From positions 1-64,000 of the forward strand of contig JAJYTD010000019.1 of NCBI GenBank assembly GCA_021793235.1: DNA of 64,000 bases, given 5' to 3'. Under the pieces are notes generated by a model that ran no database searches, was not told the origin of the DNA, and saw only the letters and a program-made list of their open reading frames with translations. Below are positions 1-64,000 of the stretch, piece by piece. The position numbers were made by a program, and so were the translations under genes. Each line of letters begins with the position of its first letter. Position 1 is the stretch's first letter. The DNA comes from Actinomycetes bacterium. Lineage in GTDB: Bacteria > Actinomycetota > Actinomycetes > Streptosporangiales > Streptosporangiaceae.

Positions 1-67
1 CCGGCGGCCGCTCCGGCAGCAGCGGCTCCACGATCTCCCACAGCCCATCGGGCAACACATCACTCAC
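1..67 (-). mobile_element. IS5-family-like transposase, N-terminal end, cut by window edge
   Basis: Reading leftward from a GTG at 65-67 gives VSDVLPDGLWEIVEPLLPER, the conserved opening of many actinobacterial IS5/IS4-type transposases (known family signature). The rest lies outside the window. About 40 bp upstream, at 107-128, is a GAGACAAGTTCTAAG-like stretch that could be the IS terminal inverted repeat; this is inference because the other end is not visible. The IS sits beside an XRE regulator and an att-like tRNA end, so this flank is mobile-element territory. Confidence 0.6.
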
Positions 68-142
68 AGCACGTGATGATGGCAGCTCCCAGTCACCCAC
101 GCAGGCTATTGAGACAAGTTCTAAGGCGCTGAACATGACTAA

Positions 143-189
143 GGGGGTAGCATCGCTACCCCCTCGCCGAGGGGTACATTCTGTACCCC
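143..189 (-). terminator. Two tandem perfect hairpins behind the XRE gene
   Basis: Two hairpins follow each other in the 3-prime region of the minus-strand regulator: 171-189 (ggggtaca, 3-nt loop, tgtacccc) and 143-163 (gggggtagc, atc loop, gctaccccc). There is no clear T-tract, so they may act as a bidirectional terminator between the regulator and the IS, or as protein-binding palindromes. Confidence 0.5.
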
Positions 190-198
190 ACTTCCGTT

Positions 199-1428
199 CT
201 AGGCGACCTGTACACCAATCTTTCGAGCGAGTTTGTGCACGTCGTCGCGGATTATCCCGTTCCGGGATTCACTGAGGTTGATCACAGCGGACCGTGCGAA
301 TCGGTTGAACTTGGTGGTCTCAGGAGATTCCTCGTATGCCTTGGTCAGCAGGTGAACGACGGCCACATTCTCCCCTTGAAGGTCGTGGGCTCGCGCCGAT
401 TCGATCATGTGAAAGCTCCGCCGCGTCGCCGACGGCATAGAGGCGAGGTCGATACTACTTGCCGCGCGGATAGCAGTTCCGCCCTTCAAGAGATCAGCAT
501 TCATCGTAATGGCGTAGGCGTCCACCATCCCCCGACCGAAGATCAGGTATGGGTGCGCGTACCCGGCTCCTAAACGCCGCGCCGCCTTGTCTGCTCTGTC
601 CCAGTAGCGCCACGCGTCGCCAGAGCGCCCGGTCTTCGCGTAGGAAAGTGCCGCGGCCAGTTGAAGCAACCCCCACCGCGCGAGATCCTCGGCGCCTCTT
701 TCCGGATGAATCAATTTAGCCGCGCTCATCGCCAACTCGACACGCGCCTCGTGCCTCTCGCCAGCATCCCGGAACACATGGTTCATGTACCAGGCGGCTA
801 CGGCCATAGCGTGGGGATCGTCCGCGTCTTGGGCCGCCGCCATGGCACGGTCACCAGTCAAGGTGACGAGCTCGTGAGCGGGTTGGAAGCTGAGGTAGAG
901 CTGTGCGAGGTGGTAGGTCTGCGCAAGCGCGGAAAGCACTTTACGTCGCTCGGCTCCTTCTACCTGCCGAGCTGTTCTCTGAAGATCGGCGAGCAACCCG
1001 GGAAGCACCTCGGCCACACGGGTCCGGTGGTTTTTATTGCCGTGCCAGAGTTGCCACCCGTGCCGAACCCGGTCACCGACCTCCCGAGGTGTGAGGGGCT
1101 CGAGATCAGATGTCATCAGATAGTAGGTCGTCAGCGCATTCCGAATCGTCGGCAACGCCTCGTGCGCGTCTCCGGTGACCGTCGTTGACAACAACCGGTC
1201 TTCTCCGGTGAGGTCGGCTAGGTCCTGCACTTGGAGTACTTCGGCCAAGCGAAGCAACAGGGGAAGCCGCGGCACCTTGATCCGTCCGGTCTCTATCGCC
1301 TTGACCCACTCTGCCGACCGGCCGACGAGTCCGCCCAGGACGGCCCGTGTCTGCCCGGCGCGCGTGCGGTAGTACTGCACGCGCTTTCCGAAGGTGGGCA
1401 AGTCCGGCGGGGTGGCTTCGTTGGGCAT
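199..1428 (-). CDS. XRE-family helix-turn-helix regulator with TPR-like C-terminus
   Basis: This is a 409-aa protein. An XRE/Cro-type HTH lies at about residues 12-70 (FGKRVQYYRTRAGQTRAVL, then SAEWVKAIETGR), followed by a long helical, TPR-like region rich in A/L/W repeats, the usual build of large actinomycete XRE regulators of the AICE and antibiotic type. The start ATG at 1426-1428 is preferred because AAGGGAC lies just upstream; an in-frame ATG at 1500 would add 24 residues. It is a paralogue of the regulator at 26171-27412: the two share the architecture and runs such as LLRLAEVL and DLADLTG/DLAELTG. Both sit in islands next to tRNA-derived sequence. It probably binds DNA and regulates element functions; the target is unknown. 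Confidence 0.85.
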   Translation of the reverse strand: MPNEATPPDLPTFGKRVQYYRTRAGQTRAVLGGLVGRSAEWVKAIETGRIKVPRLPLLLRLAEVLQVQDLADLTGEDRLLSTTVTGDAHEALPTIRNALTTYYLMTSDLEPLTPREVGDRVRHGWQLWHGNKNHRTRVAEVLPGLLADLQRTARQVEGAERRKVLSALAQTYHLAQLYLSFQPAHELVTLTGDRAMAAAQDADDPHAMAVAAWYMNHVFRDAGERHEARVELAMSAAKLIHPERGAEDLARWGLLQLAAALSYAKTGRSGDAWRYWDRADKAARRLGAGYAHPYLIFGRGMVDAYAITMNADLLKGGTAIRAASSIDLASMPSATRRSFHMIESARAHDLQGENVAVVHLLTKAYEESPETTKFNRFARSAVINLSESRNGIIRDDVHKLARKIGVQVA

Positions 1429-1528
1429 GAGCCCTGTCCCTTCCTCATCAGGTCGCGCTATCAGGCTAAAGGGCTGAGTCGCAGCCATGTAAGAGGTCAA
1501 CCCGATCTCAGGCGCGAGCCGGTGCCTA

Positions 1529-1640
1529 GTCTCAGTTCTAGCTCAGTCGCACGGTGAACCTTGACGTATCACGCCGTCTCACAAGCCGAGAACACGAAGG
1601 TGAATCGGGGTTCGTGAGACCGGTTGAGACAGGATGAGAC
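1529..1640. repeat. Phased TGAGAC direct repeats with inverted GTCTCA copies
   Basis: TGAGAC occurs at 615-620, 625-630 and 635-640 of the second kilobase (1615, 1625 and 1635), exactly 10 bp apart. Inverted copies GTCTCA lie at 1529-1534 and 1576-1581. Such helically phased hexamers beside an attachment core resemble arm-type binding sites of tyrosine integrases or excisionases, or regulator operators upstream of the XRE gene. The repeats are seen directly; the role is inferred. Confidence 0.5.
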
Positions 1641-1670
1641 GGCAGTTGACTAACTGCTGATGTGGTTAGG

Positions 1671-1710
1671 GTTCACGCCCTTCCGGGGTTCAAATCCCCG
1701 ATTCTCCGCA
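1671..1710 (+). other. tRNA 3-prime fragment, attR-like attachment site
   Basis: This stretch has a perfect T-arm (CGGGG-TTCAAAT-CCCCG, 1684-1700), a 3-prime acceptor strand ATTCTCC (1701-1707) and a discriminator G, but no matching 5-prime half (GGAGAAT, D-arm and anticodon arm are absent upstream). It is therefore a detached tRNA 3-prime end. GGAGAAT acceptors are common in actinobacterial tRNA-Ser, so that is the likely parent. The normal tRNA-type terminator follows at 1716, so the chromosome lies to the right and the integrated element to the left. Confidence 0.6.
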
Positions 1711-1715
1711 GGCCA

Positions 1716-1750
1716 GAAGGGGCCCCGCGCTTCAGCGCTGGGCCCCTTCC
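1716..1750. terminator. GC-rich hairpin terminator
   Basis: The stem gaaggggccc-cgcgc pairs across a TTCA loop with gcgct-gggccccttc, with one mismatch. It follows the tRNA remnant directly and also faces the 3-prime side of the ASCH gene, so it can serve both strands. Confidence 0.6.
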
Positions 1751-1824
1751 TCGTGGACCGGCCGCGGATGTGCCACCGTCCCGGACGCCCCGCACGCGGG
1801 AGCGGCGGGGCGTCCGGCCAGAAA

Positions 1825-2193
1825 TCAGAAACCAGTGAGCTCGGTCCCGATCGCGACCACGCCCAGGGCTTCGCGCTCGGGCGGGTAGATCTCCCGGATG
1901 TTGCGGAGCTGATCGTCCTTCGAAGCGTTCGGGTTTACCGACGAGACCGGCTCGTGCTCGAACATCTCGTCGAAGGTGTCGTACCGCGCTGTCCGTGTGA
2001 TCCGCGTGAGCACTTCCTCGTCGCGGCACTTGAACCGGAGAAGGTCGCCTTCCTTCAACCGCTTACGGCTGCTGTCGTTGACCCTGATCTCGGTCGTCTT
2101 CTTGCCCGAGGCGATCAGGTCGAAGTACCGCTTGTAGATGCCCATCTCGTGCGCGCGGGGGCGCTGGTCGAGGCCGGTGGGTCGGTTGGTCAT
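1825..2193 (-). CDS. ASCH-domain protein
   Basis: This 122-aa protein matches the ASCH fold in pattern: an N-terminal MGIYKRYFDLIASGKKTTEIR segment (basic ligand-binding loop GKKTTEIR), then a KEGDLLRF strand and a C-terminal GVVAIGTEL strand. ASCH domains bind RNA or modified nucleosides, and some members are amidohydrolases of N4-acetylcytidine. The exact role here is unknown. An internal ATG just before GIYKRY is possible, but the longer start keeps a plausible leader. Its neighbours are a terminator and the Nudix gene. Confidence 0.75.
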   Translation of the reverse strand: MTNRPTGLDQRPRAHEMGIYKRYFDLIASGKKTTEIRVNDSSRKRLKEGDLLRFKCRDEEVLTRITRTARYDTFDEMFEHEPVSSVNPNASKDDQLRNIREIYPPEREALGVVAIGTELTGF

Positions 2194-2349
2194 GAGTCGT
2201 CCGAGTTCCTTCCGGTTAGGTCGAGTCCCGCCGACGGGCCGTCGGACCCGGTCACCACACCAACCGACCTGACATGACGGCGCCCCCGCTCTGGGAACTC
2301 TCCCGGGGCGGGGACGTTTCGTCGTTTCCGGCTACGCCTTCACGGTGTG

Positions 2350-2910
2350 TCAGCTTCCCGACGGCGCGACCGGCACGAGCTTGCTCGCCAGCTCGGCAGG
2401 CAGGTCCGACAGGGGGCGCCACTCGAATTCGGTCACCTCTTCGATCTGAAGACGAACGTCGGCTTCCTCGACCCAGTGGGCGTACCGGAAGTCGAAGTGG
2501 TAGTGCTCTGGTTCGTCCTTCGCCGGATTGGCCGGGATCTTATGGATGTCGATGTCAGCCGGTGCGACGTCGTGCGTCGGCGGGGAGATGACCTGCTGCC
2601 AGGGGATACCGGCCTCTTCTTCGAGCTCGCGCAGGCTTGCCCCGAGCAAGCTCGTGTCGCCGGGCTCGATGTGACCGCCGGGCAACAACCACTTGTCGAG
2701 CATCTTGTGCCGGATCATCAGCACGCGGCCCTCGGGGTCGACGACCGCCGCGCCAGCGGTGACGTGCCCGACCCGGAACTCTTTGCGGGAGGTGACGGCG
2801 TGGCCTTCGTTGAGCGCGTGGAACAGCAAGGCCACGTGGTCGACTTCGTCCGGGTACCGGTCGAGGTACGTCGACAGGACGTAACGGATCTCGGGTTGGG
2901 TAACTGTCAT
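2350..2910 (-). CDS. Nudix hydrolase
   Basis: This 186-aa protein carries the Nudix box GGHIEPGDTSLLGASLRELE-EEAGI (known signature GX5EX7REUXEEXGU) at about residues 69-95, which binds the metal and cleaves a nucleoside-diphosphate-linked substrate. The N-terminal helix region LSTYLDRYPDE is typical of actinobacterial single-domain Nudix proteins. The start is set at ATG 2908-2910 (MTVTQPEIRY), which overlaps the stop of the short upstream ORF as ATGA and implies translational coupling. A longer in-frame ORF to 3243 has no Nudix-like content. The substrate is not determinable. Confidence 0.9.
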   Translation of the reverse strand: MTVTQPEIRYVLSTYLDRYPDEVDHVALLFHALNEGHAVTSRKEFRVGHVTAGAAVVDPEGRVLMIRHKMLDKWLLPGGHIEPGDTSLLGASLRELEEEAGIPWQQVISPPTHDVAPADIDIHKIPANPAKDEPEHYHFDFRYAHWVEEADVRLQIEEVTEFEWRPLSDLPAELASKLVPVAPSGS

Positions 2911-3005
2911 GCTGCTCCATTGAAGTAGTCGAGCCACGTCGCCGCGACCTGTTCGCGAACTTCGGTGGGCAACTCGTGGTGCGCGGCCTCGTGCGGCGCA
3001 CTCAT
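2907..3005 (-). CDS. Possible 32-aa leader ORF coupled to the Nudix gene
   Basis: ATG at 3003-3005 opens MSAPHEAAHHELPTEVREQV and the ORF runs to a TGA that overlaps the Nudix ATG (ATGA). Its composition is protein-like (amphipathic, no Arg/Ser shadow pattern), and the tight overlap argues that it is translated. It could be a coupled leader peptide, or the C-terminal relic of a longer gene whose upstream part was lost. No function is recognised. Confidence 0.4.
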   Translation of the reverse strand: MSAPHEAAHHELPTEVREQVAATWLDYFNGAA

Positions 3006-3152
3006 GAGTTGGGCCGCGGCGGCGATTCGGCAGCAAGAGAGGGCCACACGAGGAAGCCGGCGGGCAGGAGCTGGGCGGACATATCCGGGCGCATCCGGTG
3101 ACAGGCCCTCGATGTGCGTGCTGAGGCGGCCCGGGGCGGCGATACTTGCCCC

Positions 3153-5288
3153 ATGACCGCCTGGAATATTGACGCGGAGTCGGCCGGGGTGGGCGTCGGG
3201 GCGGTGACCCTTGTCGAAGGGCCGTCCTTCGCCATCTCGGCAACGGACGGAGACATGTCCGCGGCTCGGCCGCATGGAGTCTTCCACAATGACACCCGTA
3301 TCGTGTCGCGGTGGGACCTCCGTGTAGACGACGAGCCGCTGGAACCGCTCGCCGCCATGATGCACGAACAGCCCTATCGGGCCACGTTCATCGCCCGGGT
3401 GAAGCGGCGCTCCGGACGCACGGAGGGCGCTTTGCTGGTGGAGCGGGAGCGGCGCGTGGGAACCGGCCTGCGGGAGGACATCACTCTGCGCAACCTGAGT
3501 GGCGAACCCGTCGGCTGCACGATCACGCTCACGGTGGAGGCCGACTTCGCCGACCTGTTCGAGGTCAAGGAGGGCCGGGTCCGCTACCGCGGGGAGCACT
3601 CCTCCCGCGTCGAGGGCACCAGGCTGCTCATGGATCGTCAGTGGCGCGGACGGCGGCGCGGCGTCGCCGTCCAGGCGGACGGCGCCACATCGGTGACCCG
3701 CGACCTGATCGTCTTTCGCACGGTCGTTCCCGAACGCGGCGAGTGGTCGACCACCATCCTGGTGCACCCCATCGTCGACGGCGAGGAATCGCAGACCCGC
3801 TTTCCCCTCGACCGTCCAGTCGAGGAATCTGAACCGGCCCGCCGCTTCCAGGCCTGGCGCAGCAGCAGCCCCATCGCCACCACCGACAACGAAATGCTGG
3901 GATCGGTGCTGCAGCGCAGCCAGCAGGACCTCGGCGCGCTCCGCATCTTCGATCCCGACGATCCCGACCGCGCCGTCGTCGCCGCGGGTGCGCCGTGGTT
4001 CATGACCCTGTTCGGCAGGGACTCGCTGCTCACCTCCTACATGGCGCTGCCTTTGGACCAGTCCCTCGCGTTGGGCACCCTGCGGACCCTCGCCAACCAC
4101 CAGGGGGACGAGGAGAACCCGCTGACGGAAGAACAGCCGGGCCGCATCCTGCATGAGGTGCGCATGGGTTCGACCAGCGGCCTCGAACTCGGCGACGGCG
4201 ACATCTACTACGGCACGGCCGACGCGACGCCACTGTTCGTCATGCTGCTCGGAGAGCTGCGCCGATGGGGGCTCGCCAGCGACGAGGTCACTGCGCTGCT
4301 GCCGCACGCCGACCGTGCGCTGGAGTGGATCGAGCGCTACGGCGACCGCGACGGGGACGGCTTCATCGAGTACCGGCGGGAGACCGACCAGGGACTGCTC
4401 AATCAGGGATGGAAGGATTCCTGGGACGGGATCAACTTCGCCGACGGCCGCCTGGCCGAGGCGCCGATCGCGCTGTGCGAAGTACAGGGGTATGTCTACG
4501 GCGCCTACCTCGCGCGGTCGCACTTCGCCTGGGAGGCCGGGCAGGAAGAGGAGTCCCGGAAGTGGGCGGCCCGGGCGGCCGGGCTCAAACAGGCGTTCAA
4601 CGACAGGTTCTGGCTACCCGAACGCGGCTACTACGCCGTGGCACTGGACCGCGACAAGCGGCCGGTCGATGCGTGTGCGTCCAATATGGGCCACTGCCTG
4701 TGGACCGGAATCGTCGACGAGGACAAGGCGCCGCTTGTCGCCGAGCGCCTGATGAGCCCGGAGATGTTCACCGGATGGGGCGTCCGTACTCTGGCCACCG
4801 ACATGGGGGCCTACAATCCGGTGAGCTACCACAACGGGTCGGTGTGGCCGCATGACAACGCCATCATCGCGGCCGGGCTGATGCGCTACGGGTTCGTCGA
4901 GCACGTCCAGCGCATCGGGATGGGCCTGTTCGAGGCGGCCACCCGGTTCGGCGGTCGGCTGCCGGAGCTGTTCTGCGGCTTCGACCGCACGGACTACCCC
5001 GAACCCGTGCCCTACCCGACCTCCTGCTCTCCACAGGCCTGGGCCGCGGCCACCCCCATCCACCTGATCAGGGTCCTGCTGCGATTCGACCCCTGGATTC
5101 CGCACGGCAAACTATGGCTGTCCCCGGCTCTGCCGCTGGCTTTCGGGCGGCTTCGGGTCCAACACGTGCCGCTCGCCGGATCGCGGCTCTCCATCGACGC
5201 GTGGGACAGCGCAGTCAGCATCGAAGGCCTCCCCGCAGAGGTGCAGCTCATCGAGGAACCACGCGAAGCGATGACTTCCCGCAGGTGA
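3153..5288 (+). CDS. Glycogen-debranching-type amylo-alpha-1,6-glucosidase
   Basis: This 711-aa protein has an N-terminal beta-sandwich of the glycogen-debranching N-terminal type (about residues 15-220, [25 protein letters not shown]). A GDE_C-like (alpha/alpha)6 barrel follows, containing [27 protein letters not shown], a [11 protein letters not shown] block and ELFCGFDR. Such proteins hydrolyse glycosidic bonds in glycogen-like or other branched glucans in the cytoplasm; the precise substrate of this actinobacterial subfamily is not established. The start ATG 3153 is chosen because the fold begins there; the longer ORF start at 3114 runs through the promoter region. A GT4 glycosyltransferase follows 59 bp downstream, suggesting joint carbohydrate metabolism. 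Confidence 0.85.
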
Positions 5289-5290
5289 GC

Positions 5291-5314
5291 GGGTATCCAC
5301 CAGGCTTGTGGGTA
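5291..5314 (+). promoter_or_regulatory. SigB-type promoter candidate upstream of the glycosyltransferase
   Basis: GGGT (5291-5294), 15 nt, GGGTA (5310-5314) fits the actinobacterial general-stress sigma pattern GNNT-N14-16-GGGTA, 33 bp before the ATG. Comparable motifs precede the Mn catalase and the GlsB gene. A short motif like this can occur by chance. Confidence 0.35.
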
Positions 5315-5347
5315 GTGGGCACGGTTCTACCTGGGGAGTTGATTTCC

Positions 5348-6439
5348 ATGGTGATCACTTCTGTGCCCATCCCGCGGCCGCTGCGTCTGGTCCTGCTCGC
5401 ACCACCGTGGTATGAGGTGCCACCCGCGGGCTACGGAGGCATCGAAGAGGTACTCGCAGAGCTCGCCGAGCGGCTTGTCGAACGCGGTCATGACGTAACG
5501 CTCGTGGGAGTGGGGCAGCGTGCGACGGGGGCAAAGCTGCGCGTCACCTATGGGAAGCCGCAAGGCGACCGGATCGGAGAGAGCGTCATCGAGGCCGCTC
5601 ACGCGGCCTCGGCCCAGCGGATCATCCGGGACCTGAGCCCTGACCTCGTACACGACCACTCGCTGGCCGGACCGCTGATGGCCGCGGCACGCCGAGCGCC
5701 CACCCTCGCGACCGTGCACGGGCCCATCACCGGAGATCATGCTCTGTACTACCGCTCCCTGCGTGAGGATCTCCGACTCGCCGCAATTTCTGAGGCACAA
5801 CGGCGCACCATGCCCGAGCTGCCGTGGGCGGCGACCGTGCACAACGCGCTGTCCCTGCATCGATTCCCATTCCGCGCGGTCAAGGAGGACTACACGCTCG
5901 TGCTGGGCCGGTGCTCGCCGGAAAAGGGCGTGGGCACCGCGATCCAGGCGGCGCGCACCGCGGGCCACCGGGTAGTGATCGCGCTCAAATGTACGGAACC
6001 GGACGAACGCGACTACTTTGAGACGGCCATCCGCCCGCTTCTGGGTTCGGACACCGACTACATCGGTGAGGCGTCCGCGGAGCAGAAGTTGGAGCTGCTG
6101 GCTGGAGCGAAGTGTCTGCTTTTCCCCATCCGCTGGGAGGAGCCGTTCGGCATGGTCGCCATCGAGGCGATGGCCTGCGGTACGCCGGTCGTCGCGTTCC
6201 GGCGCGGAGCCCTGCCGGAGACGGTGCGCGACGGCGTTACCGGCATACTCGTCTCGCAGTCGGCAGAACTTCCCACCGCCATCGAGAGCGCCCTGGGTCT
6301 GGACCCGCACGCCTGCTGGGAACACGTCAATCGCCACTTCAGCGGCACGGCGATGGCGCGCAATTACGAGCAGGCGTACCGATCCGTCCTGGAGGAAACC
6401 CGGGACTTCAGTCCCGCACTGGCCAACACGGAGTTCTGA
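5348..6439 (+). CDS. Glycosyltransferase family 4
   Basis: This 363-aa protein has a GT-B fold. The N-terminal domain opens with [23 protein letters not shown] (GYGG nucleotide-sugar loop) and continues with a HDHSLAGPL segment. The C-terminal domain carries [19 protein letters not shown] and the EX7E-like motif [27 protein letters not shown]. It transfers a sugar from an activated donor to an unknown acceptor. The start ATG 5348 has GGGGAG upstream; the ORF extends further upstream only into the 3-prime end of the debranching enzyme. A stress-type promoter candidate precedes it. Confidence 0.9.
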
Positions 6440-6482
6440 TCCGCCGCACCGCACAAGGCGGCCCCGCCTTCGCGTGACCAGC

Positions 6483-6506
6483 GCTTATCCGGAGAGTAAC
6501 AGGGTA
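6483..6506 (+). promoter_or_regulatory. SigB-type promoter candidate for the Mn catalase
   Basis: GCTT (6483-6486), 15 nt, GGGTA (6502-6506) lies 71 bp upstream of the catalase ATG and fits GNNT-N14-16-GGGTA. Non-haem catalases are typical general-stress genes, which supports the reading. Confidence 0.4.
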
Positions 6507-6577
6507 GCGGCATTCCGCGTCAGAGGGGGATTTCTCTGCCCCGCGATAGCAGACCCTTGCCCATAGGAGGAAAGCCC

Positions 6578-7483
6578 ATGTTCCGCCACACCATGAAACT
6601 GCAGTTCGATTCCAAGCCGGAGAAACCCGACGCGGCCTACGCCAAGAAGCTCCAAGAGCTCTCGGCGGCGCCTACGGCGAGATGACCGTGACCATGCAGT
6701 ACCTGTTCCAGGGCTGGAACTGCCGCATAGAGGGCAAGTACAAGGACCTCATCATGGACATAGCCACCGAGGAGATCGGCCACGTCGAGATGCTCGCCAC
6801 CATGGTCGCCCGCCTGCTGGAGGGCGCCCCCAACGACGTCACCGCAGACGCCGTCAAGGATCCGGCCGTGGCGGCGGTCATGGGCGGCATGAACCCGCAG
6901 CAGGCCATCGTGAATGGCGGGGGCCCGGTGCTCACGGACTCGGTCGGCACAGGGTGGAATGGCAAGTTCATCGTCGCCAGCGGGAACCTGCTGGCCGACT
7001 TCCGCGCCAACGTCGCCGCCGAGGCCCAGGGCCGCCTGCAAACGGCGCGGTTGTACAACATGACCGACGACCCGGGCGTGAAGAAGATGCTCAAGTTCAA
7101 CCTGGCCCGCGACACCGCCCACCAGAACATGTGGCTGGCCGCGATCGAGGAGCTGCAGGCCGACGGCCTCGAAGGCGATGTGGCCCCCACTGCCCTCTTC
7201 GACGAGGAGAACCAGGAGCACGCCAACACGATTTGGGGCCTGTCCGACGGTACCGCTGCGCGCAAGGGCGGGTGGGCGAACCGGACCGCGCCCGATGGCA
7301 CGCACGAATTGCGCTACCTTGTCGATCCCGAACCGCTCGGCGAATCGACGTCCGCACCGCCGACCGACCCCAAACTGTACGGGACCATGGACGGTCAGGC
7401 AGGCGAGGGCTCGGCCAAGGGCGCGGGCGGCCAGTCCGCAGAACCGCGGCATGGTCGGCAAGATCAAGGACGCTCTCGACTGA
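6578..7483 (+). pseudogene. Manganese catalase, two compensating frameshifts
   Basis: ATG 6578 follows a strong AGGAGGA. The first frame gives MFRHTMKLQFDSKPEKPDAA and is lost near 6660, where one base is missing (ctctcggcggcgcc instead of a form reading Leu-Leu-Gly-Gly-Ala). The body continues in the next frame with Mn-catalase signatures: ATEEIGHVEMLATMVARLL (dimanganese Glu/His ligands), MGGMNPQQAIVNGGG, NVAAEAQGRLQTARLYNMTDD, DTAHQNMW. Near 7450 one extra base returns reading to the first frame for the typical end NRGMVGKIKDALD-stop. The total length is normal (about 300 aa). Either the gene is decayed or two sequencing errors exist. The family disproportionates hydrogen peroxide. Confidence 0.8.
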
Positions 7484-7683
7484 GCACCGCGGCCCATGGC
7501 CGGAGTCGGCAGGACTGCCGGCTCCGCCACCGAACCGGCATCGACGAGTCCGCGTCCCCGCCGAATCAGGGCGGCATGGCTGTTGATGGGGCGGGAACGC
7601 GGACTCCACCGCCATCCAGCAAGACAGCAGTGTGCCCGGGAACCGGGGCGGCAGCGCCTGCCTCGGTACGGTCCAACCGCGGG

Positions 7684-8649
7684 TCAGCCGGTCAGTGCCC
7701 GGCGCAGTGCGGCGAACCGTGCCTCCTTCATCCGCCGACTCACCTCCGCTTCCGGTGCCATCAATTCAGCACCGTGGAACACACCGGGGACGACGTGGAG
7801 CGCGGTCGGCACACCCGACCGGAGCAGCCGCAGCGCGTACTCCACACACTCGTCGCGGAACGGGTCCAGTTCCCCGACATCGATGTGGGCCGGCGGCAGG
7901 CCCGACAGGTCGGCGGCGCGCGCCGGGGCGGCGTAGTGGTCCACGTCGTCTCCGCCCGCTGCCTCCCCCAGCAGGGCCCGCCAGCCGAAAAGGTTGGCGG
8001 TGCGGTTCCACCCGGGGGTATCGGTGAACTCCCGGGCGGAAGGCGTGGTGTTGCGGTCGTCCAGCATCGGATAGAACAGCATCTGGAAGACCAAAGCCGG
8101 ACCACCGCGGTCGCGCGCCATCAGGGCGGTGCCCGCTGCGATCCCGGCCCCCGCGCTTCCGCCGCCGATGGCCAGGCGTTCTGGGTCCAGGCCCAGTTCA
8201 GCGGCGCTGTGCACCGTCCACAGCAGCCCGGCGTAGCAGTCCTCTACCGGTGCCGGGTGGGGGCTCTCGGGCGCCAGCCGGTAGTCGACGGAGACGGCCA
8301 CGCAGCCGATGTCCTCGGCATAACCGCACAGCATCTCGTCGTCGGCCTCGGGGAAGCCGGCGATCATCCCGCCGCCGTGGACCCAGTACAGGCCGGGCAG
8401 GGGGCCGTCCGCGCCCTTGGGCCGGTAGGTCCGCACACGGACATCCGGGGCGCCAGCTGGACCGGGCACCCAGCGATCGCTGATCTCGACCCCGGGATGC
8501 GGCTGCGCCAAGGCGAAATGCAACTCTCGTCGCTGCTGACGCATCGCGGGCAGGTCATCGAAGGACATCGTGCCGAAGTCGCTGGCCATGGACGACCACA
8601 GCTCGACCGCTGCCGCCAGTTCGGGGTCGATCCGCTGAGACCAGGTCAC
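7684..8649 (-). CDS. HSL-family (type IV) esterase/lipase
   Basis: This 321-aa alpha/beta hydrolase has the oxyanion motif HGGG at residues 91-94, nucleophile Ser165 in GGSAG, the acid in GELDPFRDE and the His in GVFHGAE. These are the hormone-sensitive-lipase family hallmarks; YRLAPESPHPAPVEDCYA is also typical. It probably hydrolyses short-chain esters in the cytoplasm (no signal peptide). It is convergent with the catalase and not part of an evident operon. Confidence 0.9.
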   Translation of the reverse strand: MTWSQRIDPELAAAVELWSSMASDFGTMSFDDLPAMRQQRRELHFALAQPHPGVEISDRWVPGPAGAPDVRVRTYRPKGADGPLPGLYWVHGGGMIAGFPEADDEMLCGYAEDIGCVAVSVDYRLAPESPHPAPVEDCYAGLLWTVHSAAELGLDPERLAIGGGSAGAGIAAGTALMARDRGGPALVFQMLFYPMLDDRNTTPSAREFTDTPGWNRTANLFGWRALLGEAAGGDDVDHYAAPARAADLSGLPPAHIDVGELDPFRDECVEYALRLLRSGVPTALHVVPGVFHGAELMAPEAEVSRRMKEARFAALRRALTG

Positions 8650-9009
8650 TGCGCCACCTCCGGGGGGTCAGGCCGGTCAGCGACCGGCGGTGCGCTCCCA
8701 TTGTGCCGATATGTCGCGGCAGTGAATCCGGCACGGCAGCTGAAAACCGTGCGGATCTGCCGGTCGCGCACCCCGAACGGTCAAACCCTGAGGGGTTCCC
8801 GGCTAGAGTTGATCAAGAGGCCGGGTACTCGGCTATTGCCTACCGGAGAGCATAGAAGCCTATGGTCATCGGGGCACCCGGGGTTCCCATGATCGGATAC
8901 ACTCCCCCGGACGACACCTAAAGTGATCTTTCATTTACTTTGTGTCGTAACCTCTGCCCTGAGAGCCACCGTGCATCTTTCAGCTCCCCTCCGGTGAAGG
9001 ATGGTCTCC
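8650..9009. other. Intergenic, no gene seen
   Basis: There is no convincing ORF. It holds the divergent start regions of the esterase and the small gene at 9010. GAGT-N13-GGGTAC near 8815-8837 resembles a stress promoter but has one base too few in the spacer. Confidence 0.4.
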
Positions 9010-9303
9010 ATGGTCTTTGCGGAACACCTGCGGCACGCTCGTGCCCTCCTCCCCCTTGTCTCCCGCGCCGATGGCCCGTACCGCTTAAGCCTCGGTGACT
9101 CCAAGGGGATCTCCTATTCGGCTCTGGCCGCCGAAGTCACCCAGTGGCTGCGCACGCACAGTGTCATGACTGTACGCTGCGGCGACGAGCACGGCCGTGG
9201 CCTACTCAGCACCGCGGCATGGGTGGCCGGCGAGCGCCTGGCGAACCCGGTCCGCGCCCGCTGCCACGGTGTGGACATGACGATCTGGCTCGAGGACCGC
9301 TGA
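9010..9303 (+). CDS. Small hypothetical protein
   Basis: This is a 97-aa ORF with GAAGG eight bases before ATG 9010 (ATG 9001 is too close to it). The protein mixes hydrophobic and charged residues without a signal peptide: MVFAEHLRHARALLPLVSRA, then a WLRTHSV...RCGDEHGRGLLSTAAWVAGERL region. I recognise no family. Codon usage looks like its neighbours (GC-rich third positions), which supports a real gene; nothing links it to a pathway. Confidence 0.5.
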   Translation: MVFAEHLRHARALLPLVSRADGPYRLSLGDSKGISYSALAAEVTQWLRTHSVMTVRCGDEHGRGLLSTAAWVAGERLANPVRARCHGVDMTIWLEDR

Positions 9304-9634
9304 TCCGAAACCACGCCCGCCGCCCCGGCCGCGCACGTGCCTGTACTGTCACTAGGGAGTGTTTGACGAAGGCTTTCGGATGAGCGAGCGGCCGTCCAGG
9401 CAATCTCTCGCAAGACGATTCGCGCAGATCATCCTGGTTGGCTGGGCAAGCGACATCGACGCAGCGAGAGGCAGCCTGGCGGCCGCGAGCCCGAAATGAT
9501 TCGGCAAACACGACCTGGTGCCCGGCCGAGCGGGCAGGCCTCCCCTGCTTGACAATCCGTCCTCCGTTCGCGAATGCTCCCGGACCACGTGCGGCCGCTC
9601 GGTGCACGCTCACTCCTCACCCCCGGAGGGCCCC
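9304..9634. other. Intergenic, nothing recognised
   Basis: About 330 bases with no supported gene or RNA. A Shine-Dalgarno (ggaggg) at its right end belongs to the next gene. Confidence 0.4.
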
Positions 9635-10300
9635 GTGAACGACTTCCTCCTCGTCTTGACAGGTGGCGGGATCAGTCTGGTCAGCAGTGTGGCCGTCACC
9701 TGGTTACAGGCCAGACACCTACGAAAGAGCGAGGTCCGGGTCGCCACCCGCGAATCCACGCGGCAGCTCACCGGTCTGTTCATCGCCGAGCGCGATAGTT
9801 CGATCGACGGCGGCGCCGAGCCCACCCCCTCGCTCGCGGAGGCGGAGATGATGGCGGTGGCGATCTCCGACCGCCGCACCCGCGACCGCATGCGCGACAT
9901 CATCCGGCTACTTCGCGAACTCCCCTTGCCCGAACTGCAGGAACTGAGCGGGATGAGCCCGGAGCGCGCGCGGCGGATCATGTGCGATCACGCGCTGGAG
10001 GTCCTGGGTGCGCACTTCCGTGGCGAGCGGCTGCCGTCCCTGCCCGTGGAGGTCCAGAGGATGCTGAGCGTGGAGGACGAGGCGCTCAACATCCACACCG
10101 GCGGATCGCCGAAGTCCGAATCCGCGGCCGCCTCGGCACCCACCGAATCCGCTGTCACCCGCAGCAAGGTGCGCCAGCGGCCGAAGAGGTCCGCCACCAG
10201 CAGTGAGAAGAGCACCAGAAGCAGCACCAAGAAGGGGCGCGGCAAGGCTGACACAGCCGACCCGGAGGAGAAGGTCGACAGCGCGTTCTGGAACGACTGA
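9635..10300 (+). CDS. Membrane-anchored protein with lysine/serine-rich tail, unknown function
   Basis: This 221-aa protein starts at GTG 9635, behind CGGAGGG. One N-terminal membrane segment (FLLVLTGGGISLVSSVAVTWL, residues 3-23) is followed by a helical cytoplasmic region (EAEMMAVAISDRRTRDRMRD, LPELQELSGMSPERAR). The low-complexity basic C-terminus from about residue 165 is rich in S, K, R and T. The pattern suggests a membrane-tethered protein with a nucleic-acid- or polyanion-binding tail, but this is inference. No family is recognised. Confidence 0.7.
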   Translation: MNDFLLVLTGGGISLVSSVAVTWLQARHLRKSEVRVATRESTRQLTGLFIAERDSSIDGGAEPTPSLAEAEMMAVAISDRRTRDRMRDIIRLLRELPLPELQELSGMSPERARRIMCDHALEVLGAHFRGERLPSLPVEVQRMLSVEDEALNIHTGGSPKSESAAASAPTESAVTRSKVRQRPKRSATSSEKSTRSSTKKGRGKADTADPEEKVDSAFWND

Positions 10301-10593
10301 CGCCGCCCGCTTCCCCCCTCTCCTCCACCCGGCCGTACCCGCGGCGGGTAACGCACCGTCGCGTTCTTGAATCGAATGCTGCCGCAGTGCCACTTACCTG
10401 GTGCTTTATCGCAGTGAAACGCGAATACGCCCTCAACCCGGCTCTCCCCGCGGCCGATTGGCCGGGTCCGGCCAATTTTCTCGGTGAGGGTGCAGCCTGC
10501 GCGGACTATTGGCCGTTGCACCAGACGATCGAGAACGGTTCAGCGCCTCACCTGGACATGTCGGCAGATTCCCTCCGGGCTGATCAATGCGAC

Positions 10594-10616
10594 GTTTGCC
10601 CTTGTGCCATCGGGTA
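10594..10616 (+). promoter_or_regulatory. SigB-type promoter candidate for the GlsB-like gene
   Basis: GTTT (10594-10597), 14 nt, GGGTA (10612-10616) is a good fit to the actinobacterial stress consensus and lies 54 bp before the GTG start of a stress-associated membrane protein. The remaining 10301-10590 holds no gene I can support. Confidence 0.5.
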
Positions 10617-10669
10617 GCGGCACCAACACGGAGACAGCAAGCAGACAGCAGCGATGCCAGGAGGGCTCC

Positions 10670-10921
10670 GTGGAGATCACTGGAATCATCACCGCGATCG
10701 TGGTCGGCATCATCATCGGTGCGCTCGGCCGCCTGGTCGTGCCCGGCAAGCAGCATCTACCCATCTGGCTGACCCTGCTCTTGGGAATCGTGGCCGCTTT
10801 CATCGGCGGCTTCATCGCCAACATCTTCACCTCGTTCTGGCTGTTCGTGCTGATCGTCCAAGTCCTTGTGGCGGCCGCAGGCGTCTACCTCGTCGACGGC
10901 CTGTACTCCCGCAAGGCCTGA
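10670..10921 (+). CDS. GlsB/YeaQ/YmgE-family stress membrane protein
   Basis: This is an 83-aa protein from GTG 10670 (GGAGGG upstream). It is almost entirely hydrophobic, with three membrane segments: ITGIITAIVVGIIIGALGRL, IWLTLLLGIVAAFIGGFIA and FWLFVLIVQVLVAAAGVYLV. The GALGRLVVPGKQ loop after the first segment is the family hallmark (transglycosylase-associated family). Members are small stress-induced inner-membrane proteins of unknown mechanism. The promoter motif upstream fits stress control. A strong hairpin follows. Confidence 0.9.
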   Translation: MEITGIITAIVVGIIIGALGRLVVPGKQHLPIWLTLLLGIVAAFIGGFIANIFTSFWLFVLIVQVLVAAAGVYLVDGLYSRKA

Positions 10922-10970
10922 GATCCCCGCCTCCGGCGATTTCGCACGAACACACCGTCGGCACCCACCA

Positions 10971-11002
10971 CGGCACTGTCCCCCTAACAGGGGACAGTGC
11001 CG
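10971..11002. terminator. Perfect 13-bp hairpin
   Basis: cggcactgtcccc pairs with ggggacagtgccg around a ctaaca loop, 50 bp after the GlsB-like stop. There is no T-tract, as is common for actinobacterial terminators. From here to 11505 no gene is supported. Confidence 0.7.
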
Positions 11003-11505
11003 TCGGCATAGAGGACACGCACCCCCTGCCGCCCCGGCCGCCGCACACCACCCACTCCACGGAGCGCCGGGATCGCCCGAGCGGCCCCGGATGAGAACGA
11101 TCGGCCCCGGCACCCCGTGCGTGTTCTGCTCCGCACATCTCGTAGGATCCCCCTACGCTGTGGAGGCCGCGGAGCTTTCCGACCCGCCGTTCCGCACACC
11201 CGTGCCCCTGCCCTCAGCCGCGCGCCACGGCCGCGCCGGAGCATCCCTTCAGCCCTTCTCCGGCAAAGAGCACGGGGCAGGCCCGTCTCCGCCGCCCGGG
11301 TCGGCCACTGCCCAGAGACATTTCGGTAAAGATCTGCCTTGTTCGCGAACCAACCCCCTACCTCTACACGTCAGAATGGTCTGGGGCATGATCGCCACCG
11401 GACATCGCGTGTCCTTCCCACTCTTTTCCAGCCCGGTGAGGACGCCTTGGACGCATCACTCCCAGCGCGGCCGCCCCTCGTCCCCGAAAACCTGGAGGTC
11501 CCCTA

Positions 11506-12777
11506 GTGACACCCCGTTCCCCCCTGCGCCTTCACCGGCCGGCCGCGCTGTGCGCAACGGCCGCCCTGGTCGTGCTGGCGGCCTCGGCGTGCACCAGCGG
11601 CGAGAGCGACCTCGCCAGTGAGGACGCCGGCCCGGCACCCGATGCCGAGCTCAGCATCACTCCGGAGGACGGCGCAACCGAGGTGCGTCCAGACCTCCCG
11701 GTCAGCGTCACCGCCGAAGACGGCACGATCACCGAGGTCACGGTGGAGCAAAAGCCCGCCGAAGGCGACGCCGACACCGCCATGACCGGCACGTTCAACA
11801 AGAAGAAGACCGAGTGGACCAGCGACTGGACGCTGGTCCCGGGCAGCGACGTCACTGTGACCGCCGTTGCTGAGAACGCCGACGGTGACAGCTCCGAGAT
11901 CGTCAGCACGTTCTCCACACTTCCGGCGACCGAGGGCCAGCGGCTGGAACTGAAGACCAACACCCCCCAAGACGGGGACACCGTCGGCGTGGGGATGCCG
12001 GTGATAGTCGACTTCGACATGGCGGTGGAGAACAAGGCACAGGTCGAGGCCGCCATGGAGGTCACCTCGGAAAAGCCGGTCAAGGGAACGTGGAACTGGT
12101 TCGGCGACAAGAACGCGGTGTTCCGCCCCGAGGAGTACTGGGAGCCGAACCAGACGGTGACCGTCGACCTCCACCTGGCCGGGGTGCAGGCGTCCGACGG
12201 CGTCTACGGCACCAAGGACCACAGCTTCGAGTTCGAGATCGGCCGATCGCAGATCACCGACATCGACGAGGACGAGCACCACATGGTGGTCGAGCGCGAC
12301 GGCGAAACCGTGAAGGAGTTCCCGGTCAGCCTGGGCATGGCCACGACCCGCGCCTACACCACGACCAGTGGTACGCACCTGACCATGGGGAAGTTCACCA
12401 ACTTCCGGATGAGCAACGACACACTGGGGGTCCCCAAGGATTCGCCTGGGTGGTACGAGGAATACGTCGCCCACGCGGTCCAGGTCTCCGACTCCGGCGA
12501 GTTCATCCACACCGCCGACTGGAACTACCAGCTCGGGGAAGCCAACACCAGCCACGGCTGCATCAACATGAGCGTCGCCGACGCGGAGTGGTTCTACGAG
12601 AACACCCTCCCGGGCGACCCCGTGATCATCACCGGCACCGACCGGCAGCTGGAGGTCGACAACGGGTGGGGCTACTGGCAGCGCCCCTGGGACGAATGGG
12701 TGGAGCAGAGCGCCCTCGGTGAGGCCGACAACACCGGCGAGCCCGGCACCCCCGGCTCGCCGCACGGCAAGGAGTAG
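11506..12777 (+). CDS. L,D-transpeptidase lipoprotein
   Basis: This 423-aa protein from GTG 11506 has a lipoprotein signal peptide ending in a LAASAC lipobox (Cys at residue 29). Two Ig-like domains (about 45-125 and 130-240) precede the YkuD catalytic domain, which holds HTADW and the active-site motif SHGCINMS. It makes 3-3 (L,D) cross-links in peptidoglycan, or attaches proteins to it, at the outer membrane face. The build matches mycobacterial LdtMt2-type enzymes. A second, shorter L,D-transpeptidase lies at 32536. A strong terminator follows, so it is probably monocistronic. Confidence 0.92.
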   Translation: MTPRSPLRLHRPAALCATAALVVLAASACTSGESDLASEDAGPAPDAELSITPEDGATEVRPDLPVSVTAEDGTITEVTVEQKPAEGDADTAMTGTFNKKKTEWTSDWTLVPGSDVTVTAVAENADGDSSEIVSTFSTLPATEGQRLELKTNTPQDGDTVGVGMPVIVDFDMAVENKAQVEAAMEVTSEKPVKGTWNWFGDKNAVFRPEEYWEPNQTVTVDLHLAGVQASDGVYGTKDHSFEFEIGRSQITDIDEDEHHMVVERDGETVKEFPVSLGMATTRAYTTTSGTHLTMGKFTNFRMSNDTLGVPKDSPGWYEEYVAHAVQVSDSGEFIHTADWNYQLGEANTSHGCINMSVADAEWFYENTLPGDPVIITGTDRQLEVDNGWGYWQRPWDEWVEQSALGEADNTGEPGTPGSPHGKE

Positions 12778-12800
12778 AACCGCACCGCTGCTCCTTCTCC

Positions 12801-12845
12801 GGCCGGGCCGCCTTCGCATTCGTTCGAAGGCGGCCCGGCCTTTCT
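12801..12845 (+). terminator. Intrinsic terminator after the L,D-transpeptidase
   Basis: The 16-bp perfect stem ggccgggccgccttcg / cgaaggcggcccggcc with an 8-nt loop is followed by TTTCT. Confidence 0.85.
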
Positions 12846-12961
12846 GTCATCCGCGCGGCCCGTGAATCTCAGGAGATTCGTCACTACATCCTCCTGCTTG
12901 CTCTGTTGTGCCCCACGCGGCGCAGACCCGGGATACCGTGGCCAATTGGAGGTGTGGTCCC

Positions 12962-14635
12962 GTGCCCGAAGTTCCGGAGCGCTCCCTGCTCCCCCGGCTC
13001 CGTCTCGACGAACTCATCTCCGAACTGCACACCCGTCTGGAGACGGCCCAAGCCTCGCGGAGCCGCGTGCATGCACTCCTGGAAGCCGTGCTGTCAGTCG
13101 GCAGCGATCTTGATCTCGCCACCGTGCTGCGTCGCCTCACCGAGGCCGCCGCGCACCTCGTGGACGCACGCTGTGCGGGGCTCGGCGTCCTCAACGATGA
13201 CGGCGGGTTCGCCGAATTCATCCCGGTCGGCCTGACCCCCGAGGAAGCCGAACAGATGCGGCTGTTCCCCCACGACCCGCGGTCGCACTCCGGCTTGCAC
13301 GAACTCCCGGAGGGCCACCCGAAGACGGCCGGCTCCCTCTGTGTGCCGATCCAGTCGCGCGACTCAGTATTCGGCAACCTCTATCTCACCGAGAAGCGCA
13401 ACGGTGAGGAGTTCAACGAGGACGACGAAGCCATCGTCACCGCGCTGGCCGCGGCGGCCGGAGTCGCGATCGAGAACGCCCGGCTTTATGAGGAGACCCG
13501 GCTGCGCGAACGCTGGCTCGCCGCTTCGACCGAGGTCACCACACGGCTGCTGTCCGGCGCCGATACAGAGGAGGTACTCGGCTACCTGGCCCGGCAGTCG
13601 CGGGAGATGTCCGATGCCGACGTCGCCGTTGTCCTGCTCCCCGAACCACAGGAGAAGGACCTCATCGCCGAGATCGCTGACGGCCCTGTTGCCGAGCAGA
13701 TCCTCAAAAGCCCTGTGACGATGCACAACACCAAATGCGGCTGGGTCTACCGCAACGGTGAGCCCGCCACCATCCCTGATCTCCGCCAGGCGAACTGCCC
13801 CATGCTCACCCATCGGGGATTCGGGCCCGGCCTGCTGGTCCCTCTCGGCACCCCTGCCCATACGCGCGGCGTACTGCTCCTGGGCAAGATGAGCGCGCGC
13901 TCCCCTTTCAGCGACGCCACCCGGCGGATGATCGACGCTTTCGCGGGACAGGCCGCCGTGGCCCTGGAGCTGGCCGAGGCCCAGCGCGACGCCGAGCGTC
14001 TCGTAGTACTGGAAGAGCGGGACCGCATCGCCAAGGACCTGCACGACGTCATCATTCAGCGGCTCTTCGCCTCTGCCATGACGCTGATGAGCGCCCTGCG
14101 GCTGATCACCGATGCCGGAGCGGGCGACCGGATCCGCTCCACCATCGACGACTTGGACGAGACGATCCGGCAGATCCGCTCGACAGTGTTCGCGTTGCGG
14201 CAGCCGACCGTCCCGGCGGACACTTCCCTGCGCGGCCGCATTCTGAACTCCGCGGAGGCCGCGGCGCGCAGCCTCGGCTGCCAGCCCGGTGTCAATCTCG
14301 AAGGGCCGATCGACGCATCGGTTCCAGAAGAGATCGGCGAACAGCTCCTCGCGGTCCTGGGCGAGGCACTGTCCAATGTCGCCCGGCACGCATGCGCCTC
14401 GGAGGTGCATGTCTCGGTGCAGGCTGAAGAGTGGCTGACGCTGCACGTCGAGGACAACGGGAGCGGTATTCCGCGCGAGGGGCGGCGCAGCGGTCTGCGC
14501 AACCTCGCCGAGCGGGCGGCCTCGCTGGGCGGGGAGTTCGCCGTTTCCCAGCGGGAGGAGGGCGGCACCGAACTGCGGTGGAGCGTCCCGCTGCCCGGCG
14601 AGTCAGAGCCCATCCCCGAATCGCCCACTAATTGA
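12962..14635 (+). CDS. DevS/DosS-like GAF sensor histidine kinase
   Basis: This 557-aa protein starts at GTG 12962 behind GGAGGT. Two GAF domains (about 38-175 and 187-340) precede a HisKA_3 dimerisation helix with phospho-acceptor His361 (EERDRIAKDLHDVIIQRLF) and an HATPase domain (LGEALSNVARHA, VEDNGSGIP, GLRNLAERA). The order matches DevS/DosS redox/hypoxia kinases. In the first GAF, His119 (EGHPKTAGSLCVPI) aligns by eye with the haem ligand of mycobacterial DosS, but the loop before it is about 20 residues shorter. The partner is probably the LuxR-type regulator at 15070-15738. The 3-prime end overlaps the convergent VOC gene by 8 bp. Confidence 0.88.
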   Translation: MPEVPERSLLPRLRLDELISELHTRLETAQASRSRVHALLEAVLSVGSDLDLATVLRRLTEAAAHLVDARCAGLGVLNDDGGFAEFIPVGLTPEEAEQMRLFPHDPRSHSGLHELPEGHPKTAGSLCVPIQSRDSVFGNLYLTEKRNGEEFNEDDEAIVTALAAAAGVAIENARLYEETRLRERWLAASTEVTTRLLSGADTEEVLGYLARQSREMSDADVAVVLLPEPQEKDLIAEIADGPVAEQILKSPVTMHNTKCGWVYRNGEPATIPDLRQANCPMLTHRGFGPGLLVPLGTPAHTRGVLLLGKMSARSPFSDATRRMIDAFAGQAAVALELAEAQRDAERLVVLEERDRIAKDLHDVIIQRLFASAMTLMSALRLITDAGAGDRIRSTIDDLDETIRQIRSTVFALRQPTVPADTSLRGRILNSAEAAARSLGCQPGVNLEGPIDASVPEEIGEQLLAVLGEALSNVARHACASEVHVSVQAEEWLTLHVEDNGSGIPREGRRSGLRNLAERAASLGGEFAVSQREEGGTELRWSVPLPGESEPIPESPTN

Positions 14636-14978
14636 CCAGGCAGAACTCGTTTCCCTCCGGGTCCAGCAGCACCTGGAAAGAGCCCTGTTCGTCGGTGACG
14701 ACGCCGCCGACCACAACGGCGCCGGCCGCGGCGGCTTCGGCTGTTGCGGCCGGGACATCCTCGACCCGCACGTCCAGGTGCAGCCGGTTGCGCTCGCCCT
14801 TCTCGCGCGGGTCGGGTTGGAAGGACAGGCGCGGGCGCCCAGCGGAGCCTTCGATGAAGGACCATCCGTCGCCTTGGCGGTCGACCGGGTCACCGCCGAG
14901 CACGCGCGCGTAGAACCGCGCCAATCGGGCCGGATGGTTGGCGTTGATGACGATCTGGTGAAGTGTTCCCCGAGGCAT
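14628..14978 (-). CDS. VOC-family (glyoxalase/bleomycin-resistance-like) protein
   Basis: This is a 116-aa protein from ATG 14978 (MPRGTLHQIVINANHPARLA). It shows the vicinal-oxygen-chelate pattern of two beta-alpha-beta-beta-beta modules: FYARVLGG, the HLDVRVEDVPAA strand with a metal-ligand-type His, and the C-terminal VLLDPEGNEFCLV. Related small proteins are annotated glyoxalase-like; the substrate is unknown. It sits between the sensor kinase (convergent) and the response regulator (same strand, 91 bp apart). An in-frame start at 15008 is possible. Confidence 0.8.
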   Translation of the reverse strand: MPRGTLHQIVINANHPARLARFYARVLGGDPVDRQGDGWSFIEGSAGRPRLSFQPDPREKGERNRLHLDVRVEDVPAATAEAAAAGAVVVGGVVTDEQGSFQVLLDPEGNEFCLVN

Positions 14979-15069
14979 GGCGCGGATTCTAGTCGGCACC
15001 GTGGACACCTCTCTGCCCCGTATCAGGCCGACCGGGATGGGATTCGCCTTCCGCCGACCACGGACGGTC

Positions 15070-15738
15070 TCAACTGTGTCTACCGCTCCTGCCGCGCATC
15101 TCGGCGACCAGGATCGCGGCCTGGGTGCGGCGTTTCATGTCGAGCTTGGACAGCAGGCTCGACACGTAGTTCTTCACGGTCTTCTCGGCGAGGAACAGCC
15201 GCTCGCCGATCTGCCGGTTGGTAAGCCCCTCACCGATAAGGTCCAGGATCTGGCGCTCCTGCGTACTCAGTTCGGCGAGCGGGTCGGGAGCCGGCGGATT
15301 CCCGCGCAGGCGCTCCAGCATCCGGCCGGTGCTGCCGGGATCCAACAACGAACCGCCGGCGGCGACCGTGCGGACCGCGCCGACGAGATCGGCACCGTGG
15401 ATCTGCTTCAGCACATACCCCGCCGCGCCGGCCATGACAGCGTCGTAGAGCGCTTCGTCGTCGGCGAAGGAGGTCAGCATGAGGCAGGCGATCTCCGGCC
15501 GGGCCGATCGAACCTCACGGCACACACTCACCCCCGAACCGCCGGGGAGGCGGACGTCGAGGACCGCGACGTCGGGGCGCGCCACCGGGATACGCGCGAG
15601 GGCCTGCTCAGCGGTACCCGCCTCGCCGACGACCCGCATATCCTCTTCGCTTTCGAGCAGGGCGGCCACACCGCGGCGCACCACCTCGTGGTCGTCCACC
15701 AGGAAAACGCTGATCGGATCCGGGTGCGATGCCGTCAC
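15070..15738 (-). CDS. DevR/NarL-type response regulator
   Basis: This 222-aa protein has a receiver domain SVFLVDDHEVVRRGVAALLE with the phospho-Asp in VLDVRLPGGSGV, the Thr/Ser switch in LMLTSFADDE and Lys in GYVLKQI. A LuxR-type HTH follows: LSTQERQILDLIGEGLTNRQ...AEKTVKNYVSSLLSKL. GTG 15738 is chosen because AAGGGG lies 8 bases upstream. Its pairing with the DevS-like kinase is inferred from the family match and the proximity (same locus, opposite strand). Confidence 0.88.
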   Translation of the reverse strand: MTASHPDPISVFLVDDHEVVRRGVAALLESEEDMRVVGEAGTAEQALARIPVARPDVAVLDVRLPGGSGVSVCREVRSARPEIACLMLTSFADDEALYDAVMAGAAGYVLKQIHGADLVGAVRTVAAGGSLLDPGSTGRMLERLRGNPPAPDPLAELSTQERQILDLIGEGLTNRQIGERLFLAEKTVKNYVSSLLSKLDMKRRTQAAILVAEMRGRSGRHS

Positions 15739-15925
15739 TCTGGTCCCCTTGCGCATCGTGTCCGACGGTGGAAACGACACTAGTACTGTTTCGCAGCGCT
15801 GGGGACACCGAAGGGCCCGGATGGGCGGGGCCAAAGTCCTGCCCCGCCCATCCGCACGGCACCGCATCAGGGGTCGGCTTCCTCCCCGGCTGCAGCCGGG
15901 GGCCGCACCGCTAGAAAACCCCGGT

Positions 15926-17389
15926 TCAGGGCCGCAGATGCGACCACGGCCGGGCCGTTTCGAAAGCACGGCTCGCCGTCAGCACCAGAGCGTCGGCGTG
16001 TCGGGGGCCGACGATCTGCAGCCCGACGGGAAGGCCTGCGGCGGTGAAACCGCACGGCACGCTGGCGGCCGGCTGCTGCGTCATGTTGAACGGATAGCTG
16101 AACCCGGCCCAGCTCGTCCAGCGGGGGTCAGAGGAGCCCGGAGGGACTTCCAGGCCGGCGTCAAAGGCCGGGATCGGCATTGTGGGAGTGAGCAGCAGGT
16201 CGTAGTCCTGGTGGAAGCGGCCCATCCGCTCGCCCAACGCCATCCGGGTGGCCATCGCCGTGAGATAGTCCTGCGCTGAGTAGGTCAGCCCTTCTTCGAT
16301 GATCTCGCGCAGCCCCGGGTCGAGCAGCTCACGCTGGCGCGCGTCCAGCTTCTCGGTGGCCTTGGCCGCACCTGTGTACCAGAGGATGTGGAAATCCTCC
16401 CGGCAGTCGGTCAAAGGCGGGTCGACCTGCTCCACGTGGGCGCCGAGCTCCTCGAAGACAGCGACCGCGTCGGCGACGATCCGCGCCACCTCCGGATCGA
16501 CCGCCAGATGGCCGAGTGCGGGGCTGAAAGCGATACGCAGGCCGCTTACGGGGCGGTCCAGTGTGGCGACGCACCTCTCTGCGGGAGGCGGGAGCGCCAT
16601 CCAGTCACGGGGATCCGCACCGGAGATGACATCGAGCATGAGGGCGGCGTCGGCCACGGTCCAGGTCATCGGGCCGGAATGCGCGAGGCTGCCGAACGCG
16701 CTCGCCGGGTAGTGCGGTACCCGGCCCCAGGTGGGTTTGATCGCGAAGATACCGGTGAAGCTCGCCGGGATCCGGACCGACCCGCCACCGTCGGTCCCCG
16801 TCGCCAGCGGCCCCATTCCAGCGGCGACCGCGGCCGCCGCCCCGCCGCTGGAACCGCCCGGGGTCTTCGCCAGATCCCAGGGGTTGCGGGTGATACCGCT
16901 CAGGGGGCTGTCGGTGACTCCCTTCCAAGCGATCTCGGGGGTCGTGGTCTTGCCGACGAACACGGCTCCGTTCTCGCGGAGCCGGGCGACCACGGGCGAA
17001 TCCTCTGTCCAGGGCTGGTCCGGATCGGTCGCCATCGACCCGCGCAGAGTGGGGTGGCCGCGCGTGAGCATGATGTCCTTGATCGAGGTGGGAACACCGT
17101 CGAGCCGCCCGACCGGTTCGCCGCGCCGCCACCGTTCCGCGGAAGCACGCGCAGCCGAGCGGGCCTCCTCCGGCGTGACGAGGCAGAAGGCGTTGAGTGC
17201 CGGGTTCTCCCGATCGATGCGGTCCAGGACCGCATCGGTGGCCTCGACCGGGGACAGGTCACCGCGCGCGTACCCGGCGAGGAGTTCGGTGGCCGACATC
17301 ATCGCGGGCGAGCCCGATTCCTCCGTCGGCTTCGGTTCCGGCGATACCGGCTCGTCCATCCGGTTCAGCCCTTCGAAACCGGTGCTCAT
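15926..17389 (-). CDS. Amidase-signature hydrolase
   Basis: This is a 487-aa amidase. The catalytic triad Lys104 (SIKD), cis-Ser180 (GGSSGG) and nucleophile Ser204 (TDGGGSVRIPAS) is intact, with spacing equal to the family standard. It hydrolyses a C-N amide bond in the cytoplasm; the substrate is unknown. It is the second gene of a leftward unit with the 2-hydroxyacid dehydrogenase (42 bp gap), behind the operator-bearing region 18437-18875. In context it may release an acid from an amide that the aminotransferase/semialdehyde dehydrogenase branch then uses. Confidence 0.92.
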   Translation of the reverse strand: MSTGFEGLNRMDEPVSPEPKPTEESGSPAMMSATELLAGYARGDLSPVEATDAVLDRIDRENPALNAFCLVTPEEARSAARASAERWRRGEPVGRLDGVPTSIKDIMLTRGHPTLRGSMATDPDQPWTEDSPVVARLRENGAVFVGKTTTPEIAWKGVTDSPLSGITRNPWDLAKTPGGSSGGAAAAVAAGMGPLATGTDGGGSVRIPASFTGIFAIKPTWGRVPHYPASAFGSLAHSGPMTWTVADAALMLDVISGADPRDWMALPPPAERCVATLDRPVSGLRIAFSPALGHLAVDPEVARIVADAVAVFEELGAHVEQVDPPLTDCREDFHILWYTGAAKATEKLDARQRELLDPGLREIIEEGLTYSAQDYLTAMATRMALGERMGRFHQDYDLLLTPTMPIPAFDAGLEVPPGSSDPRWTSWAGFSYPFNMTQQPAASVPCGFTAAGLPVGLQIVGPRHADALVLTASRAFETARPWSHLRP

Positions 17390-17431
17390 CTTCCGACCTC
17401 TCTTCCGTTGGACCCGTGGTGGGCTTGCATG

Positions 17432-18436
17432 TCAGGTACCCGAGACGTATCCGCGCTCCTTGTCGACGACGTTGCGCAGCGCGCGGCCGTCGAGGAAGCG
17501 GTCGAGGTTGTCGGCGAACAGGTCGACCAGCTCGTTGCGCCAGCCGACGACGTCGCCCGACATGTGCGGGGAGACGATCACCCCGGGTGCCTCCCACAGT
17601 GGGGATGATTCGGGAAGCGGCTCGGACTCGAAGACGTCCAGCGCGGCACCGGCGATGCGCCCCGCACGCAGTGCGCGCAGCAGCTCCTCCTCCACCACGA
17701 GCTGCCCGCGGGAAACGTTGATCAGCCGTGCCGTGGGTTTCATCCGGTTGAGTGCCCGCGTTCCGATGAGGCCGCGGGTCGCGTCGGTGAGAGGAGCGGC
17801 GACCACCACGTAGTCGGCGCGTGCCAAGGCGCCGCTCAGGCCCTCGGATCCGTCGAAGTCAAGGCAGGCCGCCACGACCGTGCCGAAGTCAGGGTCGCTG
17901 GTCCGTACTGTTCGGCCCGCCCCTTCGACGGTCATGCCTGCTGCGGCGAGCTGTCGGGCGATGGCCCGGCCGATGGGGCCGGTGCCGATGACCAGGGCGT
18001 GCTTGCCGCCGACACGTTCGGTTTCACGGTGCCGCCAGACCTTGCTTCGTTGCAGGTCATGGCTTGTCGGAAAGTCTTTGGCGAAGCTCAGCACCAGTCC
18101 CAGGACGTACTCGGCCATGGGCTGGTCGAACACCCCCCGCGAGTTGGTGACCACCACATCGCTGCTCACCATGCCCGGGAACATCAGGTTGTCGACGCCG
18201 GCCGTCGCCGCGTGCACCCAACTCAGGGAGTCAGCCTTGGGCCAGGCCGCGACGAGGGCCGCTGAGAACAGGTCCCACACGAAGAGGGCGCGGGCTCCGG
18301 GTAGGGCCTCGGCCAGGTGGTCGGCCGTCACGTAGTCGACGGAGGCGAGGCGTGGATCTGCTGCGAAGCGTTCGTGCCCCGGTGGAAGGTCGTCGCCGTG
18401 CAGGACGACGAGGCGGGGCTGGGTTCCGTTGGTCAC
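17432..18436 (-). CDS. D-2-hydroxyacid dehydrogenase, NAD(P)-dependent
   Basis: This 334-aa protein has a Rossmann motif VIGTGPIGRAIARQL (about residues 148-162) and the family catalytic set: Arg in INVSRGQLV, Glu in DVFESEPLP and His in VSPHMSG. The N-terminal lid carries ATAGVDNLMFPGM. Enzymes of this family interconvert 2-oxo and 2-hydroxy acids. It starts the leftward unit with the amidase; its upstream region carries a copy of the GATTGT-NN-ACAATC palindrome 125 bp from the ATG. Confidence 0.9.
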   Translation of the reverse strand: MTNGTQPRLVVLHGDDLPPGHERFAADPRLASVDYVTADHLAEALPGARALFVWDLFSAALVAAWPKADSLSWVHAATAGVDNLMFPGMVSSDVVVTNSRGVFDQPMAEYVLGLVLSFAKDFPTSHDLQRSKVWRHRETERVGGKHALVIGTGPIGRAIARQLAAAGMTVEGAGRTVRTSDPDFGTVVAACLDFDGSEGLSGALARADYVVVAAPLTDATRGLIGTRALNRMKPTARLINVSRGQLVVEEELLRALRAGRIAGAALDVFESEPLPESSPLWEAPGVIVSPHMSGDVVGWRNELVDLFADNLDRFLDGRALRNVVDKERGYVSGT

Positions 18437-18560
18437 TGGGGGCGGCTCTCCCGATTCACGAGATGGATGATCCGGACGATGTCGATGCTTCCCCTACCCT
18501 GCACTCGGCACGCATGACCGGGCGTCTCGAAGCCATTGAAACGCTAAACAGAGCCCGTAT

Positions 18561-18574
18561 GATTGTCAACAATC
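18561..18574. promoter_or_regulatory. FadR-type operator candidate, copy 1
   Basis: GATTGT-CA-ACAATC is a perfect 6-bp inverted repeat with a 2-bp centre and conforms to the TNGTNNACNA-like sites of FCD/FadR GntR regulators (known family trend). It is located upstream of the hydroxyacid dehydrogenase-amidase unit. Copies 2 and 3 lie at 18694 and 23762. Confidence 0.7.
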
Positions 18575-18693
18575 GGCAGTATGCACGGAGACTGGGCACT
18601 TCAAGGCCCACAGAGCCGCCCTCACCCATCGTGACGAGGACGTAGCAACCGAACGCGGAGCAACCATTGAACGCCCCGCCTTCGCACTCGTAT

Positions 18694-18707
18694 GATTGTT
18701 GACAATC
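18694..18707. promoter_or_regulatory. FadR-type operator candidate, copy 2
   Basis: GATTGT-TG-ACAATC is the same arms as copy 1 and is preceded, like it, by TAT. It lies 133 bp from copy 1 and 169 bp before the DUF3830 gene, so the two copies flank a divergent promoter region. No ORF is supported between 18437 and 18875. Confidence 0.7.
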
Positions 18708-18875
18708 CGCGGTGAGTGTACCGCCGCGGGCAAGAGAACATCCCGCTTCTTCTTTGATTCCCGCAGTCTCGGCCTTTCCAGCCGAACCGCAGGCAGTGCG
18801 CTGCCCCCGGGAAAGCACAACGGCCGTCGACGAGGACCCGAGCAACAGCCCGACAACGAAAGGGCCGATCCGACG

Positions 18876-19370
18876 ATGCCCAGGTACATGACCATCAGCT
18901 TGGAGAAGCGCGGCGTCTCGTGCGTGGCCGAACTCCTGGACAAGGATGCCCCGCGCACCTGCGATGCGGTCTGGGACGCGCTCCCCCAAGGAGGCGACAT
19001 CTACCACGCCAAGTACGCCCGCAACGAGGTGTATGCGATGGTGCCCCGATTCGCCGAAACCGAGCCGGGACAGGAGAACCCCACCGTAACCCCCATCCCG
19101 GGCGACGTCGTCTACTTCTCCTTCAACGGCGGCATGCTCGACCGCCGGTTCAAGGAAGAGAAAGGGATCGACCACCTCCCGGGGGTCATCGACCTCGCCA
19201 TCTTCTACGGCCGCAACAACCTCCTTCTCAACGGGGACGTCGGCTGGGTCCCCGGAAACGTCTACGCGACCATCGTCGACGGCCTGGACCGTATGGCCGA
19301 GGCCTGCAACGACGTCTGGCGCTCCGGCAGCATCGGCGAACGCCTCGTATACCAGCGCCTGGAGCAGTAG
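18876..19370 (+). CDS. DUF3830-family protein
   Basis: This 164-aa protein from ATG 18876 matches the DUF3830 pattern in length and in blocks such as PRTCDAVWDALPQGGDIYHAKYA, PGDVVYFSFNGG and AIFYGRNN. The family is predicted to have a cyclophilin-like beta-barrel; its biochemical role is unknown, and members commonly neighbour racemase/isomerase and amidohydrolase genes. Here it heads a rightward unit with two Asp/Glu-racemase-type proteins and an FCD regulator. No signal peptide is present. Confidence 0.8.
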   Translation: MPRYMTISLEKRGVSCVAELLDKDAPRTCDAVWDALPQGGDIYHAKYARNEVYAMVPRFAETEPGQENPTVTPIPGDVVYFSFNGGMLDRRFKEEKGIDHLPGVIDLAIFYGRNNLLLNGDVGWVPGNVYATIVDGLDRMAEACNDVWRSGSIGERLVYQRLEQ

Positions 19371-19432
19371 ACCATCCGGGCGTGTACCGCCCGCCCCGTC
19401 CATGAACACGAAGAGAAGGAGGTGAGTGACCA

Positions 19433-20323
19433 ATGCGGACCGATCGGCCGACCGGCGACCCGGCGCACAACGACGGTCAGGACAAGCGGGTCCTCCCCGG
19501 GCACACGGAGACGACATCCTCGCAGCCCCCCGGTACCACCGAACTCCAGCCGGATACGGGCCCCAATGTCGTGGAGTTCTCCGCCCTCACGGAGACGCCC
19601 TGCCAGTCGGGTGTCGGCATCGTGGCACCCTACGACTTCGCGCTCGATCGCGAACTATGGCGCTGGGCCCCCGACGACATCTCGCTGTACGTCACCCGGC
19701 TGCCGTTCGTCCCGGTTCCGGTGACCGTCGACCAGGCCTCGGCGCTGAGCGACAACGACAACGTCGCCCGGGCCACCCGCGACCTGCTCGCGCCGGAGCC
19801 GCTCGTCGTCGGCTACGCATGCACGTCGGGCAGCTTCGTGCACGGCGCCGACGGCGAGAGACGGCTGCACCAGAGCATCCTCGACGCCGGAGCGCCGACC
19901 GCAGTCACCACCTCCGGTGCGCTGATCCGCGCGCTCAGCGCTCTTGACGTGCGCAGAGTAGCGGTGGTCACGCCCTACGTCGACAGCGTCACCGAACGGC
20001 TGCTGGGCTTCCTCGGGGAGCACAACGTGGACACCACCTCCAGCTCCGGTCTGGGCTTGCTCGGCCACATCTGGAAGGTCGCCTACTCCGAGGTGGTCCA
20101 GGCCGTCCGCGACGCCGACCATCCCGATGCCGAGGCGGTCCTCATCAGCTGCACCAACGTACTCACCTACGACATCATCGCGCCGCTGGAGCGCATGCTC
20201 GGCAAACCCGTCATCGCCGCCAACCAGGCGACCATGTGGGCTGCGCTACAGGCCATCGGCAGGGAACCGGTGGCCCACGGCCAGCACCTTGTGGACGCCA
20301 CCGCCCGCAGCACCGCGGCCTGA
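19433..20323 (+). CDS. Asp/Glu racemase / maleate cis-trans isomerase-type protein, both Cys present
   Basis: This 296-aa protein has a polar, probably disordered leader of about 50 residues before the fold. Both family cysteines are present: Cys130 (GYACTSGSFVHG) and Cys240 (LISCTNVLTYD). The pseudo-symmetric two-domain build matches maleate isomerase and arylmalonate decarboxylase relatives, which act on small dicarboxylates without cofactor. ATG 19433 follows AGGAGG. The gene is followed after 4-5 bp by a divergent paralogue, suggesting co-translation. Confidence 0.85.
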   Translation: MRTDRPTGDPAHNDGQDKRVLPGHTETTSSQPPGTTELQPDTGPNVVEFSALTETPCQSGVGIVAPYDFALDRELWRWAPDDISLYVTRLPFVPVPVTVDQASALSDNDNVARATRDLLAPEPLVVGYACTSGSFVHGADGERRLHQSILDAGAPTAVTTSGALIRALSALDVRRVAVVTPYVDSVTERLLGFLGEHNVDTTSSSGLGLLGHIWKVAYSEVVQAVRDADHPDAEAVLISCTNVLTYDIIAPLERMLGKPVIAANQATMWAALQAIGREPVAHGQHLVDATARSTAA

Positions 20324-20327
20324 GGCC

Positions 20328-21149
20328 GTGGTGCGAACCGACGACGCAGTGAACACCACGCCAGAACGCGACACGGCGAACGCAGGGAAGGTGATCCCGC
20401 AGATGGCCAGCGCCGGTTTCCTGTACCCCGGGTACAGCGCCGAAGACGACTACCCCCTGTTCGAAGAACTCCTCGGCTCGGATGTACAACTGCACCTGGT
20501 GCACACCCTCATGCGTGAGGACGCACACCGGGTGGACGCGCTGCTGGATGTCGGCGGCCCCGATGTGCTCGCTGCCGGCGCCCACGAGCTGCGCGACAGA
20601 GACGTCGACGCGGTCGTATGGGCCTGCACCAGCGGCAGCTTCGTATTCGGCTGGGAAGGCGCGAAAGAACAGGTCGCCGGAGTCAGGGAGGCGGCCGGAG
20701 CACCGGCTTCCAGCACCTCCTTCGCGTTCGTCAACGCCATCCGGCATCTGGGCCTGCGCCGGGTGGCCATCGCCGCCACCTACCCCGCCGACGTGGCCCA
20801 GAAGTTCGTCGAGTTCCTCCGGGACGCCGACATCGAGGTGGCCGCGATCGCCAGCCGCGGCATCGTAACGGCGGCGGAGGTCGGCACGCTCCCGGCCGCG
20901 GATGTCCTGGACTTCGTCGCGGCCAACGACCACCAAGACGCCGAGGCGGTCCTGGTTCCCGACACTGCCCTGCACAGCGCCGCCATCCTGGACGACCTGG
21001 AGCGGCGGCTCGGCAAACCGGTACTGACGGCCAACCAGGTGAGCGTGTGGGAAGGGCTGCGGCTGGCCGGAGCGACAGCGCCGCGCGACGGCCTGGGCTC
21101 CCTCTTCCGCGCGGACACCGCAGTGGAGGCCGCGGTCGCCGTCGGTTGA
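20328..21149 (+). CDS. Second Asp/Glu racemase/maleate isomerase-type protein lacking the second Cys
   Basis: This is a 273-aa protein from GTG 20328; GTG 20349 or ATG 20403 (MASAGFLYPGYSAEDDYPLF) are alternative starts. It is homologous to the preceding protein: Cys100 (WACTSGSFVFGW) is kept, but the position matching the second Cys reads LVPDTALHS, so an Asp stands where Cys would be. Racemases and isomerases of the family need both Cys; arylmalonate decarboxylases manage with one, though they keep the second rather than the first. This paralogue therefore probably has altered chemistry, or forms a heteromer with its neighbour. Confidence 0.8.
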   Translation: MVRTDDAVNTTPERDTANAGKVIPQMASAGFLYPGYSAEDDYPLFEELLGSDVQLHLVHTLMREDAHRVDALLDVGGPDVLAAGAHELRDRDVDAVVWACTSGSFVFGWEGAKEQVAGVREAAGAPASSTSFAFVNAIRHLGLRRVAIAATYPADVAQKFVEFLRDADIEVAAIASRGIVTAAEVGTLPAADVLDFVAANDHQDAEAVLVPDTALHSAAILDDLERRLGKPVLTANQVSVWEGLRLAGATAPRDGLGSLFRADTAVEAAVAVG

Positions 21150-21251
21150 CACGAAAATGGAAATGGGGTGTGGTCGGGGCCGCTTCGGCGCCGACCACAC
21201 CCGTCAGATCACAGAGCCCGATAGAGATTCGGCTGAAGGAGCGCGAATGCT

Positions 21252-21944
21252 ATGAGTTCCCCAGGCAAACTCGAACCCGTTCCGAGAAGGTCCACCGCCG
21301 CTCTCATCGCCGACCAGCTCCGGTCGGCGATCATGTACGGCTCGCTCGCGCCGGGTGACCAGCTCGGTGAGACCGACCTCGCCTCGCAGCTGGGGGTCAG
21401 CCGCGGCCCTCTGCGCGAAGCCATGCAGCGGCTGGTCCAGGAAGGGCTGCTGCGCAGCGAACGCCACCGCGGACTCTTCGTCCGGGAACTCGCCCCCGAA
21501 GACGTACGCGATATCTACATCGCCCGACTGGCGATCGAACGGGCCGCCTGCAAACTCATCATGCGCGGCAACAGAGGGGAGGCGCTGGCCCGGCTGACGG
21601 CCGCCCTGCAGGAGCTGGTGAGCGCGGCCCAGACCCGCGACCGGGTGGCCATGAGCGATGCCGACCAGACGTTCCACCAGACGTTGGTGAGCTGCTCGGG
21701 AAATTCGCGGCTGGAGCGCATGACGCAGACCCTGCTCGTGGAGACCCGCATGTGCCTGACGGTCATGCAGGACGCCTACCCCGAGCCGAACGAGCTCGTG
21801 GAGGAGCATCAGAAGCTGCTCGACGCCATCACCGAAGGCGACGAGGAACTCCTACTGCACCTCATCGAGTCGCACATGCTCGACGCCGTCGACCGGATCA
21901 ACAAGCAGAACGGCCCCGGTTCCTCCCCCGCCATGCCGGAGTAG
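21252..21944 (+). CDS. GntR-family FCD-domain regulator
   Basis: This 230-aa protein has a winged HTH at residues 14-76 (STAALIADQLRSAIMYGSLA, VSRGPLREAMQRLVQEGLL) and an all-helical FCD ligand domain with the metal-site pattern of Asp and His residues (ADQTFHQTLV, EEHQKLLDAI, LIESHMLDAV). FCD members usually sense small organic acids and repress catabolic operons. It closes the DUF3830-racemase unit and is the obvious candidate to bind the three GATTGT-NN-ACAATC sites. Confidence 0.9.
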   Translation: MSSPGKLEPVPRRSTAALIADQLRSAIMYGSLAPGDQLGETDLASQLGVSRGPLREAMQRLVQEGLLRSERHRGLFVRELAPEDVRDIYIARLAIERAACKLIMRGNRGEALARLTAALQELVSAAQTRDRVAMSDADQTFHQTLVSCSGNSRLERMTQTLLVETRMCLTVMQDAYPEPNELVEEHQKLLDAITEGDEELLLHLIESHMLDAVDRINKQNGPGSSPAMPE

Positions 21945-21964
21945 TGCGCCGCCCGATCCCAACA

Positions 21965-22022
21965 GCCGTGAAGAGGCGCTCTCCCCCAGGGAACCCTCTG
22001 GGGGAGAGCGCCTCTTCACGGC
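21965..22022. terminator. 25-bp perfect hairpin, bidirectional
   Basis: The arms 21965-21989 and 21998-22022 match over 25 bp with an 8-nt loop. It lies between the convergent FCD regulator and the aldehyde dehydrogenase and probably terminates both. Confidence 0.85.
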
Positions 22023-22091
22023 CCACACGCGTCGATACCCGAAAGTGTGCTCCCCGGGTGCAGGGCGATGACCACCCGGGGAGGCACCGTC

Positions 22092-23561
22092 CTACACTCC
22101 GCCGATCCCTACATACTTGGTCTCCAGGAATTCATCGATGCCGACCCGGCTGCCCTCGCGGCCCAGGCCGGAGTGCTTGACGCCGCCGAACGGCGCTGCC
22201 GGGTTGGACACGATGCCCTGGTTCAGTCCCACCATCCCGGCTTCCAGTGCCTCCGAGACGCGGAACGCGCGGCTGAGGTCCTGCGTGTAGACGTAGCTCA
22301 CCAGGCCGTACTCGGTGTCGTTGGCGGCGGCGACGGCCTCTTCCTCCGTATCGAACGGGATGATCGGCGCCACCGGGCCGAAGATTTCGGTCGAGGACAG
22401 TTCGCTGGATTTCGGCACGTCGGTCAGCACGGTCGGCTGGTAGAAGTAACCGTCGCCATCACCTGCGGCCCCGCCTACCAGGACCTTGGCGCCCCGGCTC
22501 ACCGCGTCGTCCACCAGCCCCTGGACCTTCTCCCGCGCCTTGGCGTCGATCAGCGGTCCGACCTGGACGCCGTCCTCGGTGCCGCGTCCCAGCGTCAGCT
22601 TGCTCATGCGCTCGCCGAGTCGGCGAGCGAACTCCGCAGCGATACTCGAGTGCACATAGATCCGGTTGGCGGCCGTGCACGCCTCACCGATGTTGCGCAT
22701 CTTGGCCTGCATAGCGCCTTCGACAGCGGCGTCCAGGTCCGCATCCGCAAAGACCAGGAACGGGGCGTTTCCGCCCAGTTCCATGGAGGTCCGCAGAACC
22801 TGGTCGGCGCTCTGCTCCAGCAGCTTGCGTCCGACAGCCGTCGAGCCGGTGAAGGACATCTTGCGGATCCGGCCATCGCGCAGCAGCGGCTCGGTGACCC
22901 CGCCGGCGTTGGTCGTGGTGAGCACGCTCAGCACGCCTTCGGGGAGCCCTGCCTCACGGAGGATGTCGGCCAGGGCCAGTGCCGACAGCGGGGTCTGCTG
23001 AGCCGGCTTGAGCACCATCGTGCACCCGGCGGCGATGGCCGGACCGATCTTGCGGGTGCCCATCGCCATGGGGAAGTTCCACGGCGTGATGAGCATGCAC
23101 GGTCCCACCGGCTGACGCATGATGAGGAACCTGGCCTGGCCATTGGGGGCGAGGGAGAAGCCGCCCTCGATGCGCACGGCTTCCTCGGAGAACCAGCGGA
23201 AGAATTCGGCGGCGTAGGCGATCTCCCCTTTCGCCTCTGCGAGAGGCTTGCCCATCTCCAAGGTCATGAGCAGGGCGAGGTCGTCCTGGCGCTCCATCAG
23301 CAGCTCGTAGGCGCGCCGCAGGATCTCCCCGCGTTCGCGCGGCGGGTACGCGGCCCATGTGGGCTGAGCCGCCGCAGCGGCGTCCAGTGCGGCGAAGGCG
23401 TCCTCTGTGGAGGCGTCGGCGACTTCACACAAGACCGATCCGGTGGAGGGATCCTCGACCTTGAACGTCGCCCCGCTCTTCGCATCACGCCACTGGCCGC
23501 CGATGAAGAGCTGCTTGGAAACCCGCTCGACGACCTGCGTCTCCCGGTCTGCCACGGTCAT
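22092..23561 (-). CDS. gabD: NAD(P)-dependent succinate-semialdehyde-type aldehyde dehydrogenase
   Basis: This 489-aa enzyme has the catalytic Glu261 (MELGGNAPF), nucleophile Cys295 (GEACTAANR), the cofactor loop TPWNFPMAMGTRKI and the glycine turn FTGSTAVG. The ACTAANR context and overall length are typical of succinate-semialdehyde dehydrogenases. It oxidises an aldehyde acid to the diacid. The adjacent divergent aminotransferase makes the GABA-to-succinate route the simplest reading, but another omega-amino acid is possible. ATG 23561 is chosen over a longer ORF that runs into the promoter. Confidence 0.88.
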   Translation of the reverse strand: MTVADRETQVVERVSKQLFIGGQWRDAKSGATFKVEDPSTGSVLCEVADASTEDAFAALDAAAAAQPTWAAYPPRERGEILRRAYELLMERQDDLALLMTLEMGKPLAEAKGEIAYAAEFFRWFSEEAVRIEGGFSLAPNGQARFLIMRQPVGPCMLITPWNFPMAMGTRKIGPAIAAGCTMVLKPAQQTPLSALALADILREAGLPEGVLSVLTTTNAGGVTEPLLRDGRIRKMSFTGSTAVGRKLLEQSADQVLRTSMELGGNAPFLVFADADLDAAVEGAMQAKMRNIGEACTAANRIYVHSSIAAEFARRLGERMSKLTLGRGTEDGVQVGPLIDAKAREKVQGLVDDAVSRGAKVLVGGAAGDGDGYFYQPTVLTDVPKSSELSSTEIFGPVAPIIPFDTEEEAVAAANDTEYGLVSYVYTQDLSRAFRVSEALEAGMVGLNQGIVSNPAAPFGGVKHSGLGREGSRVGIDEFLETKYVGIGGV

Positions 23562-23761
23562 TGCTGTGCATCCCCTTCCGGGTTCGTACCTGGGCGCTCG
23601 CGGGCCGCTAAGGCGTCCTATCGAGTAACGCCTTCCCAGCGTGCGCGTGCCGCTAACCACCGCCGTAACTCGTGTTCGCCGACGGCACGGGTGCTCGGGA
23701 CCAAGTGGGGTACACCTGGACCTGGACACCACTGCAGTGCGGATGATTCCATAGCGATGTC

Positions 23762-23775
23762 GATTGTCAACAATC
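23762..23775. promoter_or_regulatory. FadR-type operator candidate, copy 3
   Basis: GATTGT-CA-ACAATC is identical to copy 1 over 14 bp and lies 31 bp before the aminotransferase ATG, a position suited to repression of that promoter and of the divergent dehydrogenase. Confidence 0.7.
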
Positions 23776-23805
23776 CTACGGATACTCACGGAATGAGGTC
23801 AGAGA

Positions 23806-25071
23806 ATGGCTGAACAGGCGGCCGCGCTGTCCCCGCTCCTGAAGCAGGCGACTCCCGTTATCGCCGCTCGCGGCGAAGGGGTCTACATCTACGATGAGGA
23901 CGACCGCCGCTACCTCGACTTCACCGCCGGGATCGGTGTGACCAGCACCGGTCACTGCCACCCCCGTGTGGTGGAAGCCGCCCAGCGCCAGGTGGGCACC
24001 CTGATCCACGGCCAGTACACGACGGTGATGCACCGGCCGCTGCTCCAGTTGACCGAACGGCTCGGATCTGTCCTGCCCGAGGGCATCGACCGGCTCTTCT
24101 ACGTCAACTCCGGCAGCGAGGCCGTCGAGGCGGCACTGCGCCTGGCCCGGCAGGCGACGGGGCGGCAGAACGCCATCGTCTTCCAGGGCTCCTTCCACGG
24201 CCGCACCATGGCGGCCGCCTCCCTGACCACGTCAGGGGTGAAGATCCGTGCGGGGATCGGCCCGCTGATGCCGGGCGTCGCCGTCTCCCCCTTCCCCTAC
24301 GCCTACCGGCTGGGCATGACCGAAGAGCAGGCCACCGAGTACGCACTGCGTGAGCTCGACTACCTGTTCGCCACCGTCAGCTCCCCCAAGGACACCGCCG
24401 CCATCTTCATCGAGCCGGTGCTCGGCGAAGGCGGCTATGTCCCCGTTCCGCCGGCGTTCTTCGCCGGGCTGCGCGAGCGCGCCGACCGGCACGGCATCCT
24501 GCTCGTGGCCGACGAAGTGCAGACGGGCTTCGGCCGCACCGGCAAGTTCTGGGGGCACGACCACGCCGGGATCCGCCCCGACATCATCATCACCGCCAAG
24601 GGCCTGGCCAGCGGCTTCCCGCTGTCCGCGATCGCCGCCCCGCACGCGCTGATGGAGAAGGCCTGGCCGGGCTCCCAAGGCGGCACCTACGGCGGCAACG
24701 CTGTCTCCAGCGCCGCAGCACTGGCCACGCTCGATGTCATCCAGGAGGAGGGGCTGGTCGACAACGCCGCCGAGATGGGCGAGCGGCTGAAGAAGGGCGC
24801 GAGCCAGGTCGCCGACGCCAACCCGGCGATCGGCGACGTCCGCGGGCTCGGCTTGATGGTCGCCAGTGAGTTCGTCACCGCCGACGGCACGCCGGACGGC
24901 GAGGCCGCCGCCCGTGCGCACAAGGCTGCGGCCGACAAGGGCCTGCTCCTGCTCACGTGCGGCCCGCACGGCAACGTCGTCCGCATGATCCCCCCGCTGA
25001 TCGTCAACGCCGACCAGATCGACGCTGCTGTCGACCTCTGGTCCAAGGCCGTCAGTGAGGCGACCGCCTGA
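23806..25071 (+). CDS. gabT: 4-aminobutyrate-type class III aminotransferase
   Basis: This 421-aa PLP enzyme has the PLP-binding Lys265 (DIIITAKGLASGFPLSA), Asp236 (LLVADEVQTGFGRTG), the GxSGSEAVEAA phosphate loop (NSGSEAVEAALRLAR) and SFHGRT. It transfers an omega-amino group, with GABA as the default substrate of this subfamily, to 2-oxoglutarate, giving succinic semialdehyde for the divergent dehydrogenase. The operator copy 3 lies directly upstream. A terminator hairpin follows the gene. Confidence 0.88.
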   Translation: MAEQAAALSPLLKQATPVIAARGEGVYIYDEDDRRYLDFTAGIGVTSTGHCHPRVVEAAQRQVGTLIHGQYTTVMHRPLLQLTERLGSVLPEGIDRLFYVNSGSEAVEAALRLARQATGRQNAIVFQGSFHGRTMAAASLTTSGVKIRAGIGPLMPGVAVSPFPYAYRLGMTEEQATEYALRELDYLFATVSSPKDTAAIFIEPVLGEGGYVPVPPAFFAGLRERADRHGILLVADEVQTGFGRTGKFWGHDHAGIRPDIIITAKGLASGFPLSAIAAPHALMEKAWPGSQGGTYGGNAVSSAAALATLDVIQEEGLVDNAAEMGERLKKGASQVADANPAIGDVRGLGLMVASEFVTADGTPDGEAAARAHKAAADKGLLLLTCGPHGNVVRMIPPLIVNADQIDAAVDLWSKAVSEATA

Positions 25072-25119
25072 TCGGCCTACCGGGAGACGACCCCCGGCCC
25101 CTTTGCGATGGGGCGAGCC

Positions 25120-25152
25120 GCGGGCCCTCGGCGGTGGACGCCGAGGGCCCGC
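25120..25152 (+). terminator. Terminator after gabT
   Basis: The 14-bp perfect stem gcgggccctcggcg / cgccgagggcccgc has a gtgga loop. Confidence 0.75.
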
Positions 25153-25263
25153 CCTCTTCGGGTCGGCTGGAATAATGCGGTGAAAGCCCTCTGTTCACCG
25201 TGGTAGAGTCGTACACGTCCGCAGGGAACAACCAGGCCGTCTGCGGACCACAATCGAAGACCA

Positions 25264-25336
25264 GCACTCGTAGCTCAATGGATAGAGCATCTGACTACGG
25301 ATCAGAAGGTTGGGGGTTCGAATCCTCCCGAGTGCG
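25264..25336 (+). tRNA. tRNA-Arg(ACG)
   Basis: A complete 73-nt cloverleaf. The acceptor gcactcg / cgagtgc, the D-arm with AGCTCAATGGATAGAGC, the anticodon stem tctga/tcaga with loop ctACGga, and the T-arm gggttcgaatcc are all present, with discriminator G. No CCA is encoded. Integrase debris begins about 140 bp downstream, so this tRNA probably served as an AICE integration site. Confidence 0.95.
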
Positions 25337-25354
25337 CAGCGCTCAAGCAGCAAA

Positions 25355-25398
25355 AGCCCCCGGTGACCAGGGAAGATCCGATCACCGGGGGCTTTGCT
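25355..25398 (+). terminator. Terminator after tRNA-Arg
   Basis: aaagcccccggtga pairs with tcaccgggggcttt around a central loop of about 15 nt, and T residues follow on the plus strand. Confidence 0.75.
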
Positions 25399-25473
25399 CT
25401 GTCCGGCTGGTTACGGCTGGCACCGCCCCGATCCGGCTGACTGCGGGGAATACACGTTGGAGTTCTCCGACCC

Positions 25474-25581
25474 TTAGAATCCGGCGAACCCCTTTGCCGC
25501 CTGCCGCTTGGCATCGTCGGCATGGCCGTCAATGCACTTGGCGTAGACCTTCATCAACACGGCCACACTGTGCCCGGCCCT
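25474..25581 (-). pseudogene. Tyrosine integrase, C-terminal relic
   Basis: The minus strand reads AGHSVAVLMKVYAKCIDGHA and continues DDAKRQAAKGFAGF-stop. This is the C-terminal end of AICE tyrosine recombinases, with the conserved AGHSV...VY block that contains the catalytic His region and the Tyr. Homology stops abruptly at about 25582, where unrelated plus-strand coding sequence begins. Only about 35 residues remain, so it is inactive. Confidence 0.8.
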
Positions 25582-25732
25582 TGTCGGATATCTGGCGCTG
25601 TTCACCGCCGAAGCATTGGCTCAAGCGCCGCAGGGTGATGTGGCCGCGTTCGTCGCAAGGGTCGAGGCAGGGCTTTACCCGGACACCTACGACCGGCACA
25701 CTACCGGTCCTGCCATTTCTGACCACCGATAA
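25577..25732 (+). pseudogene. C-terminal fragment of an unidentified protein
   Basis: An open plus-strand frame without a start codon reads ALVGYLALFTAEALAQAP, then GDVAAFVARVEAGLYPDTYD and a short tail to a TAA. It looks like real protein (helical, acidic) and abuts the integrase relic exactly, as expected at a deletion junction. The family is not recognised. Confidence 0.35.
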
Positions 25733-25867
25733 CATGCACTTATCAGGCCCCAGAAGTCCAAGCGTGGAAGCGGCCCGTGTGCGCGCCTCTCGTGGGAGCA
25801 CACGGGCCGCCGGCTGCCGCCCGGCCGGGCCGGGGAAGGCGTGAGCATCCGGCCGGGCGGCCGTCTA

Positions 25868-26062
25868 CTACTCGCCCAGCTTCAGCCGGTCGAGTGTGTC
25901 GATCGCCATCGGCGGGGACATCAGCAGCCGTTCAAGGTGGCGCCAGGAGTCGGCGCCCAAGGTGGGTTGCAGCAGGGTTCCGTCGCGGCGGATGCTGGCG
26001 TACCAGCCGCCCGGGGAACCGTCGTCGCGGCGGGAACGCCACGGTCGGTAGATCGGATTCAC
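25868..26062 (-). CDS. Small AICE-type hypothetical protein
   Basis: This 64-aa protein starts at GTG 26062 (VNPIYRPWRSRRDDGSPGGW) and ends RLKLGE. Its aromatic, basic composition (GWYASIRRDGTLLQPTLG) resembles small proteins that accompany XRE regulators in actinomycete elements; no function is known. Its upstream region carries two CCTGATCAGG palindromes. It lies immediately downstream of the XRE gene on the same strand. Confidence 0.6.
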   Translation of the reverse strand: MNPIYRPWRSRRDDGSPGGWYASIRRDGTLLQPTLGADSWRHLERLLMSPPMAIDTLDRLKLGE

Positions 26063-26091
26063 CCGGGCAAGCCGGTCGAGGATGAGTTGAT

Positions 26092-26149
26092 CCTGATCAG
26101 GGGATGTCGTCGCTATGGTGGGACGCTAAAAGCGGATCTCCTGATCAGG
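26092..26149. promoter_or_regulatory. Two CCTGATCAGG palindromes
   Basis: Perfect 10-bp palindromes lie at 26092-26101 and 26140-26149, 48 bp apart. A related TCCTGATCAGA lies at about 27426 in front of the XRE regulator. They may be operators for that regulator; this is inference. Confidence 0.4.
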
Positions 26150-26170
26150 GGGTACAGATTGTGCCCCTAG

Positions 26171-27412
26171 CTAGGCCAGTAGCCCGACCTTGGCCGCGAG
26201 TGCCCCCGCGCGTTCCCGGCACCCTTGTGAAGCGGCGTCGAGTTCTTCGAGGATGATCCGGCGCGCGTACCCGTTGTACCGGATGGTTTCGGGTGCGGCT
26301 TCATGCGCGGCGTCGAGCACGGCGAGAGCGGCGGCCGGTTGCGCGTCGAGGTGGTAGGCGCGCGCCTGTTCGATCCTGTGGCGCGCCCGGCGCGGCCGGG
26401 AAGGGATTGCTTCGGCGGGTGCCCGCTCGGCTTGCCGCACGCTCTCGCCGCCGCTGCGCAGTTCGACCGCGACTGTGACCGCATGGGCGCCCATGATCGC
26501 CCGGGAGAACGATGTCACGGGGTGGTAGTAGTCGGCGGGTAGGCGTTCGGCGATGTCGTGGGCAGTGTCCCAATGGCGCCAGGCGTTGCCGAGTTCTCCG
26601 CGGCGCGCGGCGGTGTAGCCGGATTCGAACTGCAACGCGCCCCAGATCGCGAGCAGCTCGGCCGTGCCATCGGCGAGTTGGGGCCGCAGTAGCCGAGAGG
26701 TTTCCGCGGTCACGGTGTCGGCCGCGTCCCAGTCTCCGGCGTCGCGGTGGGCTTGGGCCATGAGCCATGCGGCAACACCGATGGTGTGCGGGTCCTCGGA
26801 CTCTTGGGCGGCGATCATGCCCCGTTCGGCGACGCGCCACAACAGGTCCTGTGCAGGTTGGTAGGCGATGAAGAACTGAGCCAAGGCGTAGACCTCGGCG
26901 AGCACGGCTTGGGCCGCTCGGCGCGCCGTAGCATCGTCGGCCTGCCGGGCGGAGAGCTGGGCATCACTGATCAGGTCGGGCAGCAGCGCGCCGAGCACCG
27001 CCCGGTGATTGGGTGCTGAATGCCGAGCGTTCCAGGCGCGGTCAAGGCGTGCCCGCAGGTGTGCCACCGGTGGGGCCGGGCGTGACGTCGCCACGGGGAA
27101 GGCATTGACCGCGGTTCGCACCTTGGGAAGGTGCTTATGCCCGGGGCCGGTGAACAGCTCGACCGGCATGGACTGGTCTCCGGTGAGTTCGGCGAGATCA
27201 CGCACCCGCAGTACTTCAGCGAGTCGGAACAGCATCGACAGCTTCGGTGTGCCCAGTCGGCCGGATTCCACCGCCTTGACCCAGGATGCGGACTTGCCCG
27301 CCAGTCCGGCGAGTACCTCGCGCGTCATCCCGCGGCGGGTGCGCAGCAGCTTCAACCGTTGCCCGAACGACAGCGGTATCTCGTTCGGGTCCGGAGTACC
27401 ATCGACAGGCAT
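26171..27412 (-). CDS. XRE-family regulator, paralogue of the 199-1428 gene
   Basis: This 413-aa protein has an XRE HTH at about residues 15-70 (FGQRLKLLRTRRGMTREVLA, SASWVKAVESGR) and then a TPR-like helical body. The start ATG 27412 has AAGGGG upstream. Similarity with the first-kilobase regulator extends along the whole length (SWVKAVESGR/EWVKAIETGR, MLFRLAEVLRVRDLAELTG). Both are placed beside tRNA-linked scars, so they probably come from related integrative elements. Confidence 0.85.
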   Translation of the reverse strand: MPVDGTPDPNEIPLSFGQRLKLLRTRRGMTREVLAGLAGKSASWVKAVESGRLGTPKLSMLFRLAEVLRVRDLAELTGDQSMPVELFTGPGHKHLPKVRTAVNAFPVATSRPAPPVAHLRARLDRAWNARHSAPNHRAVLGALLPDLISDAQLSARQADDATARRAAQAVLAEVYALAQFFIAYQPAQDLLWRVAERGMIAAQESEDPHTIGVAAWLMAQAHRDAGDWDAADTVTAETSRLLRPQLADGTAELLAIWGALQFESGYTAARRGELGNAWRHWDTAHDIAERLPADYYHPVTSFSRAIMGAHAVTVAVELRSGGESVRQAERAPAEAIPSRPRRARHRIEQARAYHLDAQPAAALAVLDAAHEAAPETIRYNGYARRIILEELDAASQGCRERAGALAAKVGLLA

Positions 27413-27508
27413 GGGCCTGCCCCTTTCCTGATCAGATCGCACTCATCAGGCTAGAGGGCAGGGCCGTTCGCGTGTAAGGCGTTCCCACCACGGGCACGAC
27501 GACGGTCG

Positions 27509-28126
27509 TTACCCGGTGAGCGAGGTTTTCCCGGTGCCTGCTCGGCATTCTCGGATGCGCGCCCGTCCCCAGCTTTCCGACCGGCCGAACCGCTCGGCAA
27601 GCTGCTTGCCGGTGAGCGGCACATCCTCGGCACGGGCGGCACGGTAGGCGGCACGGGCGCGCTCCCGGTCGTCGCCCGGCTGGCCATCCTCGGCACCGAG
27701 CGGCACGGTCACCACCTCATGTGCCGCCGCGGCGGCAAGCACCGGCACGGGTTCACCGGTGCCGTGCCGGTCGTGTGCCGAGTCGGTGCCGTCGCCGTGC
27801 CGGTCCGGTACGGGCGTGCCGAGCTCCTCGGCGCCGAGCGACACGGGTCCGGTTGGGACCATATGCACCCCGGGATCAACATGGTCCTCGGCGCTGCCAC
27901 CGTGCCGCGGTATGGCCGGCCGTGCCAGAGCCACCGAGGCCACCAGCAGCAGCCCGTCAACCGACAGCGGCAGCAGACAGGCCACCAGCGCGGTTTCCCC
28001 GTAGGACAGCAGCAGGGCGCGCATGTGCCCATAGGAGACCACCGCGGCAACCGCGGCGACCACCGCCGTGCCGCTCCACTGGATCACAGCGGTGATGCCG
28101 GTCGGCCGGGTGCCGCGGGTGACCAT
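27509..28126 (-). CDS. DUF2637/Spd-like transfer-associated membrane protein
   Basis: This protein is about 205 aa from ATG 28126 (MVTRGTRPTGITAVIQWSGT); the frame is open to 28285, so the start is uncertain. Membrane segments (TAVVAAVAAVVSYGHMRALL, TALVACLLPLSVDGLLLVAS) with the GE-T-LxPLSVDG signature match DUF2637 proteins, which include Spd spread proteins of actinomycete conjugative elements. The C-terminus has an HTH-like GKQLAERFGRSESWGRARIR. It probably once aided intramycelial spread; no translocase gene remains in the window. Confidence 0.7.
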   Translation of the reverse strand: MVTRGTRPTGITAVIQWSGTAVVAAVAAVVSYGHMRALLLSYGETALVACLLPLSVDGLLLVASVALARPAIPRHGGSAEDHVDPGVHMVPTGPVSLGAEELGTPVPDRHGDGTDSAHDRHGTGEPVPVLAAAAAHEVVTVPLGAEDGQPGDDRERARAAYRAARAEDVPLTGKQLAERFGRSESWGRARIRECRAGTGKTSLTG

Positions 28127-28342
28127 CTCGGCCACCAGCAGCAGCGCTGTTTCGTGCCGCGTTGCCCACACCACAGAACCCGTGCGCCGCGCCCGAACCG
28201 GGCGCGTCCACACCCCACTCCGGGACGGGAACGACACCGGGCACCACCGACTCCACGTGCTCGAACAACGTGGTGCTCCTTTCACGGGAACGGTAGTGAA
28301 TCGGCGTCGAACTGTTCCGGCACGAAACAGCCATCCGCAGTG

Positions 28343-28500
28343 CTATTTGCCGAACATCGCCGTGGCGTGCCCCGTGTCGGCGAGCAGCGGCGCCAGGGTG
28401 GGATGGTCGGCGGGGATGCCGTTGCCCGGGGCGTGGGTGGTGAGCGGTTCCTCCAGTCCTGCCTGCAATCGGCCGGGGAAACGCCGGGTTTCGGCCCTTG
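28343..28500 (-). pseudogene. Sulfatase (arylsulfatase-type) internal fragment
   Basis: The minus frame reads RRFPGRLQAGLEEPLTT, then GNGIPADHPTLAPLLADTGH, then ATAMFGK-stop. This is the conserved arylsulfatase stretch TGR-x-GRL...EEPL...PTLAxLL...GYATAM-GKWH, cut exactly before WH. There is no start codon or formylglycine motif. It is a decayed or truncated remnant inside the element scar. Confidence 0.65.
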
Positions 28501-28553
28501 GTGCCGCGGCTGTCAGGGAGGCCGGCGGGGTCGCAAAAAATTTCCCGAGCCGA

Positions 28554-28580
28554 TGTCGATTTCGCCCGCGCCCGTTCGAC
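28554..28580 (+). promoter_or_regulatory. ECF42-type promoter motif
   Basis: TGTCGA (28554-28559), 17 nt, CGAC (28577-28580), 53 bp before the YciI gene. As I recall it, ECF42 target promoters carry TGTCGA at -35 with a CGA-type -10. That would make this the autoregulated promoter of the downstream pair. Confidence 0.5.
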
Positions 28581-28632
28581 GCAAGGGTAGAAGGGCCGAA
28601 ATCGGCGGCCCTGAAGCACAGAGGAGACAGCG

Positions 28633-29055
28633 ATGAAGTACATGCTCATCATGCGCGCGGAAGACTCGGCGGTCGAGGCGTCCAAGAGCATGGATTTCGA
28701 AGAGATCATCAACGCGATGGGCGCCTACAACGAGTCGATGATGAAGGCGGGCGTGCTGCTGGCGGGCGAGGGCCTGGCCGATCCCGAGGAGGGCTTCGCC
28801 GTCGATTTCCAGGCCGAGGAGCCGATCGTCACCGACGGCCCCTACGGGGAGACGCATGAACTGTTCAACGGGTTCTGGATCATCCAGGTCTCCAGCAAGG
28901 AAGAGGCCATCGAGTGGGCGAAGCGTGCCCCGCTCGGCCCGGGCACCAAGCTGGAGGTGCGCCGCGTCAACGAGATGGAGGACTTCGGCGACTACGCCGA
29001 CAACGAGTACATCCAGAAGGAGGTCCAGTGGCGCAAGGAACTCGGCACCGAGTGA
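28633..29055 (+). CDS. YciI/DGPF-family protein
   Basis: This 140-aa protein (MKYMLIMRAEDSAVEASKSM) contains the DGPF motif as TDGPYGETHELFNGFWI, the ferredoxin-like YciI fold. Genes of this type are the standard partners of ECF42 sigma factors. The stop codon overlaps the GTG of the sigma gene (GTGA), indicating translational coupling. Its biochemical role is unknown; GAGG precedes the ATG. Confidence 0.9.
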   Translation: MKYMLIMRAEDSAVEASKSMDFEEIINAMGAYNESMMKAGVLLAGEGLADPEEGFAVDFQAEEPIVTDGPYGETHELFNGFWIIQVSSKEEAIEWAKRAPLGPGTKLEVRRVNEMEDFGDYADNEYIQKEVQWRKELGTE

Positions 29056-30287
29056 CCGAGACCACGGACCTAAGGCGCACGGTCGACGCCGTCTGGCGCA
29101 TCGAGGGCGCGCGCGTCGTCGCGACACTCGCCAGGATGACGGGCGACGTCGGCCTCGCCGAGGAGCTCGCGCAGGAAGCGGTCGTGGAGGCGCTTGAGTC
29201 GTGGCCGGAGCAAGGCGTCCCGCGCAACGCGGGTGCTTGGCTCACGGCCGTGGCCAAGCGCCGCGCGATCGACACCTGGCGACGCCGCGAACGCCTCGAC
29301 GAGCGGTACCGCGCGATCGCACACGGCCTCGCCGAAGCGGGCGACGACGCGTGGCAGCCGATCGACGACGACGTGCTGCGGCTCATGTTCACCGCCTGCC
29401 ACCCGGTGCTGTCGCGGGAGTCGAAGATCGCGCTGACCCTCAGGGTCGTCGGGGGGCTCACGACGCAGGAGATCGCCCGGATGCTGCTCGTGCCGATCAC
29501 GACGGTCCAGGCGCGCATCACACGGGCGAAGAAGACGCTCGCGGCCGCCCACGTGAGATTCGAGGCACCGGACCCCAACGAGTGGGGCAAGCGGCTCGGA
29601 GCAGTCCTCGGCGTCGTCTACCTCGTCTTCACCGAAGGGTATGCGGCGACGTCGGGAGACCGCTGGATCCGCGCGGAGACGGCGAATGAAGGGCTGCGGC
29701 TCGGGCGCGTCCTCGCCGGTCTCATCCCCGGGGAACCCGAGGTGCACGGCCTCGCCGCGCTCATGGAGTTGCAGGCGTCCCGGTTCGCGGCGCGTGTCGC
29801 GCCTGACGGCTCGCCGATCCTGCTAGCCGATCAGGACCGCACCCGCTGGGACCACGCGCAGATCGCCCGTGGCCGGGCAGCGTTGGCGAGAGCCGGTTCC
29901 ACGGGCCGGGGCCTGGGTTCGTACGGGCTGCAGGCGGCGATCGCCGAATGCCATGCCGTGGCGCCCAGCGTCGAGGAGACCGACTGGCGGAAGATCGTGC
30001 TGCTCTACGAGGCCCTCAGGCGGATCGCGCCGAGCCCTGTCGTGGAACTCAACCGCGCGGTCGCGGTGTCGATGGCGGTGGGACCCGCGGACGCCCTGCG
30101 GATCGTCGATCGGCTCGCCGATGAGCGGGCGCTGAAGGGCTCACACCTACTACCGAGCGTGCGCGGCGAACTACTCGCCCGCCTCGGCCGCACCGAGGAG
30201 GCACGCTCCGAACTGCTCGTCGCGGCCGAGCGCACAGCCAACGAGCGCGAACGCGCGGTGCTGCTGGCGAAGGCCGAGGCGCTGTGA
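29052..30287 (+). CDS. ECF42-group RNA polymerase sigma factor with C-terminal extension
   Basis: This 411-aa protein from GTG 29052 has a sigma-2 region (RMTGDVGLAEELAQEAVVEA, AWLTAVAKRRAIDTWRR), sigma-4 (LTLRVVGGLTTQEIARMLLV, TVQARITRAKKTL) and a roughly 200-aa helical TPR-like C-terminus (VVYLVFTEGYAATSGD, LMELQASR, LLYEALRRIAPSPVVELNRA). This architecture with a DGPF partner defines ECF42. The C-terminal domain is known to be needed for activity in studied members. Its regulon is probably the local promoter at 28554. Confidence 0.92.
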   Translation: MTETTDLRRTVDAVWRIEGARVVATLARMTGDVGLAEELAQEAVVEALESWPEQGVPRNAGAWLTAVAKRRAIDTWRRRERLDERYRAIAHGLAEAGDDAWQPIDDDVLRLMFTACHPVLSRESKIALTLRVVGGLTTQEIARMLLVPITTVQARITRAKKTLAAAHVRFEAPDPNEWGKRLGAVLGVVYLVFTEGYAATSGDRWIRAETANEGLRLGRVLAGLIPGEPEVHGLAALMELQASRFAARVAPDGSPILLADQDRTRWDHAQIARGRAALARAGSTGRGLGSYGLQAAIAECHAVAPSVEETDWRKIVLLYEALRRIAPSPVVELNRAVAVSMAVGPADALRIVDRLADERALKGSHLLPSVRGELLARLGRTEEARSELLVAAERTANERERAVLLAKAEAL

Positions 30288-30964
30288 GAAGGGATGTGTC
30301 GACCGGCGTCACGCCCTCCGAAAACCTCTGGCTGTACTTGGCCACCACGTCCGCGAACGCGCCTAACGTCAGGAAGCGTCGACGCGGTCAGCCGCCAGGC
30401 CGCGGGTCGATGGGGTGCACCAGGTCCGCGGCGACCGACCCGGACGGAAAGTGACCCGTCTGCACAGCGGCAAGCTGGCATCGGCTCGCCGGCGCTCGCC
30501 CAAGACCCCATTGCCGCAACCTGGAAGTGTGGCCCCAAAGACCGGTCGGGACCCGATCATGCCCACCTCACCGGAAATCCCGAGATCCGCCCGCGCCCTC
30601 AACGGCTGCGGCGACGGGCGCATCGAGCAGCGCATGGGGGCGGTCATCTCCGGCTACACTTCACGCTTCCCCGATCAGTTCGATGCGTACTGGCATCTGG
30701 GACGTGCCGGTGATCTTGACTCCCAACTCGAGGAGTTCGAATCCGTCGCGGCACGGATGGACCATCCGACGATATCCTCGCCGCGCGTTTCGGTGCGGGC
30801 GATCGGGGCAGTGCGGACTGCATGGACCCGCACTGCACCCTCGTCCTCGACAGCGCCCTGTCCATGCCGCCGCCAACGGATGCCCCTGGTCGCCCGGCCG
30901 CCGGCGCCGCGGTAGCACGGCGCCGGACGCAGAACCACCGCTTTGGCGAAGGGCCGAGGCCATA
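30288..30964. other. Intergenic with a weak, possibly frameshifted ORF
   Basis: A plus-strand ATG at 30559 opens MPTSPEIPRSARALNGCGDG and passes through QFDAYWHLGRAGDLDSQLEE. Protein-like sequence then appears to switch frame near 30770 (DDILAARFGAGDRGSADCMD). No family is recognised, and I cannot decide between a decayed gene and chance. Confidence 0.2.
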
Positions 30965-31441
30965 ATGGGTGCACGACACCGGTCCGCACGGTCTTGGGGC
31001 CGGAGGCTGATCACCGTCTCGGCGCTGGCCACAGCGATCACTCCCTGGATCGCAGACTGGAACCGCCGGCACACCTTCGGTCCCGGCTATGGCCCGCACG
31101 CCCGCTGGCACGGCACCGCCGAAGTCGTCTCCGCCACCGGCGAGGGACTGCTGATGCTCTGGCTCGTCCGAGGCGACCCCAACGATCAGGGTTGGCGGTC
31201 GACCACCGCCGCGGCCCTGCCCATCATCCGATGGGGTGCGTTCAACGTGGTACTACCGGTTCCCGGGACCTCGCCCTATGACGATCCCGGACGCCCCGTA
31301 CGTATCGCCGGGGTCCCCGCTGCCGTGGCCGCGCAGAACAGCATCGCCGCCCTGGCCTTGATCGGCTGGTGCCTCACTCGGTACGGCTCTGCCGATCGCC
31401 CCCGCCCGAGGCGTTGTCTCCAACGCTCGCGGCCAAAGTAG
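30965..31441 (+). CDS. Small multi-pass membrane protein of unknown function
   Basis: This is a 158-aa protein from ATG 30965. It has hydrophobic segments near residues 14-30, 50-66, 80-98 and 115-135, with a conserved-looking DWNRRHTFGPGYGPHARWHG loop after the first. It resembles the DUF6640-type layout, but I am not certain. The basic C-terminus is cytoplasmic by the positive-inside rule. It stands alone, with no operon partner. Confidence 0.55.
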   Translation: MGARHRSARSWGRRLITVSALATAITPWIADWNRRHTFGPGYGPHARWHGTAEVVSATGEGLLMLWLVRGDPNDQGWRSTTAAALPIIRWGAFNVVLPVPGTSPYDDPGRPVRIAGVPAAVAAQNSIAALALIGWCLTRYGSADRPRPRRCLQRSRPK

Positions 31442-31521
31442 TGCATGGTCTGGGCGGTGGCCCACCCGCTCTCATCGGGTGCTGACCCCAATGGGCGGCG
31501 AGTGTTCTGCGGCATGCGCGG

Positions 31522-31890
31522 TCAGGTGCCGCCGTCAGCTACCGTGACCGTGTCCTTTTCGGTGTCGGTGACTCCGGTGATTCTGCCCGACGCGGTAGCG
31601 GCGGTGGAGTCGGCGTTGTCGGCACCGTCATCGTCGGGGCGGGCACCGAAGAGCGGGTCGGATTCCGGTGGACCGGGCCAGGTGCCGGCGGGGATGGTGA
31701 AGTAGGAAGGCCAGCGCTGTTTCGCCCCTTCGCGGTCGGTCTTCACCAGGTAAATGAATGTTCCGTCCTGCTGCGGTTCGGCGTCGATGACCTCGGCGGT
31801 CCCGCTGACGAACGCGAGGACCGACTCTTCCGTGGCGTCGTGGACACGGGTACCAGAGAAGTAGGGGTGCTTCGGTAGGGGATCGATCAT
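31522..31890 (-). CDS. Hypothetical acidic protein
   Basis: This 122-aa protein (MIDPLPKHPYFSGTRVHDAT) has a folded N-terminal half (VLAFVSGTAEVIDAEPQQDG, TFIYLVKTDREG) and an acidic low-complexity tail (GARPDDDGADNADSTAATAS). It has no signal peptide or membrane segment. AGGA precedes ATG 31890. The family is not recognised; it lies within the accessory region. Confidence 0.5.
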   Translation of the reverse strand: MIDPLPKHPYFSGTRVHDATEESVLAFVSGTAEVIDAEPQQDGTFIYLVKTDREGAKQRWPSYFTIPAGTWPGPPESDPLFGARPDDDGADNADSTAATASGRITGVTDTEKDTVTVADGGT

Positions 31891-32535
31891 TTCAAATCCT
31901 GGAGTTGTCTCGCTGTCAGGGTGCTGTGCCGTCCTCGCCCGGTGCGCGGCGACACATTGCATCACCAAGGGAGAAGTTCCCTGCACCGTGGGTGATCGGC
32001 CCAGGGAAGACGGTACCGGGGTGATACGCGCCGACCGTCTACGGCGCGTATCACCCCGGTCTCCCATCCCGCCCTTACGGCGGGACCGGAGGCCCGGCAC
32101 AGGCGGATGCGTGCGGACCTCCCGCCCGACCGGGTGGTATGTCTCCCCCTCTTGTCATGCCACCACGTCGCCGGTGGAGCCGAAAAGGCTCCAGACGAGA
32201 TGGAACCATTACGCCCTCGCTTGAGCAGAGCGTGCGCGGAGAGCGACATCGGTAGATCTCACGCGCAGCGCCCCACTAGCCACCACGCGCCCCTTTAACC
32301 CCCCAATCGGCAAAAAAATCTTCCTGGATTCGGGAACGGCGGGGTCCACAGCCCGGGGAATGACCGTGCTACTGGGGGCGGGGGCGCGGGCTGGTGGGTA
32401 CTGGCTCGGCGCCGAGCCCGCGCCGCAGCGGCCGCGTGAGGAGGCGGACGATCAGGCTACTGATGGGACCGTTTGCGCAGGACGGTCAGCATGAGCGCGA
32501 GTGCTGTGAGGGTCAGAGGCCGAACACCCGCTGGA
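31891..32535. other. Intergenic, no gene supported
   Basis: About 645 bases with scattered ORF noise. A strong hairpin lies at 32015-32060 and an A-rich stretch near 32310. This may be part of the element scar. Confidence 0.35.
32015..32060. terminator. 18-bp perfect hairpin, orphan
   Basis: accggggtgatacgcgcc pairs fully with ggcgcgtatcaccccggt around a 10-nt loop. It is not close behind any gene end, so it may be a relic terminator, an element end or a binding palindrome. Confidence 0.45.
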
Positions 32536-33297
32536 TCACCGCACGATGACGCGGGCGTTGTGGTCCAGCCATCCTTCCTTCCACAGCCAGTCCATCGCGG
32601 CGATACTCACGCGGGCGCAGCCGTGGGATGCCGGGTAGGGCGGGACCGAGGTATAGCCGTGAACGGCGATGCCGCCGTTGAAGTACTTGGGCCGGTACAG
32701 CGCGCCGAGCGGACCGGGGTCCCAGGCGTCAACGTCGCGGAACACGGTGTACTCGCCCGTGGGGGTGGTCGCGACGTGCTGCTCACCGCGGGATTCATAG
32801 GGCTTTCCAGAACCGGTGGAGGTGGTGAAGACCTGCTGCACCTCGCCGTCGGAGACCACGAGCAGAAGCTGGCGTTCCAGGTCGATCTCGACAGCGTTGC
32901 CCGACGTGCTGTGCGCGCTGGGCCGAACGCCTTCGTCCAGGGCCGCGCGCGTATCGGGGCCGACTACGCCATCGCGTGTGATTCCGGCTGCTTTCTGCAG
33001 GGCGTGGACGGCGTGAAGGGTAAGCCCGCCGAACTCGCCGTCGGCCGTTTCGATCCAGTAACCGAGTTCGATCAGCCGCTCCTGCAGTTCCTGGACCTCG
33101 GCCCCGGAGTCGCCGCGGCGCAGTTCGTCCGCTGAGAACCACTCGTAGTAGGAGGACTGTGCGGCGGGGGCCGTGCTCGCGTTCGCGGTCGGCGCCACTG
33201 CGGCCCCGTACCCGGTGGCCGCGACCGCGGCCAGCGCGGTCGCAGCGATCCTTGCCGTGGAGCGGCCACAGCCTCTGCGGAATATGCGATGAGCCAT
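32536..33297 (-). CDS. Secreted L,D-transpeptidase with peptidoglycan-binding domain
   Basis: This 253-aa protein has a signal peptide (basic MAHRIFRRGCGRSTARIA, hydrophobic TALAAVAATGYGAAVAPTANA). A PG_binding_1 domain (VQELQERLIELGYWIETADG, GVVGPDTRAAL) precedes a YkuD domain with GIAVHGY and the active site SHGCARVS. It acts on peptidoglycan stems outside the membrane. It differs from the lipoprotein at 11506 in domain make-up. No operon partner is present. Confidence 0.9.
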   Translation of the reverse strand: MAHRIFRRGCGRSTARIAATALAAVAATGYGAAVAPTANASTAPAAQSSYYEWFSADELRRGDSGAEVQELQERLIELGYWIETADGEFGGLTLHAVHALQKAAGITRDGVVGPDTRAALDEGVRPSAHSTSGNAVEIDLERQLLLVVSDGEVQQVFTTSTGSGKPYESRGEQHVATTPTGEYTVFRDVDAWDPGPLGALYRPKYFNGGIAVHGYTSVPPYPASHGCARVSIAAMDWLWKEGWLDHNARVIVR

Positions 33298-33620
33298 AGC
33301 CGTTCTTTACCCGCCCTTGGCTCCTCACCCACCCCTGGACGCCCAAGTACCCGAGCACCTGTGGCGACCGCCCTTCGGACACGTGCCGAAAGACGCTATT
33401 CGTGGCCACTGTCGGCCAATGGCTCCTGAGTGCTTGTTGTGGAGGACGCTATTTGCTTACTGGTCGCAGTCGATCTACCGCGCGTACCCGCGTCTTCGGC
33501 CACCAGAACGGCAGCCACTCCACCGACGCCGCATGCGATCCACCACACGGGGTAGCGGGGGCGAAGTGCCGCCACCCGGTGCGGTACTCCCGCCCACCAC
33601 GACACAAGGGGAAACGGCTC
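33298..33620. other. Intergenic, divergent promoter region
   Basis: No gene is supported. It separates the L,D-transpeptidase and LLM genes and contains AAGGGG for the latter near its right end. Confidence 0.4.
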
Positions 33621-34589
33621 ATGCGGATCGGCTACAAGCTGCTCGCCGAGGGCTACTCACCGCAGGAGATGGTCCGCCAAGCGGTGCGCGCCGAAGAGGT
33701 CGGCTTTGACTTCGTCGAGGCCAGCGACCACTACCACCCGTGGCTGGAGGAGCAGGGCCACTCCGGATTCGTCTGGTCGATCCTTGCCGCCATCGCCGCG
33801 AATACCGAGCGCATCCGCCTCGCCCCCGGGGTGACCTGCCCCTTCATCCGCTACCACCCGGCCATCGTGGCGCAGGCGGCGGCCACGACGGCGCTGCTCT
33901 CCAATGACCGGTTCTTCCTCGGACTGGGAGCGGGCGAACGGCTCAACGAGCACGTCGTGGGCCAGGGCTGGCCGGCCGTGCGGCAGCGACACGCGATGCT
34001 GCGGGAATCGCTGCAGATCATCCGCTTGCTGTGGAAAGGCGGATACCAGTCCTTCGACGGCCGCTACCTGACGCTCGAAGACGCCCAGGTGTTCGACCTG
34101 CCAAAGACCCCGCCCCACATCGTCGTGGCCGGCAGCGGCCCGTCTTCGGCCCGGATCGCCGCCGAACTGGGCGACGCGCTCTTCGGTACGACCCCAGACC
34201 CCGACCTGGTGCGTGCCTACGCCGATGCCGGCGGCACGGGGGCGAAGTACGGGGAGGTCCCTCTTTCCTGGGCCCCCGACGATGACACCGCCCTCGCCTC
34301 GGCCCGCGCAATGTTCCGGTTCGCCCTTACCGGCTGGAAAGTGCAGTCGGAGCTGCCCAACCCGGTCCACTTCGCCGCCGCCACGGAGCTCATCGACAAG
34401 GGCGACATGAGCAAGACCTTCGGTTACGGGCCGGACGCCGAACGCCACCTGGCCGTTGCGCGGCAGTTCGCCGAGGCCGGTTTCGACCGGCTCGTGCTGG
34501 TCAACGTCGGCCCCGATCCGGACGGTTTCTTCGACTTCTTCGCCGCGGAACTCGCGGAGCCGCTGCGCGCGCTCACCCCCGGCTCTTAA
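33621..34589 (+). CDS. LLM-class F420-dependent oxidoreductase
   Basis: This is a 322-aa TIM-barrel protein of the luciferase-like family (MRIGYKLLAEGYSPQEMVRQ, FVEASDHYHPWLEEQG, APGVTCPFIRYHPAIVAQ, FLGLGAGERLNEH, PHIVVAGSGPSSARIAAELG). The pattern matches F420-dependent glucose-6-phosphate dehydrogenase-like enzymes (TIGR03557-type). It transfers hydride between F420 and an unknown substrate. It is convergent with crtY, with a 17-bp overlap of the gene ends, so it is not in the crt operon. Confidence 0.9.
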   Translation: MRIGYKLLAEGYSPQEMVRQAVRAEEVGFDFVEASDHYHPWLEEQGHSGFVWSILAAIAANTERIRLAPGVTCPFIRYHPAIVAQAAATTALLSNDRFFLGLGAGERLNEHVVGQGWPAVRQRHAMLRESLQIIRLLWKGGYQSFDGRYLTLEDAQVFDLPKTPPHIVVAGSGPSSARIAAELGDALFGTTPDPDLVRAYADAGGTGAKYGEVPLSWAPDDDTALASARAMFRFALTGWKVQSELPNPVHFAAATELIDKGDMSKTFGYGPDAERHLAVARQFAEAGFDRLVLVNVGPDPDGFFDFFAAELAEPLRALTPGS

Positions 34590-35790
34590 CGCGGACACCC
34601 GCTCTGCGGCTGCGGCGGACCAGGGCGCGCCAGGCCTGCTCGACGGTTGTGGCCGACATGGGCAGGAGCGGCGTGGTGGCGCCGAGAGCGAGTTCGCGGA
34701 GCAGTGTGGAGCGCCCGTCCAGGAAGTCCAGGACATCGGGCAGCGGGGTTCGGTGGAAGAGCCGGGCGAAGAAATCCGCACCGTCGAGCCGGCCGGTGTC
34801 GAGCGCGCGCAGTAGGACCGCGTCCATCGCCAGGTGCCGCCGCCGGTGCGGTACCGGGGGCACGGGCGTACCGCCCCGGGTCAGCGCGTCCACGACCGCG
34901 GCGGTCTGCCGCTGGATTCCGCTGAACGTGTAACCGGTCGAGGGCCGGGTCGCGCCCCCGGCTGCGCCGATGCGGAACACGCGGCGCCCCGCCCGGGTGC
35001 GAAAACGCGCGTCGGTCATAGGGATGACGCCCTGCTCGGTGGAGGTCACCGTGAAGTCCTTCAGGCCCAGCACCCGGCCGGTGTAGTCGCTCAGCGCGGC
35101 CTCGTATCCGGCGTCGTCTAAGATCTCCCGGGTGAACTCGGTGTACTCCACTAGCGCGGCACGCACCGAAAACGGCAGGACATAGCCGAACCCCACACCA
35201 TTGCCCGGCTGGGGGGTGCGCAGGTCCATCAGCGTCGCACTGTGCGGTGTGAAGGCGTCCGTATCTGTGCGCAGGAACCAGCCGCGAAAGTGCTGGAACA
35301 GCGTCGTACCCGCTGGCGGGAGGGATGTGGGCGGACGGGAGTCGAAGACCCAGCGCGCTCCGATCTCGATCGGCTCGCCATTAGCGTCCACCGCGCGGAC
35401 GACAGCGCGTTCGGCACCATCCTCGATCCCGTTCACCACCGCACTGATTTGTGCGACGCGGCCGTCCAGCCCTGAGCGCACATATTCCTCAACGTCGGTG
35501 GACCGCAGCATCTTGTACACGAACGGAGCCGCGGAGGAGGCACGGTGCCGCCCATCGGGCCCGATCACCGCGAGCCGCTCCCAGCGCGCCGCCAGGACCG
35601 GGTCCCAGGGCCCGCCACCGCGCTCCCAGAAGCACCAGGTGCGTACGGGCGATCGCGGTGCCCCCGGTGGCGGCTCCACCAGCGCGATGTCGGCAATGTC
35701 GGCGCCCCGGACGTTCGCCTCCGCCAGGCCGCGGGTAAGGGAGAGCCCAGCGGCGCCGGCGCCCACGACGACCACGTCGAACTCGCGCAT
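34573..35790 (-). CDS. crtY: Lycopene cyclase
   Basis: This 405-aa flavoprotein has an N-terminal dinucleotide motif (VVVVGAGAAGLSLTRGLAEA), the FQHFRGWFLRTDTDAF segment, a YVLPFSVRAALVEYTEFTRE block and GAAGGATRPSTGYTFSGIQR, all typical of CrtY-type lycopene beta-cyclases. It cyclises lycopene ends to beta-rings. ATG 35790 (MREFDVV) is preferred; ATG 35802 is possible. It is divergent from crtT, with a promoter region of about 58-97 bp between. The gene order crtY/crtT/crtU matches the crtYTU set known from Streptomyces griseus. Confidence 0.88.
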   Translation of the reverse strand: MREFDVVVVGAGAAGLSLTRGLAEANVRGADIADIALVEPPPGAPRSPVRTWCFWERGGGPWDPVLAARWERLAVIGPDGRHRASSAAPFVYKMLRSTDVEEYVRSGLDGRVAQISAVVNGIEDGAERAVVRAVDANGEPIEIGARWVFDSRPPTSLPPAGTTLFQHFRGWFLRTDTDAFTPHSATLMDLRTPQPGNGVGFGYVLPFSVRAALVEYTEFTREILDDAGYEAALSDYTGRVLGLKDFTVTSTEQGVIPMTDARFRTRAGRRVFRIGAAGGATRPSTGYTFSGIQRQTAAVVDALTRGGTPVPPVPHRRRHLAMDAVLLRALDTGRLDGADFFARLFHRTPLPDVLDFLDGRSTLLRELALGATTPLLPMSATTVEQAWRALVRRSRRAGVRVKSRG

Positions 35791-35848
35791 GCCGACCAGC
35801 ATGGCACGGGCGTTGTGCACACATCCACAGCAGCACGGACGGGAGATC

Positions 35849-36586
35849 ATGCGCGTTTCGGTACGGGCCATGCAGGAGAGGGGAGCGGTGACCGGGGAAT
35901 TCGACCGGGCTGCTGCGGCCTATGACCGGCTTGTGGGCGCCAACCCCGGCTACCACCGGCACTTGAGAATGTCGGCCCGGCGGCTCGGCCTGCCACGCGA
36001 GGGTGCCGGCATGCGGATACTGGATCTGGGCTGCGGTACGGGCGCATCGACAGCGGCGCTGGTCCGTGTGCTGCCGCGGGCGGAGACCATTGGGGTGGAC
36101 GCCTCCGCCGGCATGCTCGCCGTCGCCCGGTCCAAGCGCTGGCCGTCCGGGGTGCGGTTCATCCACGCGCGTGCCGAGGACCTGACGACCGATGACCTGG
36201 ACGGGCCGGTCGACGCGCTGTTCGCCGCCTACCTGCTGCGCAACTGTCTTGACCCCGATAGCGCGCTCGCCACGATGTGCTCCCTGCTGCGCCCCGGCGG
36301 GCGGCTCGCGCTGCACGAGTACTCGGTGGCCGACTCCGCCGCGGCCCGTGCCGTGTGGTCCCTGGTGTGCTGGAGTGTGATCATCCCCCTCGGCCGCGTT
36401 CTGACCGGCCGCGCCGACCTGTACCGGTACCTGTGGCGCAGTGTTGTGGAGTTCGACGGCGCAGCCGGGCTGCGGCAGCGGATGCGCGCGGCCGGGTTGG
36501 CGGACGTGCGCACCGTGCCGTTGCCCGGATGGCAGCGCGGCATCGTGCACACATTCCTCGGTCGCACAACGGGAGGTGCGCAGTGA
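35849..36586 (+). CDS. crtT: Carotenoid-cluster class I methyltransferase
   Basis: This protein is about 245 aa from ATG 35849 (GGGAGA upstream); GTG 35888 (VTGEFDRAAAAYDRLVGANP) is an equally good start. The SAM-binding site ILDLGCGTGASTAALV and motif II/III (GVDASAGMLAVARSK, LLRPGGRLALHEYSV) are clear, in the UbiE/COQ5-like style. In crtYTU clusters CrtT is assigned to methylation in the isorenieratene branch, with its exact step unsettled. Its stop overlaps the crtU start, so the two are co-translated. Confidence 0.8.
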   Translation: MRVSVRAMQERGAVTGEFDRAAAAYDRLVGANPGYHRHLRMSARRLGLPREGAGMRILDLGCGTGASTAALVRVLPRAETIGVDASAGMLAVARSKRWPSGVRFIHARAEDLTTDDLDGPVDALFAAYLLRNCLDPDSALATMCSLLRPGGRLALHEYSVADSAAARAVWSLVCWSVIIPLGRVLTGRADLYRYLWRSVVEFDGAAGLRQRMRAAGLADVRTVPLPGWQRGIVHTFLGRTTGGAQ

Positions 36587-38163
36587 CGCCGCACAGGGCC
36601 GGGCGCGATATCCGCGCGGAACCGCTGGTACCGCCCGCACCGCGCGGTCTCCGGCCCGCCACCGCTCCGCGGGTCGCGGTGGTGGGCGGCGGTATCGCCG
36701 GGCTCGCCGCGGCCACCGCGCTGGCCGAACGCGGTGTGGGAACCGTGCTCATGGAGCGCGATGCCGGACTCGGCGGGCGACTGCGCGGCTGGCCCATCAC
36801 ACTGCAAGACGGCTCGGCGGCCACCATGACCCGGGGCTTCCACGCGTTTTTCCGGCAGTACTACAACCTGCGCTCTCTCCTGCGCCGTGCCGACCCCGAT
36901 CTGGGTATGCTCACTCCGCTTCCGGACTACCCGCTCCTGCACGCCGATGGCGCGCGGGACCGGTTCGCCGGGCTGCCGTCCGCACCGCCGTGGAACGCAC
37001 TGGCGTTCGCCGCCCGCAGCCGCGGATTTCCCCTCCGCGAGGCAGCCGGCGTCAACATCGCCGCGGCACTGCAGCTCCTCGACGTGGACGTCCCAGGGAC
37101 CTACCTGCGGCTGGACCACATCGACGCGGTGGAATTCCTGGAGCGTGTGCGTTTCCCGCGCAGCGCCCGGCACCTGGCGTTCGAGGTGTTCTCCCGGAGT
37201 TTCTTCGCCGATCCGCGGCTGCTGTCGGCCGCTGAGCTGGCGACCATGTTCCACATCTACTTCCTCGGCTCCAGCGAAGGCCTGCTGTTCGACGTGCCGC
37301 GGTCTCCGTTCCCGCAGGCACTGTGGCATCCCCTCACCGACCACCTGGAGCGGCAGGGCGCCGAAATCCGCACCAGCGCTCCGGTCGCTGCCGTCGAACC
37401 CGGTAACCGGAGCAGGTTCGCGCTTCGCAGCGGCGACGGAGCAGTGGAGGAGTACGACGCCGTGGTGCTGGCCACCGACATCGGCGGGTTGCGCGCGCTG
37501 GCGCGGTCATCCCCGTGCCTGGCCTCTCCGGAGTGGCGGAAGAACATCGAGCGGCTACCGAGCGCTCCCCCCTTCCTGGTGTCGCGCCTGTGGCTGGACC
37601 GGCCCGTGCGACCGCACCGGCAGGGCTTCCTCGGCACCGGCGGGTTTCCCACACTGGACAACATCAGCGTGCTGGAGCGCTATGAGGATGAGGCGGCCTC
37701 GTGGGCTCGGCGCACCGGCGGGTCGGTCGTGGAGCTGCACGCCTACGCCCTTCCTGAAGGGTGCGACGAACGCGCCGAACACGCGCGTTTGATCTCCCAA
37801 CTGCACCGCGTCTACCCGGAGACGGCCTCGGCCCGCATCGTTGACGAACGCACCGAACTGCGCGCCGATTGCCCGCTGTTTCTCCCCGGCGCCTTCCAAT
37901 CCCGGCCCGCGATCCGCACCCCCGACCCCTGGCTGGTCATGGCGGGCGACCACGTCCGCGTGGATCTGCCGGTCGCGCTCATGGAACGCGCGGCGACCAG
38001 TGGCTTCCTCGCCGCCAACGTGCTGCTGCACCGCTGGGGCATGCCCGGCCACACCGTGTGGAGTGTCCCCCGCCGCGGCCGGATGTCCACGGCGCGCGCA
38101 CTCGCGAAGTGGGCCCGCAGCGGAATGAAGAGCGGCCGCGGTTCCCGCGCCCGGCGGCCCTGA
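36583..38163 (+). CDS. crtU: CrtU-type carotene desaturase/methyltransferase (isorenieratene-synthase-like)
   Basis: This 526-aa FAD protein from GTG 36583 (GGGAGG upstream; GTGA overlap with crtT) has the motif VAVVGGGIAGLAAATALAER, the MTRGFHAFFRQYYNLRSLLR block conserved in CrtU, and a C-terminal FAD block with WLVMAGDHVRVDLPVALMER. CrtU converts beta-ring ends into aromatic phi-rings by desaturation and methyl migration, giving isorenieratene-type pigments. Some CrtU proteins carry a Rieske domain; here a separate Rieske gene follows on the opposite strand. Confidence 0.85.
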   Translation: MTPHRAGRDIRAEPLVPPAPRGLRPATAPRVAVVGGGIAGLAAATALAERGVGTVLMERDAGLGGRLRGWPITLQDGSAATMTRGFHAFFRQYYNLRSLLRRADPDLGMLTPLPDYPLLHADGARDRFAGLPSAPPWNALAFAARSRGFPLREAAGVNIAAALQLLDVDVPGTYLRLDHIDAVEFLERVRFPRSARHLAFEVFSRSFFADPRLLSAAELATMFHIYFLGSSEGLLFDVPRSPFPQALWHPLTDHLERQGAEIRTSAPVAAVEPGNRSRFALRSGDGAVEEYDAVVLATDIGGLRALARSSPCLASPEWRKNIERLPSAPPFLVSRLWLDRPVRPHRQGFLGTGGFPTLDNISVLERYEDEAASWARRTGGSVVELHAYALPEGCDERAEHARLISQLHRVYPETASARIVDERTELRADCPLFLPGAFQSRPAIRTPDPWLVMAGDHVRVDLPVALMERAATSGFLAANVLLHRWGMPGHTVWSVPRRGRMSTARALAKWARSGMKSGRGSRARRP

Positions 38164-38188
38164 GACCACAGCCCAACTCTCCCGGACG

Positions 38189-39196
38189 CTAGCCCGGCCA
38201 GTTGCCGCTGGTGCGCAGAGTGTAACGGCGTTCGGCGTAGGCGAGGTCGTCACGCCACAATCGGCGGGCGGCCGCCCGTATGAAGGGCCTGACCGCAGGC
38301 GCGATCCGGCGTACAGCACCGAAACCCGCTCGCTCCGAAGTAGCGATCGTCGCCTCGATCACGGCCGTACGCGGCACTCCCGAACCGTCCACACCCAGCG
38401 GTGTGGCGTGCGTCTCTACGGCACTGCCCGTTCCTTCCCCTTCGATGATGTGCATGACGACAGTGCGCGGCTCGGGACAGGTGAACGCGGCGCGCACCGG
38501 TACGCCCCACCGTCCGGCCACCTTGAACGCCACCTCGACCACCATCCGGTCGGGATCGGGCGCGGGCCCATCTGGGACCTCGGTGACACGCAGCCTCACG
38601 AAGGAGTGGGGGTGGAACCACGATCCGTGCCAGGGGTCGAGCCGGTTGGCGACGACATCCTCGGGCTCGCACCGCCCCGCCATGCTCTCCACCGCCGCGA
38701 GCGCCCTGGCCGCATCAGGGCGTTCCGGCAGCACCGGCCGGGGCAGGGACTCCTCCCCGCCCGCTTGGTCCAGCCGCACCCAGACGAGCACGCCGTCATC
38801 GTGCACGGGAAACGGGGTCCAGCCGGGAAAGCCGTCGCTGTCCAGCGCCAGGCCGTGCCAGCGGCAGATCAGCCGCCCTTCCCGGACCGCGCCCCTGCAC
38901 AGCGGGGCTCTCAGGTGCGGGCAGGCTCCCGGTGCCGCGTGCACGGTACCGTCGGAGCCGCGCCAGGCGACGACCTCGGTTCCCGCGATGACCCGGCCGA
39001 AAGGGCGGTCCGCGCGCACCTCGGCGGCGGCGGCGAGCACGAACCAGTTGCCCGATGGTCGCGCGAGCGCCCGTTTCAGCGCGGCACCGATGACACCCGG
39101 CGCTGCGTCGCGCCAGGTCGGCTGCTGCTTCTCCCATGTGGAGGCGGGCAGGCGGCGCAGCGGTGTGCGGCGTGGGGCGGGGTCCGGAAGGCTCAT
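38189..39196 (-). CDS. Rieske [2Fe-2S] protein of the carotenoid locus
   Basis: This 335-aa protein has a Rieske centre C92-x-H94 (ACPHLRAPL) and C111-x2-H114 (CRWHG) after a N-terminal region ending RPFGRVIAGTEVVAW. The C-terminal half (DPWHGSWFHPHSFVRLRV, TRTAVIEATI) is a DUF5914-like domain. It probably supplies electrons or performs an oxidation in aromatic-carotenoid formation. It sits 22 bp upstream of crtB on the same strand and convergent with crtU, so by position it belongs to the locus. Confidence 0.85.
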   Translation of the reverse strand: MSLPDPAPRRTPLRRLPASTWEKQQPTWRDAAPGVIGAALKRALARPSGNWFVLAAAAEVRADRPFGRVIAGTEVVAWRGSDGTVHAAPGACPHLRAPLCRGAVREGRLICRWHGLALDSDGFPGWTPFPVHDDGVLVWVRLDQAGGEESLPRPVLPERPDAARALAAVESMAGRCEPEDVVANRLDPWHGSWFHPHSFVRLRVTEVPDGPAPDPDRMVVEVAFKVAGRWGVPVRAAFTCPEPRTVVMHIIEGEGTGSAVETHATPLGVDGSGVPRTAVIEATIATSERAGFGAVRRIAPAVRPFIRAAARRLWRDDLAYAERRYTLRTSGNWPG

Positions 39197-39217
39197 AGGG
39201 CGGTCCTCTCTGCTGCC

Positions 39218-40162
39218 TCAGGGGCCGGGAGCGGTCAGCCGGGCGGTGATGGCCCGCCCCAGCGCGGGCAGGGCGACCTGCACCCGACGGGCTCCGGACA
39301 CTCTGTGGCGCCGGGTCCACACGTCGTAGTCGGCGGCCTGGATCTCGTCCAGGATGCCCCGGTAGAGCCGTAGGGCGGTGCCGACACACGGGCGCGAGAC
39401 CGGGTGCAGCATCGCGATTCCGGGTTCGGCCTTTCGGTAGACATCCCGGTTGGCCGCGGTGAGCTCGGCCAGCGCGGAACGTACGCGCGGGTGCTGGCCG
39501 CGGGTGCGCCGACAGTGCTGCAGCAGATCGCGGTCGACACCGTGCGCGCCCAACACATCAGCGGGCAGATACACCCGACCGCGGTCCAGGTCCTCGGCCA
39601 CATCACGGAGGAAGTTGGTGAACTGGAACGCCTCTCCCAGCGCGGCGGCGTGCGGGGCCGCCTCATCACGCGGCACCGAGGTGCCGAGGACAGGCAGGAC
39701 CTGCAGACCGATCACCGCTGCCGACCCGTGCATGTAGCGGCGCAGATCGGCGTAATCGGTGTAGGCGGCGCCGGTGAGGTCCATACGCATCGACTCCAGG
39801 AAAGCTGTGAACAGGGCCGGGTCGATGTCGTAGCGAACGGCGGTGTCGGCGACCGCGCAGACAACGGGATAGTGGGCCGGGGCACCGTCCAGGGCCGCAC
39901 ACAGGTCGGCGTCGATCGCATCGACCAGCGCCGAGCGCCCGTCGACGGCGCCCTGTGGCGCATGCCCGTCGACGATGTCGTCCACCCATCGCGCGAACCC
40001 GTAGAGGGCGTGAATGGCGGGGCGACGCGCCGGCGGCAGCACACGGGTCGCGAGGTAGTAGGTGCGTCCGTGGTGCGCGTGCAAGGCGCGGCACTGAGCA
40101 TAGGCGGTGCGCAGCTCCGGTTCCGTGATACCTGCGGCGTCGAGTTCGGCTGTGGCCCTCAT
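39218..40162 (-). CDS. crtB: Phytoene synthase
   Basis: This is a 314-aa squalene/phytoene synthase. The two Asp-rich motifs ARWVDDIVDG and NFLRDVAEDLDRGRVYLP bind the diphosphates through magnesium. It joins two GGPP molecules to phytoene. ATG 40162 overlaps the crtI stop as ATGA, so crtI and crtB are coupled. No crtE (GGPP synthase) is in the window, so the precursor must come from elsewhere. Confidence 0.93.
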   Translation of the reverse strand: MRATAELDAAGITEPELRTAYAQCRALHAHHGRTYYLATRVLPPARRPAIHALYGFARWVDDIVDGHAPQGAVDGRSALVDAIDADLCAALDGAPAHYPVVCAVADTAVRYDIDPALFTAFLESMRMDLTGAAYTDYADLRRYMHGSAAVIGLQVLPVLGTSVPRDEAAPHAAALGEAFQFTNFLRDVAEDLDRGRVYLPADVLGAHGVDRDLLQHCRRTRGQHPRVRSALAELTAANRDVYRKAEPGIAMLHPVSRPCVGTALRLYRGILDEIQAADYDVWTRRHRVSGARRVQVALPALGRAITARLTAPGP

Positions 40163-41682
40163 CACCGGCTCCCGGCCCGAGGTATCGGCGCTATGCGTGC
40201 GGCGGCGAGCTTGCCTGATATCAGAGCGGTCGGCAGGCCGACCCCCGGTGTCGTTCCGCATCCGGCCAGCACCGCGTTGGACACCCCGGCCACCAGATTG
40301 CGCGGTCGGAAGGGCCCCGTCTGGGCGAGGGTGTGCGACGTCGCGAACGGTGTGCCGAACGCGAGTCCTTGGCGCTCCCAATCCAATGGTGTGGCCAGGT
40401 GCTCGGTGACGATGGCCGCCCCGAAGCCGTCCAGTCCCCGCTCTTCAAGCGTGCGGACGATCTCATCGCGGTAGCGGGGCGCCGCGGTGCGCCAGTCCGG
40501 GCCGCCCGCGCGCAGGTTGGGGCACGGGGCCAGGACGTAGTACAGCTCATGGCCGGATGGGGCGAGTGCCGGATCTGTCGCGGTCGGCCGGGTGATCAGC
40601 AGCGATGGATCGCTCATGGTCCTTCCCTGCCGGGTGATTTCGTCGAAGGTGCGGTCCCACGCCGCGCCGAATGAGATCGTGTGGTGCTCCGTCCGGCCCC
40701 ATGACCGGTCGACTCCGGCGTGCAGCACGACCGCCGATGGTGAGAAGCGCAGCGGGACCGGCCGCCACGGAACACGGCCGAGCAGCCGGTAGGACATGGG
40801 CAGGTCGGGGGTGAGCACCACCGCGTCGCAGGCGATCCGCTCCCCGTCTGCGGTGATCACGGCGCTGACACGATCGCCGCGGCGCTCCATCCGGGTAACG
40901 GTCTCGTTGAAGCGGACCGCGGCACCGGCCTTCGCCGCGGCACCGGCCAGCGCGTCTCCCAGCGCCCGCATCCCCCCGCGGGGAAAGAACACTCCGGCCA
41001 CCGTGTCCATGTAGGCGATGACGGCGTAGGCTGCCAGCGCCCGCCGCGGCGGCACCCCCGCGTACAGGGCCTGGAAGGAGAAGATCCGCTGGAGGCGCTC
41101 GTCGGAGAGGAACCGGCTGATGGCCGGGGCCAGGCGGCCGAACCCGCCGAGGACTGCCAACCGGACGAGCTCGGGCGACAGCAGCTCCAGCGGCGAGTCG
41201 AAATTCGTGTCGATGAAGCGGCGCATCTCCAGTTCATAGAGGCGCCGCAGCCACTCCCGCAGCCTCAGGTACCCGGCCGCCTCGCGCGGCCCGGCCGCTC
41301 GCTCCACCTCCTCGGCCATGGTCTCGGCATCGGTGTGCACGTCGATGGTGGAGCCGTCGGCAAATGCCGCGCTGTAGGCCGGGGCCAGCGGTACCAGGTC
41401 GAGCCGGTCGCGCACGGACTCACCCACCGCCGACAGGGCCTCATCGAGCAGTGTCGGCATGGTCAGCACGGTGGGTCCGGTGTCGATCCGAAAGCCGTCG
41501 ATATCCATGCGGCCGGCGCGCCCGCCCGGGTGCGGGTCGCGCTCGACAACGGTGACCTCGCGGCCCGCGCCGAGCAGGTGCAGAGTCGCCGCGAGCCCGG
41601 CCATCCCCGCCCCCACCACGATCACGTGCTCCGTGCGTCCGGGCACCGCACGGAGACGGGCTGTCGTCCTTCCGATGGCCAT
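40162..41682 (-). CDS. crtI: Phytoene desaturase
   Basis: This 506-aa FAD enzyme opens with HVIVVGAGMAGLAATLHLLG and PHPGGRAGRM and ends with the CrtI block NLVAGVSNAVLAGCGTTPGV, GLPTALISGKLAA. It introduces the four double bases needed to turn phytoene into lycopene. ATG 41682 has GGGAG at a good distance; the ORF is open to 41910, but the extra part is leader-like noise. It is first in the leftward unit crtI-crtB-Rieske and divergent from idi. Confidence 0.92.
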   Translation of the reverse strand: MAIGRTTARLRAVPGRTEHVIVVGAGMAGLAATLHLLGAGREVTVVERDPHPGGRAGRMDIDGFRIDTGPTVLTMPTLLDEALSAVGESVRDRLDLVPLAPAYSAAFADGSTIDVHTDAETMAEEVERAAGPREAAGYLRLREWLRRLYELEMRRFIDTNFDSPLELLSPELVRLAVLGGFGRLAPAISRFLSDERLQRIFSFQALYAGVPPRRALAAYAVIAYMDTVAGVFFPRGGMRALGDALAGAAAKAGAAVRFNETVTRMERRGDRVSAVITADGERIACDAVVLTPDLPMSYRLLGRVPWRPVPLRFSPSAVVLHAGVDRSWGRTEHHTISFGAAWDRTFDEITRQGRTMSDPSLLITRPTATDPALAPSGHELYYVLAPCPNLRAGGPDWRTAAPRYRDEIVRTLEERGLDGFGAAIVTEHLATPLDWERQGLAFGTPFATSHTLAQTGPFRPRNLVAGVSNAVLAGCGTTPGVGLPTALISGKLAAARIAPIPRAGSR

Positions 41683-41939
41683 CGGGTGTCTCCCGTCATG
41701 GTCGGCCGTGCGGCCCGTGCGTACTGACGGGCCGCTCCGACACCGAGATTCCCCATTTCCTCTCTGTGAATCTTTCCTTACTGTGAGTTGTTTTCTGTGT
41801 GCCGCTGCCTCCGGACCCACCGAGACCGGTAAAAGCGCGGCCGCCGTACACGCCCATGCGCTCCCGGGTTCCTTGTTATGCGGGCATCCCCTGGTAGTCC
41901 TGGGATTCAACGGCCGTCGACACAGAAGCGAGGCGCAAC

Positions 41940-42503
41940 GTGGCCATGGACAGCCGACCGGCCCTCAAGACGGATCCGGACTGCCCCGGAGAACACGTCG
42001 TTCTCCTCGGCGCGGACCGGCGGCCCATCGGCAGCGCCGCCAAGAGCACCGTCCACCACACGGCGACGCCGCTGCACCTCGCCTTCTCGTGCTATGTCTT
42101 CGATCCGCACGGTCAGTTGCTCGTGACACGCCGCTCACTGGCCAAACGCGCCTGGCCCGGGGTGTGGACCAATTCGGTCTGCGGCCACCCCCTCCCAGAG
42201 GAGCCCGCGGAGGAGGCAGTGCGCCGCAGGGCCCGAGAGGAGCTCGGGGTCGCTCTCGAGGACCTGAGGCTGCTCCTGCCCGACTACGCCTACCGTGCCA
42301 CCGACTCCGGCGGCGTCGTTGAGAACGAGGTGTGCCCGGTGTTTCGGGCCACGACACGTGACACCCCCACCCCGGATCCCGACGAAGTCGCCGAATGGCG
42401 GTGGATCGACTGGGCGGCCTTCACCACCGTCGCACGAACCGCACCCTGGGCGATCAGTCCCTGGGCCGCCGAACAGATCCCTCTCCTGGACCATCGGGCA
42501 TAA
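41940..42503 (+). CDS. idi: Isopentenyl-diphosphate delta-isomerase, type I
   Basis: This 187-aa protein from GTG 41940 (GAGG six bases upstream; ATG 41946 is possible) has a Nudix-like fold. The catalytic Cys lies in TNSVCGHPLPEE and the metal-binding Glu/His set in EEAVRRRAREELG and ENEVCPVFRA. It interconverts IPP and DMAPP, the C5 units for carotenoids. Divergent from crtI, it feeds the locus. Its last 50 bp overlap the convergent enoyl-CoA hydratase. Confidence 0.92.
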   Translation: MAMDSRPALKTDPDCPGEHVVLLGADRRPIGSAAKSTVHHTATPLHLAFSCYVFDPHGQLLVTRRSLAKRAWPGVWTNSVCGHPLPEEPAEEAVRRRAREELGVALEDLRLLLPDYAYRATDSGGVVENEVCPVFRATTRDTPTPDPDEVAEWRWIDWAAFTTVARTAPWAISPWAAEQIPLLDHRA

Positions 42504-43272
42504 AGCCGGTCCAGCCGAAGCGCGGTTCCCGCCGCTCCAGGAACGCACTGCGGCCTTCCCGGTTGTCGCCGGCCTCCTCCATGGCGTCCTGCCAGCGTTG
42601 AACCGCCGCGTTCTCCAATGTGCCGTCGGCGATGCGGTCGATGATGTCCTTTGACGCGCGGACCGTGAACTGCGACCGGGCGGCGATGGTGCGGGCGGTC
42701 TCATAGACCCGCTCGGCTAGCCGGTCAGCGGGTACGACCTCGTTGAAGAAGCCTTCACGCAGGGCGCGCTCGGCGTCGATGTCGGCAGCCGAGTAGACCA
42801 GGTACTTGACCGGGGCGGGGCCGGCAAGCCGGACCAGCCGTTGCAGCGCGCTCGCCGGGTAGAGGATGCCGAGCTTGGCCGGCGTGATGGCGAACCGGGC
42901 GTCATCGGCGGCGATCCGCAGATCACAGGCCGCCGCCAACTGGCAGGCGCCGCCGTAGCAGTATCCTCGGATCTGCGCGATCACCGGTTTCGTAAAAGCG
43001 GCGAGCGCCTCCTCTGCCGCAATTGTCAGATCCTGGTCGCCCTGCCCGATGCGGCCCAGATCGGAGATATCCGCTCCCGCACAGAAGGTGCTTCCCTGCC
43101 CCGTAAGGATCACTACCCGCACCGCGGGGTCGGCTTCGAGTTTGGTGAGCAGCGGGGGGAACTCGCTGTACATGTCGGCGGTCATGGCGTTGCGCTTGGC
43201 CGGATGGTCGATGGTGATGGTGGCGATCTCACCATCGACCGCGCACCGCAGGCCGGGGCTGGTTTCGGTCAT
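42454..43272 (-). CDS. Enoyl-CoA hydratase/isomerase family protein
   Basis: This 272-aa crotonase-fold protein has oxyanion-hole segments HPAKRNAMTADMY and FCAGADISDLG, and GYCYGGACQLAAACDLRIAA. The catalytic Glu pair of classic hydratases is not obvious (ITPAKLGILYP), so isomerase or other CoA chemistry is possible. The unusually long 50-bp 3-prime overlap with idi may reflect a C-terminal extension (GWTGFMPDGPGEGSVRRPRD). Confidence 0.88.
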   Translation of the reverse strand: MTETSPGLRCAVDGEIATITIDHPAKRNAMTADMYSEFPPLLTKLEADPAVRVVILTGQGSTFCAGADISDLGRIGQGDQDLTIAAEEALAAFTKPVIAQIRGYCYGGACQLAAACDLRIAADDARFAITPAKLGILYPASALQRLVRLAGPAPVKYLVYSAADIDAERALREGFFNEVVPADRLAERVYETARTIAARSQFTVRASKDIIDRIADGTLENAAVQRWQDAMEEAGDNREGRSAFLERREPRFGWTGFMPDGPGEGSVRRPRD

Positions 43273-43318
43273 GCTTCATTTTCCCGCACACCGATTACCG
43301 GCTTCCCGGGGGCCCTGT

Positions 43319-44194
43319 TCAGCGCGCGGACGTGCCGAGGGTGTCGGCGGCTTCGCGCCTGCGCCCGTACCAGGGCCACCAGTAGACGGTCCTGCCTTCC
43401 GGGATCATCCGGTCCAGCCGAATAGTGAGGCGCAACGCGAAACCACCCGCGACCATGCCGGTCAGCAAGTCGGTGACCCAGTGGAAGTGGAGGAAGACCG
43501 ACACCACCGACTGCAGGACGGCGATACCGACGATGCAGTAGGCCAACCGCTGGACGATGTGCGGCCGCGCCGCCTGGTAACGGATGATCAGGAACAGTAC
43601 GAGCCCATAGATCAGGATCGCGTTGGCGCCGTGCCCGGAAGGAAAGGAGACGCCGCCGCCGTCGGAGAAGAACGACGGGTCGCCCGAGCGGGGATGGTTC
43701 CGGGCGAAAAGCAGCTTCATCGACGCGACCAGGCAGATCATGCCGAACACACCGACAGCGCCAAGGATGATCGGGCGCCACGAGCGGTGCCAGTAGGCCA
43801 GTTGCAGCGCGGTGACGCCCAGAACGGGTAATGCCACGAACCGCGATGCGACCGTGTCCGGCCACAGGATCAGGGGTTCGCGCACCTGGTCCCAGTACGG
43901 GCGGGGGACGCTGTTGAACAGGACGTCGACGGGGTGCAGCGGTCCAGCGGAGAGAACCGTCATGATGATCAGCGCCACAGCGAGCACAATGGCGACCTTG
44001 TCCGAGGCCAGCCCCCACGCGATCTCGCTCACACTTGGCCACCCGACCCGCGGCGTCCGCTGTTTGCGCCCCTGCGCAGGACTGATAGTGATACCGGGGG
44101 CCCCGTCGAAGGCGCCACGGATTCTCTCGTGTGGAGGTATCGAATGCTCGGCTCTGAACGGCGGCATCGACCTGATCCGCAATGTATGCATCAT
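43319..44194 (-). CDS. PAP2-family membrane phosphatase
   Basis: This is a 291-aa protein with about five or six membrane segments (VAIVLAVALIIMTVLSAGPL, IILGAVGVFGMICLVASMKLL, ILIYGLVLFLIIRYQ). The tripartite phosphatase motif is KLLFARNHPRSGDP, SFPSGHGAN and VSVFLHFHWVTD. It dephosphorylates lipid phosphates or undecaprenyl diphosphate at the outer face. It could salvage prenyl phosphates, but there is no direct link to the crt genes. Confidence 0.9.
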   Translation of the reverse strand: MMHTLRIRSMPPFRAEHSIPPHERIRGAFDGAPGITISPAQGRKQRTPRVGWPSVSEIAWGLASDKVAIVLAVALIIMTVLSAGPLHPVDVLFNSVPRPYWDQVREPLILWPDTVASRFVALPVLGVTALQLAYWHRSWRPIILGAVGVFGMICLVASMKLLFARNHPRSGDPSFFSDGGGVSFPSGHGANAILIYGLVLFLIIRYQAARPHIVQRLAYCIVGIAVLQSVVSVFLHFHWVTDLLTGMVAGGFALRLTIRLDRMIPEGRTVYWWPWYGRRREAADTLGTSAR

Positions 44195-44697
44195 GTGTGC
44201 TCAGTGCTGTCTCACGAATTGTGGGCTGGCCTGCGGCACGGTTGTGCGTTGGGGGGACGGGCTTGCCGCTTGGACTGTGGTCGGTAGGGGGCAGGAAGGC
44301 AGGGGACACAGGGTCAGAGGGTCCGCGCTACCGAAGACATCTGCGTTGTCGCTACGGTCCAGCGCTGGGACGGTGCGAACCGCGGTGCCGATCGGTCGGC
44401 CCCGATGGTCGCCAAGTGGGGGACGCCACTCCAGGGTACCCAGCTTTTTTTGAACATTTCCGACAGGAGAGCATAGCGCCCCACCACGCGAAGCCGCACG
44501 GCAACCCAGTGAATACGATCGTCCTACCTCGAATTTCGCCCATTGGTCAGCTGCTCCGCGCAAAGAGTTCATCCCCGCGCCGTGCGGCCGCGAGCGGCCT
44601 GGTGCCGAGGACGGCCGTGCGACCGGCGGGCGGCCCGCGATGTGGCACTCTTCGTAATGAGCCGCGCGACGCGGTGCCCCGAGCAGAAAGGCCGTTG
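44195..44697. other. Intergenic, nothing recognised
   Basis: About 500 bases with no convincing ORF. An AT-rich patch (agctttttttgaacatttcc) near 44440-44465 could hold the promoter of the FCD regulator. Confidence 0.4.
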
Positions 44698-45375
44698 ATG
44701 GTCGACCTTCCCGAGAGGCCGAATGACTCCTCCCGGTTGGCCCGCAATCCGCTTCGGGAGCAGATTCGCCGCGTACTGGTCGATGGGTTGCTGTCAGGCC
44801 GCTGGCGACCCGGAGAACGGATCGTCGAGCGCCGCATCGCCGCCGAACTCAATGTGAGCCAGGCGCCAGTGCGGGAAGCACTGCGCGAACTGGAGACGCT
44901 GCGACTGATCGAATCCGTCCCCAACAAGGGGGCCCGGGTTCGCGACTTCGGTATCGCCGACATGGCCGAAATCTATCCCGTCCGCGCAGGTCTCGAACTG
45001 GTAGCGGCCGAACTCGCCGCACCCCGCCTGGCCGCCGATCCGCGGCCGTTGGAGCATCAGGTGCAGGCGCTCCGCCGGGCGACCGCCGACCAGGACGTGG
45101 AGGAACAGATCAAGCGCAGCGTGGAGTTCCATCGGGAGATCGTCCGGGCCGCGGACAACAGTGTGCTGTCCCACACGTGGGAATCCCTGGGAGTCGAGGT
45201 CTGGACCAGGCTGTCAGTGCGCTGGCTCAATATGGAGCTGCACGCGAAGGCCGCCGACCACGCCCGGATCGCCGAGGCGTTTCGCGACGCGGATCCCGAG
45301 GTCGGCCGGATGGTCCGGGACCACGTGCTCAACTACGTCGAAGCGGCGATGCAGACACACGGTGCTGTGAGCTGA
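44698..45375 (+). CDS. GntR-family FCD regulator adjacent to 2-oxoacid dehydrogenase genes
   Basis: This 225-aa protein has a winged HTH (NPLREQIRRVLVDGLLSGRW, NVSQAPVREALRELETLRLI) and an FCD domain with metal-ligand-like EFHREIVRAADN, ADHARIAEAFRD and VRDHVLNYVEAA. ATG 44698 is used; the longer ORF to 44182 is shadow. It lies upstream of the PDH-type operon on the same strand, with a palindromic operator candidate at 45440 between, so it likely regulates it in response to an organic acid. Confidence 0.88.
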   Translation: MVDLPERPNDSSRLARNPLREQIRRVLVDGLLSGRWRPGERIVERRIAAELNVSQAPVREALRELETLRLIESVPNKGARVRDFGIADMAEIYPVRAGLELVAAELAAPRLAADPRPLEHQVQALRRATADQDVEEQIKRSVEFHREIVRAADNSVLSHTWESLGVEVWTRLSVRWLNMELHAKAADHARIAEAFRDADPEVGRMVRDHVLNYVEAAMQTHGAVS

Positions 45376-45439
45376 CGCGGGGTTCTGCTGGTTCACACCC
45401 TTCTTGGCGAGGTACGTCCGGGGTCTTCCCTAAAGTCAT

Positions 45440-45460
45440 ATTGATCGATCATCGATCAAT
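45440..45460. promoter_or_regulatory. Operator candidate for the PDH-type operon
   Basis: ATTGATCGA-TCA-TCGATCAAT is a perfect 9-bp inverted repeat with a 3-bp centre in the 365-bp gap before E1alpha, and is typical in size of FadR-family sites. The rest of 45376-45740 holds no gene. Confidence 0.6.
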
Positions 45461-45740
45461 ACATAGAGTGTGCGCGACGCACGTCACACCTGACGTGCAG
45501 CGTGAGCCACGCGCAACGAACCGGAACGTGACTCATGCCCGGGAATGGGCAGGGTCACACCGGGAAACGAGCGTAATGAGAGTTCTGCCACGACAACTCG
45601 ACCAGCCACTCCTGCGCCCCGCCGTTGAGCCCGGCGTCGGCGCGCATGCCCTGGCCTCGCCCGAACAGCAGGCCACGGCACCGGCCTTCTCCGGGTCCAC
45701 CGGCCCGGAAGAGGCCGACTCGTACGTAGAAAGGCACACC

Positions 45741-46844
45741 ATGGCTGACACGGCCAAGCCGAAAGGCGGCGGCACCACCAGAAGTACGGGCGGCCGTCGG
45801 CGGAGCCGGAAGGACTCCCCCTCGAACATCGCCGACGAGCAGCCGAAGGTGCTTCTCGAGTACTACCGGCAGATGCTGCTGATCCGCCGATTCGAGGAGC
45901 GCACCGGCCAGGCCTACACCCAGGCCCGCATCGGCGGCTACTGCCACCTGAACCTGGGCGAGGAAGCCACCATCGTCGGCCTCATGACCGCCCTGCAGGA
46001 ACGCGACTACCTCTTCACGAACTACCGCGACCACGGCTACGCGATCGGCAAGGGCATGAGCCCGCGCAGCGTCATGGCCGAGCTCTACGGGCGCTCCACC
46101 GGTGCGGCCAAGGGCTGGGGCGGTTCCATGCACATGTACGACACCGAGACCCGCATGCTCGGTGGATACGGCATCGTGGGCGGACAGCTTCCGCTGGCCA
46201 CCGGAGCCGCCCTCGCGATCTCCTACCGCGGCGGCGACGAGGTCGTGATGTGCCAGATGGGCGACGGCACCACCAATATCGGCGCCTGGCACGAATCGCT
46301 GAACATCGCTTCGCTGTGGAACCTGCCCGTCATCTTCGTGGTGATCAACAACTACACCGGCATGGGTACGCCTGTCGAGGCATCCTCGGCAGAGCCGGAA
46401 CTGTACAAACGGGGTTCGGCGTTCCGCATCGAAGGCGTCCGGGTTGATGGACGCGATGTCCTCGCCGTCCGCGACGCAGCCGCCAACCTGGTCGAACGCG
46501 CCCGCTCCGAGCAGCGGCCGTTCCTGCTGGAAGCCACCAGCTACCGGATGAAGGGCCACTCGGTCGTCGATCCCGCCAAGTACCGCACCAAGGAGCAGGT
46601 CGAGGAGGCCAGGTCCAACGACCCGATCACCGCCTTCGAAGCCACGTTGGAGAAGGCCGGGATCCTCACCGAGGAGGCCAAGCAGGAGATCGCGGATTCC
46701 GTGCGCGAGGAGGTCGCCGACGCGGCCGAGTTCGCGGAGAACAGTCCGCACCCGGAAGTGTCCACGCTGTTCGACTACACCTATGCCACCCCTGTAGCCA
46801 ACGAGTCGCGCCGGATGCCCGCCGACCCGGTTTTCGCCGAGTAG
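45741..46844 (+). CDS. pdhA: 2-oxoacid dehydrogenase E1 component, alpha subunit (pyruvate/branched-chain/acetoin type)
   Basis: This 367-aa protein has the thiamine-diphosphate motif GDGTTNIGAWHESLNIASLW...NN and the substrate-loop sequence YRMKGHSVVDPAKYRTKEQV. A basic N-terminal tail (GRRRSRKDS) precedes the fold. With E1beta and E2 next door it forms an alpha2beta2 E1 that decarboxylates a 2-oxoacid. The sequence type fits pyruvate or acetoin dehydrogenase best. No E3 gene is in the operon, so lipoamide dehydrogenase comes from elsewhere. Confidence 0.88.
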   Translation: MADTAKPKGGGTTRSTGGRRRSRKDSPSNIADEQPKVLLEYYRQMLLIRRFEERTGQAYTQARIGGYCHLNLGEEATIVGLMTALQERDYLFTNYRDHGYAIGKGMSPRSVMAELYGRSTGAAKGWGGSMHMYDTETRMLGGYGIVGGQLPLATGAALAISYRGGDEVVMCQMGDGTTNIGAWHESLNIASLWNLPVIFVVINNYTGMGTPVEASSAEPELYKRGSAFRIEGVRVDGRDVLAVRDAAANLVERARSEQRPFLLEATSYRMKGHSVVDPAKYRTKEQVEEARSNDPITAFEATLEKAGILTEEAKQEIADSVREEVADAAEFAENSPHPEVSTLFDYTYATPVANESRRMPADPVFAE

Positions 46845-46859
46845 ACAAGGAACGGGTAC

Positions 46860-47858
46860 ATGTCCGTGATCACCTACCGCCAGGCACTGCGCGACACGCT
46901 GCGCGCCGAGATGCACCGCGACGAGAACGTCTTCCTCATGGGCGAGGAGATCGGTGTCTTCGAGGGCTCGTACAAAATCACCGAAGGACTGCTCAAGGAG
47001 TTCGGCGAGCGCCGCGTGCGCGACACCCCCATCGCAGAAGAAGGATTCGTCGGCGCGGCGATCGGCGCGGCCATGCTCGGCCTGCGTCCGGTCGTCGAGA
47101 TCATGACGATCAACTTCTCGCTCATCGCGATCGACCAGATCATCAACCACGCCGCCAAGATCTACGGCATGTTCGGCGGGCAGACCAGCGTTCCGATGGT
47201 CATCCGTACACCGGGCGGTGGCGGCCAACAGCTCGGTGCGACGCACTCACAGAACATCGAGCTGTTCTACTCCTTCGTCCCCGGGCTGAAGGTGCTCGCG
47301 CCGAGCACCCCGGCCGAAGCCGCCGCCATGCTGCGGGCCGCGATCCGCGACGACGACCCGGTCCTCTTCCTGGAGAACCTGGGCCTGTACAACTCCAAGG
47401 GCGAGGTTCCCGAAGGCGACGAAACCGTTGCCGAGATCGGCCGCGCCGCGGTCACCCGCGAAGGCACCGACATCACCCTGATCGGCTACTCGCGCATGGC
47501 CATGGTCGCCGGCCAGGTGGCGGAGGCACTGGCCGCCGAGGGCATCAGCGTCGAGGTCGTCGACCTGCGCAGCCTCCGGCCACTGGACCGCCAGACGATC
47601 GTCGAGTCGGTGTGCAAGACCGGCTCCGCGGTGATCGCCGAGGACGACTGGCTCACCTACGGCATCGGCGCCGAGATCGCCGCCTCCATCCAGGAGGGTG
47701 CGTTCGACTACCTCGACGCCCCGGTGCGCCGGGTCGCCATGGCCGAGGTGCCCATGCCCTACGCGAAGCCGCTGGAGTCGGCGGCGCTGCCGTCGGTCGA
47801 GTCGATCACCACCGCCGTCAAGGAGACCCTGAACGCCGTTGGTCGGCGGGTCGGGTAA
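46860..47858 (+). CDS. pdhB: 2-oxoacid dehydrogenase E1 component, beta subunit
   Basis: This 332-aa protein (MSVITYRQALRDTLRAEMHR, FLMGEEIGVFEGSYKITEGL, TPIAEEGFVGAAIGAAMLGL) is a canonical transketolase-like beta subunit with the C-terminal LIGYSRMAMVAGQVAEALAA domain. It starts 15 bp after E1alpha and ends 16 bp before E2, so the three are one transcript. Confidence 0.92.
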   Translation: MSVITYRQALRDTLRAEMHRDENVFLMGEEIGVFEGSYKITEGLLKEFGERRVRDTPIAEEGFVGAAIGAAMLGLRPVVEIMTINFSLIAIDQIINHAAKIYGMFGGQTSVPMVIRTPGGGGQQLGATHSQNIELFYSFVPGLKVLAPSTPAEAAAMLRAAIRDDDPVLFLENLGLYNSKGEVPEGDETVAEIGRAAVTREGTDITLIGYSRMAMVAGQVAEALAAEGISVEVVDLRSLRPLDRQTIVESVCKTGSAVIAEDDWLTYGIGAEIAASIQEGAFDYLDAPVRRVAMAEVPMPYAKPLESAALPSVESITTAVKETLNAVGRRVG

Positions 47859-47874
47859 AGGGGATAAGCACACG

Positions 47875-49188
47875 ATGAGTGAGATCTACATGCCGCGCCT
47901 CTCCGACACCATGGAGGAGGGCGTCATCAGCTCCTGGGTGAAGAAGGTCGGTGACAAGGTCACGACAGGCGATGTCCTGGTCGAGATCGAAACCGACAAA
48001 GCCGTTATGGAGTACGAGGCCTACGAGGACGGCTACCTCGTCAAGCAGTCGGTCGGCGAAGGCGAGACCGTGCCCATCGGCGCCGTGATCGGCGCCATCG
48101 GCGAGAGCCCCGATGCTGTACCGGCGGACTCGGGCAACGGCGGCGCACAACCCGCGGCCGAGCCCGCCACCGGGGCTGTCGATCCCCAGCCCGAACCGGC
48201 CGCCGAGCCCGCGGCCGGGATTCCCCGGCAGGCCCAGGCGGCCGAGGAGGCCGAGGAGGCCGAGGCGCCCGCGCCCGAGGGACCCGCGCGCCCGCGCACA
48301 TCGCCGCTGGCCCGTCGGCTGGCCAAGGAGTACGGCCTCGACATCGAGACGATCACGGGGTCCGGCCCGAAGGGCCGGGTGGTGCGCGCCGATATCGAGG
48401 CCGCCGCGAAACAGCGGCAGGAGGGCGCACCAGCGCAGGAGCCGGCCCCTGCCGCGCAGCCCTCCGCAGGCGCACCCCAGGGTGCGTTCGACGACGGCCG
48501 TGCCTCGGAGGAACTCACGGTCAGCAACGTGCGCAAGGTGATCGCACGCCGCCTTACCCAGAGCAAACAGGAGGTCCCGCACTTCTACCTGCGACGCACC
48601 ATCGACGCCGAGGCGTTGAAGGCGTTCCGCGCGCAGATCAACGAACAACTGGAGAGCACCGGCGTCAAGGTCAGCTTCAACGACCTGATCGTCAAGGCCG
48701 CGGCGACCACGCTTCGCCTGCATCCCGCGGTGAACAGGTCCTGGATCGACGACAAGCTGCTGCAGCACGGCCGGGTGAACGTCGGTGTCGCTGTCGCGGT
48801 GGACGCCGGTCTGGTCGTTCCTGTCCTGCACGATACCGACAAGCTGCCGCTGTCGGAGATCGCGACCAAGAGCCGCGAGCTCGCGGGGCGGGCACGCGAG
48901 GGCAAGCTCAAACCCCAGGAGATGAGCGGCGGCACGTTCAGCGTGAGCAACCTGGGCATGTTCGGCATCGACAGCTTCTCCGCCGTCATCAACCCGCCTG
49001 AGGCCGCGATTCTGGCGGTAGGCGCGATGCAGCAGCAGCCGGTGGTGCGCGATGGCGAGGTCGTCGCCCGCAACACCATCGCGCTGGAGCTGTCGGTCGA
49101 CCACCGGGCGGTCGACGGCGCCGTGGGCGCGGCCTTCCTCAAGGAGCTGGCCGAGATCCTGGAGAGTCCCATGCGGATCATCCTCTAG
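47875..49188 (+). CDS. pdhC: 2-oxoacid dehydrogenase E2, dihydrolipoamide acyltransferase
   Basis: This 437-aa protein has one lipoyl domain with lipoyl-Lys42 (VEIETDKAVMEYEA), an Ala/Pro/Glu-rich linker (about 85-140), a peripheral-subunit-binding domain (TSPLARRLAKEYGLDIETIT) and the catalytic domain ending in the active-site motif LSVDHRAVDGAVGAAFL. It transfers the acyl group from lipoamide to CoA and forms the complex core. It is the last gene of the operon. Confidence 0.92.
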   Translation: MSEIYMPRLSDTMEEGVISSWVKKVGDKVTTGDVLVEIETDKAVMEYEAYEDGYLVKQSVGEGETVPIGAVIGAIGESPDAVPADSGNGGAQPAAEPATGAVDPQPEPAAEPAAGIPRQAQAAEEAEEAEAPAPEGPARPRTSPLARRLAKEYGLDIETITGSGPKGRVVRADIEAAAKQRQEGAPAQEPAPAAQPSAGAPQGAFDDGRASEELTVSNVRKVIARRLTQSKQEVPHFYLRRTIDAEALKAFRAQINEQLESTGVKVSFNDLIVKAAATTLRLHPAVNRSWIDDKLLQHGRVNVGVAVAVDAGLVVPVLHDTDKLPLSEIATKSRELAGRAREGKLKPQEMSGGTFSVSNLGMFGIDSFSAVINPPEAAILAVGAMQQQPVVRDGEVVARNTIALELSVDHRAVDGAVGAAFLKELAEILESPMRIIL

Positions 49189-49411
49189 GAGGGCACCGGC
49201 GGTTCAGGGGCGCGCGGCTGCGGCCGCCGCCCCTGTTCTGCTCACGGCCGTGAAACCGGGTTCCGTACGTCTGTCGTGCTCTTATTGCCGCTTTGAACGC
49301 GGATTCCGGCAGAAAGTTCACGGCCGATGGGCTCCACGGACGGACGGCCCCGCGGAGAAGAGCCCCCGCACTCTAGGATCAGGGGAGCAGCGGCGGCTAC
49401 GGAGGTGTGCG

Positions 49412-50005
49412 TTGGCGGCGGGCCCTGAGACGGTCGGTCCGGGATCCAACCGGGCCCGGATCGTGGCGGCGGCCTACAACGCGGTCGCGCGGACAGGGCT
49501 GGCCGGGCTGCGGGTGCGCTCCGTGGCTGGGGAAGCCGGCGTTACCCACGCCACTCTGCTCTACTACTTCAAATCCCGCTCCGCGCTGCTGAACGCGGTC
49601 GTGGATCATGCTGTCTACGACCGGATCGCCGTCCCCCTGGTCGAAGACGCGGAGCCGATGCCCGCAGCGGACGAACTCTCCGCCCTGCTGCACGGTCTAT
49701 CTCGGGAAGCGGAGGAGGATCCGCGCCAGCCGGCGGTGCTGCTGGAGATCCTGCAGCGCGGCCAGGAACACGGATCCGAAGCCGCGATGGACCGATACTT
49801 CCGGACATGGCAGCAATACACGACCGATCTGCTGCGGCGGGGAACGCTCGAGGGCGGGTTCCGGTCAGACCTGGATCCCGAAGTGACCGCACGGATCATC
49901 GTCCAGTTCTCCCTGGGACTGCAGACCCGCTCCCCTATTACAGCGGAGCAGCGCGGGGAGGCCATAGAGCAGCTTCTCGCCTTCCTCGCCCCAATGCGCC
50001 CCTGA
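49412..50005 (+). CDS. TetR-family regulator
   Basis: This 197-aa protein starts at TTG 49412, chosen for GGAGG six bases upstream. HTH region: RARIVAAAYNAVARTGLAGL, AGEAGVTHATLLYYFKSR. The C-terminal ligand domain is helical (MDRYFRTWQQYTTDLLRRGT). Two perfect palindromes lie between it and the downstream membrane reductase, so it probably represses that unit (and perhaps not itself, as no such site lies before its own start). Confidence 0.88.
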   Translation: MAAGPETVGPGSNRARIVAAAYNAVARTGLAGLRVRSVAGEAGVTHATLLYYFKSRSALLNAVVDHAVYDRIAVPLVEDAEPMPAADELSALLHGLSREAEEDPRQPAVLLEILQRGQEHGSEAAMDRYFRTWQQYTTDLLRRGTLEGGFRSDLDPEVTARIIVQFSLGLQTRSPITAEQRGEAIEQLLAFLAPMRP

Positions 50006-50041
50006 CAACGGAATCAGGGTCTTCCCCGGCACCCCCCTGAC

Positions 50042-50063
50042 TTCTCTACCAGTTGGTAGAGAA
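50042..50063. promoter_or_regulatory. TetR operator candidate 1
   Basis: TTCTCTACCA-GT-TGGTAGAGAA is perfectly symmetrical over 10-bp arms. It lies 42 bp centre-to-centre from operator 2 (four helical turns). Confidence 0.8.
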
Positions 50064-50083
50064 CGGACCGTCACCCCCCTACT

Positions 50084-50105
50084 CTCTCTACCAACTGGTA
50101 GAGAG
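50084..50105. promoter_or_regulatory. TetR operator candidate 2
   Basis: CTCTCTACCA-AC-TGGTAGAGAG has perfect 10-bp arms and ends just before the Shine-Dalgarno (gaggag) of the next gene. Binding here would block transcription start or early elongation. Confidence 0.8.
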
Positions 50106-50113
50106 GAGTTGTT

Positions 50114-51685
50114 GTGCTGAAAACCATCACATGGCCCGTCCGATCATCCGGGCGGACCGACTCCCGGACGGAAAGGGCCGATACCCGAAAGCGCCCCGCA
50201 ACCAGGCGCCTGCCCCCGTGGCTGCGCAGAACCTTGATCGCCGCGCACGTCACCAGTTCCCTCATGTGGTTCGGACTCGTCGCAGGAGTGCTCGTCCTGT
50301 GCAGCTACGGCTGGGCCACCGACGACCCGGGGACCACCCATGCGGTCTTTCGCTCCTTGGGGCTGTTCGACACCCTGTTCCTGGGCACAGTGAGCTTCGC
50401 GGTCCCGGTCACCGGCCTCCTGCTGGGGCTGGCCACCCCGTGGGGAGTAATCCGATATTGGTGGGTCCTGCTGAAGCTGATGATCACGCTCGCGGTGATG
50501 GTGGCAGGCGCCCTGGTCCAGCACCGGGCCATCATCGCCCTGGACGGCTGGGCGAAGGGCGCCGGTGCCGCCGCTTTGGACGGCACCGCACAGGCCCCCC
50601 TGGAACCGTTTCGCACCCTCACCATCGGTACCGCGGTCGCGGTAACGCTCCTGGTGGTTGCGATCGTCCTCTCCTACGCCAAACCCCTGGGCCCAACGCC
50701 CTGGTTCCAACGCGGCAAGCGCGCGCCCGGCCCCACGGAACCGCAAGGCAACGCCGAACCGGCGGCGGAGCGGATTCCAGTACTGGTCACCGCGGTCGAA
50801 ACGGTGGCCGAGGACACCATCGCCGTCACGCTGCGCCGCGACGGTGCCGCGGACCTGCCGGTGTGGAGCCCCGGCGCACACATCGACGTGGCCCTCCCCT
50901 CGGGCCGGATCCGGCAGTACTCGCTGTGCGGTGACCCCGCCGACCCTGCCACTTACCGGATCGCGGTGCTCCGGGAGCCCACAGGCCGGGGCGGATCCGA
51001 GGAGGTGCACAACCTGGCCGCGCCAGGCGCCCACCTGCGTATCGGACGGCCTCGCAACGCCTTCCCTCTGCGCAGAGCCCCCGCCTATCTCTTCATCGCA
51101 GGCGGGATCGGCATCACCCCGATCCTTCCCATGATCGAAGCGGTGGCGGCACACGGCACCCCATGGCGCCTGGTCTATGCTGCGCGCAACGCGCACCGGA
51201 TGCCCTTCACCGACGCATTGTCCGGTCGGCACCCCCGGCACGTGGTACTGGTCGCCGAGGACACCCACGGCCGCCCCGACCTCCGTTCCGAGCTCCGCAG
51301 CTTGCCACAAGGGGCGATCACCTACTGCTGTGGCCCTCCGGGCCTTATCGACGCCGTCCGCTCCGTACGCGACGCCGTGCGCACCGACGTACCACTGGAG
51401 ACAGAGAGCTTCACCCCGGCCGCTGAGAACTCCGCCGGTGCGGCGTTCGAGATCGAACTGCAGCGATCGGGCGAGCTGCTGAACGTCCCGGCGGATACCA
51501 CGGCACTGGACGTCCTCCGGGAGCAGCGCCCCCACACCCCTTCCTCCTGCGATAACGGCATCTGCGGGTGGTGCGAGCTGAGGGTCATCGCCGGAGACCC
51601 CGACCACCGCGGCGCCGAACCCGGCCGCGACCGGTTCCGCCCGTGCGTCTCCCGCGCCCGCGGCCGATTGGTCGTCGACCTCTAG
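50114..51685 (+). CDS. Membrane-domain-fused FAD/NAD(P) reductase with C-terminal 2Fe-2S ferredoxin (PDR/VanB-like)
   Basis: This 523-aa protein from GTG 50114 has three parts. The N-terminal part (about residues 38-200) has four membrane segments (TLIAAHVTSSLMWFGLVAGV, LFLGTVSFAVPVTGLLLGLA, VLLKLMITLAVMVAGALVQH, TLTIGTAVAVTLLVVAIVLS), similar to DUF2269 proteins. A flavin/NAD reductase follows (RQYSLCGDP flavin site, FIAGGIGITPILPMIEA and YCCGPPGLIDAVR NAD site). The C-terminus is a plant-type ferredoxin with C479, C484, C487 and C511. The order reductase-then-ferredoxin is that of phthalate dioxygenase reductase. No oxygenase gene is nearby. A membrane anchor on this enzyme type is unusual. 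Confidence 0.85.
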   Translation: MLKTITWPVRSSGRTDSRTERADTRKRPATRRLPPWLRRTLIAAHVTSSLMWFGLVAGVLVLCSYGWATDDPGTTHAVFRSLGLFDTLFLGTVSFAVPVTGLLLGLATPWGVIRYWWVLLKLMITLAVMVAGALVQHRAIIALDGWAKGAGAAALDGTAQAPLEPFRTLTIGTAVAVTLLVVAIVLSYAKPLGPTPWFQRGKRAPGPTEPQGNAEPAAERIPVLVTAVETVAEDTIAVTLRRDGAADLPVWSPGAHIDVALPSGRIRQYSLCGDPADPATYRIAVLREPTGRGGSEEVHNLAAPGAHLRIGRPRNAFPLRRAPAYLFIAGGIGITPILPMIEAVAAHGTPWRLVYAARNAHRMPFTDALSGRHPRHVVLVAEDTHGRPDLRSELRSLPQGAITYCCGPPGLIDAVRSVRDAVRTDVPLETESFTPAAENSAGAAFEIELQRSGELLNVPADTTALDVLREQRPHTPSSCDNGICGWCELRVIAGDPDHRGAEPGRDRFRPCVSRARGRLVVDL

Positions 51686-51859
51686 CGAGGGCGGCCCGAT
51701 CTGACCGCCCCGTCGGCACCCCATCGATATCGCGTGCTCAACGATGCCGAACTCGTCGACTATGCTCCAGGGCACCGGTCTACTGGCTCCTCGGCACCGT
51801 CGGCGTTGCCCTGGATCGGTTGGACGGGTTCCCATCCCCGCGACCGAGAGGATCCTCTG

Positions 51860-52414
51860 ATGGCGGAGCGTGCCACCGTACCCGCGGCGGCCACGTGGGG
51901 GCTGCTCGTCGCCTGGGCGCTGCACGATGCGGAAGAGCTCGCCACAATGCCCGGATGGGTACGGCGGCGGCGTTCTCACCTCGAGGCCCGGCTGCCCTGG
52001 GTGCCCTCCTCGGTGTGGGACCGGATGGACCTCTCCCGCGCCCACACCACTACCGCGATCGCCCTCGTGGGCGGGATCGTGGCGGCGGCCGCGGCCGATG
52101 GGGCGCGCACGGGCGGCCGCAGCCCTCTCTACCAGGGGGTGCTGACCGTTTTCGGGTTGCACACGGTCACCCACCTCGCGCAGGCTGCCCTGACTCGCGG
52201 CTATACGCCCGGGGTCGTGACCGCGCCGCTGATCGCCGCGCCGTTCTCCCTGTGGGCGTGGCGGCGACTGCGCCGTGCGGGTGTCCCCGCGACCGGGCCC
52301 GGGGTAGGTGCCCTCGCGCTCCTGCCCGTGGTCGCCGGCGGGGCACACGGCCTGGCGGGCCTCATCACCCGGGCCGCGCACCCCCGCACGACGAGGCGCG
52401 GCCCCACACCTTGA
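51860..52414 (+). CDS. HXXEE-type membrane protein
   Basis: This 184-aa protein from ATG 51860 has the HXXEE signature as ALHDAEELATMPGWVRRR within the first membrane segment, followed by HTVTHLAQAALTRGY and further hydrophobic stretches (GVVTAPLIAAPFSLWAW, GALALLPVVAGGAHGLAGLI). The family is uncharacterised; the conserved His/Glu set suggests metal binding. It follows the fused reductase by 174 bp and may share its control. Confidence 0.75.
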   Translation: MAERATVPAAATWGLLVAWALHDAEELATMPGWVRRRRSHLEARLPWVPSSVWDRMDLSRAHTTTAIALVGGIVAAAAADGARTGGRSPLYQGVLTVFGLHTVTHLAQAALTRGYTPGVVTAPLIAAPFSLWAWRRLRRAGVPATGPGVGALALLPVVAGGAHGLAGLITRAAHPRTTRRGPTP

Positions 52415-52627
52415 ATGTGCGGCTTCGGCCGAAAGCGGCCACGTCGACTCGCCGGTTCGGCTCCTCAGCACGGAATCCGCTGCTTTACTGGGGATCATGG
52501 GCAAACGTCGGCAGAACCGTTTCCTCGCGGACCGGACCAGTCCCCCGTCAATGGCCGCCGAACCGGGCCTCGCGCTGAGAAACACCGGCACCCGCAGAAG
52601 AGGCGTGTTCGCAGGAGCCTTGTAGCC

Positions 52628-53356
52628 ATGGGCAGGCAGCCCCGCTACCTGTGGATGGCCGACCTGCTGCGCCGCCCCATTCTCAACGGAGAGCTCGCCC
52701 CGGGTTCACGGCTCCCGTCGCGCTCCCGGCTGGCCCGGACCTATAACGTGAGCGAACAGGTGTCCCGGCACGCACTGCGGCTGCTCGTCAGCGAAGGGCT
52801 GGTGGAAGCCCGTCCCGGATCCGGCTACTACGTGCGCGCCGTTTCGCAGCCCCACTGCTTCTCCCGCACCGACCGGTCATCCGGCTCGGGAGTGGGCCCG
52901 TTGGACCGCGCGGACCTCGGCACCCGCATCGAGAAGGCGAGCGATCCGATCACGCAGCGGCTGGCGGTCCGCGACGGTGAGACCGTGTTCCGCACCCGCT
53001 GTCTCGGGTCGGCCGATGATGTTCCCGTCGCCCTGTACACCTCGTGGGAGCCTGCCGCTCTCACTCGCGGCACGCTTCGCACTCCTGCGGACGCCGAACC
53101 GTGGACCGGCCTCCTGGACCGTCTCAGCGCCGCCGGAGTGATCGTCGACCGCGTTGTCGAAGAGGTGGGAGTGCGCCCGTTGCAAGAACCCGAGGCCGAC
53201 CCTCTTCGGCTGGCACCGGGTCTACCCGTGCTCGTGGTCGAACGCACCCACTACTACGGGCACCGTCCCGTGGAGACCTCCGATTTGGTGGGCTCGGTCG
53301 ACCACTGCCGCCTGCTCTACCGGCTCAGCCTCTCCCGGGCACCAAGGCGTCCCTAG
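52628..53356 (+). CDS. GntR-family regulator with UTRA domain
   Basis: This 242-aa protein has a winged HTH (GELAPGSRLPSRSRLARTYN, VSRHALRLLVSEGLVEARPG) and then a UTRA-type ligand domain (GETVFRTRCLGSADDVPVAL, LPVLVVERTHYYGHRPVETS). UTRA members sense sugars or phosphorylated small molecules. It is followed by a hairpin. Its target is unclear; the preceding membrane genes are possible. Confidence 0.88.
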   Translation: MGRQPRYLWMADLLRRPILNGELAPGSRLPSRSRLARTYNVSEQVSRHALRLLVSEGLVEARPGSGYYVRAVSQPHCFSRTDRSSGSGVGPLDRADLGTRIEKASDPITQRLAVRDGETVFRTRCLGSADDVPVALYTSWEPAALTRGTLRTPADAEPWTGLLDRLSAAGVIVDRVVEEVGVRPLQEPEADPLRLAPGLPVLVVERTHYYGHRPVETSDLVGSVDHCRLLYRLSLSRAPRRP

Positions 53357-53371
53357 CCTGTCGAAAGCGGA

Positions 53372-53400
53372 CGGCCCGCTCCCTTCAAGGGAACGGGCCG
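53372..53400 (+). terminator. Terminator after the UTRA regulator
   Basis: cggcccgctccctt pairs with aagggaacgggccg-type sequence across a short loop, 15 bp after the stop. Confidence 0.65.
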
Positions 53401-53498
53401 CCACCGGTGGAGGGGTGCGTCATGACATGTCCGAACGCGCCACTCTTCAGGTCTCCTCCGCCCCGCACCCCTTCAGGGGCATGGGGTAAGGCGAATCC

Positions 53499-53720
53499 TC
53501 AGTCTTCGATGTTGGAATCGGTATCGCAGTAGGTCAGCAGGTCCAGGTTCAGCGGGAGCAGCACGAGGAGCCCCTCGCTCTCGTTGTTCTGGTTGCACTG
53601 GGCGTACTCCCAGTCGTTGTCCTTGTACTCATCGCCACCGGCGAAAGCCGCGCCGGCCCCCATTCCGAGCATGGCGGCCGCCATCACACCGGCGGTAGCA
53701 AACTTCGCTGCGGTACGCAT
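53499..53720 (-). CDS. Small secreted peptide, copy 1
   Basis: This 73-aa protein has a signal peptide MRTAAKFATAGVMAAAMLGM-GAGAAFA (cleavage expected before GGDEY), leaving about 46 residues: an acidic start (DEYKDNDWEYAQC), then NQNNESEGLLVLLPLNLDLL and TYC plus an acidic tail. The two Cys are separated by 22 residues around a hydrophobic Leu-rich core, somewhat like short chaplins in architecture but not in sequence. Copy 2 lies 603 bp away. The function is unknown. Confidence 0.75.
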   Translation of the reverse strand: MRTAAKFATAGVMAAAMLGMGAGAAFAGGDEYKDNDWEYAQCNQNNESEGLLVLLPLNLDLLTYCDTDSNIED

Positions 53721-54101
53721 ATAGCTTCACCTTCATCCTGATGATGCAGACAGACCAGCCACTGAGCACTTTTTGTACTCTATTCGTAACTGAGAGTAGC
53801 TCTGTCTGAGATTCCTCTTCCGGCAAACCTCGATGCCAGAGAACTGCCTTCTCTTTTACCCGCATACCCGCGCGTGGCGATCGCGCAGCGTACCACCTAA
53901 AACGGCGGTGCCCGCCCCTGTTCACAAAGGGCAGGACCACCGCCGGCCGGCGGTGCCTTTGTCGGCCCCGGGTGAACCCCCAGGCCGCGACCTCGGCGAG
54001 CTGTGCGGTGCACAGAGCGGCGCCCGGGAGGTCCGAACGCGCCGCTCTTCAGGCCTCCTCCGCCCCGGTCATCCCTGAAGGGGGCGGGGTGAGGCGAATC
54101 C
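53721..54101. other. Spacer between the duplicated peptide genes
   Basis: It holds the promoter/5-prime region of copy 1 (about 40 bp of which is identical in copy 2), a hairpin accgccggccggcggt near 53939-53957 and the 3-prime hairpin region of copy 2. No further gene. Confidence 0.5.
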
Positions 54102-54323
54102 TCAGTCTTCGATGTTGGACTCGCTATCGCAGTAGGTCAGCACATCCAGGTTCAGCGGGAGCAGCACGAGGAGCCCCTCGCTCTCGTTGTTCTGGTTGCA
54201 CTGGGCGTACAGCGAATCGTTGTCCTCGTACTCATCGCCACCAGCGAAAGCCGCGCCGGCCCCCATTCCGAGCATGGCGGCCGCCATCACACCGGCGGTA
54301 GCAAACTTCGCTGCGGTACGCAT
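54102..54323 (-). CDS. Small secreted peptide, copy 2
   Basis: This is a 73-aa protein whose signal peptide is identical to copy 1 at protein level. All seven amino-acid differences lie in the mature part (K to E, W to S, E to L in the acidic segment; L to V before LTYC; T to S, D to E in the tail). Both Cys and the NQNNESEGLLVLLPLNLD core are kept. The upstream 40 bp match copy 1. This is a recent tandem duplication with changes confined to the secreted portion. Confidence 0.75.
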   Translation of the reverse strand: MRTAAKFATAGVMAAAMLGMGAGAAFAGGDEYEDNDSLYAQCNQNNESEGLLVLLPLNLDVLTYCDSESNIED

Positions 54324-54511
54324 ATAGCTTCACCTTCATCCTGATGATGCAGACAGACCGGTCACTGACTGCCGTGAGCAATCTCTTGATGACCGAAAGT
54401 AACTATGCCTGAGATTCCTCGCCTTGAAAACCCCAGGACAGCCAATTGTCGCGTCTTTACCTTCCGAATACCTGCCCTTGCCGATCACCCGACGCAGCGC
54501 TCAAGACAACG

Positions 54512-54545
54512 GTGGCCTGGACCGCGCGTGCGCGGTCCAGGCCAC
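54512..54545. terminator. 15-bp perfect hairpin after asd
   Basis: gtggcctggaccgcg pairs fully with cgcggtccaggccac around a 4-nt loop, 24 bp beyond the asd stop. It ends the lysC-asd transcript. Confidence 0.8.
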
Positions 54546-54568
54546 TGTTGAACGGAAAAGGGCGGTCG

Positions 54569-55630
54569 TCAGCCTCGCGTGAACTCCTGAGCCACGACCT
54601 CGGCGATCTGGGCTGTGTTCAGGGCGGCACCCTTGCGCAGGTTGTCACCGCACAGGAACAGGTCCAACGACCTCGGGTCGTCAAGCGAACGCCGGATCCG
54701 GCCGACCCAGGTGGGGTCGGTGCCCACGACATCGGCCGGGGTCGGAAACTCACCCTGTGCCGGATCGTCCTGCACCACCACACCCGGAGCCGACGCCAGG
54801 AGCGCACGTGCCGCTTCGGCGTCGACCTCCTGGGCGAAGGTGGCGTGCACAGCCAGCGCGTGCGTGGTGACCACCGGGACCCGCACACAGGTGGCCGACA
54901 CCCTCAGGTCCGGATGGCCGAGGATCTTCCGAGACTCGTTGCGGACCTTCAGCTCCTCCGACGAGTAGCCGTCGTCCTTCAGTGACCCCGCCCACGGCAC
55001 CACGTTCATCGCCAGCGGTGCGGGGAACGGGCCGAGTTCTCCCACAGCGGCGCGCACGTCGCCGGCGCGGCTGCCCAGAGTCCGATCGTTGGCGGCCTTC
55101 TCGATCTGGTCGTGCAGCGTATCGATGCCCTCCTGGCCGGCGCCCGACGCCGCCTGGTAGGAGGAGACCACCAGGTCGGTCAGGCCATAGGCGCGGTGCA
55201 GGGCGCCCATGGCGACGATCATCGACAAGGTGGTGCAGTTCGGGTTGCTGATGATGCCGCGGGGGCGGTTGCGCGCCTGATCGGCGTTGACCTCCGGCAC
55301 CACGAGTGGAACGTCGGGGTCCATCCGGAACGCACCCGAGTTGTCCACGGCCACCGCGCCGCGCTCGACAGCGATCGGCGCCCACTCCTTGGACACTTCA
55401 TCGGGAACGTCGAACATGGCGACATCAACCCCGTCGAACACCTCCGGGGCCAGCGCCTGGACCTCCACCTCCTCGCCGCGGACGGTGAGGCGCTTTCCGG
55501 CGGAACGCGGCGACGCCACGAGCCGGATCTCCCCCCATACGTTCTCCCGGGTGGACAGGATGCCGAGCATGACGGTGCCGACGGCGCCGGTCGCGCCGAC
55601 GAGGGCAAGGGTGGGCAGGCGGTTACTCAT
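54569..55630 (-). CDS. asd: Aspartate-semialdehyde dehydrogenase
   Basis: This 353-aa enzyme has the NADP-binding [19 protein letters not shown], the active-site Cys in [12 protein letters not shown] and the His region [16 protein letters not shown]. It reduces aspartyl phosphate to aspartate semialdehyde for lysine/DAP, threonine and methionine. Its ATG overlaps the lysC stop (ATGA), the usual actinobacterial lysC-asd operon. Confidence 0.95.
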
Positions 55631-56898
55631 CGGCCGGTACCTCCATAGACAACGGCCTCGACCTGGTCTGCGTCGAGTTGGAATTCCGAGTGTGCGGCAG
55701 CGACGGCCGTATCGATCTGGTCCTGCTCCACGACGACCGAAATACGGATCTCCGAGGTGGAGATCATCTCGATGTTGGTACCTGAGGCGGCGATGGAGTC
55801 GAAGAACCGCGCTGTAACGCCCGGGTAGGAGCGCATGCCCGCACCGATCAACGACACCTTGCCGATCCGGTCGTCATAGCGAAGTGCCTCGAAACCGACC
55901 TCGTCCTGCGTCTTCTTCAGCACGGCGAGCGCGTTCTGGCCGGCGTCCATCGGCACGGTGAAGGAGATGTCGGTGCGCGACGTGGAGGCGGCCGACACGT
56001 TCTGCACGATCATGTCGATGTTGATCTCGGCCTCGGCGAGCGCCTTGAAAATCCTGGCGGCCTCACCGACCCTGTCGGGAACCCCCACAACAGTGACCTT
56101 GGCCTCGCTCCGGTCGTGCGCGACACCGGAGATGATCGGTTGTTCCATGCCTTCGGCTTCCTCAACTTCGGATACGACCCAGGTACCGGGATTCTGACTG
56201 AATGACGAGCGGACGTGCAGTGGGATGTTGTACCGCCGCGCGTACTCCACACAGCGCAGGTGCAGGATCTTGGTCCCGCTCGCCGCCATTTCCAGCATCT
56301 CCTCGTAGGAGATCTTCGGGATGCGGCGGGCGGACGGCACGATGCGCGGGTCGGCGGTGAACACGCCATCGACATCGCTGTAGATCTCGCATGCGTCGGC
56401 GTTCAGCGCCGCGGCGAGAGCGACGGCCGTGGTATCGGATCCGCCCCGGCCCAGAGTCGTGATGTCTTTGCTGTCCTGCGAGACACCCTGGAAGCCGGCG
56501 ACGATGCAGATGGATCCCTCGTCGAGGGCCTCTTGGATACGGCCGGGTGTAACGTCGATGATCTTGGCGTTTCCGTGCAGGGACGTGGTGATGACACCAG
56601 CCTGCGAACCGGTGAACGACCGGGCCTCGTAACCGAGGTTCCCGATGGCCATAGCGACCAGCGCCATGGACATGCGTTCGCCCGCGGTTATCAGCATGTC
56701 CAGCTCACGGCCAGGGGGCAGCGGCGAGACCTGCTCGGCGAGGTCGAGGAGTTCGTCGGTGGTGTCGCCCATGGCCGAGACCACGACGACCACGTCATAT
56801 CCCGCTTTTTTCTGAGCGACGATCCGCTGGGCCACTCGCTTGATGGCTTCCGCGTCAGCGACGGAAGAACCACCGTACTTCTGCACGATCAGAGCCAC
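55627..56898 (-). CDS. lysC: Aspartokinase
   Basis: This 423-aa protein starts at GTG 56898 behind CAGGAG ([20 protein letters not shown]). The kinase domain ([38 protein letters not shown]) is followed by two ACT domains ([40 protein letters not shown]) that mediate feedback by Lys/Thr. As in other actinobacteria an internal start could give a separate beta subunit. It is co-translated with asd. Confidence 0.95.
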
Positions 56899-57115
56899 GG
56901 TCGTTGCTCCTGAGGAGTTGGGATCAAGGTAATCAACCAGCAAGTGTAACTATGGGATTTCTTTGGACACCTTCTCACCAGGGAGAAGACACCAGCGCGG
57001 GGACTTACCCCATTTGGGGTCGGATACTCGTGTTCTGGTGAAGTCACGGCTCTAGCTCGCGCGACTCCGCCGCGCTCCCAGGGCTTTCCGGGGCGCGCGG
57101 TGCCGAGAATGTGAG

Positions 57116-57715
57116 CTAGAACTCCAGGCTTCTACGTCCCTCGAATGCCCGGCCCAGGGTGACCTCGTCGGCGTATTCCAGATCGCCGCCGACGGGAAGG
57201 CCGCTGGCCAGGCGGGTGACTTTCAACCCCATGGGTTTGACCAACCGCGCAAGGTAGGTCGCGGTAGCCTCCCCTTCCAGATTGGGGTCGGTAGCCAGGA
57301 TCAGCTCGGTGACCTGGCCATCGGACAGCCGTGTCATCAGCTCTTTGATACGCAGGTCATCGGGGCCGACACCCTCGATAGGGCTGATCGCGCCACCGAG
57401 CACGTGGTAACGGCCGCGGAACTCGCGGGTCCGCTCGATGGCCACCACGTCCTTGGACTCCTCGACCACGCAGATGACCGCGGCGTCACGGCGCGCATCG
57501 CGGCAGATACGGCACTCGCTCTCTTCGGCGACATTGCCGCAGATGGCGCAGAACCGCACCCGCTCCTTGACCTCGACAAGCGCGTTCACCAGGCGCTTGA
57601 CGTCGGCGGTCTCAGCGGCGAGCAGATGGAACGCGAGACGCTGCGCGCTTTTCGGACCGACGCCGGGCAGCCGCCCGAGCTCGTCGATCAGATTTTGGAC
57701 CGCGCCTTCGTACAT
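57116..57715 (-). CDS. recR: Recombination protein RecR
   Basis: This 199-aa protein has a helix-hairpin-helix ([20 protein letters not shown]), a C4 zinc finger (CAICGN...CRIC) and a Toprim domain ([20 protein letters not shown]), the canonical length and order. It acts with RecO/RecF in gap repair. The usual recR-ybaB-dnaX neighbourhood is interrupted here by a plus-strand DUF6882 gene. Confidence 0.97.
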
Positions 57716-57910
57716 CGCCTACCACTCACCCGTATCGCGTTGTCTCCACGGTAATGGAGCCGGAAGGGGTTTCGCGACTCCACCGCCTCGGCGACCGAAA
57801 ATCAGGCGGTTCCGCTGCAACCTGGACCCGCCGGGCTGCGTCTGACTCGAACACCGTCTCTGGACGGCACTGCCGGGGACGCCGCAGAAGAGGATGGAGA
57901 AGAGCCGACG

Positions 57911-58654
57911 ATGAACGCCCCGAGTCAGCCCCAAGAACGCCAGTGGTTCAGCCCTGGCCTGGAAAGGCTGGGAGCCGCGCACGCCGCTGTGGCGCTGGAG
58001 CAGGTTCCCGTGTTCAACGAGTACCAGCCCATGGGCGATTGGCACGTCGATGTGGAAAAGAGCACATTCCGGCAGGGGGACATCACGGTTCGGATGGCTC
58101 CGCTGGGCACGTTCGGCACCGACGGCAGCTGGCTGTGGGCGTGGGCGAACGAGTACATGCATCCGCCGGGTTCGCCTCGCCTCGCCCCGGCCCTCGCCCT
58201 CCGCGACATCGGTGAGCGGCACGGCATTCCGGAGCTGGTGACACCTCGGCTGGAGCTCTCGGAGTTCACCGATCCCAGATTCGCCGCCGAACGGCTCTCT
58301 CTCACAGCCATGGGCGCGCTCGACGCACGCGGGTACGGCGGGGTGACCGTCGACACGGGCGCGCGCTTCTACATGATCATGAACGATCCCGACATCCCCA
58401 CCGCCGAGTTCGACGCGGTCACCCTGCCCCGCATGATCATGCAAGTACTGGAGGTCTTCCCGCACGACCACCGCGCCACCGCGACCGGATACCTGAACCG
58501 ACACGGCTTCCGGGTCGGGCACTCGCCCGAGGGCGGCATTGTCGCCGAGCGCCCCGACTGCACCGTCCAGGTGGAATTCGACGGGCAGTCGCGGATCAGC
58601 GACATCTCCATCCAGCCACTGCCCCGGCGCTCAGAGGGCTCCGCTTCGGCCTGA
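57911..58654 (+). CDS. DUF6882-type hypothetical protein
   Basis: This 247-aa protein (GGAG before ATG 57911) has a conserved-looking core: GTFGTDGSWLWAWANEYMHP, RDIGERHGIPELVTPRLELS, ARGYGGVTVDTGARFYMIM. The GSWLWAWAN block is the mark of the DUF6882 family, whose function is unknown. There is no signal peptide. It lies on the opposite strand between recR and ybaB, a place where most actinobacteria have no gene, so it is probably an insertion into the core locus. Confidence 0.7.
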   Translation: MNAPSQPQERQWFSPGLERLGAAHAAVALEQVPVFNEYQPMGDWHVDVEKSTFRQGDITVRMAPLGTFGTDGSWLWAWANEYMHPPGSPRLAPALALRDIGERHGIPELVTPRLELSEFTDPRFAAERLSLTAMGALDARGYGGVTVDTGARFYMIMNDPDIPTAEFDAVTLPRMIMQVLEVFPHDHRATATGYLNRHGFRVGHSPEGGIVAERPDCTVQVEFDGQSRISDISIQPLPRRSEGSASA

Positions 58655-58777
58655 AGCGGAGACCTCCCGGTATCTGCTTTTGCCACGGCGGCGGCCGGAC
58701 CCCGCGCACGCCCGCACAAGAAGGCGGGCGCCGCCGCGGAAAACGGGCGCCGCCGCGGAAGAACCGGGCTAGAAGAC

Positions 58778-59143
58778 CTAGAAGCCGGGCAGCCCCGGCA
58801 TTCCGCCACCGGGCATCCCACCGCCCAGACCTTCGGCCAGCGGACCCATCTTCTCCTGCTGCAGCTCTTCGACCCGGGTGTCGGCATCACGGATGGCCGC
58901 GATCACCAGGTCGGCGATGGTCTGCGCGGTCTCGGAGGGGTCATCGGGATCGATCGCCTTCGGGTCGATCGTGATGTCCTCGACCGAGCCGCGCCCACTC
59001 ACGGAGACCTTGACCAGGCCGCCGCCCGAAGACCCCTCGACCTGCGTGTCGTCAAGCTGCTGCTGCGCCTCCATGAGCTGCTGCTGCATCTGCTGCGCCT
59101 GCTGCAGGAGGGCCTGCATGTCCATTCCGCCGCCAGGGTTCAC
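58778..59143 (-). CDS. ybaB: YbaB/EbfC nucleoid-associated protein
   Basis: This 121-aa protein from GTG 59143 (AGGAG upstream; VNPGGGMDMQALLQQAQQMQ) has the Gln-rich helix, GLVKVSVSGRGSVEDITIDP and DLVIAAIRDADTRVEEL typical of the family. It dimerises like tweezers on DNA. It has the standard dnaX-side position, and a Gly-rich C-terminus (GGGMPGGGMPGLPGF) usual in actinobacteria. Confidence 0.93.
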   Translation of the reverse strand: MNPGGGMDMQALLQQAQQMQQQLMEAQQQLDDTQVEGSSGGGLVKVSVSGRGSVEDITIDPKAIDPDDPSETAQTIADLVIAAIRDADTRVEELQQEKMGPLAEGLGGGMPGGGMPGLPGF

Positions 59144-59416
59144 TGCTTCACTCCTCGCACACGTTGTCCGTCCTTTGCGAGCGTAGCCGCTCATACGCGA
59201 GCGGCGTGCTGCGCGCAGCGGGGCGGCGGTCCTCTCATGTGCGGCGACCGTCCGCACTCTTTCTCCCGATCCAGGCGTCGTGCCCGTGGGTGGGCCTGGG
59301 CGATCACGTCGCCGACCGGCAAGCCGACCTCGCCTTCGCGGCGCTGCGTCCGAGGTGACCGGGCCGGTCGGCCTCCCGCCCCGGCCCATCACGGCACACG
59401 CCCCCGCACCGCCGGG

Positions 59417-61465
59417 TCACAGGGTCAGGTCGGTCTCCTCGATGACCTTGCCGCCCAGTTCTGACTCGATCAGCACGAACCCGGAAGGGGCCGAGGCGCC
59501 GTCCGAAGAGTGCTGGCCGCCGCCCCGATCGCTGTCTCTGCCGTTTCCGGGAGTGGAGGGGGCCGGCTCGGTTTCCGGTGGTGGAGCCGCCGCGGCGTCC
59601 TCGTACGGGTCGGGCGGAGGCTCCTGCCGGGTGGTCACGGGCCGCTGCGTCTCCGCAGGAGCCGCGGCTTCGGCAGGCGCGGACGCGACAGGAGCGGACG
59701 GGGCAGCAGGAGCCGGATCGGTGGCCGGGGACGGCGCGGGGGCCGGATCGACCGGAACAGGTGCGGGAGGCGGCGGCGCGGCCGGGCGCTGCGCCGCCGG
59801 TGCGGCACCGTTCGCCGCCACACCCACGACCCGGACCTCGACACCGAGAATCTGCCGGATCGCCGCCGCGACCACCTGATCGCTGCCGCTATTGGCGAAT
59901 CCCTTGGCCTCATTGGGACGGGGAAAACCGAGCTGGACCACGGTGCCCTCGACGCCGACCGGGCGCACATCACTGCCGCTCAGCACCATCCAGGTGAATC
60001 GGCGCAGCCCCTTGACCGCCTCCAGGATCTGCCCCCACGCGGCCTGGAGCGCGCTGAGGTCCACTGCCCCGCCCGCGGCGGCCGGCGCCGGGCGCGGTGC
60101 TGCGGGCGCGGACTCTGGCTGAGCGCTGCCGGGGCGTGCCGCTTCGGGCCAGTCGTCCGCAGCCGGCTGCGGACGGGACGGCTCCGCGGCGGCCGAAGCC
60201 GCAGGAGCCGAAGGCGCAGGAGCGGGGGGCTGCCCCGCAGAGGCCGGGGCTGGAGCCGGGGGAGCGGGAGCCGGCACGGCCCCTGGTGCCGCCGCGCCGG
60301 ACGCCACACGGCGCTCCACCTGTTCCAACCGGGCCAGCACGGCGCCGCTGTCATTACCCGAATCGGCAGCCGGAAGCAGTACGCGCGCGCACAGCAGCTC
60401 CAGCAGCAGTCGCGGTGACGTGGCACCGCGCATCTCCGTCAGGCCCTGATTGAGGATCTCGGCCGCACGGGTGAGTTCGGCCGGGCCGAGGCGGCTTGCC
60501 TGCTCACGCATGTGCTCCACCGTGTCGGGCGGAACGTTGATCAGCCCTTTGTCCAGCGCGTCCGGAACGGCGGCGAGCACCACCAGGTCGCGTGTGCGCT
60601 CCAGCAGGTCCGCTGTGAACCGGCGGGGGTCGTGCCCGCCCTCCATGACCCGGTCGATCAGCCCGAACACCGCGGCGCCATCGCGCGCGCCGAGCGCGTC
60701 GACCATCTCGCTGAGCAGCCCGGAGTCGGTATAGCCCAGCAGGGCCACCGCACCTTCGCGGGTGATGCCCTGCTCGTCGGAGCCGGCCAGCAACTGGTCC
60801 AGGATCGACAGCGAGTCGCGCGCCGATCCGGCGCCCGCGCGCACCACGAGCGGCAGCGCCGCAGGGTCGAACGGAACCCCTTCCTCGGTGAGGACCTCCT
60901 CCATGAGTTCGCGCAGTGTACTGGGCGGGATCAGGCGGAACGGGTAGTGGTGGGTCCGCGACCGGATGGTGCCGATGACCTTGTCGGGCTCGGTCGTGGC
61001 GAAGACGAACTTCAGGTGCGGCGGTGGTTCCTCGACGAGTTTCAGCAGCGCGTTGAACCCTTCGCGGGTCACCATGTGCGCCTCGTCGATGATGTAGACC
61101 TTGTAGCGCGAGTTCACCGGCGCGAAAAAAGCACGCTCGCGCAGGTCGCGCGCATCGTCGACACCACCGTGGGAGGCCGCGTCGATTTCGATGACGTCGA
61201 TGCTTCCGCCGCCGTCCGGGGCCAGCGCGACGCAGGGCTCGCAGGCGCCGCACGGATCGGGAGTGGGCCCCTGCTCGCAGTTGAGCGAGCGGGCGAGGAT
61301 CCGTGCGCTGGACGTCTTCCCGCAACCGCGCGGTCCGCTGAACAGGTAGGCATGGTTGATGCGGCCGTTGCGCAGCGCCTGGCGAAGCGGGTCGGTAACG
61401 TGTTCCTGTCCGCGCACCTCGCCGAATGTCGCCGGCCGGTACTTGCGATACAGCGCGATGCTCAC
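59417..61465 (-). CDS. dnaX: DNA polymerase III subunit gamma/tau
   Basis: This 682-aa protein from GTG 61465 (VSIALYRKYRPATFGEVRGQ) has Walker A GPRGCGKTSSARIL (about residues 44-57), a Cys4 zinc module (CEQGPTPDPCGACEPC), Walker B IIDEAHM, the SRC-like ATTEPDKVIGTIRSRTHH and a domain III. A Pro/Ala-rich linker and a tau-type tail with ALQAAWGQILEAVKG follow. It is the clamp-loader ATPase. The SRP RNA gene lies directly upstream on the same strand. Confidence 0.96.
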   Translation of the reverse strand: MSIALYRKYRPATFGEVRGQEHVTDPLRQALRNGRINHAYLFSGPRGCGKTSSARILARSLNCEQGPTPDPCGACEPCVALAPDGGGSIDVIEIDAASHGGVDDARDLRERAFFAPVNSRYKVYIIDEAHMVTREGFNALLKLVEEPPPHLKFVFATTEPDKVIGTIRSRTHHYPFRLIPPSTLRELMEEVLTEEGVPFDPAALPLVVRAGAGSARDSLSILDQLLAGSDEQGITREGAVALLGYTDSGLLSEMVDALGARDGAAVFGLIDRVMEGGHDPRRFTADLLERTRDLVVLAAVPDALDKGLINVPPDTVEHMREQASRLGPAELTRAAEILNQGLTEMRGATSPRLLLELLCARVLLPAADSGNDSGAVLARLEQVERRVASGAAAPGAVPAPAPPAPAPASAGQPPAPAPSAPAASAAAEPSRPQPAADDWPEAARPGSAQPESAPAAPRPAPAAAGGAVDLSALQAAWGQILEAVKGLRRFTWMVLSGSDVRPVGVEGTVVQLGFPRPNEAKGFANSGSDQVVAAAIRQILGVEVRVVGVAANGAAPAAQRPAAPPPPAPVPVDPAPAPSPATDPAPAAPSAPVASAPAEAAAPAETQRPVTTRQEPPPDPYEDAAAAPPPETEPAPSTPGNGRDSDRGGGQHSSDGASAPSGFVLIESELGGKVIEETDLTL

Positions 61466-61641
61466 GGCGCGCTCACTACTCCCTCCGCGGACCGCAATGG
61501 TGCGGCCACCCGGATGGCCGGTATGGCCAGTAGGTCCCTGCTCGCGTCCACGCCATCCATTGAACCCTGTACCGGAGACAGTCCGCACGGGTTCGGCGGG
61601 CCGGGAGACGAGAAGACGCGAAGTTCCCCCGGAAAGGCGAA

Positions 61642-61728
61642 GACCCCTCGCGCACCCGCCAGAGCTTACTTATCCTTGCTGCCTTCCGGCCCTGGGGAGG
61701 TTCATAAGATGACGCCGCACGAGGGGCT
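61642..61728 (-). ncRNA. ffs: Small bacterial SRP RNA (4.5S)
   Basis: The minus strand carries the conserved apical domain CAGGGCCGGAAGGCAGCAAG followed by GATAAGTAAG, flanked by arms gcccctcgtgc and gcgcgaggggt that pair to close the hairpin. The exact ends are estimated from that pairing. It scaffolds Ffh for membrane-protein targeting. Its place upstream of dnaX and near tRNA-Ser is usual for actinobacteria. Confidence 0.9.
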
Positions 61729-61835
61729 GGTTCCGAGTCTATAGGACGAACAGGGGTGACGGGTACAACCCCGCCGAGGGGCGCCGCCAGAAAGATCGTT
61801 CGCAGCACTCCCGCCCGGCATGTAAGGTTGTCTGC

Positions 61836-61920
61836 GGAGGATTCGCCTAGTGGCCTAGGGCGCACGCTTGGAAAGCGTGTTGGGGGCAACCCCTCAAGGG
61901 TTCGAATCCCTTATCCTCCG
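61836..61920 (+). tRNA. tRNA-Ser(GGA)
   Basis: A class II cloverleaf. The acceptor ggaggat / atcctcc, an anticodon loop ttGGAaa on stem acgct/agcgt, a long variable arm (tgggggcaacccct) and the T-arm agggttcgaatccct are present. CCA is encoded at 61921-61923. Confidence 0.95.
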
Positions 61921-61945
61921 CCAGCCTGTACGCAGGCGAAGACGA

Positions 61946-61977
61946 AAGGCCCCGACCGGGTGCGCGGTCGGGGCCTT
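61946..61977 (+). terminator. Terminator after tRNA-Ser
   Basis: aaggccccgaccg pairs with cggtcggggcctt around a 6-nt loop. The following 61978-62214 contains nothing recognised. Confidence 0.8.
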
Positions 61978-62214
61978 CGCCGTTTGCGGTCTCAGGGATG
62001 ACATCCGGTATGCCGGGTTTCGCGTATCCAGTGTTGCTTTATTGTCACTCTGGTCTCGGATCCCAGCCGGAAGTCGGCAACCGATCCCCCTGGTCCCGCC
62101 CCACCGCCCTCGCCGCCATGCGTCCTGGCTCTACGTAGGGATTCGGGTGTGCGTCAGCGGGTCGGCTGTGGGGGTGGAGGTCCAGGCATGGTCGCGCTCG
62201 CAGTCGGCCACATG

Positions 62215-62688
62215 TCAGCTTGGCGTTGATCCAGCACGCCGCTCATAACGCGAGCGTGCGAGGTGATAGGCCTTGCGCAGTAGCTCCCGGGTAGCCGCAT
62301 CGGTTCGCGAGCCCGGATTCACCACCGCGAGCCAGCCAACGGAGCCATAGACAGGGTGTGCGATCACGGTATCGGCGATGCTGGGGTCGACGTCGATGGC
62401 TGGTTCGCGAGGTTCGTGGCCGGTCCAGTGGATGAAGGCTTCTTTCCCAGCGGCGATGTTGACGCGGAACGCATCTGGGCGGTCCAGACGTGATCTTTCG
62501 TCGCCCGGGTAGTTCTTGGTCACTATCGTCGCGAAGGGTTGGGTCGCTTTCGGCATGACACCGTCAGGTGAGTAGAAGAAGAACGTATCGCCCCAGCTGA
62601 TCTCCGGTGAGTCGTCGCCGGGTCCCGGTCTGACAGTCAGGACTCCACCGAGGTCGTCTACGAAGCTGATGATTCCGTCTTCGGTCAT
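62215..62688 (-). CDS. DUF6194-family protein
   Basis: This is a 157-aa protein with blocks SWGDTFFFYSPDG, QPFATIVTKNYPGDERSRLD, AFRVNIAAGKEAF and DTVIAHPVYGSVGWLAVVNP, which match the DUF6194 pattern. The fold resembles YjbR/CyaY-like proteins used as small soluble domains. The function is unknown. It is divergent from the MerR regulator with about 60 bp between, so it may be that regulator's target. Confidence 0.75.
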   Translation of the reverse strand: MTEDGIISFVDDLGGVLTVRPGPGDDSPEISWGDTFFFYSPDGVMPKATQPFATIVTKNYPGDERSRLDRPDAFRVNIAAGKEAFIHWTGHEPREPAIDVDPSIADTVIAHPVYGSVGWLAVVNPGSRTDAATRELLRKAYHLARSRYERRAGSTPS

Positions 62689-62750
62689 GTGCTCCAGCGT
62701 TTCATTAAAGTGCTTGTGGAGACTTGAGCCGGAGACAGAGGAGTGGCAGG

Positions 62751-63473
62751 GTGCAAACTCTCAACTCGCCGGTCATGCGCACCATCGATGTCGCGCGACA
62801 TGCCGGATACTCCGTTCAACAGGTGCGCAACCTCGAGCGCGACGGTGTGCTGCCGCCGGCGACGCGCACAGCTGCGGGTTACCGGGTCTACGGAGAGGTC
62901 CACCTACATTCCGCGCTGGCCTACCGAGCCCTTGCAGCTGGCACAGGTCCGGTTGAGGCAAAGCGGATCCTTCGTGCCGCGCACGAGTGCCCGCCTTCGG
63001 AGCTGTTCGCCCTCCTCGATGCGGCACACGCCCGACTCGACCGAGAGCGTACGCAGCTCAAGCACGCCAAAGAGGCGGTCGAGGCGATCTCGATCGAGCC
63101 GGTCGACGACGTACGCCCATCGGACTCAATGAGCGTCTCCGAACTTGCCACCGCACTCGGAGTGCGCCCGTCGACACTGCGGCACTGGGACGCCGAGGGC
63201 CTTGTTGTTCCCGACCGTGCCTCCACGCGAGGAACGCGACGATACTCACCGGCCCAAGTACGGGATGCCCGGGTCGTCCACCAACTGCGCAGCGCCGGAT
63301 ACCGCATCGGCCCCCTCCGGGCCTTGATTTCGCACCTGCCGCGCGGGCACCGATCAAAAGCCATCGGAGCCGCACTGGCAGCCCGAGACGCGAGCATCAC
63401 GGCTCGCTCCCAAGCCCTCCTCGATGCCGCCGCCGAGCTCAGTGCCGTGATCTCACCTGAGATTCACCGCTAA
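62751..63473 (+). CDS. MerR-family regulator with two HTH domains (TioE-like)
   Basis: This 240-aa protein from GTG 62751 (GGAG upstream; ATG 62775 is possible) has two MerR-type HTH modules: MRTIDVARHAGYSVQQVRNL...GYRVYGEVHLHSALAYRAL, and SVSELATALGVRPSTLRHWD...RGTRRYSPAQVRDARVVHQL. The double arrangement is like TioE-family regulators. No metal-binding Cys cluster is present, so a metal role is unlikely. A copy of the palindromic repeat begins at its stop codon. Confidence 0.85.
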   Translation: MQTLNSPVMRTIDVARHAGYSVQQVRNLERDGVLPPATRTAAGYRVYGEVHLHSALAYRALAAGTGPVEAKRILRAAHECPPSELFALLDAAHARLDRERTQLKHAKEAVEAISIEPVDDVRPSDSMSVSELATALGVRPSTLRHWDAEGLVVPDRASTRGTRRYSPAQVRDARVVHQLRSAGYRIGPLRALISHLPRGHRSKAIGAALAARDASITARSQALLDAAAELSAVISPEIHR

Positions 63474-63529
63474 TCTTGGCGCTGTGCACCCCTCGCGCGC
63501 GTTTCAGGGGTGCACAGCGTCAAGATCGG
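63472..63529. repeat. Palindromic repeat, copy A
   Basis: ATCTTGgCGCTGTGCACCCCT and AGGGGTGCACAGCGtCAAGAT form a long inverted repeat with one mismatch around cgcgcgcgtttc. The same unit recurs at about 63938-64000. It starts at the MerR stop and could double as its terminator. Confidence 0.7.
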
Positions 63530-63603
63530 CGCGAACAAGTGGGCAAGCGGTGTCTGGTGGGCGGTTCCACAGCGGGATAGCATGGTCGGCGGGTTAGGTA
63601 CCT

Positions 63604-63637
63604 GAAGGGGCCTGGCGGTGCACCGCCAGGCCCCTTC
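63604..63637. terminator. Perfect palindrome between MerR and DUF397 genes
   Basis: gaaggggcctggcggtg pairs fully with caccgccaggccccttc over 17 bp, ending about 10 bp before the DUF397 stop, so it probably terminates the leftward DUF397 transcript. Confidence 0.75.
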
Positions 63638-63646
63638 TTCGTGCAG

Positions 63647-63841
63647 CTAGAGTCGGCCGCGCTTCACCTCATCGAGGAACGCCTCCCACTCGGTGATCGG
63701 GAAGGCGAGGTAGCCGAGTTCGGGCTGAGTGGAATCCCGCAGAACACCCATCGTGGGGGTATCGGCGACCTCCACACACTCCTGCGCCGTGGTGCTGTAG
63801 CTGCTCTTGCGGAACTTGAGGCCGGGCGGGGGCAGGTACAC
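63647..63841 (-). CDS. DUF397-domain protein
   Basis: This is a 64-aa protein from GTG 63841 with the DUF397 core: LKFRKSSYSTTAQECVEVAD, VLRDSTQPELGYLAFPITEW, EAFLDEVKRG. Such proteins pair with XRE/DUF5753 regulators (BldB/WhiJ-like systems, some acting as antagonists). Here the tail of such a regulator lies 7 bp upstream, but it appears truncated. Confidence 0.9.
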   Translation of the reverse strand: MYLPPPGLKFRKSSYSTTAQECVEVADTPTMGVLRDSTQPELGYLAFPITEWEAFLDEVKRGRL

Positions 63842-63848
63842 AGTCGTC

Positions 63849-63956
63849 CTAATCGATGAGTCGGGTCAGGTGGGCGATCGATTCTGCTGGAGACAGCGCG
63901 GTCTCCTGCAAGTGGTCGAGAACGTCCCGGTAGTCGGCGATCTTGACGTTGTGCAC
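63849..63956 (-). pseudogene. C-terminal tail of an XRE/DUF5753-type regulator
   Basis: The frame VHNVKIADYRDVLDHLQETA, LSPAESIAHLTRLID-stop resembles the C-terminal end of DUF5753 regulators (LxxLxxxALSPxES). Going upstream the frame enters the palindromic repeat copy B at about 63938, so only about 35 residues are regulator-like. The repeat appears to have interrupted the gene; the rest could lie beyond the window edge. Confidence 0.5.
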
Positions 63957-64000
63957 CTCTCACGCGCGTTTTGGGGTGCACAACGTCAAGATCGGCGCGA
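63938..64000. repeat. Palindromic repeat, copy B
   Basis: GATCTTGACGTTGTGCACCtctcacgcgcgttttGGGGTGCACAACGTCAAGATC is the same unit as copy A with compensating changes on both arms (CTGTG/CACAG versus TTGTG/CACAA). The downstream ggcgcga is also shared. It runs to the window edge. Confidence 0.7.

Follow-up and report, generated by a model that had tools for sequence, protein, structure and literature searches.

The gene at 50114-51685 of the window (the whole stretch of 64,000 nucleotides that was analysed) encodes, in one open frame, a four-helix DUF2269 membrane domain fused to a reductase of the phthalate dioxygenase reductase (PDR) type. This fusion is real and is not an assembly join, it is rare, and its comparison with other families brings out a kinship that is new here: judged from profile alignments, the DUF2269 domain is a relative of HemJ, the b-type haem protoporphyrinogen oxidase. 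A literature search found no description of a DUF2269-reductase fusion in papers naming DUF2269. The reading that we favour, with a probability of about 0.45, is that of a membrane-bound NAD(P)H reductase under TetR control, in which electrons would pass through FMN, a 2Fe-2S cluster and a b-haem to a quinone or another membrane acceptor.

The fusion gene and its occurrence

The fusion gene and its domains are the following.

50114-51685, plus strand: fusion of a DUF2269/HemJ-like membrane domain with a PDR-type reductase (523 aa, one open frame)
50216-50692, plus strand: four-helix membrane domain, residues 35-193 (Pfam, hydropathy, AlphaFold2 and conservation)
50246-50248, plus strand: codon for H45, a candidate haem ligand that pairs with the conserved His in the first helix of HemJ
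50474-50476, plus strand: codon for K121, which pairs with the Lys in GWLHAK of HemJ
50774-51073, plus strand: flavin-binding barrel with RQYSL (267-271)
51086-51388, plus strand: NAD(P)-binding domain with GGIGITP (330-336) and CCGP (405-408)
51455-51658, plus strand: plant-type [2Fe-2S] domain with Cys479, 484, 487 and 511 (Fer2 Pfam match and motif)

The gene begins with a GTG codon, immediately 5' of which stands an AGAGGAG-like ribosome-binding site. The Pfam match to DUF2269 extends over residues 42-191 (E 3.1e-8), covers model positions 4-150 of 150 and reaches 34.3 bits, above the family cut-off of 28; it is followed by matches to NAD_binding_1 (327-416) and Fer2 (448-515). Hydropathy and the AlphaFold2 model give four long helices (residues 35-68, 72-107, 116-154 and 163-188) and then the PDR fold. 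The confidence of the model exceeds 90 in most of the flavin and NAD domains and is moderate in the membrane part (59-85 by block). The frame, Pfam and the model therefore confirm the initial annotation, which had placed a four-TM DUF2269-like domain ahead of a PDR-type reductase. It had also named a frameshift or an assembly error as what would speak against such a fusion, and neither was found. Third-codon-position G+C, taken by blocks, stays high (0.78-0.93) on passing the junction and gives no hint of a frameshift, and homologues with the same domain order in other genera and families show that two genes have not been joined by assembly.

The reductase half carries all the marks of the PDR/VanB type, namely a flavin barrel with R-x-Y-S-L, GGIGITP and a C-terminal C-x4-C-x2-C...C. 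The residues R267-L271, G330-P336 and C479, C484, C487 and C511 are invariant or nearly so in 26 aligned sequences. The flavin of this class, in solved relatives, is FMN and not FAD. Over nearly its whole length the reductase part matches the reductase domains of CYP116B P450s (6LAA and 6KBH, E 5e-57) and phthalate dioxygenase reductase itself (2PIA, E 1.3e-47), and on these matches the fusion belongs, by sequence, to the PDR-type reductases. The [2Fe-2S] loop from Cys487 to Cys511 (window 51548-51646) has 23 residues, as against 25-29 in 25 relatives, and all four Cys are retained; the short loop of the window protein could have an effect on the potential of the cluster or on docking.

A strong reductase match is present in 144 of the 297 genomes of the family, the whole fusion in only three of them (that of the window, G305 and G124). 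Further fusions, in Glycomyces albidus and Streptomyces acidicola, were found among the best 80 loci of a GTDB scan that used one genome per species and two reductase peptide patterns. A contig scan with a single sequence gave no matches, and the alignment-based scan was productive. The domain search in other genomes that had been proposed for this gene has thus yielded the same fusion in four more, and the fusion is carried by at least five genomes from several actinobacterial families.

Identity to the window protein is about 40-46% for the other fusions, some of which have extra N-terminal helices. Elsewhere, the DUF2269 and reductase halves are separate genes, and stand-alone DUF2269 relatives are 30-40% identical to the N-terminal domain of the fusion. 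The tree built from the reductase sequences, with long branches for the window protein and some others, does not reject a single clade of the five fusions (p-AU 0.80); it is compatible with a single origin, without proving one against several.

The membrane domain and its kinship with HemJ

The best conserved residues in 39 homologues are R38, H45, W52, G54, G101, G111, W117, V118, K121, K190, P191 and G193, and the conserved stretches of the membrane domain are W110-G111, W117-V118-x2-K121 and K190-P191. Of these homologues, 38 keep H45 and 37 keep K121. With its positively charged N-terminus and four helices, the protein would have both termini, the reductase and residues H45, K121 and K190 on the cytosolic side; the sole invariant His of the membrane domain in the 39 homologues would thus be near that side.

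Two actinobacterial proteins (L193, 1483-1959, and L194, 1492-1956) score above the Pfam cut-off for UPF0093 (HemJ) and also above that for DUF2269, and so the two families overlap. Another, L196, exceeds the DUF2269 cut-off and has a sub-threshold match to UPF0093. Weak UPF0093 matches, below the cut-off of 34.2 bits, are given by the stand-alone homologue in the window's own genome (18.7 bits) and by the Glycomyces fusion (L048, 14.5 bits); in the window protein, Pfam gives no match to UPF0093 (PF03653) at E 0.1. The own genome's stand-alone DUF2269-like gene (L162, 9616-10113; contig C46 near 93.6 kb) is located near a response regulator gene.

When the fusion-type DUF2269 domains were compared with HemJ by hhalign, a score of 37.0 over 133 columns was obtained, as against 12.9 for a reversed alignment and no more than 19.6 for 60 shuffles that keep hydropathy. 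The alignment pairs H45 with the first-helix His of HemJ, W117-x3-K121 with its GWLHAK stretch, and K190-P191 with the KP at its end. The HemJ set was taken from plasmid records, several of them annotated as hemJ, and an approximate Synechocystis HemJ was the tblastn query, for retrieval only. By these profile comparisons DUF2269 and HemJ are homologous and constitute one superfamily, and the membrane domain of the window protein is a relative of HemJ, not a member of the HemJ family.

HemJ was reportedly described by Skotnicova and colleagues, in 2018, as a b-type haem protein, and we take its first-helix His to be the haem ligand. We know of no experiment that shows haem in any DUF2269 protein. 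Structure searches with the membrane domain alone returned generic helical bundles only, with designed proteins and cytochrome c' among them (Z up to 13.9, which is usual for bundles). Foldseek with the same domain gave no match at E < 0.001, and the DUF2269 profile found nothing convincing among PDB sequences. A distant similarity to DUF2269 has been described for DUF989, the domain of a membrane urate oxidase (PMC4562309).

Adjacent regulator and predicted control

The region upstream of the fusion gene contains the following features.

45177-49188: 2-oxoacid dehydrogenase genes E1 alpha, E1 beta and E2, directly upstream of the TetR gene (a Rieske/DUF5914 gene lies beyond)
49421-50005, plus strand: TetR-family regulator (Pfam TetR_N, 2.9e-8; start uncertain, longest ORF from 49052)
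50042-50063, no strand: operator-like palindrome 1, TTCTCTACCA-GT-TGGTAGAGAA, with fully complementary 10-nt arms
50084-50105, no strand: operator-like palindrome 2, CTCTCTACCA-AC-TGGTAGAGAG, with fully complementary 10-nt arms, abutting the ribosome-binding site

No E3 gene for the 2-oxoacid dehydrogenase was seen among the scanned genes. The two palindromes between the TetR gene and the fusion gene are perfect over 22 bp. With up to two mismatches, their core occurs at these two sites only in the whole genome, and its chance expectation in the window at three mismatches is 0.11. The nearest TetR relatives found, about 35% identical and from three other genera, each have upstream a conserved 20-bp palindrome, TTTCTATCA-N2-TGATAGAAA, shaped like those of the window (L241, 2114-2133; L242, 1427-1446; L243, 2106-2125). 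Directly 3' of each of these relatives is a gene that was assigned by eye as FAD-monooxygenase-like. The fusion gene is probably repressed by the adjacent TetR protein through the two palindromes.

Regulators are also found at other fusion loci. For instance, a divergent TetR gene faces the G124 fusion across a gap of 68 bp, which holds a 13-nt inverted repeat, and MarR, MarR and PadR genes adjoin the fusions of G305, G124 and S. acidicola. The presence of local regulators beside the fusions suggests an inducible role, perhaps in xenobiotic or redox stress.

Proposed electron path, competing readings and known systems

In the mechanism that we favour, NAD(P)H would reduce FMN and FMN would reduce the [2Fe-2S] cluster, from which single electrons would reach a b-haem near the cytosolic face, held by H45 and perhaps also by K121. 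The haem would then reduce menaquinone or another membrane or extracytoplasmic acceptor. TetR, bound to the two palindromes, would keep expression off until an aromatic or quinone-like inducer is present. Haem binding, the order of the electron carriers, the acceptor, the activity and the inducer are all predicted. Several points speak against this mechanism. HemJ oxidises a porphyrinogen, whereas the reductase module of the fusion would push electrons in; the membrane domain has no structural match beyond generic bundles and its models are moderately confident; the window copy has an unusually short [2Fe-2S] loop; and the fusion would also make sense with a quinone site or with a mere anchor.

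The least unlikely of the alternatives is a one-chain NAD(P)H:quinone reductase, the membrane domain of which would bind a quinone or another small substrate directly and without haem. The conserved face would be cytosolic, beside the reductase, and the distantly similar DUF989 domain of PuuD works on its substrate at the cytosolic side (PMC4562309). However, the homology to HemJ, a b-haem protein, with its conserved His, and the use of haem-type membrane domains in parallel fusions argue against it. In these parallel fusions the PDR module is joined to a ferric-reductase-like haem domain, as found in an Amycolatopsis metagenome-assembled genome (L050, 9050-11377) and in two actinobacterial genomes of 1.6-1.8 Mb (L158, 9995-11536, and L159, 8100-9641); Pfam finds PF01794 in L050 and L158. 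Thus, the PDR module has been joined to membrane haem domains more than once, and this is the best indirect evidence that the DUF2269 domain accepts electrons and does more than anchor the protein. A review of the ferric-reductase superfamily includes a Fer2-bearing architecture (PMC3591440).

It is improbable that the membrane domain acts mainly as an anchor while the reductase serves an oxygenase encoded elsewhere, such as a membrane oxygenase or the Rieske/DUF5914 protein of the window. The genes that bear on possible partners are listed here.

38189-39196, minus strand: Rieske and DUF5914 protein, 11 kb upstream of the fusion in a separate gene cluster
40162-41910, minus strand: amine-oxidase/phytoene-desaturase-like protein, adjoining the Rieske/DUF5914 gene
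51860-52414, plus strand: HXXEE membrane protein (HDAEE), next gene after the fusion (Pfam 5.8e-24)

Soluble homologues of the reductase often adjoin oxygenases (Rieske/VanA genes at 4 of the 35 scanned neighbourhoods, and P450 and luciferase-like genes too), and all three of the family's fusion genomes have DUF5914, as against 35 of 150 family genomes overall. However, the fusion genomes of Glycomyces and Streptomyces lack DUF5914, which weakens the idea of such a Rieske partner, and a mere anchor need not keep H45, W117, K121 and K190 across 39 proteins. Furthermore, no oxygenase is a direct neighbour of the fusion at any of the five loci, so that a conserved oxygenase neighbour, which the initial annotation had seen as evidence against its own proposal, is ruled out. 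Its wording that no oxygenase is nearby holds for the immediate neighbours and has to be qualified for the Rieske/DUF5914 gene. Its suggestion of a membrane acceptor instead of a soluble oxygenase gains support from the kinship with HemJ, the oxygenase-free direct neighbours and the parallel ferric-reductase fusions. The Rieske/DUF5914 gene belongs to a carotenoid-like cluster (window 34573-41910).

The HXXEE gene is located after the fusion as had been described (likely ATG at 51860, about 175 bp past the fusion stop). Its product, which had been put forward as a partner of the fusion, is ruled out as a conserved one: HXXEE is absent from the called neighbouring genes of the other four fusions, and the characterised HXXEE protein MucF is an acylase and not an electron carrier (PMC9112991).

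An NOX-like enzyme, making superoxide or peroxide or reducing ferric iron at the outer face, is the least probable reading, because, although the layout is FRE/NOX-like and Foldseek with the full model matches SpNOX, among others, by its dehydrogenase part, Pfam does not report PF01794 in the window protein, the six-helix ferric-reductase domain with its two His pairs is absent, and a single haem near the cytosolic side, where the one invariant His is found, would not span the membrane.

By being joined in nature to a reductase that is well understood, DUF2269 gains an electron donor, and the kinship with HemJ points to a likely cofactor; this makes the function of a widespread membrane domain directly testable. 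The fusion would also inform on HemJ. A broader and more tentative idea than the favoured b-haem reductase is that domains of the HemJ/DUF2269 type may be membrane haem electron carriers in general, and that the fusion would then form a class of its own among NAD(P)H-driven membrane reductases. If true, there would be a second way, besides that of NOX enzymes and ferric reductases, to couple a flavin/NAD(P)H module to membrane haem.

The fusion shares features with several known systems. HemJ matches it in the four-helix membrane domain, the first-helix His, the GW-x2-K motif and the C-terminal KP, but HemJ is a stand-alone protein without a reductase module and oxidises protoporphyrinogen. 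DUF2269 (PF10027) proteins are also stand-alone, and by the Pfam cut-off the N-terminal domain of the fusion is one of them. The order of modules and the motifs of the reductase are those of 2PIA and of the CYP116B reductase part; however, these are soluble or joined to a P450, have no membrane domain and serve an oxygenase. In PuuD, a membrane redox domain (DUF989), with distant HMM similarity to DUF2269, is joined to an electron carrier, but this protein has eight helices and a cytochrome c and its electrons come from urate (PMC4562309). Ferric reductases and NOX enzymes combine, in a layout like that of the fusion, a membrane haem domain with a cytosolic NAD(P)H/flavin module, and the NOX enzymes hold two b-haems by His pairs (PMC11564096). 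Whereas their membrane part is the six-helix, two-haem FRD domain (PF01794), the fusion has in its place an unrelated domain of the DUF2269/HemJ-like type.
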